A stretch of DNA of 64,000 nucleotides from Sanghuangporus weigelae (taxonomy: Eukaryota; Basidiomycota; Agaricomycetes; Hymenochaetales; Hymenochaetaceae). Positions 1 through 64,000 of the stretch are shown one piece after another. The notes under the pieces were generated by a model that searched no databases, was not told the DNA's origin, and saw only the letters and a list, made by a program, of their open reading frames with translations. Both the position numbers and the translations under genes were made by a program. The DNA lies in the NCBI GenBank assembly GCA_033182465.1, contig CP137325.1, positions 1,364,001 through 1,428,000 on the forward strand, in the 5' to 3' direction. Numbering within the stretch: the stretch's first letter is position 1; every line of letters starts with the position of its first letter.

Positions 1-3000
1 AGACCTGACGCTGCTCTTGAACATGCTCCTCCCACACGGAGACAAAAATGCCCACCATCAAGACTGCAATTAACAAAAACATCCATCGCTGAAATGATCG
101 ACATTTCGGAAGTGATGGAGTCGGGCTCTGATGCTTCCGTACCTCAAGAAGCTTAGCAACGGCCTCGCGCTGTGCAAGGCAGATCGCACGGATTATAAAA
201 GAGAAGATCGTCTGGGATGGTTCGGGTGATCATATCTGCAATACTTATATCAAATCCCTGGCTCTGACCGTCCTTCATTCCGCGCTTTTTGTCCGTCTCA
301 GGCTAAACTGTGGTTCTTGGATGCACATGAACTTTCTACGGCTCTGGCGTCGAACTCTCTATTCTTTGTCGGTCCTGCATAACGAATTATTATTAACCTT
401 GCTATCGTGGTGGACTAAGCATGTAACCTTATGTAAATATGTTTCTGTACAAGCATCTTCCCACATGAGTCCAAGCATAGCATTCTGGATTTGTCTGGAT
501 GTGACTGCTCGATATACTGATACAACAGACAACAAGAAGGAATTCGCGAAGAATTCAAGATCGGAAAAAAATCATGTGCGTAGCAGACCTAGAGTAGTCT
601 GAATCGAGTTAACCCTCAACAACCTCAATCAAGAGGCGATCTCTGGGCATCGCAAATTGAGCTGAAGGGCAAAATGTCCTATCAGCAGTCTACACATCTT
701 CCTGAGTCACCGGTTCGTCCAATCAGAAGATTCCATCCCGCTACACAACAATAAATGAATCGGTAAATCGCAGTCTATTACGAGGGCACGACAGACAAGA
801 ATTGACCAATGATAGTGCGTGCATAGACACCCGATTCAGCGTCGATACACATAAATGCAACCTCATTGGAGCTCTCTATCTGCACGTACACCCAGACTGT
901 GATCATTGCTGCTCGTGAAATGAGGCCCCCAACCAGGGCTGGATGCAGAAACACATCCAAAGCCCCTCCTCAGCATGCCATCGAAATGACACACCGCCCA
1001 CCCTCGATCAAAGGGAAACGGATTTAAGGACGACCGCGCGACTCACAGAAAACAGACCACATCAGAAGACAATCCACCCAACCCCCACTACGCATTCCAA
1101 AGCAGCTCCTCACTTTCCTCTCCCTAGATAATCAGGGGTCTCAGGAAATATCTGACACGAGTTATTCACCCGTGAGACAGCGACTGTTTGGCTTTATGGT
1201 ACGTAGTTCGAACGTTGTCGTTCGGACTCGTCTAGAGTCGATCGAGGGGGATTGGAATACTCAGACCTTGACCCTCTCGCGATGAATGAAGATGAATGCA
1301 ATCATCTTGTCTGTGGCGAGCTTTGCGATCTTGGGTCTGCTACGTGTGTGTTCATTGGACATTGGAAAGATGTTGGCGAGATAAAGTTCAGGTACTTACG
1401 GTTTTTGGAACTCCGCTCTTGGAAAGTGATCTGCATTCACTCGACCTGAGCTATCTGTGTTGCATTCGGGCTGTCCAAGAGTCAACGACGCAATTTTATT
1501 CTCGTAGTGTAGGATTAGATCTCGAATGCATGCCAAAGACCAATGACGTGGTTAATGCTCATAGCGAAGGCTACTGTATAATCATTGCCTACGAGTAACT
1601 ATCTAAACTCAAGCATATACACACATGGTGCATTGTATTTGTCAGGTCAACATACTGATTATCATCAAGGAAGGAGCTCGCGAAGAGTTCATTGATGGAA
1701 AAATTTGTGTACGTAGCAGACCTAGAGTAGTCTGAGTTGAGTTAGCCCCGGTAGCCTCAATCAAGAGGCAATCTTTGGGGATCGCAAATCGAACTGAAGG
1801 GCGAATAGTCCTATCAACAGTCTAGACGTCTTCCTGAATCGCCGCTTCGTCCAATCCGAAGACACCCAAACTGTTACACACAAGTGATTGTCGCGAAAAA
1901 ATCGATCACGGCAATGCTGGTTTGCTGTGGAAGAATCAACTTGTCATTCATACCAACCACTTTTCAGCAGAAGACATGACGCAATTGCGTTGGCCTCCCA
2001 CAACATGCAACAACCGTTAGCGATCATCTGTTCGGCAAGCTTGCTGCTTGGCAGAATGGGGCCCCGGACCAGGGCTTGATGCAAAAACACATTCACCCTC
2101 TCACAAACACACCGCCCACCCTCGGCCAAAAGGGAAACAGGCTCTGGACGACCGTGCAACTCACAGAAAACAGACTGCATCAAAAGACAATCCACCCAAT
2201 CCCCACTACGCATTCCAAAACAGCCCATAGCCTTCCTCTCCCCAGACAACCAGGGGTCTCAGGAAATGTCTGACACGAGTTATTCACCCATGAGACAGCG
2301 ACTGTTTGGCTTTCTGGTACGTAGCTCGAACGTTGATGTTCGGACTCATCTAGAGTCGATCGAGGGGGATTGAAATACTCAGACCTTGACCCGCTCGCGA
2401 TGAATTAAGATGAGCATTGTCATCTTGTCTGTGGCGAGCATTGCGATCTTAGGTCTGCTACGTCGGTGTTCGTTGGTTGGAAAGACGTCGGCGAGAAAAG
2501 TTCAGGTACTTACGCGTTTTGGAACTCCGCTTCCGGAGAGTGATCTGCGTACACTCTAATAGATAATAGATAATCCGACCTACGATCTGTCTTACTTTTC
2601 GTAAGTCAACCAAGAACTTTCTCCGTGTGCGAGCCAAAGACCAATGATGACGATTCCCTGCGGAATCGTTAAGTAGGTTATTGCATAATCACTCCTCACA
2701 TTTGTCAAATGTAAGTTCATCTCCATTCAGGAATACAGGTAAATGAAGTTTGCTACGGCGACGAAATGTCCTTCATAATGAGCCTTTTTCATTATATTAT
2801 CTACCGCCTTCACCAGTGGATACACGGGAAATCCTATCCGAGTGAGGAACGGGAAGTTGATTCTACAGCACTGTCAGCAGGAAGGCAACTGGTCCTAGAC
2901 CCAAGTCCGATGTGGGCAATAGGAGCCCTTTAAAGAGCGGCAAGAGAAAGCAAGAACTGATGCGACTCTTGAACCTGCTCTTCCAATACTATACGAGACA

Positions 3001-6000
3001 AAAAACGCCCATCACCAAGACTCCAATTAAGAAATACATCCATCGCTGAAGAGATCGACATTTCGAAAATGATGAAGTTGGGCTCTGGCGTCGAACTCTC
3101 TATTCTTTGTCGTTCCTGCATAACCAATTATTATAACCTTGCTGTCATGGTAGACTAAGCATGAAACCTTATGTAAATATGTTCCATCAATTGCTGTACA
3201 AGCATCTTCCCACATGACCCCATGCATAGCATTCTATTCTGGATGCGACTGCTTGATATACTGATACCAGACAACAAGAAGGAATTCGCGAAGAATTCAA
3301 GATTGGAAAAATTTGCGTACGTAGCAGACCTAGAGTAGTCTGAATCGAGTTAACCCTTAACAACCTCAATCAAGAGGCGATCTCGGGATATCGCAAATTG
3401 AGCTGAAGGGTGAGATGTCCTATCAGCCGTCTACACATCGTCCTGAGTCACCGGTTCGTCCAATCAAGAAGCTCCATCCCACTGCACAACAATCTATGGA
3501 ATCGGTAAATCGCAGCCCTTCACGAGGGTACGAGAGACAAGAATGGCCAAATTTTAAGTACAATGTGTACATACACACCCGATTCACGTTGATGTACAAA
3601 AATGCACCCTTTGGCCTGAGCTCTCCGTCCACGTACTCCCAGACTGTGATCATTGCTGCTCGTAGAATGAGGCCCCTGATCAGGGCCTGACGCAGAAACA
3701 CATCCGAAGCCCCTCCTCGGCATGCCATCGAAATGACACACCGCCCACCCTCGATCAAAGGGAAACGGGTTTAAGGACAACCGTGCAACTCACAGAAAAC
3801 AGACCACATCAAAAGACAATACACCCAATCCCCACTACGCATTCCAAAGCAGTTCATCATTTTCCTCTCCCTAGATAACCAGGGGTCTCAGGAAATGTCT
3901 GACACGAGTTATTCGCCCGCGAGACAGCGACCGATTGGCTTTCTGGTACGTAGCTCGAACGTTGATGTTCGGACTCATCTAGAGTCGATCGAGGGGGATT
4001 GGAATACTCAGACCTTGACCCGCTCGCGATGAATGAAGATGAGCATTGTCATCTTGTCTGTGGCGAGCATTGCGATCTTAGGTCTGCTACGTTGGTGTTC
4101 GTTGGAAAGACGTTGGCGAAAAAAGTTCAGGTACTTACGGTTTTTGGAACTCCGCTCCAAGAAAGTGATTTGCATTCTCTCCAAAAATTTGACTTGCGAT
4201 TTCCTACTTTCTGTGTTGCATTCAGGCTGTTCAAGATTCAACGACGCATTAATTCCACGAATGTTGATTGTGAGGAATGGATTTAGATCTCGGGCGCATA
4301 CCAAAAACAAAAAGACCCGAATAATGCTCATAATGAAGGTTATTGTATCATGATTATTCTCATCTAAACGCAAGCATATATAAATATACAGGCGCATTGT
4401 ATTTGTCTGGACACAAATTGTTCGATCAATCAACATACTGATACATCAAAAAGAAAGGAACTCGCGAAGAGTTCGTCGATGGAAAAAATTGTGTACGTAG
4501 CAGACCTAGAGTAGTCTGAATTGAGTTAACCCTCAACAACCTCAATCAAGAGGCAGTCTCCAGGCATCACAAATTGAGCTGAAGGGCGGAAATTCCTGTC
4601 AGCAGTCGCTGCATCTTCCTGAATCGCCAGCTCGTCCAATCAAAAGCCGCCATCCCACTGCACAACAATCAAACAATCGATCGAATGTAGCCAGTAATGC
4701 GAGTATGAGGGAGCAAGATAAACTAGGTTTTGGATGACACCTCAGTTCGGTACACATACGATCGATTGGGAGTATATATGTACCAGGTGCATCCCTGCCT
4801 AGCCTGACGATATCTCTTGTCTTCAATACCCACTGGCTACACCATTGCTGCTTGTAGAACGAGACCCCGAACCGGGGCTGGATGCAGAAACACATCCGAA
4901 GCCCCTCCTCAGCATGTCATCGAAATGACACACCGCCCACCCTCGATCAAAGGGAAACGGGTTTAAGGACGACCGCGCGACTCACAGAAAACAGACTGCA
5001 TCAAAAAAAAATCCACCCAATCCCCACTACGCATTCCAAAACAGCTCTTCACCTTCCTCTCCCTAGAATAACCAGGGGTCTCAGGAAATGTCTGACACGA
5101 GTTATTCGCCCGTGAGACAGCGACTGTTTGGCTTTCTGGTACGTAGCTCGAACGTTGATGTTCGGACTCATCTAGAGTCGATCGAGGGGGATTGAAATAC
5201 TCAGACCTTGACCCGCTCGCGATGAATTAAGATGAGCATTGTCATCTTGTCTGTGGCGAGCATTGCGATCTTGGGTCTGCTACGTCGGTGTTCGTTGGAA
5301 AGATGTTACAAGCGAGATAAAGTTCAGGTACTTGCTACCTTTTGAACTCCGCTTTTGGAAAGTAATCTGCGTTCACTCAAACATTCGATTTGAGGTTTGT
5401 TTGCCTTATTTTCTGTATTGAGGTCGGGCTGTCAACGACGCGATTAAATCAATACTCTGATACATCAACAGGAAAGGAACTCGCGAAGAGTTCATCGACG
5501 GAAAAAATTATGTACGCAGCAGACCTAGAGCAGTCTGAATTGAGTTAGCCCCGGTAGCCTCAATCAAGAGGCAATCTTTGGGCATCGCAAATTGAACTGA
5601 AGGGCGAATAGTCCTATCAGCAGTCTACACGTCTTGCTGAATCTCCGGTTCGTCCAATCCAACGACACCCAGCCTGTTACACATCAAGGGATTGACGCGA
5701 AATGACCGATTACGGCAGTGCCTATCGGCTATGTAGGTCCCAACTTGTCATTCATATCAGCCACTTATCAGCTGAAGACATGATGCAATTGCGTTGGCTC
5801 TCCATAACAAAGCACAAACCGTTAACGATCATCTGTTCGGCAAGCCTGCTGCTTGGCAGAATGGGGCCCCGGACCAGGGCTTGATGCAAAAACACATTCA
5901 CCCTTTCACAAACATATTGCCCACCCTCGGCCAAAAGGGAAACAGGCTCTGGACGACCGTGCAACTCACAGAAAACAGACCACATCAAAAGACAATACAC

Positions 6001-7655
6001 CCAATCCCCACGACGCATTCCAAAACAGCTCATCACCTTCCTCTCCCTAGATAACCAGGGGTCTCAGGAAATGTCCAACACGCGTTATTCACCCATGAGA
6101 CAGCGACTGTTTGGCTTTCTGGTACGTAGCTCGAACGTTGTTGTTCGGACTCATCTAGAGTCGATCGAGGGGGATTGGAATACTCAGACCTTGACCCGCT
6201 CGCGAGGAATGAAGATGAACGTAGTCATCTTGTCTGTGGCGAGCATTGCAATCTTAGGTCTGCTATGTTGGTGTTGGAAAGATGCTGGATAGATAAAAAA
6301 AGGTTCGCCACTTGCAAATTTTCGAACTCCGCTTCTAGAAAGTGATTTGCGTCCGCTCTTAAAATTTGACTTGCGATTTCCTGCTTTCTGTGTTGCCTTC
6401 TTCAGTTCAGTGTATCAGCGACGCCTTTATTCCCGTGAGTGTTGATTGCGAGGATTAGATCTCGAATGCGTGCCAAAGACCAAAGACCTGATTAATGCTC
6501 ATAGTGGATAATCACTTCATACGAATAACTATCTAAACTCAAGCATATATGTATAGATACACACGGCGCATTGTATTTCAACATACTGATACAACGAGAA
6601 ATCATCAAGGAAGGAACTCGCGAAGAGTTCATCGACGGAAAAAATTGTGTACGCAGCAGACCTAGAGTAGTCTGAATTGAGTTAGCCCTCGTAACCTCAA
6701 TCAAGAGACGATCTTCGGGCATCGCAAATTGAACTGAAGGGCGAAATGTCCTCTCCGCAGTCTACACGTCTTCCTAAATCGCCGGCCTCTTCAATCCAGG
6801 GATACCACCCCACTAAATGACTGAGCGGGCTCACTGTACCTATTGGGAGTACATCTGAAATGGCCAAAGGCATACAAAACGAAGTTGCGCCATCAAAAAT
6901 GTCCGATCGGTTCAAAGCAAGCTTCACTGCTCTGTATAGTCTAACCATAACGTATTCCCAGTCACAGCGAACGAAATCCGCCGGCACCGTAGAATGGGCC
7001 CGAACCAGGGTATAAAACCAAATCGCATACACCCTTCTTCAGCATGGCATCGAAATGCCACACCGCCCACCCTCGATCAAAGGGAAACAGGTTTAAGGAC
7101 GACCGCGCGACTCACAGAAAACAGACTGCATCAAAAGACAATCCACCCAATCCCCACTACGCATTCCAAAACAGCTCTTCACCTTCCTCTCCCTAGAAAA
7201 CCAGGGGTCTCAGGAATTGTCTGACACGAGTTATTCACCCGTGAGATAGTGACTGTTTGGCTTTCTGGTACGTAGTTCGAACGTTGATGTTCGGACTCAT
7301 CTAGAGTCAATCGAGGGGGATTGGAATACTCAGACCTTGACCCGCTCGCGAGGAATGAAGATGAACGTAGTCATCTTGTCTGTGGCGAGCATTGCGATCT
7401 TGGATCTGCTACGTGGGTGTCGGTTGGAAACATGATGTGGTGGAAGCCAAGAGGGGGAATTTACCGTCTTTGGAACTCCGCTTCTGGGAAGTGATCTGCG
7501 TCCGGTACTTTCAACCTTACAGTAGTGTAATACTGCATTTGGATCGCTTGATAGGCAACCAGGAATTTATTACTGTTGCTATTCATTGCTAAGAACAGTT
7601 CTTGAGTGCAAGAATGAACTGAGAAACGCTCATAGAGAAAATATCACATATACAC
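1..7655 (+). repeat. Tandem array of six long non-coding repeat units
   Basis: Six head-to-tail copies share the same ordered landmarks: a hairpin GAACTC-GCGAA-GAGTTC, then a block containing gcagacctagagtagtctga, a ctgaagggcg block, a block with ccaccctcgatcaaaggg, a block starting ctggtacgtag, and a block gtctgtggcgagcattgc. Counting from the hairpin, units start at 540, 1674, 3282, 4458, 5477 and 6614; spacing is 1134, 1608, 1176, 1019 and 1137 bp. The ctggtacgtag block lies at about 1197, 2317, 3944, 5137, 6119 and 7266, always about 0.6 kb after the gcagacc block, so length variation is in the rest of the unit. Bases 1-539 are the tail of a preceding unit and resemble 2950-3281. Short open frames recur in the units on both strands but break differently in each copy, so I read the repeat as non-coding. 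Family unknown; a subtelomeric or satellite repeat, or a tandemly amplified non-autonomous element, are all possible. Confidence 0.9.
540..6630 (+). other. Conserved hairpin 1 in each array unit (six copies)
   Basis: Each unit contains a 6-bp inverted repeat around a GCGAA loop: 540-556, 1674-1690, 3282-3298, 4458-4474, 5477-5493 and 6614-6630. Copies 1 and 3 read GAATTC/GAATTC, copies 4, 5 and 6 read GAACTC/GAGTTC, and copy 2 reads GAGCTC/GAGTTC, which keeps pairing through a G-U. The sequence changes but the pairing stays, which suggests selection on structure or descent from a structured element. The loop begins GCGA, a GNRA-type tetraloop. Function unknown. Confidence 0.7.
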
Positions 7656-9583
7656 TTCCCTCGACTATCTCCTCAGGATACAATTTACTCGGAATACAAT
7701 TTAACTTGTGAATTTCCAGTCAAGCTCATAACAGAGTCCTTTAGTAGTAGGCGAGCCAAATTTGCTAGGTAAACAAAATACTCTCTTCAAGGAGCCCTTC
7801 TCACCAAATTGCCCGCCTTCACTAGTAGATACATGGGAAATCCTATTCGGAATCAGACCAAGCTTACAGTATGAAAATAGGTAACAGCGTACATACCTAG
7901 ACTTGTAAAGAATAAGGCCGATCTGATAGTATTGAACACTCAACATAGGATTCCTATGCATGGGAGAATTCACTCACCTAGTCCAGCTGGCCCTGACAGT
8001 GTCTTGGTTGATATAGACATAATTATATAGCATGCGAGTCGCAATGCTACCGACGGGATCATAAACTCTTTGGTCTACTTAGTGAAGATTGATACTCACA
8101 ATCCCGCGGAGGCTATATTCATAGTCTTGTTAGAAATGCCTGCCATATTTCCGGCAAGCTTTCAAAGATAGCCATGTGAAAAAAACGCCCAGTCAGCACA
8201 AAAGGCCCTTCGCTTACCACGGCACCGATCCATAAAGGGAGGATTTCATTCCCGTTCTACGAGTACCTTAGTAAAATGATAATGCTCTAGAATCTCTCGT
8301 GAACCATACCAAGTGTGCTCCTTCGAGTCTCTCCACTCGCTCAGCAACATCGCGTGGCACGCTTGGGTCCTCCATGATTCGCTTTGTGTTTGCACGAGGT
8401 TGCAAGCTGATGATTCTATAAGAATACATAAGACATGCATTTCTATTCCAAACTCACTTATTATATCCCACAGTCTTCTGGATCAACGCGAACTGAAGAA
8501 AGATGTAGTAAGAATCCGGTCGTGTTTGTTAATAACAGATCAAACGCGCCTTTAAGTTCATTGGATAGAACGAAGTGTACCAAACTACGGGAATAGAGTA
8601 CAGAGACAGTGGGGTGTTGAGTGAGATGGACATGATGATGGCAGTTCGACTTCAAGTGTGAGTTCAGTGGTATAAGTGGGAATCTGGTGAATGAGGTCTC
8701 ACGGCACCCAGTGGTCCGTACGTATGACATAATGGATTCTGTATCCAATTCTCTCCCGCCCCTTGGCAACTGTCAATGAAAGAGCAAGACTGCTGAAATC
8801 GAAATATAATCAAACATGCCGTAGAATTGCGCGCCTTGTGTTATGACGATAGTTCGGACAAAAAAACCGCAGCTGGCTACGGAACCTTTCATGGTAGACC
8901 CTGATCAGTGATCGGCCCAGATTGGCGTGTGAGATGTGAAGATCGCGTCGCATCACGCGCATTGGTCTCAACCACAACAATATTAATGAACTCTTGCGGA
9001 GACAATCGGGAGTTTAATTTCTTTCAAACATAAAAGTCGGAATACGATGAACAGGGCATGCTTGGGAAAGCGCTTTAGCTGCTTTTATTCGCCATGCAAT
9101 ATATTCGATACTGTTCTCTACAAATCAATTAGCAGCTTTCTTCAATAATTTCGCTGCCTTGAAGAGGAGACACATCAGGAATCCTACGTGCGAATAAAAC
9201 CAGAATCTTGTCCACCAAATACGAAGGAAGTCTTTCGCCTATGCTCATGAGATAAAGAGTAGGCCTGAATAGCAACCAATCACTTTTTATCGAGAGTCGG
9301 TTAGAACATATCCGTACCTCAAGCAAGTCGTATGCAAAGTCGTCTGGACGATATATATCGCACGAGAAACTAGGCTGGACAGCGAGACAGCAGTCAATCC
9401 CACTGTGTCAACATCCACAAGAAATTCATGACCTACAAGCCTGCAGAAGCGATGTTCAGCATCTTGTTGGAGACGCCAGCCAAGTTCGCAGCAAGTTTCA
9501 GGATAATGAGGAGCAGCGGTCGAGCATAAGACATTTATGAGTCTTATTCGGGTGTCAGGTGCAACCAATACGTTCAATCTGCG
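7656..9583 (-). pseudogene. Two decayed copies of an unknown gene fragment
   Basis: Two diverged segments about 1.33 kb apart share order and spacing. One has landmarks near 7821-7860 and 8124-8165, the other near 9152-9192 and 9460-9500, about 305 bp between landmarks in both. On the minus strand the second landmark reads LAGNMAGISNKTMNIASAGL in one copy and LAANLAGVSNKMLNIASAGL in the other, each followed by a splice-donor-like GTGAGT or GTAGGT. The first landmark reads RISHVSTSEGG against RIPDVSPLQGS, and a third trace lies in the array near 2811-2848. The 9.5-kb copy can start with a hydrophobic MSYARPLLLIILKLAANLAG. I see no continuous gene and do not recognise the family. Between the copies (8190-9120) I see nothing further. 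Confidence 0.4.
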
Positions 9584-12500
9584 TTACGAAGTACATAAAG
9601 TGCCTCTACACAATGGACAAGTCTGGCCTCTTCTCATCCACAATCTTAAACAATTCTCATGAAATCTGCGTGGCGACAAGGTTCAGAAAGAATGCACGAG
9701 GATTCAAAGGCGACTTACGCGTGACGACAAGGCAGCATACAAGCAAATGCATCGCCCTTGAACTGGACAAGACAGATCCCGCATTTATCAACTACAACTC
9801 CCAGCAAGGCGAGTTTCAACTTCGTCCGTCCGTCCTTCGTGACGCGCCGTCGTAGCACCTCGATCCTCCCAAGCGGAATATCCTCGAAAGCTACTCGTTG
9901 CTGATTTGGCGTCCCGATTGCTGGACCCATAATCTCTTCAAGCAGCAAAAGATCCTGAAACAATCTACCCGTCAACAAATACGGGAAGAGAGTAGGATAG
10001 AAAACGTACATCGTAAGATCGGCCGCTGTAAGTAAAGTCAGGATCATCCAATCGTGCAAGGAGCAAGTCCAATTCCGTCGGTCCAGTGAACATCGGCTGC
10101 AGCGGTCGCACCTGTGCCGGTCCGTTGTTGTCGTCCACTCGATCTGGGCTGATTGCAGTACTGTTATCAGTACTCTGGGGATCATCAAAATGCTCGTTCG
10201 ATCGTATTGCCGTGTTATCTAGAGGAGTGTCGGAGGAAGGCGGTATTCGACTAGCATCGATGGCGCCATCTTGATCTTCGCCTGTAAAATCAAATGCTTC
10301 GCTGGTAAAGACGCTTTGGGGTCGCATCTCTTCAATCCCGCTGTCATCAGACACAGAAGGTATTTCGCCCGATTGTATCTCTTCTGGATGCGGAAGTGCG
10401 TCTGCAGGAGGCGAAGGTGCCTCAGAAATAGACGCTTCCAGATGGACAACGTCCTCATTAGTATTCCCTTCCACAACTGTTAGACGATCAGAAGTAAAAG
10501 AACTTCCTGGAGCATCGGCAGCACCGTTGAGAGGACCTTCTCGGCTCGACTCAATAGGGGCGCCTTGGGAAGGCAGCGCGGACGGTATACGCGCGACGGG
10601 CTTGGTAGGTCGTGTAGAGCAGGTTGCTGGCAACGAAGGCATTGATGATGCATCGACTTGGACTAGAGGAGCGGTTCCCAGTCTCCGCCTATGTGGAGGT
10701 ACCGGAGGAGGCGTCCTTCGGCGACGGAGCGAAAAGTTGGCCTCGTTTCTCTGTGGCCAATCAATACCACCATTCGCAGGAGCGGAATCTCCATCATCCG
10801 CAGGAGTGTGGGACGTATTTCGCACGCGTTCGATATTCGAAGGCCCTGGTACCGGAGGAGGCGGCCGTCTGATAGTGCTTCTCAGTGGTGGAGGGGGTGG
10901 TACGGGACGGCTTTGGAGCATTTCGAATGCGAAAATTCGTTCTCGTACTGAGACTGATGCTGAGAGTGCAGGAAGAGGCCGTCTGCCTGGAAACTCGGAA
11001 GATGAAGGAGCAGTAGGTGGAGGAGGGATCGGGGGCGGACGAGATGAACGTGAAGGTGATGAAGACATGGAAGGTGGAGTCGATAATGGAGAGATAGATG
11101 CGATCGGGGGTGTATGTTGGGGAGAACTAGCTAACGATACAGTGCTGGTCATCGTAGAAGTGCAGATGGAATTGTGTAAGCTAGAAGTTACAGATTGTTC
11201 TGTCTCTGTAGGCTGCAAAGTAGATGGTCCTAACAGCGGTTCAGTGGAATATAGATCGGAAGTTATAGGTGGTTGAATATTATTTTCGCTAGGCTCCGTG
11301 TTGGGTGTAGTGAGTTGAGGCCGAAGAGGCATATTCAGGATTTCCCGAAGCCGAGAGAAACCACTTTCCCCTGGTTTCCGATTCGGTGATGGCTCGCGAG
11401 AGATGTCGTTAAAGGATGAGCCAGAAACAGTCTCTTTCTCTTTGCCCTTTCCTTTGGATGAAGTACGAAGAAATCTATCCGCGCCAGAGGGTTCATCATT
11501 TCTTGCGTTCTGAAACCTAGTTGAAGGAGCGAGGTCCTCGCGCAAATCATCATGCGTGTTGTCTCGTGAAGTGGGAGTCGACGTATTTCCCGCTTCTGAT
11601 ATACCTAAAGTCTGACAAGTAGATTCTCCTTCACCGACAGTAGGATCAGCTTCATTCTTTTCGCTAGAATCTTGTCTGCTTGTCTTGCCAGCAGATTCCA
11701 TCGCGAGTTCCTCGGCTTGCTTAAAAATATGCATCACAGGAGCACGGGGAAGACTATCCTCCAAGCGCCGTCTTTCCAGCTCCCGCTGTACCCTCTCTTC
11801 CAGACTATACCCAGCTTCGCGATCCTGCTCCCACAGTGAGCGCGAACCCGTGTCCACTGATTCTTCCAGAGAGGAATGAGATGAACCTGGGCTAGTCGGA
11901 GTTTGCTCTTCTTCGGATGGTGGAACAACCTCTTGTTCCGCAGCAGCAGCAGGCGAAAGAACATGCTCTTGCTCCACACTCCGATTCGCAGCATCCGGGA
12001 CATGATGTCCAGTTGAAGGTTGAGTTTCGACAAGAGAACATAGTGTCGAGTTACGTGGAGAAGGAGTTGCCATCATCGCTTCCTCAAAAGAAGGAGGAGG
12101 AAAATCAGGGATGCATAAATCTATACAGAGTCCGTTCAACATCAAAGCAAAGCAAGACAAGACAAATCGACTTCACCATCTTGAGCCCGATAGCTACTTG
12201 GTCCCACGCGCACGCCATTCCTAGAGTCATTTCGATCATGGTGCACAGAACTCGACGAATGTGGTCTCGGAGTGTTGGGTCTCGAACGAGAGGTTGACGC
12301 CCTGGGCATTTCAAGCGAAGCGCTCGAGTTCTCTACTCGCACAGCAGCCGGTCGTTTCTTCTTAACCTTTCTAATCCTCCCAGCATTTTCAGGAGGAATA
12401 AGAGTTACTTGCCCTAACCCGAACCAATTTCACTTCAACAATCAAGACAATAATCTTAAGACACATCGACGAACCATGATGCCTGATAACGTGTGTCAAG

Positions 12501-12592
12501 TAAGGCGCAACCTGAACAGCATCGTGAATGCGTGAGCTAAGATATCTTGGCGAGGTCGACAGAGGCGTTGAGCTACGAGATGAGCTGGCCAT
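9584..12592 (-). CDS. Proline-rich RING-H2 finger protein (putative E3 ubiquitin ligase)
   Basis: The C-terminus carries a RING-H2 finger reading CGICLVQF, then CRHAFHENC, then CPLCR, giving the C3H2C3 zinc-ligand order of ubiquitin E3 ligases. It is reached only after splicing: introns at 9955-10009 and 9666-9718 join SYD to DLLLLEEIMGPA and CRHA to FHENC. The central exon 10010-12120 encodes about 700 low-complexity residues rich in Ser and Pro, including PPPIPPPPTAPSSS and RRRTPPPVPPHRRR, which could bind SH3 or WW domains. A further intron, 12121-12176, joins AQD to DLCIPDFPPPSFEEAM. Upstream coding reads IPPENAGRIRKVKKKRP, and the likely start is 12592 (MASSSRSSTPLS); the first intron, near 12420-12510, is unresolved. 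The RING and its preceding helix-rich segment are the conserved part. The substrate is unknown. Confidence 0.8.
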
Positions 12593-13175
12593 ACCAACAT
12601 TTCCATGAGCTAGTCATGGACGGAAGCAAGTGCTAAACCAGACGTCATGGTTCACTTTGTGCCAAATGTAGAAGATCGGCAGATCTACATATACTTATGT
12701 AACAATGATCCACCGACAAGCCAGATGACCAAACTGAGAGAAAAGGGAAATTATATAGCACAGGGCACAGCCTAGCGCTGCTTCTACGGAATCATTACGG
12801 CTACGTGAGAGATACAGTCGAGTGTTCCTCCTTTGTCGCCGGAACGGCGATAAATAAGACGCTCAAACGAGACGAAAAAGAAACGGACACGGAAAACTAT
12901 GACACAGACGAGAGAGAAGAGCAGAGAAGACGAAATAATGTGCATGGACAAGGAACAACACGAAAAAAATAGGTGCTACGATTGATGTGCAGAGTCTCTG
13001 ATGCAGATTTTGGATGATGGTGAGTCATGAGCATCGTTAAGAGCAAAGAAAAGAGGTTGCAAGCCTAACGCTTATCAAGGGGAAGAGCAAGTCGACGCAC
13101 ATGTGTGAAACAAGGAAATAACAGAGAATGGGATGAGAAAGCAGAGAACAAAAAAATCTTGTAGGTCCTGCCAGT
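12593..13175. other. Intergenic spacer
   Basis: The 583 bases between the RING-H2 gene start and the polo kinase stop contain no open frame or motif that I can support. They hold the polo kinase 3' end and the RING gene promoter. Confidence 0.6.
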
Positions 13176-16010
13176 TCAGTCATCATCGCTAGACCCATGC
13201 GACGGAAGCTCAGCAACGGTTTTGCTCGCAGTGTGTATCGAATATAGAACCTCCTTGCAATACTTGAGTTTTTCCGCAAGTCGAGCGACAAACTTGGCTT
13301 CTACCGGATCGTCAGAGGGTCGTAGAGCACGGGCCATGATCTCGCTGAGGGTCCAGCGCGAAAGTTCGTAGTCCTTGTTGATATGTGTCACGAGTAATCC
13401 CTGGCTGGATAAAATCAACTTCGTGTGGTCAGAGAAGTTAAACTGCAAGGACCAGTATATCATCAACACCGCTGACACCACATGATTTGATAAGAAGTAA
13501 CTTGCCTGTATGTTTCCGTTGCTAAGCTTGAAGATGATGACATGCTTCATTCGCAGATACTTCTGCACAAAGTCCATGCCCTTCGTTCGCTCCACATCTT
13601 CAAATGTAAAGGAGTATTCGCCATATAGTCGCTCCATGATGTATCGCTCAAAGTGTTTGAGCAGGTAAACTTTGTTCTTCAGGGCCTGGTCGTGCAGCGT
13701 AACCGTGTAATTCTTGCGAGTATAGGCCGCTCCGTTCTGCTTCGATGTAATATAATCAAAATGACTGTAGAATCGTCAGCGTAGATCTATTGATAGACAC
13801 CGGAATCAGGGCTCACTCTTTATCCGGAGAGAATATCAATGAAGTGCTGTCGTTGAAGTAGACGCCGACCGTCCCATCGGTGAGAGCATAGCCCATCCCA
13901 TACTTGTTGCAATAATCGACCCAAGATACGATAAAGACCTTGGCATCTGGCAAGTTCACATCTTGTTCTGAGGAAACACGGATGAGATTAGTTGACAATC
14001 TTATGAGGAGTAAACTCACTTGGGTCTCTGAATAGCTTGCCCTTTTCTCTGGCGTCGAAAGCGACACGCAAGGTATGCTCGACAGCATCAAAGCCGGGCA
14101 TCTTTATTGGTACTTGCGAAGTGCTTCGCACATCCTTTACAGGCTCACGCGCAAGTTTCCCAGAGCCACTCTCTTTCATCGACGGTGGAATGTTCTCCAT
14201 ATTTTCCGTCTCTGCTGCATGTCGCATTGTATTTGCGTGGGGTTCGGAGGTCATCTGTGCGACGATACGAGCTTTCTGTGCTTCAAGCTCTTTGCAGCGC
14301 ATGAACGCCTCTTCCTGTGTCTCAGGCTCGTTCTCCTCTTCAATATCTTGAAGATCCGCAGCATACGCTTGACTGCGACCAAGCCCGGTCGCGCTCGTAG
14401 CTAGCGATGAGGCTCGACTTTCGGCCAGCACGTGTCGAGGCGAACGGGCTTTTTGAGCTGCCTGCAATTTACGTATCAGAGGCTGCTCGCGTTCGCGTGG
14501 ACCCGCATTGCCTGCGCCCATCAGGAGTGGCTGGCGTGCTGCTCCAAGAAGGGCAGAAATAGGACTGCTCGGTTGTACTGCTCTTTGGAACTCCCGCTCT
14601 TGCTGCGCAAGTGCCGCGCTCGAGTTGAGTGCGCTCGCGTTACCTGCCGCACCCGTGGAAAGCTTGCTGCTGTTCATGGTCATCGAAGCTGCGGGGACAG
14701 CAATGGACCGATGCTCTTCATCAAGCAAGGCGCGCTTACGGAGACGGTCGAGATTCAGTCTTGATGTGGAACGACTAATATGTCGGAAGTCCGGGGCACG
14801 ATCGTGCGCTGAGGTGGGAACATATGCCGGAACAGTACCGTTGATGAAGAACTCATGGTCCACGATGTCATGTAGAGTCGGGCGCTCCTTCGGATCATGA
14901 GTCAAGATTTCTTGGATGAGCTTCTGCACCTCTATTGAAACAGGACGTTCTGGAGGAAAATCATATTCATTGTCACGAATACGTCTGCAACATGTCGGTG
15001 AATCGTTCACGAAGGATTCAACGACATCGACTCACTTGTAAATTGTCTTGACTTCCTTCGTCTGGAACGGCGGCTTTCCGACGACTAACGTATAGAGGAT
15101 GACACCAATAGACCAAGTGTCGACTTCAAAGCTATGTCCATTTGCAGTGTCAAAAAGCACCTCCGGAGCAATGTAATTTGGGGTACCACATATAGTCTTC
15201 TTGCGTTCTCCAGGATTCTCGATCAGGGCAGCGAGTCCGAAATCGCCAACTTTCACATTCATCTCATGGTCAAGGAACAAATTTCCGAGCTTGAGGTCAC
15301 GGTGAATGACTTGATTCATATGCATGTAGTGGCAGGCACCAATGAGCTGCACCATAAAGAAGCGGGCCTCAGGCTCTGTAAAACGGCGGCGTCTACGAAG
15401 CATGTCCATAAGAGATCCAGACTCGCAAAGTTCGAGTGTCATATAGACATTGTCGCTGTCTTCAAAACATTCACCGAACCGAACAACGTTGGGATGTTGA
15501 AGGGATCTGTGGATCTTGATTTCTGCATACAACTAGAGTAAGACATCCTAATGAGCACGTATATAAGCCAGATGAAAAGCAAGAATACTCGCCTTCGTCT
15601 TAGCTTTTCTCGTTTGAAGTGATTTCTTAGTGACTACCTTGATTGCTTGACGAACTCTGTTGCGATCTTGGACTTCATAGACTCGAGCGAAGCCACCCTG
15701 TCAAACAGATGAGATGACTAAGTTTAAATCAAAGACATTGAGTACGCACCTCTCCCAGAAAACCAACACGAGAATATGTCATAGCATGAGCTCTGTCACG
15801 GATAACTTGAGGAGGCGAAGGCGGGGTTGCCTTAGCGTTCTGACGAGGCAGTGGCGGCGATGAGGGTGGTTTTGGAGCTTTCTGCGGAGACACAACTGCG
15901 CCAGCTTGAGCAACGGGCAACTGGTTTCCGGTGTCTGCGAAAGGGATGCGACGTGTGGCTAGGCCGGGTTGAACGTCGCGAGCATGTTGATATTGGACTT
16001 GAGCAGCCAT
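13176..16010 (-). CDS. plk1: Polo-like kinase (Plk1/Cdc5/Plo1 family)
   Basis: Mitotic serine/threonine kinase controlling mitotic entry, spindle assembly and exit, acting at spindle poles, kinetochores and septum. Seven exons join in frame to 834 residues: 16010-15750, 15697-15593, 15532-15036, 14984-14020, 13967-13817, 13764-13506 and 13442-13176. After a Pro-rich N-terminus come the glycine loop ([13 protein letters not shown]), the lysine (AIKVV), the [10 protein letters not shown] catalytic loop, DFG, and an activation loop [16 protein letters not shown] whose Thr is the usual activating site. The C-terminal third holds two polo boxes, beginning at [20 protein letters not shown] and [16 protein letters not shown]. 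Linker segments with ENIPPS and repeated Ser-Pro could be regulatory. Introns 15533-15592 and 13443-13505 start with GC instead of GT. Length and order fit the family well. Confidence 0.95.
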
Positions 16011-16254
16011 GCTATTACTGAAGCTGGCTTGAGAAGTTGAAGGTTAAGAAAAGGAAATACGGCGCAAACAGGCCTAACACCGTCGCCGTGTGTTGAGAGC
16101 GGGGGGTTGTGGGGGTCAAGGAGGGAGAGGACAAGTTCGGGGGAGGCGGGCAGTCGCTTGGCGCAGATCAACTTTGCCTCGCGCTTACCACGTGATCGTT
16201 CTACGCATGACGTAAGAATTATCAACTGACGAAATTATGTAAGCTGTTCACTTC
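16011..16254 (-). promoter_or_regulatory. Polo kinase upstream region with E-box and CRE-like sites
   Basis: The 240 bp upstream of the kinase start contain CACGTG (near 16189) and ATGACGTAAG (near 16207), matching the E-box and the ATF/CREB-type half-palindrome. Both are short motifs that also occur by chance, so their use is inferred only from position. Confidence 0.3.
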
Positions 16255-17265
16255 AGAGTCACATAACCCTTCTTCCTCTTCACCATCGTGCAGCAGGTCC
16301 AAAGCCGCGAGGCTCGCACCGTACAGGACGACGTCGCAGCTGCTGTGATGCTTGTTCTCCATCGCGAGCGGGCTAAGGTCTGAGTCTTCGAATTCCCGCT
16401 CCCTATGAAAGGGATTATTATCGACTCCAGCCGAGTCCGAGCATCAACGCTCGATTCACGTACCAGAAATCGCTTACCGTGCAGACGCGCGAAAGGCAGG
16501 CACTACCTCAGCTGATGACTCTGTCTGATGCAGAAGAGGCAAAACGTAGCATTCTAGCACGGTAGCTTGAGATGTGTGGAGGGAATTGGGTTGGACTTCT
16601 TTTCGGGTGTTACGCCTCCTCCAACCGCACGGCCGTTCGCTGGCTCTTTTCCCAGTAATGGAGGGCTTCATGATTTCGGTTCTATCCCACACAGTACCGA
16701 CTTTCTTCTCGTGCGACTACTTTTGTTGTATCCATGGCATCTCGAACGCAAGACATCGATTGTGGGAGACGTTTCTCATAAACGTCTATCTGTCGTGCCG
16801 GGAGAGTCTATGCATCTAGTGCTCAGTCGGTAGAGCGTGGATTCTTATGTCTGACTTGTTCGGACCCCGGCTAGACTTATTATACCGTATTCTTCCCCGT
16901 AGAAGGTGCGGTTTCCTCTCAGATTCGGACTGAGTGGGACATAGATCGCCATTGGTCCAACAGATCGTGGTGAGATTACGCGAAAGTCTGATGACTTCGC
17001 GGATCAAGGGAGCGCAAGCTCTATCATATATCGATGTCGTTTGAGATCAGGGCGCACCGGCGGATTGGGAGTGGCTAAAGCGACACTGGATAGGGTCCGA
17101 CCCTTCAGCTCAATTCGCGGCACACTAGCTATCGTTACGTTGTAGCGATGAGTGTAACTCGATTCAGACTACTCTGGACCTGCTGCATATTCAATTTTTT
17201 CCACGTCTACGACTCCTTGGGAGTTGCGTTTCTCGCAATATTCATCTTCATGGCATCCTTACTCA
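16255..17265 (-). repeat. Diverged inverted solitary copy of the array repeat
   Basis: Read on the minus strand, 17265 to 16255 follows the array unit in order: a hairpin ACTCC-CAA-GGAGT, then a block close to gcagacctagagtagtctga (about 17165-17195), the ctgaagggc block (about 17100), a central block resembling caaaagacaatacacccaatcc (about 16590-16605), and the ctggtacgtag...ctcagacctt...ggtctgctac block (16475 down to 16290). Distance between the outer landmarks is about 0.7 kb, as in the array. Many substitutions show that it is older than the array copies. It has no neighbouring unit, so the repeat can exist as a single dispersed insertion. Confidence 0.8.
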
Positions 17266-18867
17266 CTCTTGTGCGCTGTCCGTAACTGGGCCGTTGTATA
17301 ATTCACTACAGGGCACTTATTCATTGTTGGTTTCTTTTGTTTTCCCGTACTGACCTCTCCCCCGACAGTACTTCGGAAGTTTCGACGAGGACTTTGATTC
17401 ACTCTCATCCATATCGAACCGTAGTTGACAAGAGCGGGGAACAGTAGGAGTACGGTAGTTCTTGTCGCTTAGTTTTTGTCTAAGGATTTTTGGACGAGCG
17501 GTCCGACAGGTTTTTGCTTCTGCGGAAGATGAAGATGTTCTATTGTCTCTACCGATCGCGAGTTTCCATGCTCACAAATATGTTTAATGCGTTCCGAATT
17601 TTATCTTAGAGCCGAATTTTCGCATCACGGTCAACGCTCCGCTCCGTTCGATTTCCTCCTAGATTCCAGAACCTACCATGATATGAAATCCCGCTTATTT
17701 GCCTTTCACAGGGGACGCCGATTTCTAAACGCATCGGCCAAACTTTCATGTCGACATGTATTGCCGCGGAGATTTACATTTTCATGTTTGCCTAGCACAA
17801 TAAGCTACCAGATTCTTGGCTTTCTTCCAACCCGTTCAGACCTTCCTGCGGTACTTGTAAAATTCACCTCACCTTATTCCTTTGTGGCTTTAGGAACACG
17901 GTGTAGATGTTTCAAAGGACGACTTACCCAACGTGGATGCTTCCCGCATTTCTCTTACTGTACGCTCAAACAATAGTTTAGAAGCCCGTTTGGCCCGTTA
18001 TGTGGCACCAGAAGTTCATAATAGCAATTCGTCATTGTCTCCTGTATTGTTCCTCAGTGGGTACAATGTATGGGCCATATCCCGCTTTACGTGTGCGCAG
18101 CTATTCCCAGTGAATTGAACTTGACAAGGGGAACCATGCTTCAAGGAAGCCGTCCCCTATACAGTGACGTGTCCCCGCACAACTTTCCCATCACTAGTAC
18201 GAGGCACCACTAAGCAAAGTCACGCACAATCTCAGTTTAGAAAATGTATTTTTGGCGAATTATGGGGACAAGTGTATACAGTGGTACTAGTGTATATAGT
18301 ACTTCGGAGGCAACATGGGAGCAACGTCACAACATCAACATCGAACCCGTGAATGAGGCAGATGACGTCCGAATTCGTATATGCCATAGGTGATCATTAT
18401 GATAAGTCCGTCTCGAGAAAGCCCAGACCCAGATGCAAAGAAAGGATTGTGTCCTGGAGGGGACATGAAGACAATGGCCACGAAGAGGCGAGAGCAAGAA
18501 AAGCGGGGAAGGAGAAGGGGGAAAGTACTTGTATGAACAAGAGAAAGACGGAAGGATCATTGCGGTTATAATAATATCAGCATGCAGTTGTGGACAGACA
18601 AAAATGAAAACTCGTGAAAGAAATAGAAACGAGGACACAAGTAAAGACAGAAGGAAATGGAAAATACAAGGACAAGAGCAAAGTGTGAGCGAGGACGGAA
18701 GATTTCGAGAAAGACCCTTCTGAAACGCGAGAAGCGTCGGAAGATGTGACACGAAGCACGACAAGCCGAAAGAGCGAGGACAATGATCGCCTAGCGTAGC
18801 CAGACGCATAGACGAAGCCTTATATCCTATGTCTTCAACAGGCTAGGAAGTCGCGGAACGTTTATTA
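17266..18867. other. No recognisable gene
   Basis: A 129-codon frame at 17587-17976 (+) and a Ser/Leu-rich frame at 18327-18809 (-) are open, but neither shows a motif, and the second is low-complexity pyrimidine-rich sequence next to a gene 3' end. I see nothing else here. Confidence 0.5.
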
Positions 18868-19673
18868 ATTCGCGCCCTTCTCCAAATGAATGACCTGTCC
18901 TGACTTTCGAAGAGCGTCTGCCGTCTCAGGAGTGTATGGCAGAATATGCGGCGCAGGCACAGACTTTCGCCCGCGTAAAGGCCCCGCAAGGACAAATACT
19001 AGAGGATTTGGGTCACTGCGTTTGCTCTACAAGAGCATGGGAAGGTGAGCTTTTGAAAAAGGAATAACGCAAAACACAACGAACATACCATAACAATTGC
19101 AGGAGCCCAAGACGGAGACGTTCCCGATCCGCTGGAAGCCGGAACATTGACACAAGCGAAGACCTTTTTCTGTAAACGTTGAATAAAAACGAATAAGAAA
19201 ACCAACCAAAACATAACAATAATAGTCTGATTACTGACCATGTCCGTGACTCTGTCCATCATATCCTGAGCGTTGTCCGACGGCATGAAATGCATCCCAT
19301 CTCTCAATTCACCGACGAACGGAATGTACGTCTCGACCCATTTCTGAGGATATGTTGTCTGCACGTCATACAAATCTACCTCCATTCCGACGTGGAAGCG
19401 TTCCACTCGATGACCTACGACGACACCCGGAATCCACGGCATCCATTCTCGTAAGCGCATGTTAAAGCGCCGCACCTCGACTTGACTACCAATTGGTATT
19501 GCGCGCCCGTTTGATGAAGTCAGTGCCCCTGGGAGAACGCGCGGCGTTGTACCGGGAGGCGGAAGCATACGAGATGGAAAATGCGAGACCGGTGTGAGGA
19601 GTTGAGAGTGTCGGTTTTCAGGATGTGTACCGAAAGAAGCTGACATGTGGGCATTTAAAGGGTAGACCTGCAT
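18868..19673 (-). CDS. Conserved fungal hypothetical protein
   Basis: Three exons join in frame. The first (from 19673) encodes a Pro-rich N-terminus and then a compact segment, IPIGSQVEVRRFNMRLREWM through PWIPGVVVGHRVERF and VDLYDVQTTYPQKW, that looks like a small beta-barrel of Tudor, SH3-like or similar type. Removing an intron starting after DRVTDM leads to KKVFACVNVPASSGSGTSPS. A second intron, starting at GTATGTTCG and ending TAG near 19030, leads to SKRSDPNPLVFVLAGPLRGR and PETADALRKSGQVIHLEKGA, stop at 18868. The last exon is the best evidence that this is coding: it stays open and hydrophobic-polar balanced for about 55 codons past several potential stops in the other frames. I do not recognise a named family and assign no function. 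Confidence 0.6.
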
Positions 19674-22136
19674 CGTTTAGAGAGCGAAGAAAGAGACAGA
19701 GGTGAGATAGTCTGTGTTGAAGAGGTAGAGACGAGCAAAGACAAGAGACTAGAGCTGGAAAGCCTTCGCGATGCGCGAGTGAGATCTAGAAGAAGTAGGA
19801 ACGAGAGCAGAGGAGAGAAGTGCGGGGATCCTCAGGACGCGGTCGAATGGGCAATAAATAGGCAAACCCGATGCTTCCTCCTGATTGTCTTTTCGTCAGA
19901 GTCAATCTCAATTGACGGTTTGTGCATGTTTGGTTCCGTGATATTCAAAACCGGTCATTTTGTGTTGCCAGCTTCGGATAAGGTTTTGCTCTGGCCCTTT
20001 GGCATCCTAAGCATTGTCATTGTCACGATGCGTCGCCTCACGCGGAAATACCAAAGAGATGCACTAGCAGAGAGTTCCATTGAATCTGATCGGACAAAAA
20101 AGTCAGATAACGGGATCGGAAGCGAAGTCAAGTGGAGGCAAATTGATCTGGCCCAGCCAAACGAGCGGCTAGGGAGAGATAATAGCACGGGAGACGCGCA
20201 GCGTACTCTAGTGTACTAGGCGGCAGTGCCAGACAAAAGACAAAAGGCTGGGGTTCATACGAATTCGGGTTCACTACACGCATAGGACGACCTTTGAAGC
20301 GTATGGCCTCGTGCCTGCATTCCGACGGTCTTATTGTTATCGTCAGATCAGAACCGTGTTTTTTTTTGTCATGACTGTACTTTGTTTCCACATCGTGTGA
20401 CTCTATTGCTGAGTCCGAAACGTCTTCTGCATAATTAGCTTTCATTTGTCTTGATCGCAAGCATTACTATTGCGGCCTGTTAGAGGAGCAGCAGGATAGT
20501 AACAAGTACAAGTCGACTCACAAGAACTGGTAGCTAGGGCAACAAGCGATCCTCTCATTCTTCACATTCACATTTCCTCAATAGGCAACAGATGCCTTTA
20601 CTGGAAACTCCATCCCATCCCGTGACTCACCATATCGGAATTTTTTTTTGTTATTTTGTAAATCTGACGCTAAATCTCTGCCTACCCAAGGTTCTTTGAG
20701 TCGATCCACCTCCTAGTATGCATCCGCCGGATTCCCTTGCTCCAGTCAATGACTCACATTTGCTTCCTTTACACGGTACTCATGATACCTCTTCAGGGGA
20801 AGGTTTGAGATCATTATGGCCCGGAATCGTCATCCTGCTGTTCAAAGGACGAGGCTCGTACAGACGTAGTCGCATCCGTTGCCGCGTACGAAGCTTTTCA
20901 GGGCCTTCCATGCGCTACTACAATGAATTCTCCTGTCTTCTTCTATCGGCGCTGTTTGCGGCGCTCCCACAACAATATGGAAGCGGAATATCGATAGACC
21001 TGGGCCAATATTAGGATTAGGACTGATTGACGCTCTTGGTGACGTTCAAGGAGATCTCAAGAGATAAGTGCTTGTTCACATAATTATGATAGCGCTCGGG
21101 CCTTAACAATGTGGCTTTGACAATGCGCCATCAAAGTCGCCCTTCCGATGGGCCGGAAACATTGACCTTGGTAATAATAGCTACTCTCGGTTGCTTCAGG
21201 TCGTACGCCTTGGACTCGACGATTGATTCCTGCTAGCGTGTGGCCTGAAAATTGCAGTGAGCTGAAAAATCATGTCTTTAGTGACAATAAGACATCTTCC
21301 CACTGCGCCCTGCGTCTCCAGGTGCTTCTTGTCTAAAGTATGAAAGACATATGGATCAGAGAGCAAATCGCGGGACTAGCTCCTCGAGGCTTTCATACGT
21401 GCGGCGCATATTGAACGTCCCTCTATCTAATGAATTCCCTTGATGCAGTTTTCCATGGCTACATGTAAGGTAAGACGCTCTTGTTCTACGACCTTCTTTC
21501 ATAAACACGATTCCCGGAAATCCCGGGTCGATATCTCGCGCATTTCGGGCGCGGATCGCTCTTCGGGCAACGAGGCTCACAAGCTCTATTATCTCTCCGT
21601 GTAGTCGGGTCGGAAGCATTACAGTAATTTTATGTAGTAGGCTTCAGTAGGTATGCAGGTTTACCACATAACACTCCATAAGTACCCCTATAATTGTTTG
21701 AATATGTATTAGTCTCAGGTTCATGCCAAAGTGTCGAATGCATCAGAACTTTCTTTAGTTTCTACGCTCCGAGATTGAGTATACTTGTCTGAATCTTGAA
21801 TTTCTGAACCTTGTCCCCCGAATTTTGCTTCCTTGTCTTGTCGTCAGAATGATGAAAAATCAAAGAAAGCGGAACCAAGGCAAGTGTGAGTCTCGATGAG
21901 GCAACGCCTTCGTGTGCAAAAATGTCTATACTTTTCTGCGTATGTTACAGTAGAAACGATACAAATCACAGATGCGTGTGTATGTTCCAAAGGCTCGAGA
22001 ACGAAAAAACGTGTCGCTGAGAACGGAATGGAATAAATACGTTCAAAATGCTAAAGTAGTGTGCGACGTAAGAAGAAATGCCTCTTGCCAGAAACAAGGA
22101 AATCGTATGCCAGTGTCGTAAGACCGTCGGCGGAGT
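19674..22136. other. No recognisable gene
   Basis: Several frames of 80-150 codons are open on both strands (for example 19779-20219 + and 20128-20460 -), but they overlap, lack motifs and show no splice-linked continuation. An 87-codon minus frame at 21356-21619 starts LPTRLHGEIIELVS, vaguely like an F-box start, but nothing follows it. Poly-T tracts occur near 20360 and 20640. Confidence 0.5.
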
Positions 22137-23686
22137 TCAATGACCGCGCTCCGATAGCCACCGAATGATGATGTCGCTGAGGAACGAAAAACGAGGAAAG
22201 GTGCAGTGTCGCAAACACGGAGGCATGAACAGAATAGGGAAAGTTGCATTTTTTATGGTTGGGGGTGCCAAGCGGGTCCGCGGACCGGATCAAGCGAAAC
22301 AAGATCCCAAAGATTTTGCGAGTCGAAAGAAACCAAATCCAAGCAAGCAAAAGTGGAGTGCGTTCAGTGGCCATGCAGGCGGGAGTAAATTTGCATTCCA
22401 TGAGTTACTCGAGTGTATATGGAAGGATGAAGAAGAGCACTCACAGGTTGTGTTGTTCCTTCATGGAACACTAGGAAGCAAATTTACGAAGTCAGTTTCA
22501 TGCAGAACAAGATGACGAGGGGAAAGAGGTATAAAATGAATAAACGCACGGAATAGCACTGAAAAACGGAAAAATTAATCATCAGAACACAAGAGTCGGA
22601 ATATCACTATGGACTCACGGATACCGTGCGACCCTGTATTTTGTCTAGTTGTCTGAGCAGAACCAATTGAAATGTCAGCATTGTTTGTTATTGTAGTGGC
22701 GTCGTGGCGCAATCGACAGGCCGCGGACCACAAGAGCAGGAGTGCCAACGTACAATGCCTCAATGAGCTCCTCGACGCTCGCAGGCTTGAGGTGAACAAG
22801 ATCGCATTTGTTACCGAGCTGCGGAACAAATATTACGAATCAACCGTGAGAAATTTGGCGGGGATAAAGGGCAATGCAGAGGAGCTACATGACCAGAGAA
22901 AGACAGGAACGAAAGAACACGGAGCATAGACATACGACAAGGAGAGGTACGCCCGTGAGCTGGGAGCTTGAGAGGAGAGAATGTAGTTCAAACCGTGCCG
23001 AGGCGAATTTCTCCCTCTACGTATTCGCGTGTGAATGCATGGCATGGAGTTGGAGCATTGGGAACAATAATCAGAGAGGAAAACCGGCGAAAGCAAGAAG
23101 CGGAGCAGTGCTTACATCGGTAGCATCCACCACAAATCTAGTGCATTCCAAGGGTATACGGAGAGTCAGATCAAGTCAACCGAAAAAGGGAAGGATGATT
23201 GCGAGACACGCGTACTGACACGATGGCGTCGTTGCCCTTGCAATATCGTTCCCACATCGAGCGAAACTTTGGCTGCCCTGTGACACAACAATTGTTATTC
23301 ATTCTCATGGCCAAGCACCGTCCCCGACGGATGGGACTGAACGTTCGACGCACCTGCAACATCCCATACTCGCATGGTCACGTTCCCCTTGCGGACCCGG
23401 CGCAAGTTGAAAGCGACCGTAGGTACAGTATCCTCAACCCACTTCATACATCGGCAGCAATCAGCTTTGAAGATGATTAACCAATGAAGCATAGAACGCA
23501 CTTGTCCCTGCACCAACACATTCACGAATGAAGTCTTCCCTGACGCCTATGTTTGAGGATTCCTCAACAAGATAATCGTTAGCTATTACTGACGACGCTT
23601 ACCTGCAGACCAACTATGCAAATTTCAGCATTCTTTGAGAAGAAGAGACCGGCCAGCCACTGGAAGATGCTCGAGAAGAAGGACAT
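22137..23686 (-). CDS. ARL8: ARL8-type Arf-like small GTPase
   Basis: ARL8 GTPases sit on lysosome/vacuole membranes and couple them to kinesin and HOPS tethering. Starting at 23686 the spliced product reads MSFFSSIFQWLAGLFFSKNA (amphipathic N-terminus), EICIVGLQASGKTSFVNVL (P-loop), VEDTVPTVAFNLRRVRKGNV (switch I), WDVAGQPKFRSMWERYC (switch II, with Ala where DxGGQ is usual), VFVVDATDREKFASARFELH, LLVLGNKCDL (NKxD) and CYSCSMKEQHNLDIIIRWL, ending SERGH at 22137, about 190 residues. Every segment aligns by memory with animal ARL8. Ten introns are needed, including a 9-nt microexon at 22550-22558 encoding CYS and a final intron of roughly 280 nt. Exon ends follow GT-AG throughout. The family call is secure; the intron coordinates inside the 22.5-23.1 kb part are approximate. 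Confidence 0.9.
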
Positions 23687-24581
23687 GAGGACGATAGACA
23701 CGGCAACAACGGCAAAGCAAAGCGAGCCAATGTAGCTTTGCCTTATGTGGCGACTGATCGTCTCAACGTGATCGGCGCAACAAATACCAATCAACAACTC
23801 TGTGAGTGCAATGCGACCAACCTCTACAGCTGAACACATTTCATCGAAGCACGAAACGTGCGGGTTTTCCAGAGAAATGTTATCGTGGCTTAGCCCGGCG
23901 ATAGGTAGCATACTCTTTGATTTGAACTGAAGACGAATATCATTCGTTGAGAGGTTGAATGAGGATAAATCGCTCTCGATGATATCAATGCTTTCCTGAT
24001 ATTCAACAAGCTCGATCTGTGCTTAAAACCAGAAATGAAGATCAGCCTCGTGCAGGATGTATGCTCATAAGTCATTGGGCAGAGTTCGTTCGAGTCCTTT
24101 GGGCAATCGAAATATTTTCGCAATACCCAAGGGCATACCCAGCTTTCCGCAGAGTATAATTTCTCTCCTTCACACATTCTTATAGGATGCAATTGCATCC
24201 GCGCGGCGGAACGATTGTTGTTCAAGTCGCATCCATGATTTCCAGAATGTAAGGTATACCAGAGGGAGCGATTGGAATCGTATTACAGATGCAGATAAAG
24301 TCGATCGACGCCTTTAGCGGTGGATTTACTTGGATGACTACTCTGGTATTTACTCTCGCTGGCTTCAGCTTGTCAGAGGGTCTTCCCACGATCCGTTGAT
24401 GAACCATCCGCGATGCAAAACCCTACACCCTCCTTGAATTAAGCCACCACCGACCTTGATATCTGATACAGAGAAGAGTGTCATACTTTTCTGCTGCTAC
24501 GAAGTACGTGAGTCCAACATGTAGAACGTGTCTGATCGTGCTTAATTTCTTTCTTGTGTAGCATTCTTGAATTCAGAATCA
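23687..24581 (-). other. Open region upstream of ARL8; possible extra exons
   Basis: The ARL8 frame stays open upstream of the canonical ATG to an acceptor-like CAG near 24020, adding about 110 codons (IELVEYQESIDIIESDLSSF onward). A second open segment at 24222-24407 reads RVNTRVVIQVNPPLKASIDF. I cannot join these into a recognised protein. They may be 5' UTR or an independent small gene on the same strand. Confidence 0.25.
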
Positions 24582-26169
24582 TGCTAGAGAACTTCTCGGA
24601 CCTACCTTTTGATATCCTGCTCAAGTGTGCATGTGAGTTAGATGTGAGGGAAGTTTTGTGTCTGGAGAGAGTGAGGAAGACTTACGAGTAGACATTTTGA
24701 GATCTTTGCTAATTTATACTATATGCAGACCTGCACGATTTTTCGCGACGTCGTAACGACACGTAACCTCTGGCTCTCCCAATTACATAAACTCGGGCAA
24801 CACTGTGCTCCCGATTTGCCACCGCACATTGATGTTGGTTCTCTGTCATATTCGAAGTTGCGCGGGACTGTGATCAGAGCGTCTCGGAGCTACTATTTAA
24901 TGATGAAGGGACCTACTCCGACTGCAAACTACGACTGTATAAAGTCAATCATTGTGCCATGTCCGACAGAGGTATTCAACTCTAATAAATCTAGAGTCCG
25001 AGAAGTCCAAATGTCGGCAGGAGGTCGTTACCTGTTCATACGATGTGCTTCGGCGAACTACAATGAGCTTCGCCTTCTTGGCCTCGAGAACAGAGACAGG
25101 TGTATCTGGTCACTAGATTTTGGTACCATCTCCGAAGGGCTACGTACTGATCAATCCAAAGTCCATTTCGGTTTTGAAGTACTCCGAGACGGAGGTATAA
25201 GTCTGGCCATAGCAGCGACAGACGCCGGAATCGGCTTCGAAGATACTAGAAGGTAAAGCCAAGCATGCTGTCTTTCATGTCAAGGATGGTTCTGATCGCT
25301 GCTGCTTCTACTTAGATCAATTATGGTTCTACACCTTCATCCGACCTCCTACGTTTCATCCCCATTTGAGAAAACTTTGGTTATCTCCTCCGAATTACAT
25401 GCTACGGGTCGGTTCGACGACATTCACTGCGCAGTGTCTGAGAAATTTGTAGCTTTTTTATCAGGTCTATTGTTAATTCCGATGAGAAACGCATCGTCAA
25501 ACTCCATTTCCCGGTAAGATCTTTGGTTCGTATATATAAGACTCTATTCGCAGATGCTCAACGCCGGTTTTGGGCGAGGAAAAATCTGGAATGACCACTT
25601 ATTTTTCCCACGTCGGAATCAAGACAGGAAAGTCGACATTTATGCACTTGATCTGACACAGTCCATGGGAGCCTCCTATAGCTCTATTACCGTTACAGAG
25701 GCCGGTCCCTCGCTCATCAGCCGCTTCAATCCAATGGATTATATGAACGATGAACTGGCGAGTACGTCGGATTTGTCGGATGTAGTGATCTCGTTATATG
25801 ATCATTCATACTCAAACGAGACAAATTATGTCACCGTCTCTGTAATGGGAGTGATGTGGACCTACTCGCTACTCTTAACCGCCCTGGATTCGCCTCCAGA
25901 ATATCTGTTTTCGCTCGTTGATTTCAACAAGAACGAACGGAAATGGACACACGTCAGGACTCACATTAGTGACATTCCGATCGATAACCTCTAAGCCTTG
26001 GGTCGCCCGCAGGACAGAGTTATCTTGTTCAGGGAGACGCTTGATAAGTTTCGTCGGACATGGTCTGAAAGAACGTGATTCCCTTGTTGCGGTGGATACC
26101 CAAGGAAATCTCGTCTTTCCTCGCCTCTCCGAGAATATTGCCTTTATGAACACCCGGAAAAATGTCTGA
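24582..26169 (+). CDS. F-box protein
   Basis: Probable SCF ubiquitin-ligase receptor of the large agaricomycete F-box group. Exon 1 (24582-24670) starts MLENFSDLPFDILLKCACEL, and after the intron 24671-24728 continues TCTIFRDVVTTRNLWLSQLH, together an F-box. Exon 2 runs to 25252 and the next begins at 25316 (SIMVLHLHPTSYVSSPFEKT). A further exon starts at 25554 (MLNAGFGRGKIWNDHLFF), and a 44-nt intron (25969-26012) joins THI to RTELSCSGRRLISFVGHG, stop at 26169. The C-terminal half resembles the irregular beta-rich region usual in these proteins. The junction between 25316-25513 and 25554 does not keep frame with the most obvious donor, so either a weak donor is used or the gene is damaged there. 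The target is unknown. Confidence 0.7.
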
Positions 26170-26535
26170 GATACCTTGCATGATTATGTCGAACCATACA
26201 GCGGTACACTGATCAGACTGAAGCAAGAGCAGTCAGGAAAGGATGTGATCGAGCTTTACCACCCGGCCTGATTCGTATTCAACGCGGTAGGTCTGTTTCA
26301 CATGTACTTCCCAGATTGAATAGGTTATCTGACCACAGTTGCGTGTGAATGATTTCGGATTCAGACTGTATTTAAGTATCAGGATGAAATTGTCGTATGA
26401 TGCAATACCGATGTTTTGTTTTTCATGCAGAATATGCAGATACTTCATGAGCGGAGTTTACTTTAGCTCTGCTAAAACGATCAAGGACGCATGCATTCCC
26501 AGCATAACGCCTGTGTCTGTATTAAAATCAATGGA

Positions 26536-27827
26536 TCATCGGCCCATCCATCCACCATCAACTACGACAGTCTCTCCGCAGACGTAGTCCGAAGCTCGAC
26601 TCGCGAGGAAAACTATTGCCCCTTCAAAGTCACCTGGATTGCCCCAACGCCCTGCAGGAATCCGTTCCAGAATTTGCCGTGCACGCGTTGGATTAGCAAT
26701 CAGAGCTGTGTTCATCTTTTGCCAATAAAATGGGTCCAATTCGCGGAAAAACATGACAGAGAGAAGCTTACGTCGGTATCAATGTAGCCCGGAGCAATGC
26801 TGATTTTCGTCAATTTCAACACTAAGGCGGTACATTGGCATATGATACTAGCAGAGGGACTTACCAGTTGACATTTATTCCCTTCGAGCTCCACTCGTTA
26901 GAAAACGCCTTCGTCTTTTATTGAAAGTCAATCGATATGGATAATATACAACAAATAGGACACCTCACTATCCCAAGCACACCATGCTTCGCAGCAGCGT
27001 AAGCTGGCACAGTGAATCCGCCTGTACAAAATAGGCGCGTCATTTCGAGTATTGAGAGCATGTTCGGATTTACAGACACACCTTGGAAAGATAAGAGGCT
27101 GGCAATATTGATAATTTTCCCTCTTGGTGCAGCCGAGGGATCACCTGCGCTCTCACGACGTTCCAGGATATGATGACCAACGTCTCGACAGAGCGTCCAG
27201 ACTGTATTCAGATTCACTTGCAATACCTAGAAACGTATTGAACAGTGCACACGAGATGACAAAAAGTCTGAGCATACCTCTTCCCAATCATTGTCCGGAA
27301 ACAAATGCGCTGGGTGTCTAAACGATCTTAAACTTCAATGTGACTTCAGAACGATATGATTAATATACAAGCCTTCGTTGGATCCCACCGCAGTTCACGA
27401 GAATATCAATATTGAGACCCAATCCTCCATCACTTTCAGGTAGTGTAATGCGCTTAACAACACTCCCGACTTGCTCTTTTGAGGACAAGTCACACGTTGC
27501 AATCCAAACTTTTCTACCGACATCGCGGATCTTCATAGCAGTTGTTTGATTACTTTGATCTCTCTGCGAAAAGTAAAAGGAATTAGTATGTCTTATGCGA
27601 TCAAAGGCCAAAATCGCTTCCTTGCCTGTATTAGCACAATGTCTGCACCTGCTCTGGCCAGTGCCAGTGCCAAAGATTGACCAATACCTCTTGTCCCTCC
27701 TCTGGAACATCGATGTTCCCATTTGAGAATCAATCAACTCAAAGATAATATAATAACGAACTCACGTTAAAACTGCGACCTGGCCTTGCAGAGAGAAAAG
27801 TGATTCTAGGTATGAACTATGGGACAT
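26536..27827 (-). CDS. Short-chain dehydrogenase/reductase, 2-deoxy-D-gluconate dehydrogenase-like
   Basis: Cytosolic NAD(P)-dependent oxidoreductase of the classical SDR family. Spliced order: [20 protein letters not shown], then [20 protein letters not shown] (TGxxxGIG cofactor motif), [30 protein letters not shown] (NxGG), [26 protein letters not shown] (active-site Ser), [11 protein letters not shown] (YxxxK), [14 protein letters not shown], and [20 protein letters not shown], ending [13 protein letters not shown] at 26536. All catalytic residues (N, S, Y, K) are present. The ending VDGGWMGR is typical of 2-deoxy-D-gluconate 3-dehydrogenases, but SDR substrates cannot be fixed from sequence. 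About six introns; that at 27564-27625 has a GC donor. It lies tail-to-tail with the F-box gene. Confidence 0.85.
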
Positions 27828-29388
27828 GTCGAGATTGATCAAAATGATTTCTTTCACTACGAGGATTTTTTTGGAATTTACAGAGGCAGGAAAGATAGGG
27901 TGAAGAGCAAGAACGGTTGCGACGATTGCGACGATTGCCAGCATGGAGAATGGTCCTTAAGACTGGTCTGGTCCGGGTCCGTCCAGCCGGACTGTCGGAC
28001 CGTTTACCTGATGTTAAATCCGGGATGGAAAATGTACCGTCTATAACCGAACGGAAGCAAATCCAATCGACCCCGGTGCAGACTGGTGCAGAGCAAGCGA
28101 AGTAAGAAAACAGAATTCGCCCACGGCAATCCAATCCCGTTGAGGAGTTAATGGGGTAACTCCAGTTCTGGCTTAAAAAAACGATAAAACAAAAGCTGCA
28201 ATTCCTCTGACGGGACAACGAGGGGCGCATACTGTAGCCTAGACAAATTGGGCAAGATATCGGGTCAAGGACCGATAAGTTGGAGTGCGTGATTGTACAT
28301 GTGAGGAGGGATTTCAATATTTCGGTCCGATTGAACAATCTGTACACTTGGTGGTGATGAGCAGAAACTACAACTTGTGGCTAGCTGCGAAAAGATCCCT
28401 AACGTCTCAAGATGCAAAGCTCGAGCTGTGGTGAAAGCGTCGACAGAATCCCATGTTCTGAACGCAAAAAGTGGGTCACAGATATATAGTCCCACGTCGC
28501 ATCGCACTATTTCTCCGCATTGTTAAAATCACTGTTGCACGAAAAACATATCAGACTTCCTCTTCCTAATGCATTAAATGACAGCCTGTCCCAGAACATA
28601 GCCACACACACCGTCTAGTTGATTTCGCATGCATCCTGTGCCCTCACTCTCAAGACTTGCGAAAGATCCGAGGTCGCGAGTTCGAACCACCAGATATGGA
28701 TACCATAGGCATCACATTCACCTGACCAAAGATAACATAAAGTTAAACTCGAGAAATCTGAAGCCTCATCGATTGGCGAAAGTAATATGGTTTGCGGTGT
28801 GTGTGAGCCGCGATCATGATGGACTCAGTCGTTTTCGATTTTAGGTTTGGCCTTGTTTGGTCAATATCTGCCCGCAGGCCACGTGGCGCGAAGTCACACG
28901 ATGATGATCGACGCGCCGCGCCGCGGAGTCGAAAGGTGGACCCGAACTCCATCCTGATCCATTATTATCGCGAAGCGTAATATTGTCCGATGATCCTGAT
29001 CAACAATAGCTTGACTGGACTATCATGACTACTTGAAGCTAGAGAGGTATTTACGCATCCTTATAGCTTCGACTCTGTGCACTTGCTCAAGCATGCACTG
29101 TACGAAGGTAGGATAGGGTTGGTCCGTTACACGGCTGTATCCTGAGAATTGAGGTCCGTTGATTGGCATGATGATGTGTGTTCATTTCCCCTCGCCTCAC
29201 ATCCATTCTAGCCACTGTCCTCAAACTGTGATGAATCTCTGCCAATATTGGTGAGCTGACCGATATGAATCAAGATACAAGATACAGCATATCATGGTAC
29301 TCAAAGCGAAAATTCCGTTGGTAAGTGAAGCACTATGACGAAACTTGTGACGCCCGGCAGCAGAAACCAGTCTTAGGCACCGGTCCAC
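27828..29388. other. No recognisable gene
   Basis: Intergenic between the SDR start and the LPMO stop. Only short frames without motifs are open. A tRNA T-arm-like stretch occurs near 28665-28690, but the rest of a tRNA is missing. Confidence 0.5.
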
Positions 29389-30590
29389 CTAGATAACATC
29401 ATGAGAAACCTGTAGGATTAGATTAGAATGCACGTACACAGGCGGTCCAGGAATTGGGTACGGTTGATCCGTATCTGTTGGTCAAGGATGGTAAGAGAAA
29501 TATCGCGCTAAATGACTCAATGCTTACTATCATAGACATCAAAGACGATTCCTGGAGTGCCTGGCGTATAGGCTCCAGGGAAGGACACCAGATACGATGA
29601 TGGCGGAGTGGCTGACCCGGATCCGGTCACCTCAAACTGGATACAAGACGGGTAGAATTGTGCTCCACTGGTATGTTCTTATCGGTGAGCTATTTTTGTG
29701 CTTGAGAATCGGAATACCAACGGGTAGTTGAAGGCGCTACGAAAGCGTGAGCCATCAGTTCATCCAGCTAGAACGTGAGCACGTATACTGACCTGTGCAA
29801 GGCAATAATTTCGTGACGAACCACGTATTGGCCTGGTTTCAGAGATGCCGGAATAGTAAAATACGCTATGCTGTTGTCGGCGTACAGCAGATCCGTTGCT
29901 GCCCATTTGCCGTCTGCGGTCTTTCCTGCCTCAGCCACCTTGAACCAAACGGCGCTACATCGAGAAAATCTTGATGACGAGAAATGAACTTGGGGGTTTG
30001 ATAAAAAGCTCACTCAGTACCGGGTTGCCATTCTGTGATGTCAATTCCAGATGGAACTGCAGCCATGTACGTGATCACGGGACCCTACGGATACCAAATC
30101 ATCATAGCGCTCACGCACGGGAAGCAATCGCTTACGACATGGGAATCCGGCCAGGTAGTCCAGTTCAAACCAATAGTTGATCCAGCGAGTGCAGTTCCAT
30201 ATATAGGTGCAGGTTCACTGCCGATGATGTCGCCGTCAGAATATCCATTGCATTGCATACTAAACCGCAAATCATTCAGGTTCGTTAAACAAGGTTACTA
30301 AAACGACTGTATTACTCGATTAGAGTGACGTCCTGGACTGGACCTATCAGACCAGAAAGAGGTAAATCAGCAAAATCGGAAAATAAGTGCGGCGACTGTA
30401 TACCATTTCCTGGAATCTTTCGGATGATACGTTCAGGTCGAGGACTCATGTAGGGATCCTGATAAGGCAAATAACCCGTATACGTTTGGCTACCGGCGTA
30501 GACTTCTTGGACGTAACCATGCCCTCGCACAGATGAAAGGGCGGAAAGAGTGCACAGCAATGCAAAAAGCGAAGTCGCCAGCTTAGACAT
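29389..30590 (-). CDS. AA9 lytic polysaccharide monooxygenase
   Basis: Secreted copper enzyme that oxidatively cleaves cellulose or related glucans. Start at 30590: [20 protein letters not shown] is a signal peptide ending VRG, so the mature protein begins [10 protein letters not shown] with the copper-binding His1. After introns the sequence continues [20 protein letters not shown], the family's GNGPV..DxxC segment with the disulphide Cys, then [17 protein letters not shown] with the second copper His in S-H-x-G-P. Next come [20 protein letters not shown] and [12 protein letters not shown], where QFY supplies the axial Tyr and its Gln partner. Near the C-terminus are [17 protein letters not shown] and YPIPGPPV. 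No cellulose-binding module follows. At least six introns; the last exon is uncertain, with the stop put at 29389. Usually induced on cellulose. Confidence 0.92.
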
Positions 30591-31538
30591 TGGACAGCAG
30601 AGTTCTGGAGGCAAGAGCCAGGAAATGCTGATCTCTGTGCTGTCACCACTCATTCTTTTGTACTCGACCGTTAATCTATGTTTGGACTATTCCAAGAGTC
30701 ATTTGTGGTCATCCCAGTGAAGACGGCGCAGAATGGCGGACCGTTAGCTAGAAGTGTGCACGAGGACTGATCAACACACATTGCATAGAATAGACTTTGC
30801 CAGCAGGCATCTCGGTGCGTCACTTTAATAAAGCAAAATTTCCGTGCCAAGTCTTGAAGATGCGATGTGATTCCGACGCTGCATAATAGATGTCAATTCT
30901 TTGTGAGGAGAAGACCATAACGCTGACTTAGAACACCTATGATCATCGTTCCAGTCCATTCATTCGTCGTCGTGGGACTTTGCGAAGAATGCAAAACAAA
31001 AGAGGCGCCGGAATGGAATAGGCGCGATTGCAGGCCGCATATAAACTTCGGAGCTGATGTATACAAGGAAGTAGGTGGACAGGAACCCCGGAAGACTCAT
31101 GATCTTGTCATATCGGGGAATCGCACAGGGTTCTGAAGTGATCGGGGTTGCGAGGATCAAGAACTCGATATCTCAGGCTGCTGTTGCCTCCGGGCAGTCG
31201 AACCGCAGATCGGTGGAAAGGTCGGGAAATTAGCTCCTGAAACATCGATATTTCTTCGGAATTGTTGTCCGGATAATTTTGATAACCTTCGCCCATTTCA
31301 CAGGTTTCTCGTTTTTTCATATACCAAAAAAGCAAGGCGACTAAAGAATATATCTAGGATGAACAACATCCAATTGCCTTGATGGCTTGGAAATAGGCAC
31401 TCGCAATTATCCATGTTGGATGTCAAGTAGGGAAGAAAGGAAGGATTACAGAAGCTCGACGGGTCGATACAAGGGGCAGCTCCCCGGGTGAAATGTTAGC
31501 TAAGGAGATGACCATTATGGGCATAGAACTGCTCAATT
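30591..31538. other. No recognisable gene
   Basis: Spacer of about 0.95 kb upstream of the LPMO. Short frames on both strands have no motif or splice partner. It must include the LPMO promoter. Confidence 0.5.
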
Positions 31539-33139
31539 TCAAAAGCCGTTGAGGTATGCCTCGAAACCCGGAAGATAATCAGCTGGTGAGGGATCTCCGG
31601 ATCGAGTTGCCTGAGGGCCCATACGAGGAGCGGACAAAACCTGTTGAGCCGGATCGGGATGCAGTCGAGCTCGGTTTGTTTCTTCGCGAGGCATTCGATT
31701 GATGTGTGCTTCTTCCTTCACGAGCCAAACGAAAGAACCGATGACAACAGTGACCGAAGTCAAACAGATTGATACAGTGATTATTTGCGTTGCACGGTTC
31801 TGAAAATTTATGAATGATGAATCAGCAAGTATTCAAGCAAGGCAAACAGAAAACTAAGCCCAGTACCTGCCCAGTGGAAAATACAAAGAAGCATGTTGCA
31901 GCAGCGTAACAAATTCCAGCGAGAAAGAGAGAAGCTCGGGGCCATTTTTCCAGCCATATATTTGGAAGTATAGATCTTGGATTGCGCCTTGAGAAAGAGA
32001 TGATGATCAGCCGTGCTCATCGCATCACACAATATCAAGGCTTACGCAGGTGATTTGTTCCATGAAATGGATACAAGACTGCTCACAGCAGATGCAACGC
32101 TGAAGACTAGACTGGTCAAGAAGAGAAGATTGGTTGCGGCATCGACAAGACGCTCGTTTACTTAGTAAGACATCTGCAACATTGTTGCCGTGACTCCAGT
32201 AAAAAAGGTTGCAATCGTCGTCAAAGCCAGGTATCGGTTCTCTTGATCCTGTTGTGAGGTCACAACAATGTCATGATCTACAAAATAGAGAAGATATCAG
32301 TAAATCGAATAAATGATTTCACCTGACTACCTTTTGTCAAGAAATCTGAAAGCAGACGTTGGAGTATTCCGAGAAAAATTTTAAGGTCTGGTAGTTTGCT
32401 ATGAAACAATGAACTTCCGGATGTATCCTTAAAGGCAACAGACTTAAAGGCAACAGATAACTCGGACAAGTTTCTCGACACAAAGTACAGATACGCTGCT
32501 AGTCTCTCATTACCGAACAACTTAGAATGAGAGTGAAGCCCATTTTTGAAGTCATTCAGATTTTTGGAGAGTTCGTTCAGCAGTTTGGGCAATTCTTCCG
32601 ATGGCTTTTTAGAATCCGCATGTCCAATATCTAGGATGTATCAGAATCAGTGTTCAAGTCCTTGCAAGTAACTAGACACTCACCAAAACAGAACTGTCTC
32701 AGACATTCTTCACCCTGGAATTCTTGAAGTGCGTTCAGTGCAAAGTACTTTCTGAGCAGAGAAAGACTCTTTTGCGCCTCAGAAATAGCAAGCAGGACTA
32801 GACCGGAGGAGCCCAGAGAGCGAAACATAAACTGGCAGCGATCAAACTATATGCCGATACGCCATGAATAATTGTCAGTTAAAATGAGTGGACAACTCAA
32901 ATTATGACCGACTTCTAGTTTCAGTTTCATTGAGGTCCTGGCAGGCAACAATGAGCTTACTTTTCTCTCGACCATTTGCTTCAGTCACGTACCAATAGAA
33001 TTCATAATAATGTTCTACCTTCTTCTCAGGAGTCAATGATGTCGCCTCAAGCGAGCCATCTGAAGCATCTCAAAGACAATCTCAGTCCAATTTCCATGTA
33101 TTCAAGGAGGAATGTCTTACCCTGGCTGTCCGATGTCAT
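31539..33139 (-). CDS. Fungal multi-pass membrane protein of unknown function
   Basis: Likely start at 33139 (MTSDSQ followed by a GT donor). The next exons read MFRSLGSSGLVLLAISEAQK and LRKYFALNALQEFQGEECLR, then a mostly helical soluble part (ELPKLLNELSKNLNDFKNG). The membrane part reads YLALTTIATFFTGVTATMLQ, NLLFLTSLVFSVASAVSSLV, ASLFLAGICYAAATCFFVFS and IITVSICLTSVTVVIGSFVW, four hydrophobic segments, and then a charged tail ending at 31539. This soluble-plus-four-TM layout with TTIATFF(S/T)GVTATxLQ is common among lineage-expanded agaricomycete proteins with no assigned role. Several short introns are needed, so exon ends are approximate. Confidence 0.6.
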
Positions 33140-34606
33140 AGGGTTGTTTGTCCTAGGGGTTCCCATTGAATGCATTTATTTTTCTGCACCTAGAGGGTAG
33201 TACTAGAGAGTATGCACTGAATTCTCGAGATTCACTCCTTCAGTAGGTATGCGGCAGCGAAAAAAGATCTCTGTATGTATGTTTTATACCTTTTGATATG
33301 CGCCAATGCACAGGAAATTTTCCAATGCTAAGTACATGCACTGGATCAAGTGGGAATAGCAGGGCGCCGCTCCAAGGTATGACAGGGCTTTAGTCGCTGA
33401 TGACAACACTCTTAGCTGCTGCTACGCTTCCTGCTTGATAGAGGCATTGAGGGTAAGTAAGAGAGCCGGACAAACTGGGTGGGATTAATGTCAGTGTCCG
33501 AAGTCTTCGCATTTAAGAATATATCTGTATGATCAAACAGTTTGAAAATTCGGAAAGACGGCGAGTTCCAGATTGATTCAACCGAGTCTTCTCTTCTCTG
33601 ATATAATGAAAGAGGCCATTTGAGGATCCCCACACGCATGAGTCGTCTACCCACAACACAACGTAATCTAGAAATGTGCATAAGCTCTCAGGGGATTCGT
33701 TGCGCTGGCTTTGGATGCACTCACTGATTCGCGATACTATCATTCACTCATTCTTCCAGGTTCAGAAGAATATATGGGTCACTGGATGGGGCTTCCACAG
33801 AGATTGTATAAGCTGGCTTAGTACGACATTGAAGCATGGCAAAGTCCGAGACTGCATGCTATGACGACGTGTATAATGGCATCGACTGAAAAATTGGGAT
33901 CGCAAGACTTGAATCTCCGGGTCTCAGAGGCGTCTGAGCTCTGAAAGCGATCCGACAAAGGAAATAATGGTTTCTATTTATAGACGGCATTGCCTCGGCA
34001 AAAAGAAGAGCGCTCGAGCATTTCAAATCAACTTTTCCAGGCCAGCAAACCACGCGGGAACTGGAAAACAAGATCAGCACGAATAATAAACCGTTCCGAA
34101 TACCCAAACTCCTAGGACAAGCCATGGACCGGAAGCAAGGAGTCAGGGTATAAATCAGAAAGTCCAAAGCTCGGGAAAAGCAGTGATAAACGAGTTTCTT
34201 CGATAAAGAGGTACGATTTGATACTGATGCTTCACTGTCCGTTGAGAGAGAAAGGCGCCGCAACAAAGTGCCTCAACTTCGCAAGCCGCGAGCGCTGATG
34301 GTACTGATGTTGAATTGAGTCGACAATCCCTGTCACCAAGAGGACTGATTGTTCTGATCGCCCACGAAAAGACAAGACGACAGAAAATTTGACTGTGTAT
34401 TCGAGCCAACAGTGTCATTCACACTAGAATCCTTAGATCTGATCTGCAAAACCACGATCGGTTTCAAGAGTAACGTGACTTTGAACATGCACCGTATGCT
34501 TTCAGTTCAGTTACTTACAACAACCAACAACTTGAATAAGAGATCATCGTCCAGAGCGACAGGTACGATACAATGCTCTCGTCGAATTTACCTAATTTTT
34601 AGTAGT
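33140..34606. other. No recognisable gene
   Basis: Frames at 33412-33743 (-) and 33859-34266 (-) are open for 75-135 codons but show no family motif. The 195 bases before 34607 stay open in the COG7 frame (from 34412), but this stretch lacks conserved character. Confidence 0.45.
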
Positions 34607-37444
34607 ATGCAGGATAAAGACTCTCGCCAGGATGCCACCACCGATGTTCTTCGCTCTCTTGAAGACTATTCAGACGTCGCGTCATGGATCAACGATGTTC
34701 TCGACGATGACCTGGGCAATGCGGATGTTCAAGACCTCACCGAACTAGATAAACGCGTATCGCATCTTTCTGCAATACTCGAAGTTGCTTGCGAGGATAC
34801 ATCAGTACAGCTGGAGAAAACGATTGACGACGTTTCGCGAACGGTCCCTCGACTCACGTACGACCTACAACTCATGCAGGAAATCGCGTCATCTCTGCAG
34901 AACTCGTTGCAGGCGGTGGAGCGGCATTCGCAATCATTCTTGAATACTTCCGAAATGGGACCGGTCCTTGACGAGTTGCATTATCTCGATACCGTCAAGC
35001 GCAATATGGAAGCATCGCTGGTCGTGTTGCGAGAGGCGGAGGCTTGGTCGAGCTTGGAATCTGAGGTCATTTCCTACCTTTCGGAGCAGGCGTACTCAAA
35101 AGCCGCAGCAAGACTTTCGGAGGCATCCAAATCTTTGAATGTTTTCGAAAATACGCCCGAATACGAGACGCGCAAAACCTTGATGATCAACCTTCAGAAC
35201 CAACTCGAGGCTGCGCTCAGCTCTGCTCTCGTCGCTGGTATCAATAACAATGATGTGGATGCATGCAAAAAGTATTTCGAGATCTTCTGCAATATCGAGC
35301 GGGAAGCGGAGTTTAGGAGCTATTGGAACGGAAGTAAGCGTAAGAGGATCGTCGCACGATGGCAGGAGGCGAAGCCGCGGGATTGCGATGAGTCGAATCA
35401 GGATGGCAAAAAGTTCTCGATATTTCTGAACGAGTTTTACCAGGAGCTTCTTTCAGTCCTACAGGTCGAGCGCCTATCTGCCATTTTGATATTTCCGGAT
35501 CCCCAGCCAACTTTATCCACCTTCATTACCAGCACGTTCTCATCGTTGCATCCCTCGTTGTCCCAGCGGTTGAACGTGCTTGCGAATTTCTATGTCGATC
35601 TCGCTCTTCCTGAACTCATATCATCATTTAAAGCAACTGAGGAGTTTGCGGTGGCGACAGACAAGATCATGGAGAAAGTTGGATACTCTTCCTTGTCTCC
35701 TGCCATTATTCCGAAAAGCCTCGAGGACCGCGAGAACACGACCTCTGCACCTCGTTCGCACACTCGTCGTCGCTCCACGCGGCAATCTTTCTCAAGGCGA
35801 TTGAATCGATCATCTATTTCTGGGCCACCCGCGTCTTACGAGGTCGCTACTGGCTCAGCCACCCTCGATCACAGCTGGGAAGAGTCCCTTTTCGAGCCCT
35901 TCTTGGATTATCAATGCGACTACGTTACTCTCGAAAAACGCCTACTACGGGCTCAGCTTAAAGATTTGTTGGTACCTGCTTCCTCAGTCCAGGCCGGCGC
36001 TCGATTACTACGTGAGCGAGCCATTGACGTTGTGTCTTTTGCAGATGAGGCTCTGGCGAGATGTATGGCGTTCACCCATGGATATGGTGTCCTTGGACTT
36101 ATCGAAGCTATTGACGATCTTTTCGAAAGCTTCTTGAAATCTGCGCGCCGAGAGATTTTAGAAGCCTCTGGTACACAATGTACGGACGTAGCTTCCATCG
36201 AATCCGGAGAAGAGTTCGCGGATCTGGATTATTCACCATCTGATCTAAACACGTTCCAGCTCGCGTTGCATTTACTGGAAGCTGCACGCGGCGTTTTGGA
36301 GAGGCTCTCTGTGTTCGAATCGAAGCTACGGGGGAGTATCGTACAAACATCCAACGCGCTCAGAATGGTGCGGAGTGATCCGTTTGGGATGTACGTATCA
36401 GGGACGACACGTACTGCGCTCAATTTACTACAGTCGTCTGCTCTGAATAGTGTAGACCTGCAAAATTTACTGGATGCTGTTGATCCAGAACAGCAGCAGC
36501 AACATCCGCAAGTTCCGCATAGTGCTGTGTTCACACCGAGTTCTGCTACATTTGCGGCACAGAAGATGCCCGGATTACCGCATCAACGATCCGCTTTGCT
36601 GCTTGGAGCTCGAGCCGCTGTATCAGAGTTCGCGAAAGCTTGCCAAATGAAATTACAAGAGACTATACTTGCACCCTTGCTCAAGCATCTGTCGACGTAC
36701 CCTTCCTCTCCAGTTTGGACATCTACGGATCCTAAGGACCGACGTGGAGCTGGCGCTAGTAGTGCAGCTGCAGGCGGTGCTGTGAGCGAAGTTAACATCC
36801 CGACATTCTCGTTATCCCCTAGCGCGACTATCCAGCGCGTCACCGATGGACTCCTAAGCCTTCCTCGGCTATTTGAGGTATACGCAGACGATGACGCTCT
36901 TGCGTTCTCTATCGAGACGCTCCCTTATGTCGACGCTGAGAGGTTGCTTGCTGTCACTAATGAGCTTGCGGCCAGTTCAGCAGCGGAAGGCGATTCACCT
37001 GAAGCTACCGCGACGCGCCCTAAATCACGGCACTTTCCATCTTCCACATCTTCACTCACCATCCAAGTTCCCTCACATTCTTTCGCACACCAAAATTTAA
37101 CAATGATCCTTACACCAGAAGCAATAATCTCTCTCTGGCTTACTTCTCTTGCACTTTCTTTGTACAACCACCTCACCTCTGTCGTACTCCCCTCCGTTCC
37201 CCGTCTTTCTTCGCGGGGAAGCGCACAATTAGCGGAGGATCTGAGCTATTTGATGCAGATTGGTAGGGCACTTGGAGTAGAGCTGGGGCAGCTTGAGGCT
37301 TGGAGAGAAGGTGCTGCTATGGAAGTTGACGAGCTGCGAAGGCGGGCAGTAAACCTAGGTGCGGGTGCCACGGCAAGCGGAGAAGAAAAGGAGAGGGAAG
37401 AGGTCTTGAGAAATATTGCAAGACTCAGAGGCATACTATTCTAG
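34607..37444 (+). CDS. COG7: Conserved oligomeric Golgi complex subunit 7
   Basis: Subunit of the COG tether that retrieves Golgi enzymes within the stack. A single uninterrupted exon of 945 codons. The N-terminal SLEDYSDVASWINDVLDDDL is the family's signature opening (F/Y...W(I/V)N), followed by the helical region DKRVSHLSAILEVACEDTSV and QEIASSLQNSLQAVERH, then AEAWSSLESEVISYLSEQAY. The C-terminal part contains QLAEDLSYLMQIGRALGVEL. Length is near that of other fungal and animal COG7 proteins. I chose ATG 34607 rather than the in-frame ATG 34412 because the extra 65 residues are unlike any COG7 and an acceptor-like tttttagtag precedes 34607. It is unusual in this window in having no intron. 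Confidence 0.85.
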   Translation: MQDKDSRQDATTDVLRSLEDYSDVASWINDVLDDDLGNADVQDLTELDKRVSHLSAILEVACEDTSVQLEKTIDDVSRTVPRLTYDLQLMQEIASSLQNSLQAVERHSQSFLNTSEMGPVLDELHYLDTVKRNMEASLVVLREAEAWSSLESEVISYLSEQAYSKAAARLSEASKSLNVFENTPEYETRKTLMINLQNQLEAALSSALVAGINNNDVDACKKYFEIFCNIEREAEFRSYWNGSKRKRIVARWQEAKPRDCDESNQDGKKFSIFLNEFYQELLSVLQVERLSAILIFPDPQPTLSTFITSTFSSLHPSLSQRLNVLANFYVDLALPELISSFKATEEFAVATDKIMEKVGYSSLSPAIIPKSLEDRENTTSAPRSHTRRRSTRQSFSRRLNRSSISGPPASYEVATGSATLDHSWEESLFEPFLDYQCDYVTLEKRLLRAQLKDLLVPASSVQAGARLLRERAIDVVSFADEALARCMAFTHGYGVLGLIEAIDDLFESFLKSARREILEASGTQCTDVASIESGEEFADLDYSPSDLNTFQLALHLLEAARGVLERLSVFESKLRGSIVQTSNALRMVRSDPFGMYVSGTTRTALNLLQSSALNSVDLQNLLDAVDPEQQQQHPQVPHSAVFTPSSATFAAQKMPGLPHQRSALLLGARAAVSEFAKACQMKLQETILAPLLKHLSTYPSSPVWTSTDPKDRRGAGASSAAAGGAVSEVNIPTFSLSPSATIQRVTDGLLSLPRLFEVYADDDALAFSIETLPYVDAERLLAVTNELAASSAAEGDSPEATATRPKSRHFPSSTSSLTIQVPSHSFAHQNLTMILTPEAIISLWLTSLALSLYNHLTSVVLPSVPRLSSRGSAQLAEDLSYLMQIGRALGVELGQLEAWREGAAMEVDELRRRAVNLGAGATASGEEKEREEVLRNIARLRGILF

Positions 37445-37537
37445 ATGCGGGCTTTGTCAAGCCTGTAGTTCAGCACTTTTTCTATCGCTCATTTGGAAGC
37501 ATCATCTGTTTTGTTTGAAATCCAGCCATGTTAGTTA
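37445..37537. other. COG7 3' flank and left TSD of the MITE
   Basis: Short 3' flank of COG7. The last three bases (37535-37537, TTA) match the three bases following the MITE. Confidence 0.6.
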
Positions 37538-37998
37538 GGGCCTGTTCGGCTGCACGTCAAGTTGAGATAGACCTGCCATATAAAGAAAGTGTGATGTCGC
37601 GGAAGTCATCGGAGATCACACCAAAATCAGGCACTGTTCGGCTGCACAATCTCAAATCATGATTTCGAGTCATGATCTCGCGTCTCCCTGCCAAAATGGA
37701 CCATCCGCTCTTTCTTTCCAGTATCTCTGCCACTCAACACAACACAACCACAAAAAAATAAATTAAAAATTGCAAAAATAATCTATTCATAGGGGCCGAT
37801 TGCCCTGCAGTTGAAATAATTTTTTTACAGGCGTGCAATATAGTGCAATGGGCCCTCAGCAGAAGTGAGGGTTTTGAACCTCAACTCGCGTCACAATTGT
37901 GTTGAGGTGTTGAGAGATTATCAGAAATATTCCCACGATTTGCACACAGAGATAGAGCCAAGTCGAGATCTTGTGATTTCGTGCAGCCGAACAGGCCC
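37538..37998. mobile_element. MITE, Tourist/PIF-Harbinger-like
   Basis: A 461-bp non-coding element bounded by perfect 18-bp inverted repeats, GGGCCTGTTCGGCTGCAC at 37538-37555 and its complement at 37981-37998. It is flanked by TTA on both sides (37535-37537 and 37999-38001). A 3-bp TWA-type duplication and ends starting GGGCCTGTT are typical of Tourist-like MITEs mobilised by PIF/Harbinger transposases. A partial second copy of the left end (ctgttcggctgcac) lies at about 37628-37645, inside the element. No transposase of that class is present in the window. Confidence 0.85.
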
Positions 37999-38725
37999 TT
38001 AGTGGTGCCTGGCACGGCCTAAGTAAATCGCGTAACAGTTTTTTCCCGGGCGGAGTTTGGATTATGCCTTTAAATAGTAACTCGCGTCGATCATCGTGTC
38101 CCACATTTTGAATTGAGTCTCGAAAGTTCACCGTCGCACGGATCTGAGATCCATCCTCCCCAAATCTTGTTCGCTAAACTTTAATGGATCCACAAGCACA
38201 CTGAGACAAAAATTTAAAAAGAAATGAAGAAATGTATGTGGTGAAATGCCGTATATTTTGTTACTAATAATTCTCAATTTTGCTTGTCTTTCTTGTCTCG
38301 TTCTTTCTAACGCATCACACCAGACGGAACAAGATGAACGCATTCTCAGGTCGCTCGATTTTATTCTTCTTTATCATGTGTCTCTCGAGAAGCCAGACAG
38401 TGGGAAGCTTCTCACTTGTATGCTCTGTACTTGGATGATGACCGGCTCTACTGATCTCATCACAATGAGAAAACCGTTCTCTCGGTCTGCACTCTCTCAA
38501 CAAGTCCGCTTCACTATCGGTCTCACTGCTTTCTCTTCTCTTCCTTCGTGCTCTCAGGAAGCTCGCTTCATTTCTCTTGCTTTCCTTCCACCATCATCTC
38601 TGCAATCCATTCAGATGCTCGTCGAAGTGATCCCCCCGCATGTGGCCTCTTTCAAGGCAGACGACGCTAACATTCATCACAACCGCGGTAAACTCACGGA
38701 ATCGAACTCGAGATAAACACGCGCC

Positions 38726-38761
38726 ATGGGTCGTCGCAAAATCGAGATCACTCCAATAACG
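38726..38761 (+). pseudogene. Isolated first exon of a MADS-box gene
   Basis: ATG at 38726 opens MGRRKIEITPIT, the invariant start of SRF-type MADS-box DNA-binding domains (fungal Rlm1/Mcm1-like), followed at 38762 by GTGAGT. Many agaricomycete MADS genes have an intron at this point. The remainder of the domain (RVTFxKRKxGLxKKAxEL) is not found downstream in this window; the sequence instead enters the opposite-strand transposase-like gene at 38834. A pyrimidine-rich stretch upstream, 38246-38720, resembles a fungal 5' UTR. It is either a captured exon or a gene cut by the insertion. Confidence 0.65.
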
Positions 38762-38833
38762 GTGAGTTTCACCATATCTCTACATTCAAGGAGTACGCTA
38801 AGCTCTTCTATGCATATAGTGAATGGATTATTG

Positions 38834-41800
38834 CTACAGCGAACAATGTTCCTCGAGAAGGCCTATCAAGACGGCCTTCTTTTCTTCCTTTCTCGGCATC
38901 CTGCTATCAACTGGTACGTTTACATCTGGAAATTCTGCCCTGAATTTGTCCAACTGATCCTTCAATTGTTTAACGTTCATCTTTTCAATAGTTTCGCGGT
39001 CGAGCATCAGATCGACTTGACGAATCCGCGCAGCGCGGTCTGCCTTCTTTTGATTTCGTGCGTCCGTCTTCTGTTCCCTTGCGACTGCCTCCTGTACGCG
39101 TTCCTCTGCAATGGAAGCTCTGAGTTTCCGCTCCGTACCCTCTGCGTCCTCCTTGCGCGCCTGCCTCATCAAGTATAACGCTTGATCTTTGCTGGAAAAA
39201 TTCGATTCTATGAAGGCCTCGGTGTTGTTTTTCCGGTACCTAAACAGTGAGTTGAATAGATTTATTGTACCTCCTGGATTTCTCTTCGAGAAGGCTCGAT
39301 ATGAGCCAAGAGCCCCCTCATTGGCGTCGTTTGTTGCTGGCATCCATGCCAATTCTTTCTCTCCTTCGGTAAGTGCCGCTATTAGTCCATCCTCATTGAA
39401 TTCTGACGAAAATCTCTCCCAGACATCTAAAGCACCAACGAGGAAGGCCCTGAATAGGGCCTCCAACTTTGGAAGCTTTCTTTCGGAAATGAATCTTTGT
39501 ATCGCTTTGATCGTATCAGGGCGGTCCCAGGAATCATTTTCATCGAGAATGACTTCGGAAGGTACAGCGCTCGATGACAGAACAATTTGCGGCTCCCTGA
39601 TGAGCTTTGCTATGTGGGACCTGGTCTGATGTAAACATGCGAGACTCGAGTAAGCACCTATACAATAGATCCTAGCTGAGTATATGCTTACCTTCTTCAA
39701 CAGAGAACCGAGTTCCAGGGCATTCATCTCCTCAAGTGAGTCGCCTCGGATTGCCCTAATGTATGGGACTGAGACGGCCTCGCGGTAGAGAGCGCAACAG
39801 GCAAGCTCAGTACGTGTCGGTGGGTCCAAGAGGCCCCTTTCGACATTTGATTCAAGATGGTTAAGGCCCGGATTTGTTTTGTTGTATCGTATGTATTTCA
39901 CGAACTCGATGTATTCATCCAGGTAAGCAATTATTTCCGCCGCCGCATCAAGATATGAAGAATAACGTGTATTTGATGTATCAGGGAACTTGGTCCTGCG
40001 GTTCATTCTTCTCTGGGCCCAATCTCGAAAGGCATCCTGGTGCCCTAACTCGCAAGACTCGAGTTAGCACCTATACAATAGATCCTAGCTGAGGATAGAC
40101 TGACCCTTCTTCTTATCTTTGTGGCGAAGTAGCGCACCCATTAAATCGCCTAGTTTCTCTGCCCCAGCTTTCGAAACTGCATGGGCACGTTTCTCCGCGG
40201 CACTCTGTTGCCTTGTACCTTCGTTTTCCTCCTCACCTGCCTCCATCTCTCCCAGCTCGATTATGGCCGCATTGTCTTTATTAGCGAGGATTACAGGTGA
40301 GATACCATGTTTTTTCCATTCTTCCTGCATTGCTAAACAGCCTCCTTTCACGGCGTTGAGGTCCTTATGCATCCCACAACCAGCCCAAGCAAAAATTTGG
40401 ACTTCTCGCTTCTCCTCCTCCGAGAGATCAAGGACGGCCCTATCTACAAGATCTTCAGCGATCTCTTGCATCAAAGATTCGTGCTTCTTTCTTCGTTCTT
40501 CTTCACTGATCGTATTCCAGGCTTCCAGTCCCCCCAGCTCACAGATCATCCGGGTAACGTTTTCAAGAACAAGCGTGTATCTTTCGTCCTCTGCCATCGA
40601 GAAGAAGGACCTAGTGCCAAGGCCTCGCATCGTATGTTCCTTCTTCCAAATAGCGAGCAAACGATGCTTCGCTTTTTGGTCCTCTGCGTGGTCTCCATGC
40701 GAGCCATGGTACTTCATGGCCACCGTCCCGAGAGTTAGTGGAGCAGATTTCGACTCTGGAAATCAGGTGAGACTCGAGTTAGCACCTATACAATAGATCC
40801 TAGCGGAGTATAGTCTGACCGTTCTCTGCCAGCGGACTCTCATTCCAAAGCTTGACAATTTCCTCAAGGAACTTGGTGTCGCCTTTCATCTGGGTCTCTG
40901 CGCGATGGTTCGGAGCCATGCGTAGCTCTCCAAAAAGGACGGCACGACGATGCGAAGAATCCGGTGAGTCAGTTGGCAGCTGGACATTCAAATGTAGGGC
41001 CTCGAAATTTTGGCCCATGTTTGTTGTCCCATCACCGCCTGTAGTAAATCCTGGAGAACTGGTAAGAATTTTTTTTTTCGTTGATGGAATCAGGTACTTA
41101 CCTCTTGTTTCTTTCAGATATTTGGCAATTTGTAGTTTCGAAGCTACATTGCCCTCCATTACAATCCTTCGAATGGTTCTTACGCTAGGTACGTGGATCT
41201 TCGCAGCAGAAATACCAACTGATTTGCAAACAAATCGCAGAAATTCCGTAATGACGGCACCAGTTCTGACCAAAGGACAGCCAAGGGAGACGACTCGACG
41301 AACCAATGCACGCACACGAGGTGCGTAGAAGTTTTCCTGCGTAAGTTCGATAATCTTGAATACTTCTTTCTTGAAATTTACGAGTTCCTCGGCCTTCCCT
41401 TTAGATCGATAAATGCGCGCTTGAAGGGCACGACATCTCTTCTGCGATTTGCGAAGTCGAGTGCGTAAGTTCGCCGTTTTGCCTCTATCCACAATTCTTT
41501 CCTTATCAGCTTGCATTCCAAACTTTGCAAGCTTCCCTTCAAGCTTTGCGAGCTTCCCTTCAAGATCGGTACATCGAGATTGCGAGCAGGACAAGTGGAA
41601 ATGAAGATTGCTGAGCAGATGATGTGCATCCGTGATTGTATTACACCTAGTCTCGGCGTCGGATTTTGACTTGGTGAGCTGCATTTCTGTCTCCTGAAAC
41701 AAAGAGGCTAATGCCCCATTTCTCCCCTTCAAGTCGGTGCTGCGGCCCTTCGTTCGTTTCAGCTGCTTGCGTAAGTCACGTAGCTGCTTTAAACGCACGT

Positions 41801-42131
41801 CCAACTGCTTCGATTTGCCTCCAATCTCCTTTTGTAGTGCCAAAACCTGTGACCTGAGTGCTAAATTGTCTGTTTCTAGGCTCTTGATCGATTCTCCTAA
41901 TTTCTTCTTCTCGATTGCGTGTCGAATGGATACCTGCTGAAGCTCAACATATTCTTCTTCTTTCCTTTCCAGCTCTTCGGTAAGTAATTCGACTCTCGAT
42001 GATGTTGATCTGGACTCTCTTTCTTCCACAGATTCAAGTCTTTCGGAATGAATGGCCACCAATCTATGCTCTCGATTCGCCTTCAAGACTAAGGCCTGTG
42101 CCTCCGATCTCTTCTTTCTTCCTGTAGACAT
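38834..42131 (-). CDS. Transposase-like protein, hAT-like RNase H motifs, basidiomycete-expanded family
   Basis: Five exons (42131-41102, 41050-40820, 40755-40105, 40044-39692, 39625-38834) total 3057 nt and read without a stop to 1018 residues. Residues about 20-260 form a long coiled coil. Then come RGFTTGGDGTTNMGQNFE (candidate first Asp), YHGSHGDHAEDQK, FAWAGCGMHKDLNAVKGG, whose CGMHKDLN resembles the CxxH.LN motif of hAT transposases, KFPDTSNTRYSSYLDAAAEI, and ELAWMPATNDANEGALGSYR (candidate catalytic Glu). I recall near-identical uncharacterised proteins in many copies in agaric genomes, which fits a mobile element; this is memory, not a search. The class is unproven; KDZ or another RNase H-fold family are alternatives. 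The frame looks intact. Confidence 0.7.
39626..39691 (-). repeat. Introner-like intron, copy C
   Basis: 66-nt intron, phase 0, between KK and TRSHIAK. It contains the shared core GCTAGGATCTATTGTATAGG followed by TGCTTACTCGAGTCT. It has no stop in frame, so its unspliced reading would add 22 residues absent from relatives as I recall them. Confidence 0.75.
40045..40104 (-). repeat. Introner-like intron, copy B
   Basis: 60-nt intron in the transposase-like gene, phase 1, same core as copies A and C with branch-site-like CTAAC. Using the TTAG acceptor restores KKKGHQDAFRDW, which matches the family reading KKGHxDxFR as I recall it. Confidence 0.75.
40756..40819 (-). repeat. Introner-like intron, copy A
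   Basis: 64-nt intron, phase 1, joining LAEN to ESKSAPLTLGTVAMKYHG. The core is identical to copy B over more than 30 bases, while the outer ends differ. Confidence 0.75.
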
Positions 42132-42706
42132 CCTGTTTTTTTCAAGTAAAATATACTGTAAGCAGTTTATATTTGCATAGAATCTGAATACATACACTGC
42201 ATGTCCCAGATCTCAACGTTAGAATTAATTTTTGTCAGTTTCGACGCAATGCCATCAGGTTTCCGCGTGCCTTCTGTCAGTCACGTGATAAATAATTCCC
42301 TTATATGGATGCATATAGCGTCTCCTGGCCTCATACTTCCAGCTTCCTCAGTCACAACAAAACCTACCGGCCTCAATGGCGGGATCAAAGTTTTTCATGT
42401 ATTTCTTCAATTTGTTCAAAAAAAATTCTCAAGAAATATCTTAGATATCTTTATATGCTCAAAATAATGCTATATCTCAGTATCTACACAATAATTTTCT
42501 GAAAAAAATTCAGATTCATGTTCAGCATATAGGAAAACAATTTTGCAGATTTTTTTAGATTTTTTGTTAAGTTGTGGGAGGCAGGACGGGCCTTCGACTG
42601 TCAAAATGAAAAGTGGGACACATGAGTCTGAGTGTCGATCACTCGGCTGACGCGGAAGGGATCGTCGGAACTACACGGAAATCGGATAGGCCGTGCCAGG
42701 TACCAC

Positions 42707-42868
42707 GGCCTTAGCATCAGGCTGTAATATTATGTAATCGATAATATTATGTCACGCATTGAAAATTAGCTCGTTCCGCTTGTCGTACTCTTCGTCGGAC
42801 TTCTTTCTCTTCAGGACTTCACCTCAGCAATCTTTTCTTTCTCCATTTCTTTATTGAAAAGCAGGAAA
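42707..42868. other. Spacer with AT-rich stem-loop; MAM33 promoter
   Basis: Immediately outside the right inverted end lies a 9-bp stem TAATATTAT (42725-42733) and ATAATATTA (42741-42749) with a 7-nt loop. The rest is the pyrimidine-rich upstream region of MAM33. Confidence 0.5.
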
Positions 42869-43840
42869 ATGTCCGCTCTGCGCTCTGCTCGAGGCCTTCT
42901 TGCGACAACAAGTCGCGCAATGACCCAACGGTCGTTCGTTTCGACGTCGACTTCAGCGATTGCACGGTCAGCGGTATTCGGTGCTACTCGTGCTGCCAGT
43001 GCTCGAGCATGGGCGGCACCCAGTGCACGTCAGTTCTCGATATCAAGTGCTTTAAGGAAAGAGGGCACAAGTACGTTTTCTCTCTATCTTTCCGTATTTG
43101 AGAAGAAGGAAAAAAAAATTAACGGAAAACTCGGTGAAAAAAAGCGGATGTGTCACTCTTGCAAAAACTCTCGGAAGAGTTGGCATACGAGCGGGAAGCG
43201 ATTCAATCAGGTCCTCCTCAGTTCATCCAGGAATTCAAGTCACAGGGTGTATGGAATATCCAAGACAACGTTGGTGCCGACGAGGTCATCTTCGAGCGGA
43301 CCTTCGGAAGCGAGAGCGTGCGACTCATGTTCAGCATCGCAGATCTCGATGCGAACCCAGAGACAGAATACGAGGTTGAAGGTGAAAATGAGAGCGGCGA
43401 GCCAGCGTCCGACAGCGTGACGAGCACTCCGATTCGCGTCGCTATCAGCATCACCAAGCGCAATACTCCCGGCTGCTTGAGTATCGACGCAGTGTGCCAG
43501 GACGGTGCATTCTTAATTGAAAACGCCAGTTTCTACCCGGATGCGGAAATTGGAACGTCGTTGACCGCTGAGGCGGACTGGAAACGTCGTGGACTCTATC
43601 TCGGCCCGACTTTCGAAAACCTCGACCCGGCTGTGCAGGATGAGTTCGAGCGATACTTGGATGAGCGCGGGATTAGCGAATCGCTCGCCCTTTTCATCCC
43701 TGACTATGCGGAATACAAGGAGCAGACGGTACGTCTTTCCCTGTCTGTCTGACTTAAAATTTCTTATCACTGATTGACTCCTGTAAATCCAGGAATATAT
43801 TCGCTGGCTCGAGAGCGTGAAGAAGTTTGTGGAGGCTTAG
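42869..43840 (+). CDS. MAM33: MAM33/p32 mitochondrial matrix acidic protein
   Basis: Homolog of yeast Mam33 and human C1QBP/p32, a doughnut-shaped trimer in the mitochondrial matrix that helps mitoribosome and oxidative metabolism. Exons 42869-43070, 43145-43728 and 43793-43840 give 277 residues. The first 60 residues are Arg/Ser/Ala-rich with no acidic residues, a mitochondrial targeting sequence, ending SSALRKEGTT. The domain starts LLQKLSEELAYEREA and includes GADEVIFERTFGSESVRLMF, acidic EVEGENESGE, DAVCQDGAFLIENASFYPD, RGLYLGPTFENLDPAVQDEF and the C-terminal IRWLESVKKFVEA, all hallmark segments. Length is normal for the family. Confidence 0.95.
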
Positions 43841-44187
43841 ATTCCTTTTGATGTCAGCTCTTCTCCTTGTCCAACAAAGCCCATCATCTATTTGCACGAT
43901 ATCTTATGCTCTCTAGTCCACCGTTCGACATGTAATCCCCAAAATTGGCAGTCAATCCATATTGTCTCCAAATTGAATTTCAGTTCTACCCACTGCTCTC
44001 CATTCTTTTCCGGTTATCTATATGAAGCATAAGAATTCTAATACAGGTCTGGTCTCTCTTAATCTTGGCTAACAGACTGTGAAACTGGTCTTCCGATTCG
44101 TACGGCGTACGAGAGCACGGCGGTCACGTGTGAGTGCCACGTCATTCGAAGGACACGGAAAGTTCCAGCGCGTCCAGGATTCTTCGT

Positions 44188-44222
44188 GACGCGTCGCGAC
44201 GCGTCTCGGTCCGCTGAGTCAC
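44188..44222. promoter_or_regulatory. Perfect palindrome with two MCB sites, next to an AP-1-like site
   Basis: GACGCGTCGCGACGCGTC (44188-44205) is a perfect 18-bp palindrome containing two ACGCGT elements, the MluI cell-cycle box bound by Mbp1/Swi6 (MBF) in fungi. TGAGTCAC follows within 10 bp. It lies about 460 bp upstream of the next gene's ATG and 350 bp after the MAM33 stop, so the downstream gene is the likely target. Confidence 0.45.
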
Positions 44223-44661
44223 GAGAGGATGCTGCGAGTATCACTCACTGCCCCCAGGTCAAGAACTGCGCATGCAGAGTCTCCTCAAAACAAACCAGAC
44301 TGCAAAGTAACGAATACTGACGACGGAACGGGTATTGCTATGTCGCTTTATCCAGTACTTTCCGCAGCGCGAGTTGTATAACCTTTCTGGCCTCCTATGG
44401 GCTGTGCGCAAAGTGACAAAGTTACTACAGGAAGTAAGTGCGAGTTAGTAACGCTGTTTTCAGGCCCCCTGTATGCGGCTCCGAGAATGCGCGCGGTAGG
44501 TATAAGAGGGCGCGTTTCCATTACATTGCGTTTTTCCTACTCATCGGACGTCCTCCCTCCTCTCTGGCTGTATCGCCCTTTCCCTCTCTTCACTGACCGG
44601 GTCGAGGTATTGCTTCTGATCGTGTCGGTCAGTGCTTGGCTTGAGCTTGATACGGCACGAC

Positions 44662-45654
44662 ATGTCCTCAACGTCTGACGTCTGCACATCGGAGCCGACT
44701 GTTCTTCCTATGCACACCTCGACCATGCATTCAAGCGAAAGCAGTACGGTTGATATTGATGCGGACGCACGTTCGGACTACTCGTCGTCAAATTCGTCAC
44801 TTTCTGAAAGCGCCTCAGACGCGAGTCTGGACAAGTGGATGCCGGGAGGTGCTTACGTTCCCGTGCATCGTCGCCGCCGTTCAGGTTCTAACACTACAAG
44901 CACGAGTGCAAGCACTGCACCTACATCAATATCATCTTCCCGTCTTCCATCGAAGAATTCATTCGTACCACCGGCAAAGTCCCGCCCGGGCATGTACACG
45001 CGCAGCGAGCTCCTCGCACTCGCGCCATCCTCGCTTATATACGCGTCACTTCACCCGCTGATTACGCCCGCGCTCCTCGCGAAGCATCCGAGGATTCTGC
45101 GTTCGAGAGGAGACGGTGTTGTGCGTGCGCTCGACATGGCGCGTCACGATTCGAACTCGGGTCCAAGTTTGCACTCCCATCCCGCCCAGTTCAACTTTGC
45201 GTCTCAGCAATCGGAAGCTACCGCGAAGATGGGGGCTCGCGTCGACGCGCATGCGCAAATGCAAACGCAAAGCGCACTCGTGCCATCCTCAAGACCTTCG
45301 CTTGCATCGCCTACGACCCACGTCAAAGCGCAGCAATCATGTGTGAGCCATAACCTACCTCGATCCACCCGTCGTTGGGACCGCGGCCGCCGTCGCGGCA
45401 ACGCCAACCCCAGCGCGACATACCAATGCAACTTTGCTCAACAAGCCAGTACTAATTCAAGCGCTCATTCCGGGAACGCAAACAACACGAATGCAAACCT
45501 AGACCCGAGTCCATCTCCAAACCTGACTCCGGAAAAGAACACGATGAAGGCTTTCGTTCCTGCTCCAACGTCGAACCCGAATCGCCACCGTCGCCAACGG
45601 CTCGACGTGGCCGTTCTTAACTCGTGGCGCACTTCGCAGGCCGTCGCTGCCTGA
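44662..45654 (+). CDS. Low-complexity protein with a putative eIF4E-binding motif
   Basis: A single exon of 330 codons, start 44662 (MSSTSDVCTSEPTV); the upstream in-frame ATG at 44632 adds ten unconserved residues. The protein is rich in Ser, Asn, Ala and Arg and has no folded domain that I recognise. Two short segments stand out: DKWMPGGAYVPVHRRRR near residue 65 and RPGMYTRSELLALAPSS near 110. YTRSELL fits YxxxxL(hydrophobic), the canonical eIF4E-binding motif, and is close to the forms in metazoan 4E-T and Cup as I remember them. A third, FVPAPTSNPNRHRRQRLDVA, closes the C-terminus. The MCB palindrome upstream suggests cell-cycle regulation. Function is inferred from one short motif only. 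Confidence 0.65.
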   Translation: MSSTSDVCTSEPTVLPMHTSTMHSSESSTVDIDADARSDYSSSNSSLSESASDASLDKWMPGGAYVPVHRRRRSGSNTTSTSASTAPTSISSSRLPSKNSFVPPAKSRPGMYTRSELLALAPSSLIYASLHPLITPALLAKHPRILRSRGDGVVRALDMARHDSNSGPSLHSHPAQFNFASQQSEATAKMGARVDAHAQMQTQSALVPSSRPSLASPTTHVKAQQSCVSHNLPRSTRRWDRGRRRGNANPSATYQCNFAQQASTNSSAHSGNANNTNANLDPSPSPNLTPEKNTMKAFVPAPTSNPNRHRRQRLDVAVLNSWRTSQAVAA

Positions 45655-46104
45655 TTCCCGAGCAATACCAGTATCAACACTGCCACTTTCAACTTAATCA
45701 CTGTTTTTCTTTTCTATAGGAAGTAAGGGAAAAGAGGGGAAAAACAAAAAACATAATGTAATTCCGAAAACGGGCAGAGGGGAAAATATTGTACATGAAT
45801 GCAATAATTATTCAGTCAGTCTGTGATAACGTTAAACAAACAAAAATGAGATAGTAATTTACTGTTGTTTACCAGTTATTATCTATTGACGAGTAGAAAT
45901 TTCGACAGAGTGAAATCAGACATAACAGCAGCCGACGATACGGCTGCTGGTTTCAAACCAGTGCGCATGCAAGTATTGTATATACCGGAAAGATGAAGAT
46001 AGTTGCATCTTGTCTCCCTTTTACTTGATTGGGCGATATACGAATACGGTTGAGAAGATAAGTCCAAAACCGAGAAGGAGCAACACAAGCATCGCCCGAC
46101 ACCC
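45655..46104. other. Convergent 3' intergenic region
   Basis: AT-rich spacer between two convergent genes. It contains the 3' UTRs of both and no other feature that I can support. Confidence 0.6.
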
Positions 46105-47213
46105 TCAATCGTAATCGCCACCTGTCCAATACAAGTAATCCAGAAACAAGTCAGACCAGTCCAAGTATAACGAGAGATAGCAGGAATGACTCACCAGCAT
46201 CGCCACCTCCACCACCATCGCCCAAGTCGTCCAAATCATCTCCTTCCCCATTGTCAAAGTAATCCTGCACGTAGTCATTATCGTCGTACTCGTCCTCGAC
46301 GTCGTAGTCCGATCCTTCTTGTCCGCCTTCGGCCTCGGACCCCGCGCCGGAGGCTTTGTCTGAAGTGGGCTCCTGGATGAAAAGATATGTGATCAGAGGT
46401 GGGGATAGAAGGGACAGAGATGAAGAAAAGGACGAACCTCTTCACCGTCGGCGCCTTCTGCGGCAATCTCGTCAAGTTTAACCTTCTTCCTCGACGCTTT
46501 CTTCTCTGTTCATTTAACGTGCAATAGGCGGAAAGCAAGTTCCTCAATCAGTACCTAAGATACAAACGCGCAAGTCTAATGAACCACTGCGAACCTTTCC
46601 TTCGTCTCCTAGGGTTGAAGTAGTCCTCGAATATCTCTTGCGGGAAGAACGGCTGGTGCAAATCCTTGCGCTTCAATGTAGGCTGCGCAGCAGGTGAGGG
46701 ACGGTATTTGTCCGAATAGCGTGGAAGGTCTACAGGGACGGAACAGCACAAGAAACCCGACAATACAGCACACACCATGCAAATTGAAGGGAAGAAAACT
46801 CATTGTTTAGCTTGGCTACCTGGAAGAAACATAGGAAAGAACGCACCATCCGACTTGGTCGTCTCGACCAAATAATATTTGCTCCCTCTTAAGCGCTCGA
46901 CGAACCCATTCTGCAACGCACAGATCTTCTTCTCTTCCTCCGTCGGCGCGGTCAACACAGGCAGCGGATCCATGGCCTACTTATCACAGCGCCATGCGAT
47001 ACCACACAAACGCAAACGATATAGTACGACGACAATATTCAATGTAAGATTCATAAGAATGACATGCCTAGCGTGACTTACTGGATAGAGCTCTGCCTGC
47101 TCTCTCGATATGTTTTGGATGTCTGCAAAGGTGAGACCCATAGGCGGAAGATTGCCTGAGCCAAATCCACCGCGACCGCCTCCGAGTCGACCTCCTCTTC
47201 CGCCTCGAGACAT
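46105..47213 (-). CDS. RPC31: RNA polymerase III subunit RPC7 (Rpc31)
   Basis: Subunit of the RPC82/34/31 subcomplex needed for Pol III initiation. Start 47213: a Gly/Arg-rich opening, then GNLPPMGLTFADIQNISREQ, the conserved RPC7 N-terminus. After an intron: MDPLPVLTAPTEEEKKICAL and QNGFVERLKRSKYYLVETTK. Later exons give DLPRYSDKYRPSPAAQPTLK and HQPFFPQEIFEDYFNPRRRR, then KKVKLDEIAAEG. The C-terminus is the strongly acidic tail usual in this family (DYDVEDEYDDNDYVQDYF, GEGDDLDDLGDGGGG), ending GDYD at 46105. About six introns. It lies 263 bp downstream of, and on the same strand as, YRA1. Confidence 0.92.
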
Positions 47214-47476
47214 GGCTGATTACCAAGTTCAGAGCAACTTCAAGGAATGAGCTCAAATTTCATGCCAACTTGAATACGCCGATCATCTGACGATCTTCTT
47301 AAGCATGTGACTAGGGACAAAATGCATTCTGCGCGCAGACATCTCTGAAGGGGCGGGAAAGACTGTACTGTATATTCAGACCGAGAAACAAAGACATAGT
47401 AGGTATGGTATGATCATCATAAGAAATCGCAGAGACAAGAGAACTATCAGTAGAAACAGGAACCAATCAACCATCT

Positions 47477-49124
47477 TCATGCCGCTGTAACGGTGGCAGG
47501 AGGATTCGCAGACGAAGTATAGTCCTATGTGGACAAAGATATTATCGGATGAATATTGGCGTCACGACAGAGTCGAATAAGATTCTATACCTCCATCTCA
47601 GCGTCGAGATCCTCAGCGCTCTTCTGAGGACGCGTGTTCCGCACCCTGCGTCCGCGTCTTCCACGTCCAACCCTGCCAGTCCTTACCAGCGAAATGTAAT
47701 CGAAACCGTCAAAAGGCAGCCCGTGACAAGTAACTTGGAGATAACAAACCTCTGGACACCGTCCATGGGAGCACCGCCAACAACGGCTGCGGATGTTGCG
47801 GGAGCAACACGTGAAGTGAGCGACGGAGGCGGCACCTTCGCGGGGTCGAAGATGAGCTCGATCTTCATTGGCCTCTCTGTGATGTTGGGAAGAAGCGTCA
47901 CGAAAGGCGTATTGTTGTGAGATGAGAAACGGCGACGGCGAGATGTATCAGGTAAATATGCGTAAAGAAGAGGGGAGTTGATCAGTTGAATCATCACACG
48001 AAGACTCGTCAACGCAGACAAAAGGAACGAATCGCTCGTCGGTCAATAAACACCAGTCCATCGGCCCGGACGAAGCTCTAGGGAAAAGCATAAATCGCCG
48101 TTCGTTCAAGCCATCGATGCAACCACCTGAAGGAAAGACACAACCCCCTCACAGCGCGAGTTATAAAGCTGACTATCAAGCTCATTCTCCACGCCCAAGA
48201 AATTGTGTTTACCATTCAGCTACCGAGTCACGTCCATCAGCCGACCTGGGCGACGTACAAGACTGAGCGGACAGAGGGATGAACTGTAGTTGAGGATCAA
48301 CTACCGCTGGCCAAGCGGAAGGATCTCTCAACTCTGGCATGCTCGTGGCTAGGCCTACCGAGCAGCTATCACCTCGTGGTAGGGACCTGACTGAATATTG
48401 CGAAAACCAGCGTCAGATCCGTCGGAATGTATTGCTTCGTCCGGACCGAGACCACAATAACCCCGGTCCCGATACACAGTAGTTGAGAACCGAGCGAAGT
48501 AGTAAGGAGTTCGTAGGGAGAATGATACTAACTGCCGTCGATAAGTCGGTTATTGTATTCCTGGTAAGCCTTGTTCGCGTCGCCTTGACGAGAAAAGACG
48601 ACAGTCGCCGTTCCGGTCCACTTGCCCTGCGGATTGAAATGGAGTTGAACGCTTCTAGTTGGACCAACTGTCGAGGTGAACAATTCCTGAAGAACGGTTG
48701 TCATCAGAATCACATTCCCGTTTCAAGAAAAAACGTGATGCATACCTTGATTTGTTGTTCGTTCACATCCAGAGGGAGGCCCGAAACGATGATCTTCTCA
48801 GCGCCTTGGGGAGTAAAGATAACCTTCGTGGCAGATTGCGTGACGCCAGCCTTCTTCGCTGCCGCCTTAGCCGCAGTGGTGTTACTGGTACCTAAGACTT
48901 TCGCACGCGCACTACGGACGGGACGACGACCGCCTCGAGAAACCCTCCTGCCGGTCTTCTTGACCTGGATGATCTTGAGAACGCACGAACGCGAAAGAGA
49001 AAAAGGTGGGATCGTGAGTCAATGACAATATTCAATCATTTTGGTTTTTTCACCGCCGTCGAGCAGGGCGGTTCCAATACGGGAGAGTAGAAGAAATACC
49101 AACTTCGTCGAGAGACTTGTCCAT
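47477..49124 (-). CDS. YRA1: mRNA export adaptor YRA1/ALYREF
   Basis: TREX-associated RNA-binding adaptor that recruits the Mex67 export receptor. Start 49124, MDKSLDE, is the conserved REF N-terminal box, followed after an intron by IIQVKKTGRRVSRGGRRP (RG-rich). The RRM starts KIIVSGLPLDVNEQQIK (RNP2), continues ELFTSTVGPTRSVQLHF and GKWTGTATVVFSRQ (RNP1), then NNRLIDGKRPMKIELIFDP. The tail has TGRVGRRGRR and DLDAEME, the C-terminal REF box, ending PPATVTAA. The RRM is split between LIDG and RPMK by a 656-nt intron (47877-48532), roughly ten times the usual length here. It is divergent from CAF40, with 463 bp shared between starts. Confidence 0.92.
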
Positions 49125-49587
49125 GATAGCTGTTACGATTTGAGAGTAAGTTAGAGAAGTAGATACGTGGGCGCTTGAGTGGCTTGTTGAGCGACAGCAG
49201 TGGTTGGTGGTGGTTGGGAACAAAGGGTTAACTGCCGGATGCAGTGCCTTTATAACACGTCAGCGGAGTCTGAATGTAGTGACCCACCAGTAACCAAATT
49301 GGGAAGGCCGCAGTCACAAGCCAACAATATTGGTCATTTATTGTTGTCGACATGCAAAAGCTGAGATTTTGATTGCATAGACAGAACGTAGGCTGTCTCG
49401 GAGGTGCGCTCGTTCTCTAAACAAGCAGTTTGGTCGAGAATTAATTATTTCGAATATCTTCCAGATGGCAACACGTGAGGCGTGACGACAGATTCCGCAT
49501 TGGGACAAACCGGCGGTGGATTGGAATTTCCGTGTATTGCTTGCTCCTCTCATCTTCCCTTCATCTCCTCCCCTCGCCCGCCGAGCG

Positions 49588-50816
49588 ATGTCCAGTCTAC
49601 ATTCACCACGGCCAATGTCGTACATGCAACACACACCGTATGCCGCTTATCAAGCTGCTGCAGCCGCTCGCGGAGGGGGCGGAGGGATGCCGACTGCGCA
49701 ACCCTTCGCTGACACTCCCCCGCCGATGTCTGCGCCCTCGCTGGGCCCGGCCACTCCACACCAAGCTGTAAACATTGGTCTTAGCATTTTTGGTGGTCCT
49801 AGTACTGCTGTAGGAGCTCTTGGCGCTGCCGGAGTTATCGGGGCCTTGCCGCAGCAACAGCAGCAGCAATTGATGCAACAAGAGGAGAGCAAGATCTATG
49901 CGTTGGTTATTGATTTGATGGATGTGAATACCCGTGAAGCTGCTCTGCTTGAGCTGAGCAAGAAAAGAGAGCAATATGATGATCTTGCGCTTGTTCTCTG
50001 GCATTCTTTTGGTGAGCCTCTTGTTAATCACATTTGACTGTACTCTGACACTATTGAACAGGCATCATGTCAGCATTACTTCAAGAAATCGTCTCCGTAT
50101 ACCCTCTCCTATGTCCACCAAATCTTACCGCTCATGTTTCGAACCGCGTCTGCAACGCTCTTGCACTCCTCCAATGCGTCGCCTCGCACTCAGAAACACG
50201 CCAACTCTTCCTTAACGCACACATCCCCCTCTTCCTCTATCCCTTCCTCAACACCACCTCAAAAACTCGGCCATTCGAGTATCTTCGCCTTACTTCGCTC
50301 GGTGTCATCGGCGCTCTAGTCAAGCAGAACGATAACACTGCTGTCATTCATTTCTTATTGTCGACGGAGATAATCCCATTATGCTTGAGGATCATGGAGA
50401 CGGGAAGCGAATTGTCCAAAACAGTCGCGATCTTCATCGTACAGAAGATACTTCTTGATGAGACCGGGTTGACGTATATCTGCCATACTTACGAACGGTT
50501 CTTCGCCGTCGTCACCGTGCTGAGCAATATGGTTTCGCAACTTGTCGAAACGCAGGCTGTGCGTCTCCTAAAACACGTCGTTCGGTGCTATCTCCGGTTA
50601 AGTGACAACCCAAAGTATGTTTGCATTGCTGATTGTCGATTGTTTAATTGCTGATATTGATGTGTGCGCTTCTACTCTACTAGAGCTCGTGAGGCCCTTC
50701 GTACATGCCTTCCGGAACCTCTACGCGACCAGACCTTCAGTGCTCTCCTGAAAGGAGATCAAGTCACCAAACGTTGCCTTGCGACGCTCCAAAACAACCT
50801 TGCCGAGCATAACTAG
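49588..50816 (+). CDS. CAF40: CCR4-NOT subunit CAF40/RCD1/CNOT9
   Basis: Armadillo-repeat subunit of the CCR4-NOT deadenylase, binding NOT1 and silencing factors. Start 49588; the first 90 residues are Pro/Gln/Ala-rich. The conserved domain starts [20 protein letters not shown], then [17 protein letters not shown]; an intron joins [20 protein letters not shown], followed by [40 protein letters not shown] and [20 protein letters not shown]. After a second intron, [20 protein letters not shown] leads to [13 protein letters not shown] and the stop at 50816. The domain is nearly invariant across eukaryotes, so the call is firm. About 320 residues, slightly longer than human CNOT9 because of the N-terminal extension. 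Confidence 0.95.
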
Positions 50817-51671
50817 GTCGATGTTGGAGCATTCTACTGCCTACCACCACCACCGAGAACATCATCGAAACACGGCAATATCTGCATTATATCACGCATA
50901 TCGCTCTTTTCTCTGCTATGCTGTCTTTCAAAATCTATCTATTCCGGTTTCGTCTTCAAACTGCTCACGCTAATACTGTTTATCCACGTCCCTGACCCTA
51001 TTCATATTTTCTCGGCTTTCGTTCGTGTCTGTTGTCATTTGTATTCCTGTCTTGTCCCATCTCTGTCTTTTCTATTCTTTGACCTTTGATCTTGGTAACA
51101 ATACCGATTGAAATACTCAAGACATATATTGTAGGTACTTATTCGTCGGAGAACAAAGTTGTATAAACAGTTGGAACGATAACGCAATGATATAGTTGTT
51201 TGCATCCTTCGTCTTATGCCATTAAGTTATAGGTTTGTGACAGATCTTTGGACTTTGGATAACGAAGTGATCAGGCCTATCGGGGACAAATGCCTCCATG
51301 GCTAGGCGTAAAGCTATACAGAGAATGGACGAGTGTCCATCGACCAAATTCAATCCCACGAAATGCGAGGAACTAGGAGATGGTACGTGTCAGATAATAC
51401 AGATTGTCTTTTCCAAATAATGTCAAGCCAAGCAACCGCGAAATTATTTTACGCTGAGATGGACGGCCGAAGACGAACGGAACGGATGTGATTGGGTCTT
51501 TACTCCGAGAAAGGGCTCCGATTCTCACGATTAGGATTGGTTGCTTCTTTCGTTGTAGTCACTGCGTAAAGGGCTCCGTCATTCACGTAACTCTTACTTT
51601 CTTACCACCATCTCCTCTCTTCTCTTCAGCCTCGGCTCAATAGAGCATTTCTGCGAAGTGCGCCATCGACG
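50817..51671. other. Intergenic spacer
   Basis: CAF40 3' region and KGD2 promoter. The pyrimidine-rich 51590-51660 just before the KGD2 start is usual for basidiomycete promoters. Nothing else is recognised. Confidence 0.6.
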
Positions 51672-53513
51672 ATGCTCTCAAAGCGTGTTGTCGCTGCAGC
51701 GCGTGGTAGCGGTCGTTCGTTGCTCGCTGGCAAGTCGGGCACACCGAAGGCAGCTGTGCTGTCCTTCGTGTGGTACGTCATTCTTCATCCCGGCCGTTTA
51801 TCTATTCGGAAATTGATCAGTAATATTGTAGGCAAACAACAGGCACATATGTTCTCCGCTCCCAATTCCACTCAACGCATCTCTTACAAGGTTCGCGTCA
51901 CAAGTTCAAATCACTTCTCTTAGCAAACGCATGTCCCATGACACAAAAATTTCGATGTACATATGCATCGTTATTATAGACGAGGTCGTGAAGGTCCCTA
52001 CAATGGCAGAATCCATCTCGGAAGGTACCTTGAAGACGTGGAATAAGAAAGTGGGAGACCACGTTGAGCAAGATGAAGAGGTTGCTTCCATCGAAACCGA
52101 CAAGGCAAGTTGCGCTGTTTTAGCTGGCACTTTCTGTTCAAAGTCATCCCTATCAGACGATCACATTTGATTCCTTATAACCCGAGTTTCAGCTATGCTT
52201 GCAACTACTGACACGTCTGCATCTAAATTTAGATCGACGTTTCTGTAAATGCACCTAAAGCGGGGAAGATCACGGAACTACTCGCAGAAGAAGAATCTAC
52301 AGTCACCGTCGGACAAGATCTCTTCAAGTTCGAACCCGGAGCAGCTGGTGAAGGTAATTTTTTTGCCAAATGTAGAGTTGATTTCCTGTAAATTTAAATT
52401 TATTCTGCCCAACAGCGCCTTCCAAAAAGCCCTCAGAGGAGCCTAAACCTCAGGAAACTCCAAAAGAAGAGCCTAAGCCGTCCGAGACGCCCAAAGAAGA
52501 GCCTAAACCGGCGGAGACGCCCAAGAAGGAGCAACCTTCGAAACCATCGCCTCCTCCCCCTCCTCCGCCAAAACCAGCTGCCAAAGAGTCTACTGAGAAG
52601 CCCGAAAATTCTCCTGCGCCTAAAATCCCAGGCTCACGTAACGAAACGCGTGTGAAGATGTCCCGTATGCGTTTGCGCATAGCCGAACGATTGAAGGAGT
52701 CCCAGAATGCTGCTGCCTCGCTGACGACGTTCAACGAGATCGATATGTCTGCTTTGATGGAAATGCGAAAACGCTTCAAGGACCAGGTGCTGAAAGAACA
52801 TGAAGTGAAGCTCGGCTTCATGAGTGCGTTTGCAAAGGCCTCGTGTCTGGCGTTGAAGGAGATTCCTGCTGCGAACGCTTCGATCGAAGAAGACGAGATT
52901 GTTTATAGGGATTACGTCGATTTGAGCGTGGCTGTTGCGACTCCTAGGGGACTTGTGACTCCCGTCGTGCGTAATGCCGAGCAGATGGGATTCGTTGAGA
53001 TTGAGAGGGAGATTGCTGCGCTGGGCAAAAAGGCGCGTGACGGGAAGTTGTCGATTGAAGACATGGCTGGTGGTACCTTCACCATGTATGTGTTTCTATA
53101 CCGTTATGGCGAGTTTTTCGTACTAATTTGAACGCCTCGTCTAGCTCAAATGGTGGTGTCTTTGGTTCGCTATTTGGTACTCCGATCATCAACCTCCCTC
53201 AGGCTGCTGTTCTCGGTATGACTCTTCGTGGCACTCGCATTTTAAAAAAAATTTAGACCTTTCTCAGGCATGCACACGATCAAGGAGAGACCTGTCGTAG
53301 TCAATGGCGAGATTGTTGTCCGCCCGATTATGGTTGTCGCACTGACCTACGACCACCGCTTGCTTGATGGGCGTGAAGCTGTCACCTTCCTCGGTAAGTT
53401 CTTACTCCTGTGAAAATATCACGCCGGCTGGAATGAATCATTGATTTTTCTCCCGCCTCGTTACAGTCAAGGTCCGCGATTACATCGAGGATCCGGTCAA
53501 GATGCTTCTTTAG
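51672..53513 (+). CDS. KGD2: Dihydrolipoyllysine succinyltransferase, E2 of 2-oxoglutarate dehydrogenase
   Basis: E2 core of the mitochondrial 2-oxoglutarate dehydrogenase complex (TCA cycle), transferring succinyl from lipoate to CoA. Start 51672: [20 protein letters not shown] is a mitochondrial presequence. The lipoyl domain reads [20 protein letters not shown] to IETDKIDVSV (lipoylated Lys in ETDK). The linker has repeated ETPKEEPKP units and a run of prolines in place of a classical E3-binding domain, as in other fungal KGD2. The catalytic domain starts [20 protein letters not shown] and includes [38 protein letters not shown] and the active-site [12 protein letters not shown]. The stop is at 53513. 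About six short introns. Confidence 0.95.
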
Positions 53514-56500
53514 ATCATAGAAGTAGGTGGTATAAATCGCTCCTTCTTAATTTGAGTACGGACTTATACTACTTACTTACTTCCTTCGCTCGGCATCGTG
53601 CTTTCCAACGCCATTTGTTAGCATTCGCTCACAGCCTTAGTACTTCTAATAAAGTTCCATATTTTGATTCAGGTTTATGTTAAACGCTATTGCGGCTCAC
53701 AGACGGTGCTCTGTGACTTCGACGCCGCTCGCGATTTTGTTTGGCAACAAGCGTGCCATCGAATTGAAGGTGAAAACTTTTGTCAACTTCTATCTCATCT
53801 CTAGTGTTTGTTCTCCGTCATGAAACAAAGTGAAGAAGCAGTGAACCTGCGGGAGGTCGAGGTATACTTATAGATAGCGATTTACGCGACGCGAACATTT
53901 TTCATTAAGATGACCTCGGAGTCCGTACAGCACAATCTGATCTCGGTTTTCCTGAACTAACTGTGAATGAGGAATGCTTATGTAATAAAACAGTCCACGT
54001 CTGCAAACAATAACTCTATTCACAAAGAGTTATTAGAACACAAAACGCCGTCCGGTAAAGTGAAGGTTCGATTCTCCGGTGTCCGTTACTGAGAATAAGA
54101 TGACTCATCAGCTTTCTTTCATTATCTATATACGATTTTTAGGTCACAGGTTTGGATAGTAAGGTATGCATCTGGATTCTGGTGTGCCTGATGAGGACCT
54201 CCTTGTCACTCTCAGTCCACTCAGGGAACAGGCGGCTAACTAAGATTGGGAGAAGTTCTGGTGTAAAGTCAGCGTATGATCTCTCAGGCAGTTCAAGCAA
54301 GTCTCACACGGAAGGAAGTAGAAAGCAGCCCTCCGTCCTCTTCCCTCCTTGGAGCAAAGAAAATAAAAGGGCATGACGGACCAATATGATGATTATTTCA
54401 AAAAGTTGCGGGTGAGTTCGTTTCTGTTCTTAAAGTTCCTGGCATGCAAAACCACAGAAGAAACTTTCGCTGGAAAACCTAGAAGGATTTCCAATAGTCA
54501 TCAGTGTCATCATTATCACGCTGAATCGGTAGGGTTAGGCATCGAAATTGTCTGCAACGATCGAGAGCTTCGTCAAATAAAGCCGCGGAAATTTAGAGCA
54601 AGTGCGAGGTTGACCAGGGTTTGAATACGTGAGTAAGAAGAGTAAAGGAAGGACCCTGTACTTTGTAGCCGAAGCGAAAATGAGAGATGCCTGAGATAAA
54701 CTAAAGCAAATTCGTGCCGCGAAGATTAGTTGACATGTAGAAAAATAACTACGAAGAGGCGAGTGCCGTTCTGAGCTGTGTCTTCCGTCATCGGGAACGA
54801 TGATCTATGTCGGATCTCCTTTCTGTCCCATTTGTACAATATACGTATTGAGCTTAATATTCGCCGAACTTGCATTCTTACTTGTGTGTTTCTATACAGT
54901 CGTCGGAACGTCCGGGAATACAGAGAAGAGAAATTGGATACCGTTAGGCTTGGAAGATGAGATATTATCTCTCAGATCTAAGTCTATAGTGCTCCTTGCG
55001 ACGCTAGAAGATCAAACCAAGGGACCGGGAAGAAAAATGAATACCGTATTTTATCCTCTTATCGATGACACCAGATATAACGCTTCCGAGGTGGGAGGTG
55101 GAGATTGAAGGCTTCCTAAGGCAGCGCTCGAGGAAACGAGGTAGCCAGCTTGAGATGGTTAGCATTCCCGATTCTCATCGTTTGAAAACACGAGGACGAA
55201 AGCAACCGAATAGATCTAGTCCGAGCAATTGAGAAAGGCCCAGACAGAGCTCTCGTATTTACTTCCATACCTCGCATCCATACGTGGAGGACCGTGTAAG
55301 TGCTGGACTTACAGCGAGGAGATAGAGCTCAAGACCCAGTTCCGTGGCAATTCGTGATTCCAACAATAGACCCAGGAAAACAGGGGATCCCGTGAAGACA
55401 TGAATGTGTGCAATTAGGCCTTTGGGTGATTCAAATAGCAGGGCTATTCATTAATTAGAATAGCTTGGAGATGCTCCAAGAGTGTGGCCGAGGCTCCGAG
55501 AAAGAGGATCCTTCAGCAGCTTAGAGTCAAGGAGTACCCTTTAGGTCGAGAGAAGCGATGGATGCCCGAAGTACACCGGATAGAACATATAAACTTAGCA
55601 GAGAATGTGAGTTGGACACGCAGGATGCAGATGAGGGAGTTCATTTGAGGTACACGTGAACGTGTCCAGATCGGAGAGCGTCTTTAAAGGCACGACGGAA
55701 GATTTTGGAGCCAATCGCGAACTCCAAGAAGATAATCTTAGCGCGCGCACGAGTTCGCAGAATCAAAATATTTGAATTCACCGGGATAGTAGGATGACCC
55801 GAGGTGAAATTCGTATGATGATACGACCGTACATGGAGAAAGAAGTTAGAATATTGGCGCGACACTGCACGATAGAGGTATACGAACTGTCAAGGGTGAA
55901 GAGATGAAAGACGCGTTGGTGTGTGCACGGGTTTCATTAGATCATAAGTTGATGAGAAATAGGGTCATGCGAAGGCCCAGGAGCGCTGAGCTCCCGTAAT
56001 CGTTTGAATTCATCAATATCTGATGAATGCTGGACGTAATCTAACAAAGCGAACATCCGCTTGTAGATAAGGCTTCGGACAGAGAAAGCCTCCAACACTC
56101 CAGCACATTCACCGCTAGCTAGGTTTGAGCATTTGCCTTGAGGGTGAAAAGGGTGGGGAAGAACTGCCTTTTGTGGTGATTACAAATCGACTTGCATTTG
56201 AAGCGGAGCGAACGTTGTCGACCGACATAAGCGGCATCCAGCTAACGGCATTCAGGGCGCTGACCGGTACGTGTTCTCGTCGCTGTCCTTGACGGTGAGC
56301 TCGACTGGACTGACGGCAGTAACCGTGTCCGTGCTAGCAGTGACGAGCTCGCCTAGACAACGGCCATCAGAATAGCATCACTGCAACAGGCACCCTCGAC
56401 TTTCACACACCTCTGCCACCGTCAAATTGCCCAGAAACTCACATCAATATCCTCCAGAGCGTCCAGCAAATACATCCATCGTCGCCGAGAAGTATATACG

Positions 56501-56970
56501 GTCATAGCAGAGATAGCGGCTTAACTCGTGCGTGGTTGAAGAGAGCAAGAGTCAGTCGGAAGGAGCCCAGGTTTGAATCTCAGTCTGAAGCGGCGACAGC
56601 GGAATCCCTGTCGGAGTGTACACGTCCCTACGCGTATGTCGTTCCTCATTCGATCTCCGCGCAAATCGTACTCACTGCGCTCACCATCCTCATGGTCGTT
56701 GTCTGCTTGGTCGTCGTACTTGCTCATCATGCAGTTGTTGGACTTAACATTCAGTCCGAATCGATATCGAGCGTTGGCTCCAGGTCTCCGTGCCAAAATA
56801 CTTGGCTTTCTAAATATCGTGCGTGTCCTTCATTCGTATTCAAATAAATTCAAAAGATCTCATCATCGACTATACAAAGTTGAACTACTCACGAGTGTCT
56901 GAGCTTTGTAATCCACTCTAACACCTCATCAAGTTTTTGTCCCTCTTCGTCGACTTCCTCATTCCCGGTC
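53514..56970. other. 3.4 kb without a recognisable gene
   Basis: Only short frames are open, none with a motif, a codon pattern or a splice partner. Poly-purine stretches mark 55100-55900. A GGTTCGATTC T-arm-like sequence at about 54066 has no tRNA around it. The last 150 bases are the promoter of the Zn2Cys6 gene. Confidence 0.5.
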
Positions 56971-58317
56971 ATGGCCGATACTCAGGACAAGGGCATGAAC
57001 CAACCGATTGTTGAACAGCAGCAACAGGCTCAACAGACCCAGCCGCCGATGTATGCGTTCCAACAGCCGAGTCAGTATACAGTCGGATACCCTCCCTTGT
57101 ACCCGTACCCTCCACCTCCTCAGGACGCCAACGGCCATCCCCCTGACTCAAATGCATCCTCTGGTGCCTACATGATGGCCTTTCCCCCGCCTCCGCCAGG
57201 AATGATCTACGCATATCCAACACCGCAGGGTAAGAGTGCTAGCTCTGCGCCAATGAAAATTTCTGACCGTAACCCATCATTGAGCTAGGCTATGCCGGTG
57301 TGCCATTTGCAGCTCCTGGCATGCCACTTCCAACAGCTCTAGCTCGTCCAAAACGAAAGCAAGTCAAGATGGCTGTAAGCTGTCATATAAGTAGTTGCTT
57401 GGAATTAACTTAGGCAATGAATTAATTCTAGTGTACGAACTGCGCAGCTGCATGCAAGCGCTGTGACGAAGGTCGACCCTGCGAACGATGCTGCAAATAT
57501 GGAATATCCGATACTTGCGTCAATGGCTTGCGCAAGGAGCGCAAGAAGGGTCTCAAGCGCGGCCCATATAAACGCAAGAGCAAAGCTGCCGAGGAAACAT
57601 CATATGAAGGTTAGACAATGCGATTGGCTGCACCTCTCTCACGTCTGATTGACCCCTTTTATCTAGGTTTCACACCTGAACAAAGTGCAACAGGTACACA
57701 GATAGACTTCATGCGCTCTGAATATGCCATCAGTCTCATTGACCTGCGTTTGCCTAGGCTTTTATCAGCCATACTTTTATCCGCCTCCCGGCTTCGTTGC
57801 TTTAGGCCCCGATGGGCAACCAGTACAAGGTGACCCATCCGGCGCCCAGCAAGGGATGCAGCCGCAGTACTACTCGCTGCAACCATATCCGCCGTTCGCG
57901 TTTCCGCATGGCGCTGCAGGTGGTTATCCAATAATGCCTGGGCAAATGTTACCTCCATCCACTTCTTCAGGTACAGAAACCGATGGTGAGAGCGCTACTG
58001 CTGGAGCTCAACCTCCGACGACAACGGCCGCAAGCCATAACGATGGCGAAGGCGCCATCGATGATGGTCAGGCTAATAATCGCAAAAAACGCAAGTCAGG
58101 TACCGGTGCCTCGGCTAACGGCAGAGAGGAGCAGGGTGAGTTTGTGCTGACAGCGTCGCTCTACGTGTCAGTTCTGTTGCGGATCGTGACTGATTGTGCA
58201 TGTCTGTCGTTTTATCGAAAAGTAGGATCGTCCAAACGGGCAGGAAAGAGGGCAGCTGCAAATGGCCCTGATCATGGCCCTGGAAACAGCAGTCTTATAG
58301 GTGGAACGAACTCATAG
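56971..58317 (+). CDS. Zn2Cys6 transcription factor
   Basis: Fungal binuclear zinc-cluster DNA-binding protein, nuclear. Start 56971: the N-terminus is Gln/Pro/Tyr-rich (VGYPPLYPYPPPPQ, MAFPPPPPGMIYAYP). After an intron beginning at 57230 and the segment ARPKRKQVKMA, the zinc cluster reads CTNCAAACKRCDEGRPCERC and then CKYGISDTC, spacing C-x2-C-x6-C-x5-C-x2-C-x8-C, followed by basic LRKERKKGLKRGPYKRKSK. The C-terminal part is again Pro/Tyr/Gly-rich (FYQPYFYPPPGFVALGPDGQ) and has a basic KKRKSG patch, stop at 58317. There is no fungal-specific middle homology region. Several short introns lie within and around the cluster. Targets unknown. Confidence 0.9.
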
Positions 58318-61300
58318 GCTTGGTGCGGTGATGTGGTGTCGCGGCATGGGAGGGAGGTGTTGCGGAACGATCAAATCACACCTCCCTTTCCAGGACTTGT
58401 AAGCAACTCTGTACCGTGACTTGCCGAAGCACACTTCTTAACCCAGATTTTATGCAGCTACATTTCAAGCGCTCGACCTCGTGGCACTCTCCGGGAGACG
58501 CATAACTTCATTCGTTTCCTTCTCGTCTGCTTCTCTAAACCTCGTTTTGGGAATTTCAAATCGATTGTCAACGGAGTTCTCTTTGCTCTGGCCCTGGCCT
58601 GAGCATTATGCATCCCTTTCTTTAATCTATTCAAATCTTCAGTTGCCCGCTGTCTTCTCACTCCACGACACCTTTTCTGTACCTGGTAGTCTCCTTTTTC
58701 TCACCCGCTTGCTGGCTTCTCTCCTCATTATGTCCAAGGCTATTTCGTTTCTCTGCTTACCCCCTTCCGCCACTACCCTATTCTGTTTCTTCTCGACGTT
58801 CCCCCGGAGGCCTGCTTATCGACGGCGTCATTAGGCGTGACTTCCCTTTTCTATGACCATCAAATCGGTCTGCTCAGCGTTCGCGTCGGGTTTGTTGGTC
58901 ATAGCCTAGCGGATCGGTGTGCGAGTATGGAGCATAACATCAAAAATTGCTATGATGCAGTGAAAAACTTCCGCAGCCGAGCGGACGGGCTATGGTCATC
59001 GAGCGGCCTAATCGCGGCGTCCCCAGCGGCTGACGGCATCACCGAATATATTCTGTTTCATCAAGCATTCACAGACTGTTGTTTCCACCCGTCTCGTATA
59101 TCGCTGTAGATTTCATAGTGTCGGTGGCGGAATATGCTTCTGGACGGCGGTCTGTTATCTGTCTACGTTTGTGAGGTCCTTCTTCCCCTTCTTCCCGCCG
59201 CGTTTTCCTGGTCTTACATGCGCTCCAGCGCCTTCTATGAACGTTCTGACCGGTCCGGCTTTTTCTCCACCCCTTTATTTCTATTGTGCTTTGTTTGACT
59301 GCTCTCGATGATTCTCTCGGCTAGTCCTCTCCCCCATGCAATCCATTCCCCCCATATTTAAATATTAGTGTTTCTCCTAGCGGCACCATATCTTTTACCT
59401 ACTTCTTTCTGATATATCTGTACGATAGGCGAGTAACCACTGTTCTCTAGGATCGCACTTCTCTCTCTTTCGTTGTATTGGATTTCATTTTGTATTGTGC
59501 TGTTCGGTTGTCGAATGTTACGAGAAGGGTGTTGTTGGTAGATGTGCGAAGAAAAAATGTGATGAAAACCCCAAACTCCCTGTGTTTGATTAATTTTTTC
59601 GTGTCCTGGCAACAATCAATGATCTCTCTATCTGCGCTGACTTTCAGCTATTGTTGAGATGATTCCGCGATCTTGGCAGAGCTTTGAGGCACCACATCAC
59701 CATTTTTTTCGGCTCATCCTTCATCACTGACTTAAACATTAGCATTTAACGTCAGAATGAGAATGAAGAATCGGTGCCGTCGTTAAGGAGCTCTTACATT
59801 AAGGTACTTTACGGCTTGGTTTATGAGTCTGTCGGGGCCGCAGGAAGACAAGATATAGAAGAGTTGGTGAATGGTGGAAATGAAGTGAAAATATTTTGCG
59901 AAAGCAAGACTGCAGGACAATCGGTGTGAATTCAGTTTATTTCCTTGATTTTCGCCTTCCGCTAAAGTCGGTGAAGGCATTGGTATCTCAAGTGACCTTA
60001 AAGTTCATTCGCGAAATGAAACCGAGTCTATTTCTTCAAGTTAGTCGCTTGTTTGTTACCCCTAGATTATTATTGTACTGATTCAATTCACGTTGACTAA
60101 ATACCAGGGTAGACCCAGCTCAGAGAACCACCAGACTCCTTGCGAGCTAACGAAGAGCCTATACACCTCCGTCCAAACCTCAGGAGAGATAGAACGTTGT
60201 CAATGAAAGTATCGGAGAAGAGCGTCATTACAAGATCGGCCATAGCATTTAATTACAGAGTTTTAGAATCGATAAAACCCGGCAACTAGATCCAGTGGGT
60301 AAGCGCACACCTCATGGGGAAGGCCTCGATTATGATGATCGGTCTTTCCATGAAATTCAGTGGGATACGGAGGTGATGCGTCGATATGCGAGTGACTCTT
60401 CAACCTCGCAGACGAGAACCATATTCAAGCCGGGGAACATTATACTTCCGGTGGACTTCTAGATACGCTTTGTTCGGCCAAGATTAAGATGCCGATGGCC
60501 GATCTCAGCCTCTCGATCATATATGAAGACGAAAGTGGCAGAAGCATATTACAGGGAATAAGGGCATTGCTTCAAACTGCACAGCGTGTGATTATCGAAG
60601 AATGAATGAATCCAGAGGAAAGCCTGAAAAAGTTACCAAATTGTCTGGACACCGTACGAACGTAGGAAGGCTGGAAGAATACTTGCTTACTTGGTACTCG
60701 AATAAGTCAGAGAAATCCTGTTCTTCTGCAATTTACGATGGCTCCACGGACGCCAAGATAAAATAAGCCACCTAAGAACAGAACGGGTTGAGTCCTTGAG
60801 CTTATGTACATGCAAGATATCATCCCTAATGAGATGCAGTCAATCCACTTATTAGTCCTGCACATGGGGCAAAGTTCCGTGAGAGCAGCGTTTTTTTTAG
60901 ATACTTGAAAAATAGGGAGCAGCTCAGAGATTCAGTGGTGTTCACTGGTGTTCACACATACTCAGAACAACGGATCAATAGAACCAAATAGACGCACACA
61001 AAACGTAATAAACGACATCTTGCTGTGCATCAAATCAGCAATGCCATCAAAACATTCTCTATTTTATTTAATTCATCGACAGTTTTCATACAGACGATCA
61101 CTAACTTGTTAGGAACTAGCTTCATTAGATGGCCAGGCATGAATTAAAAATAGAGTCGTATGTCAACCTTACTCTGGGAGAAGCACTCCTCATCCTGAAT
61201 AATATACGAAATATCGGGCTAAAATGACGATAATGTGTGTATTTTGAGAGACTATCGAGCGGCGGGTACGTGTCTACTTTACAATCAAGCGCATCATCCA

Positions 61301-61432
61301 TGATTTTCAATCAAAACAAGAAAAAAGGATACGGAGCGGAAATACTATACAAATCATCAAGAATAGAATCAAAGGAACAGATCTCACGAAATGTCAGGCG
61401 GCAAGTGAGCGTGAGAGATCTCGTTAAGGTAG
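58318..61432. other. 3.1 kb without a recognisable gene
   Basis: 58318-59640 is pyrimidine-rich sequence that may include a long 3' UTR. 59650-61432 contains only short random-looking frames. No RNA gene or repeat was seen. Confidence 0.5.
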
Positions 61433-63570
61433 CTAAGCGAGCCTCTCCAGATGAACACCTGATTCAGAGACTTTCTCGCTCAAGTCGTGGCTTTCCTTTC
61501 GTTCCGGACCGTGTGGTCCTGTGACCAGCTCGGCAGCATCGACGCCGTCGAATAGGGCAGAGGTTTCCTCTAGTGTCCGACCCTTCGTCTCTATTACGAA
61601 GACGTAGCAGAATATTGTTTCGAACACTAGCCAACAGGCATAAACGATCTAAGAAAGATGGCTTAGATCAATACTATCAAGCAAAACGAGCCCAAAAACG
61701 TACGTAGTAGCGCCAAGAAAGCGCTCCGAGCGCGACGGGGTTGACGTATTGGTTGAAGATAAGAGCCAGAGAGATCGTTAAATTGAAGATGTTGAATCCC
61801 TTTGCACGCAGAGCGTAGGGTAGAATTTCAACCGTGTATGATACAATTAGGGGCGTAAAGGCAAGACTGTGAATCAAGGTAAGCTCATGTCTCCTTCAAA
61901 GAAATCATTTTCGCTCACTCGTAAGCCATGTAGAACAAGAAGATGAACGCGATGGTCCCATGGGCAGCTGCCGTGTTCCCATCATTTGACAGCTTAAAGC
62001 AGATGGTCTGCGCGGTCCAGAAGACCAGCATACCAATACATGATGTCAAGAACAAAATGCGCCTGCCCAGCCGATCGGCGAGGAACGATGCGGTGACCGC
62101 GACGGCAAGGTTCCAGATTTGCAGAATACCATTGATGAGAAGCTGGGTCGTCGGATCTGTGATGCCGATCGCATCGAATACCTTGTTCAGATAGTACGAC
62201 ACTAGCCCATTGCCCGACCACTGAGAGAAGAAAGCGATTGCGATGATGATGCGTATCCGCTTGCGGTTGCCGGGAGAGGTGATGAACGACTTCCAGCCGA
62301 TATTCGAGGCCACTGTCCTGTCGAACTCAATGGCAGCCCTGATCTCTTCGAATTCGTATTGGACAAGCGGGTCTGATCTAAGAAATGGTTAGCAAGCTGG
62401 TTAGGGTTATGGATTATGCACTTACTCGTTACCGTCTGCATGATAGTAGGCCAAGGTGCGAAGAGCTTGGGCCTCACGACCTTTGCTTACAAGCCACCTA
62501 GGAGACTCTGGGGCGAACCAGACAAGGCACACTTGGAAGATTGAAGGCAAGCCTTGGAGAAGCGAAGGAAGTCGCCATGACCATGAGCTATATATAAGTA
62601 ATTTAGCAAAGAGATAATACATTCGCATCTTCCAAGATTCTTACCTCGGGATTCTGAAGCTACCATATGTAGTCCAGGCAGCACTGTAGGTTTGATAAAG
62701 TGATGAGGTATGAAGACCAGTAATAATGATCAAAAAATTCTTACACAATTGACCCAGAGTACCAAAGGGAATTGTAGAGTGAGGTCAAAGAGGCACGGTA
62801 TGGAGGATATGCAATCTCTGAAACAAGCATAGGAGCTGAGTTGGCAGCAAAGCTGAGTCCAAAGCCGATCAAGAATCTGTGATGCAGAAGGTGAGATATG
62901 TAGCTAAGTTCCCAGGAAAGCAAAGATCTTACCGAGCGCCAATGAACATATTGACTGATTGGGAAGCTGTCTGTAATGCAGTCGCAACACACATGATAGA
63001 AGCGCCGAGAAAGACAGTTGGACGTCGACCAAGATAGTCCGACGCATAAGGCGCAAAAGGATATGCGGCGAGAGAACCGATGTTCTGTTTCGTAAAGTTA
63101 GCCGAGGGAAGCTGATCCTTCATCACTACAACTTACCTGGATGGCGTTGAGGAGACCAAGCATCGAGTTGGTAGGATTATTAAACGCCTCCTTCCATTGG
63201 CTTAAGGACTGAAGTCCATTCATCATGCTTCCATCAAATCCATTCGTCGAAGAAGTGACCAAACTAGAGAGAATACCAAATTAGCAACATGGCAAAAATA
63301 TTCTTCTGGGACCAAAGAATGCGACACGACACGGAAGCGTAGTGACTAAAAGACAAGTAAAGGCGTACAAGAGTACAATCCAGCCATTTAGAGCGATGAG
63401 CCTGCAAAAGAAGACGTAAAATTAGCATTCAAACAGGAAATGCCGAATCTTCGGGGGACAGCGGTAGAACCATGCACATACCGCCAGTTGTTGTACCATT
63501 TCCTGTTTGGGTCCAGGAGATGGGCATACCCGACAGCTGAGTTATCCAACACAGCAGCTCCAGCACCCAT
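61433..63570 (-). CDS. MFS sugar transporter (hexose/lactose-permease type)
   Basis: Plasma-membrane sugar:H+ symporter-like protein of the major facilitator superfamily. Likely start 63570 (MGAGAAVLDNSAVGYAHLLD); ATG 63612 is also in frame. Segments in order: LVTSSTNGFDGSMMNGLQSL (GFD..M), YASDYLGRRPTVFLGA (loop 2-3, D-x2-GRR), GARFLIGFGLSFAANSAPML, WRLPSLLQGLPSIFQVCLVW, FAPESPRWLVSKGRE (PESPRWL), IAFFSQWSGNGLVSYYLNKV, FLADRLGRRILFLTSC and FVIETKGRTLEETSALFDG (PETKG-like). Twelve helices can be counted. TM7 has QWSGNGLVSYYL, the pattern of fungal lactose/cellodextrin-type permeases rather than glucose HXT. About eight introns; stop at 61433. An LPMO is present 31 kb away but is not linked. 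Confidence 0.9.
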
Positions 63571-64000
63571 GGTGTACGTTGGAGATGTGGAGAATCGAGG
63601 TAGATAGGTCAAATGAGAGGCGGAAACCGGATTCCATCGAGCGTCCCGACCCCTTATAAGCTTGTGGTCATGCCATTCAAACGGCTATGGTCAGGCTACC
63701 GGGTTAAAAAAAGAACGCGGCCTTAGTTGCCTGTCGATTCCCAGTGTGGACGGATCCTCCGACGTTCCTCCTGGCCACTTGTCTCCATTCAATCTGCGCC
63801 TATGGATGCTCTGGATGAACCGACATCCCAAAATAAGCCGGTCATCTGACATAATGGCGTGCGAGATGTGCGAGTATAGGGGAGCGAGAGAAGACTGATT
63901 TGAAATCAACGCCAACATCGCAATGGAACAGGCCCTTCCATTTTAAAACCGTGTTCGAGAATAAAACTTCCGAGAACACATAGAAGCTTTTATCTGTGCA
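63571..64000. other. Upstream flank of the transporter
   Basis: Promoter region to the window edge. No gene or repeat is recognised. Confidence 0.5.

Follow-up and report, generated by a model that had tools for sequence, protein, structure and literature searches.

How does a single gene come to carry three introns that are nearly the same in sequence yet sit at unrelated coding positions, and what has kept them alike? The question is raised by a gene of the fungus Sanghuangporus weigelae in the window considered here, the whole 64,000-nt stretch of DNA that was analysed. An earlier note on this DNA recorded the three introns (A, B and C) in a transposase-like gene and read them as a recent multiplication of the kind described for introners. 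Here, it is proposed that A, B and C are, quite probably, spliceosomal introns derived from truncated copies of the 5' end of the U3 snoRNA inside a terminal inverted repeat (TIR) transposon, and that they have in part been kept by selection.

The coordinates and phases on record (A 1, B 1, C 0) were correct, as was the remark that the fourth intron, D, is unrelated (Table 1). Exactly three copies of the core GCTAGGATCTATTGTATAGG are present in the window, each on the minus strand (40785-40804, 40070-40089 and 39657-39676); a scan allowing up to three mismatches found no fourth copy in the window, and none of 100 dinucleotide shuffles held three. When A, B, C and D are removed from 42131..38834, a single frame of 1018 aa results, and this open frame demands the removal of A and B. 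Neither C (66 nt) nor D (51 nt) contains an in-frame stop, so for these two the frame alone is no proof, and the case for their splicing comes from splice signals and from paralogs, six of which lack an insert at the site of C and read straight through. Across the whole U3-like set, with boundaries placed by hand, 13 of the 15 introns whose 5' end can be read start with GT (the exceptions being GC in C7_A and AT in C11_B), all 16 of 16 end with AG, and the RCTNAC branch site of spliceosomal introns is present. The donor combines a host GT with the AGAC of U3 itself, and the branch site is the GCTAAC of U3. From these features we infer, with good support, that the U3-like segments A, B and C are spliced.

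Table 1. Features of the putative transposon and its introns, in window coordinates.
Feature	Position	Strand	Description
Left terminal inverted repeat GTGGTGCCTGGCACGGCCTA	38002..38021	+	Recurs with 2 mismatches at C11:38811, downstream of a paralog
Putative transposon gene	38834..42131	-	5 predicted exons, 1018 aa, without confident Pfam match
Intron C	39626..39691	-	U3 nt 5-59 at 39684-39630, 98%; GT...CAG; branch site GCTTAC
Intron B	40045..40104	-	U3 nt 1-50 at 40101-40052, 94%; GT...TAG; branch site GCTAAC
Intron A	40756..40819	-	U3 nt 1-56 at 40816-40761, 93%; GT...CAG; branch site GCTAAC
Intron D	41051..41101	-	Control; an ordinary intron of older date, not derived from U3
Right terminal inverted repeat	42687..42706	-	19/20 nt match to left repeat

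The host gene is most likely that of a DNA transposon, although its ends show no clear target-site duplication. It is flanked by a pair of 20-nt inverted repeats identical at 19 of 20 positions, and the same terminal repeat, with two mismatches, closes another paralog copy at C11:38811; at up to three mismatches no further terminal repeats were found in the other merged paralog regions, several of which stop before the end of the element. In the 33.87-Mb assembly, 52 matched stretches were grouped by hand into about 20 paralogous places, and several of these paralogs carry stops or other elements inside. The best Pfam match of the window protein reached 16.7 bits against a cut-off of 31.2, and its matches in the PDB were weak only, the best (E 0.0047) being to a design construct. 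The gene thus looks mobile, and since no transposase domain was recognised in it, the label 'transposase-like' draws on the inverted repeats and the roughly 20 paralogous places.

The source of the introns is found at two loci, both on C5, that match the Rfam U3 model RF01847 over model positions 1-221 of 221. In a 451-nt search the match had an E value of 2.9e-8 and a score of 36.5 against a gathering score of 80; RF01847 is the plant U3 model, and all U3 scores lie under its curated cut-off. Rfam's fungal U3 model gave no match in this genome, nor in any of 14 controls, and is therefore uninformative here. The part of the C5 U3 from nt 58 on still matched U3, weakly (15.6 bits, E 0.028), as its sole Rfam match at E up to 1. 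Compared with the motifs given in PMC5832005, boxes A' (TACTC) and D (CTGA) are exact and boxes A (GGATCT) and C' (TAGATGA) are each one letter off; boxes B and C are not clear by eye. Upstream, TATATAAA stops 29 nt short of U3 nt 1, which was placed by the U3 model and by the spacing from the TATA. The two loci share 97% identity across 312 bp, 72 bp of upstream sequence included, and both run uninterrupted over 236 nt, without an intron. By their box order and U3 fold, as read from sequence, the C5 loci are predicted U3 snoRNA genes. The window introns themselves (39500-40950) gave no Rfam U3 match at E up to 10.

Searches of the genome, whose counts of U3-like copies are lower bounds, bore out the expectation that other copies would be found. 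A 33-nt core was present at 11 places with up to three mismatches (reversed control, 0); the shared stretch is longer and more widespread than was described. A 66-nt composite query found 17 places, two of them the C5 U3 loci, and a 21-nt block at least 19, made up of the two U3 loci, 16 introns and one site on C6 (control, 0). The last of these, C6:2487198, has three mismatches and nothing U3-like downstream, and is probably a chance match. With the 236-nt U3 as query, two full loci and at least 15 fragments were recovered across the genome. All fragments listed start at U3 nt 1-6 and end at nt 47-64, no 3' fragments of U3 occur among the matches listed, and contiguous identity to the U3 gene upstream of nt 1 is limited to 0-2 bases in the 16 intron copies compared. 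Fourteen of the 15 fragments lie at sites A, B or C of the gene family and one in a second transposase-like family. Including the degenerate C10b_C, there are at least 17 U3-like introns in two gene families, all in sense orientation, and 16 of the 17 sit at one of the sites A, B and C in the window gene or a paralog. The three introns are thus related insertions, as had been proposed.

Complete sets of A, B and C are present in the window gene and in paralogs C7, C6 and C11; C8b has B and C only, and C10b has B and the degenerate C. Site A is filled in C7, C6 and C11 and has no insert in C8b, C1a, C1b, C12 and C9. Site B is filled in C7, C6, C11, C8b and C10b and empty in C1a, C1b, C12 and C9. 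Similarly, site C is filled in C7, C6, C8b, C11 and C10b (degenerate) and empty in C1a, C1b, C12, C9, C7c and C1c. The equivalence of site A across paralogs is less exact than that of B and C, because A lies in a poorly aligned loop. Site D holds an insert in all eight family members with coverage there. C11_C and C8b_C are interrupted by the same LTR-type element, with duplications of GTATG in C11 and TATAC in C8b. AGG(T) repeats flank several U3-like copies, for example C6_C and C11_C, and are inseparable from proto-splice-site sequence; no inverted ends were seen by eye on the U3-like introns themselves.

In the second family, the copy at C10:1165423 consists of U3 nt 1-56 with one mismatch. 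The family has seven matches in all; by eye, the N-G|G-R site that the U3 piece occupies carries an ordinary intron in four of the six others (L068-L071), L072 has an intron close by, and L073, the most distant, reads through. U3 nt 1-56 appears here to have replaced the body of an old intron. The family is probably a Plavaka-type transposase: L073 alone matches Plavaka (PF18759, E 0.0031, 17.2 bits against a cut-off of 26.3), and the exons of the C10 copy itself gave nothing of note in Pfam. The label 'Tnp2-like' was set aside, as Pfam gives only this weak Plavaka match of a distant member.

Comparison of introns with exons bears directly on age. Between the window gene and C7 the exons have a dS of 1.17-1.18 over 1001 codons, and against C6, C8b, C11 and C10b the pS is 0.75-0.78, that is, synonymous saturation. 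Over U3 nt 1-47, 8 of 141 sites distinguish the introns of the window gene from those of C7, where neutral sites would be expected to show 59% difference, and identity between the window introns and those of the saturated paralogs is 79-96%, with the exception of C10b_C at 57%. Identity to U3 nt 1-47 itself is 83-98% in 15 of 16 aligned introns (gaps counted, and the broken C8b_C scored on its 3' piece). C10b_C has decayed, with 27 of 47 sites U3-like, so the constraint is not universal. Intron D provides a control: between the window and C7, C6, C8b or C11 its identity is 50-57%, against shuffled means of 47-49% and maxima of 55-60%, and among these window comparisons only that with C7 exceeds every shuffle, barely. 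C6 and C11 share 66% in D, above all 200 shuffles, which makes D a clean control for the window comparisons only. Since the same introns occupy the same sites in saturated paralogs, their identity, which the earlier note had taken to imply recent multiplication, reflects constraint or overwriting instead of youth. A recent burst in which introns copied themselves through the genome, suggested by near-identical introns at unrelated positions and by the one copy in a second gene family, is accordingly very improbable: the positions are already filled in synonymously saturated paralogs, the introns found, at least 17, are confined to two families and are not genome-wide, and the sequence they have in common is U3 itself.

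Conservation is also uneven along the introns. Differences from U3 were counted in 14 introns, 13 from the gene family and the C10 copy, with C10b_C, the broken C8b_C and the unaligned C11_C left out. Nt 5-22 have 4/252, nt 38-47 have 3/140 and nt 35-36 have 0/28. Nt 1-4 have 6/56 and nt 23-33 have 20/154, and nt 34 and nt 37 have 7/14 each, with A in place of G in every case at nt 34. Nt 48-64 have 120/238, many introns coming to an end within this stretch. Hence nt 5-22 and 38-47 of U3 are 98% identical in the introns and nt 23-33 and 48-64 drift, the difference in rate between nt 5-22 and 23-33 having a Fisher P of 3.6e-6. Positions 34-39 behave as the branch site RCTNAC; to our knowledge, nt 5-22 and 40-47 belong to no known splice signal. 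Fungal U3 uses the 5' half of its hairpin 1 to pair with 18S rRNA, and the hinge that joins hairpins 1 and 2 to pair with the 5'ETS (PMC5832005); pairing of U3 with pre-rRNA is also described in PMC4340053 and PMC9196750. The conserved blocks coincide with this 5' half and the hinge; hairpin 2 varies, as does the remainder of hairpin 1 (nt 23-33). We infer from this pattern that purifying selection probably keeps nt 5-22 and 38-47.

The history of the sites was followed in maximum-likelihood trees, which are unrooted. They group the intron-free paralogs (support 100) and place C10b with C8b (95 and 97) and C6 with C11 (95 with long sequences, 54 once short ones were added); the branch that would order the intron gains has 61-74% support. 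Placing the root on the intron-free clade would make A a later gain than B and C. An alternative history, which we regard as unlikely if far from negligible, is replacement and not birth: ordinary ancestral introns would have received U3 bodies, and the intron-free paralogs would have lost theirs by cDNA recombination. The intron-free clade retains D, the 5'-most intron, and retention of the 5'-most intron is expected of cDNA-mediated loss. Moreover, the second family has a U3 piece where four of six relatives have ordinary introns and L072 has one close by, so replacement can occur. At A, B or C, however, no ordinary intron is found in any paralog that lacks the U3 insert (4-6 paralogs per site), C8b is without A alone, and the tree is unrooted, with 61-74% support for the branch concerned.

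Slightly less probable, and in our view rather unlikely, is that the likeness was imposed by repeated conversion of old introns to U3, by U3 DNA or cDNA or by other introns of the same gene, giving identity without function. There is indeed some clustering by gene. All five aligned introns of C6 and C11 have lost one nucleotide, at U3 nt 24, C11_C, read apart, is likewise without one base there, and such a deletion by gene implies a joint history of one gene's introns that inheritance alone does not explain. In addition, the letter at nt 34 is the same in A, B and C of the window gene, in A and B of C7 and in A and B of C11, and the second family carries U3 nt 1-56 with one mismatch where its relatives have ordinary introns. 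The differences from U3 are nevertheless site-specific, nt 34 and 37 being changed in half of the introns around an invariant nt 35-36, which is unlike conversion tracts, and the contrast between nt 5-22 and 23-33 is as under site constraint. At nt 37, where U3 has A, all four position-A introns have A and five of six position-C introns have T, so that in the latter this stretch has not been overwritten by U3. The exons flanking the introns, furthermore, are saturated.

Independent arrival of U3 fragments at the same three sites in each subfamily, perhaps at preferred proto-splice sites (AG|G), is improbable. It would be consistent with the clustering of the nt 24 deletion by gene and with the AGG(T) repeats around several copies, and introner-like elements of fungi have been described as being gained in parallel, in a 15-bp window of other introns (PMC4457414). 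Against this, up to three coincidences per subfamily would be required, the bases found at nt 37 are those expected if each position was inherited, and AGG repeats are expected from any proto-splice site followed by an acceptor AG.

Derivation of the introns from truncated U3 copies, the reading preferred here, can be set out as a route. The first 64 nt or so of U3 are nearly an intron already: its 5' AGAC, placed after a G-T, reads as the donor GTNAGAC, nt 34-39 (GCTAAC) fit the fungal branch-site consensus, and the sole missing part is an acceptor AG. Truncated U3 copies may have been inserted into the coding sequence of the TIR transposon at three sites, and one would also have entered an old intron of the second transposase-like family. 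The introns would then have been carried along during the divergence of the transposon family, the pre-rRNA-pairing parts of U3 being kept by selection as the remainder drifted. As the donor, cDNA is likelier than pieces of the U3 gene, because the homology starts at the probable 5' end of the RNA and includes neither promoter nor 3' domain, the marks of a truncated retro-copy. Self-primed reverse transcription would be the likeliest route: U3 nt 229-235 are predicted to pair with nt 75-81 (probability 0.74-1.0), and extension from there would copy nt 74 to 1. Against such copying, the homology of the introns ends at nt 64 or earlier.

There are precedents for several parts of this proposal. 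Like introners (PMC4457414; PMC9860276), the U3-like introns are spliceosomal, nearly the same in sequence, present at several coding positions and not limited to a single gene family. From introners as those accounts describe them, the U3-like introns differ in number (at least 17 copies compared with hundreds), in the restriction of the copies found to two families of mobile genes, in being old and conserved where introners degenerate fast (PMC4457414), in having a source RNA identified as U3 and in showing no inverted repeats on the intron itself. Target-site duplications and/or terminal inverted repeats are given as hallmarks of introners, some families being without them, and many introner families have been traced to non-autonomous DNA transposons (PMC9860276). 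A different comparison is offered by introns inside U3 genes, which are present in 138 of 310 fungal U3 genes and in 133 of these 138 lie in the 5' half of the 5' hairpin (PMC5832005). In both cases the U3 5' hairpin meets the spliceosome, and here the U3 hairpin is the intron. As in the introns of RPL7 and NOG2 (PMC8476143), an intron would be kept for the snoRNA sequence within it; whereas those introns, as described there, hold complete box C/D or H/ACA snoRNAs, the present ones hold the U3 5' domain only, without a C/D core.

Mammalian genomes supply a further parallel. Bernstein, Mount and Weiner reportedly described, in 1983, truncated U3 pseudogenes in mammals that came from self-primed reverse transcripts; these are said to be dead sequences that begin at nt 1 and end near nt 69-74. 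The copies described here likewise consist of the U3 5' end only, from nt 1, with predicted pairing of the 3' end just downstream, and differ in that they end by nt 64, are intron-like within coding genes and are conserved. Within the open-access literature, no earlier case of a U3-derived introner or intron gain was found, the nearest being the introns inside U3 genes. Intron gain by insertion of repeated elements is already known, and a U3 donor is unreported in the literature that could be searched.

The origin of new spliceosomal introns is a long-standing question, and the donor here is a named cellular RNA. Because the U3 5' end is nearly an intron by itself, a concrete route is offered in which a U3 cDNA landing in coding sequence could be spliced at once. 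Persistence is the second point of interest, as two segments of U3 resist change over a period long enough for synonymous sites to become saturated and for a neighbouring intron to become almost random. This points to a function for a snoRNA fragment within transposon introns, although what that function might be is speculative and could involve engagement of pre-rRNA or U3 proteins or protection from intron-triggered RNA interference. One possibility, which we hold only tentatively, is that the introns are selected mimics of U3. Imp3/Imp4 or nucleolar pre-rRNA would meet, in the transposon pre-mRNA or in the excised intron, the face of U3 that pairs with pre-rRNA (nt 5-22 and, in the hinge, nt 38-47). 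This could couple splicing of the transposase to ribosome production, or it could shield the transcript from RNA interference; small RNAs against U3-like introns would also strike the host's essential U3. In Cryptococcus, transposon introns that splice poorly trigger RNA interference (SCANR; PMC5851062). A stable snoRNP would not be expected, because the fragments, among the matches listed, end by U3 nt 64 and do not include the box C/D core.

A conserved RNA hairpin was considered as the cause of conservation and set aside. In the U3 hairpin, seven pairs are changed on both sides compared with a mean of 2.8 in column shuffles; structures slid by -3 and +2 columns are nearly as good, with six pairs each, and the RNAalifold covariation term is 0.09. 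By eye, the changes at nt 8, 12, 17, 42 and 45 each leave a non-pair. Pairing with 18S rRNA lends weak support to the mimic reading, its energy clearly beating shuffles in some introns only: 1-65 of 200 shuffles did as well as the introns with a generic 18S 5' end and 2-89 of 200 with the yeast end, and for C10b_C the counts were 107 and 118 of 200. Two 18S patterns had no match in the assembly, so the rDNA is either missing there or different. With the generic end, U3 pairs at -20.8 kcal/mol, the introns other than C10b_C at -14.2 to -21.8 kcal/mol and intron D at -8.5 to -14.6 kcal/mol.

One element of LTR type, whose ends read TGAAAGGATCC...CTAACA (TG...CA), interrupts U3-like intron C, a copy of the 5' end of the U3 snoRNA, in two paralogs of the transposon gene, and the 5-bp duplications around it differ between them (TATAC on contig C8 vs GTATG on contig C11). 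A reverse-oriented copy adjoins the C8:1134900 paralog, near residue 780. The second gene family, probably encoding a Plavaka-type transposase, carries its U3-like intron on contig C10 downstream of a GC-rich repeat end, which recurs next to the C9:1674955 paralog and also where the C6 paralog carries an insertion (residue ~696).

The genome search also matched U3 nt 2-22, with 3 mismatches, at G000:C6:2487198-2487218 (minus strand). The match is probably due to chance, because the bases that follow the matched block show no likeness to U3.

Within the window, the transposon adjoins a gene for a Golgi complex component and a short element; a nested element inside the C8 LTR-type insertion looks like the latter. 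The array at the window start is a tandem family of RNase P RNA genes or pseudogenes: its units, spaced about 1-1.6 kb apart, are 67-94% identical to the reference copy, and two places on the minus strand (2156-2458 and 5519-6263) match Rfam's nuclear RNase P RNA at a score that reaches the gathering cut-off.

Coordinates of the repeats and neighbouring features
Feature	Location	Strand	Details
Six-unit repeat array	window ~1-7500		units at 990, 2108, 3737, 4930, 5913, 7059
COG7 gene	window 34412-37444	+	Pfam PF10191, E 1.1e-64
Short element	window 37537-37999		perfect 20-nt inverted ends AGGGCCTGTTCGGCTGCACG; adjoins transposon's left end
TG...CA element insertions	C8:1744902-1752874; C11:275428-279900		loci L037, L046, L047, L048, L074
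GC-rich repeat end	within C10:1163923-1166980		loci L053, L067
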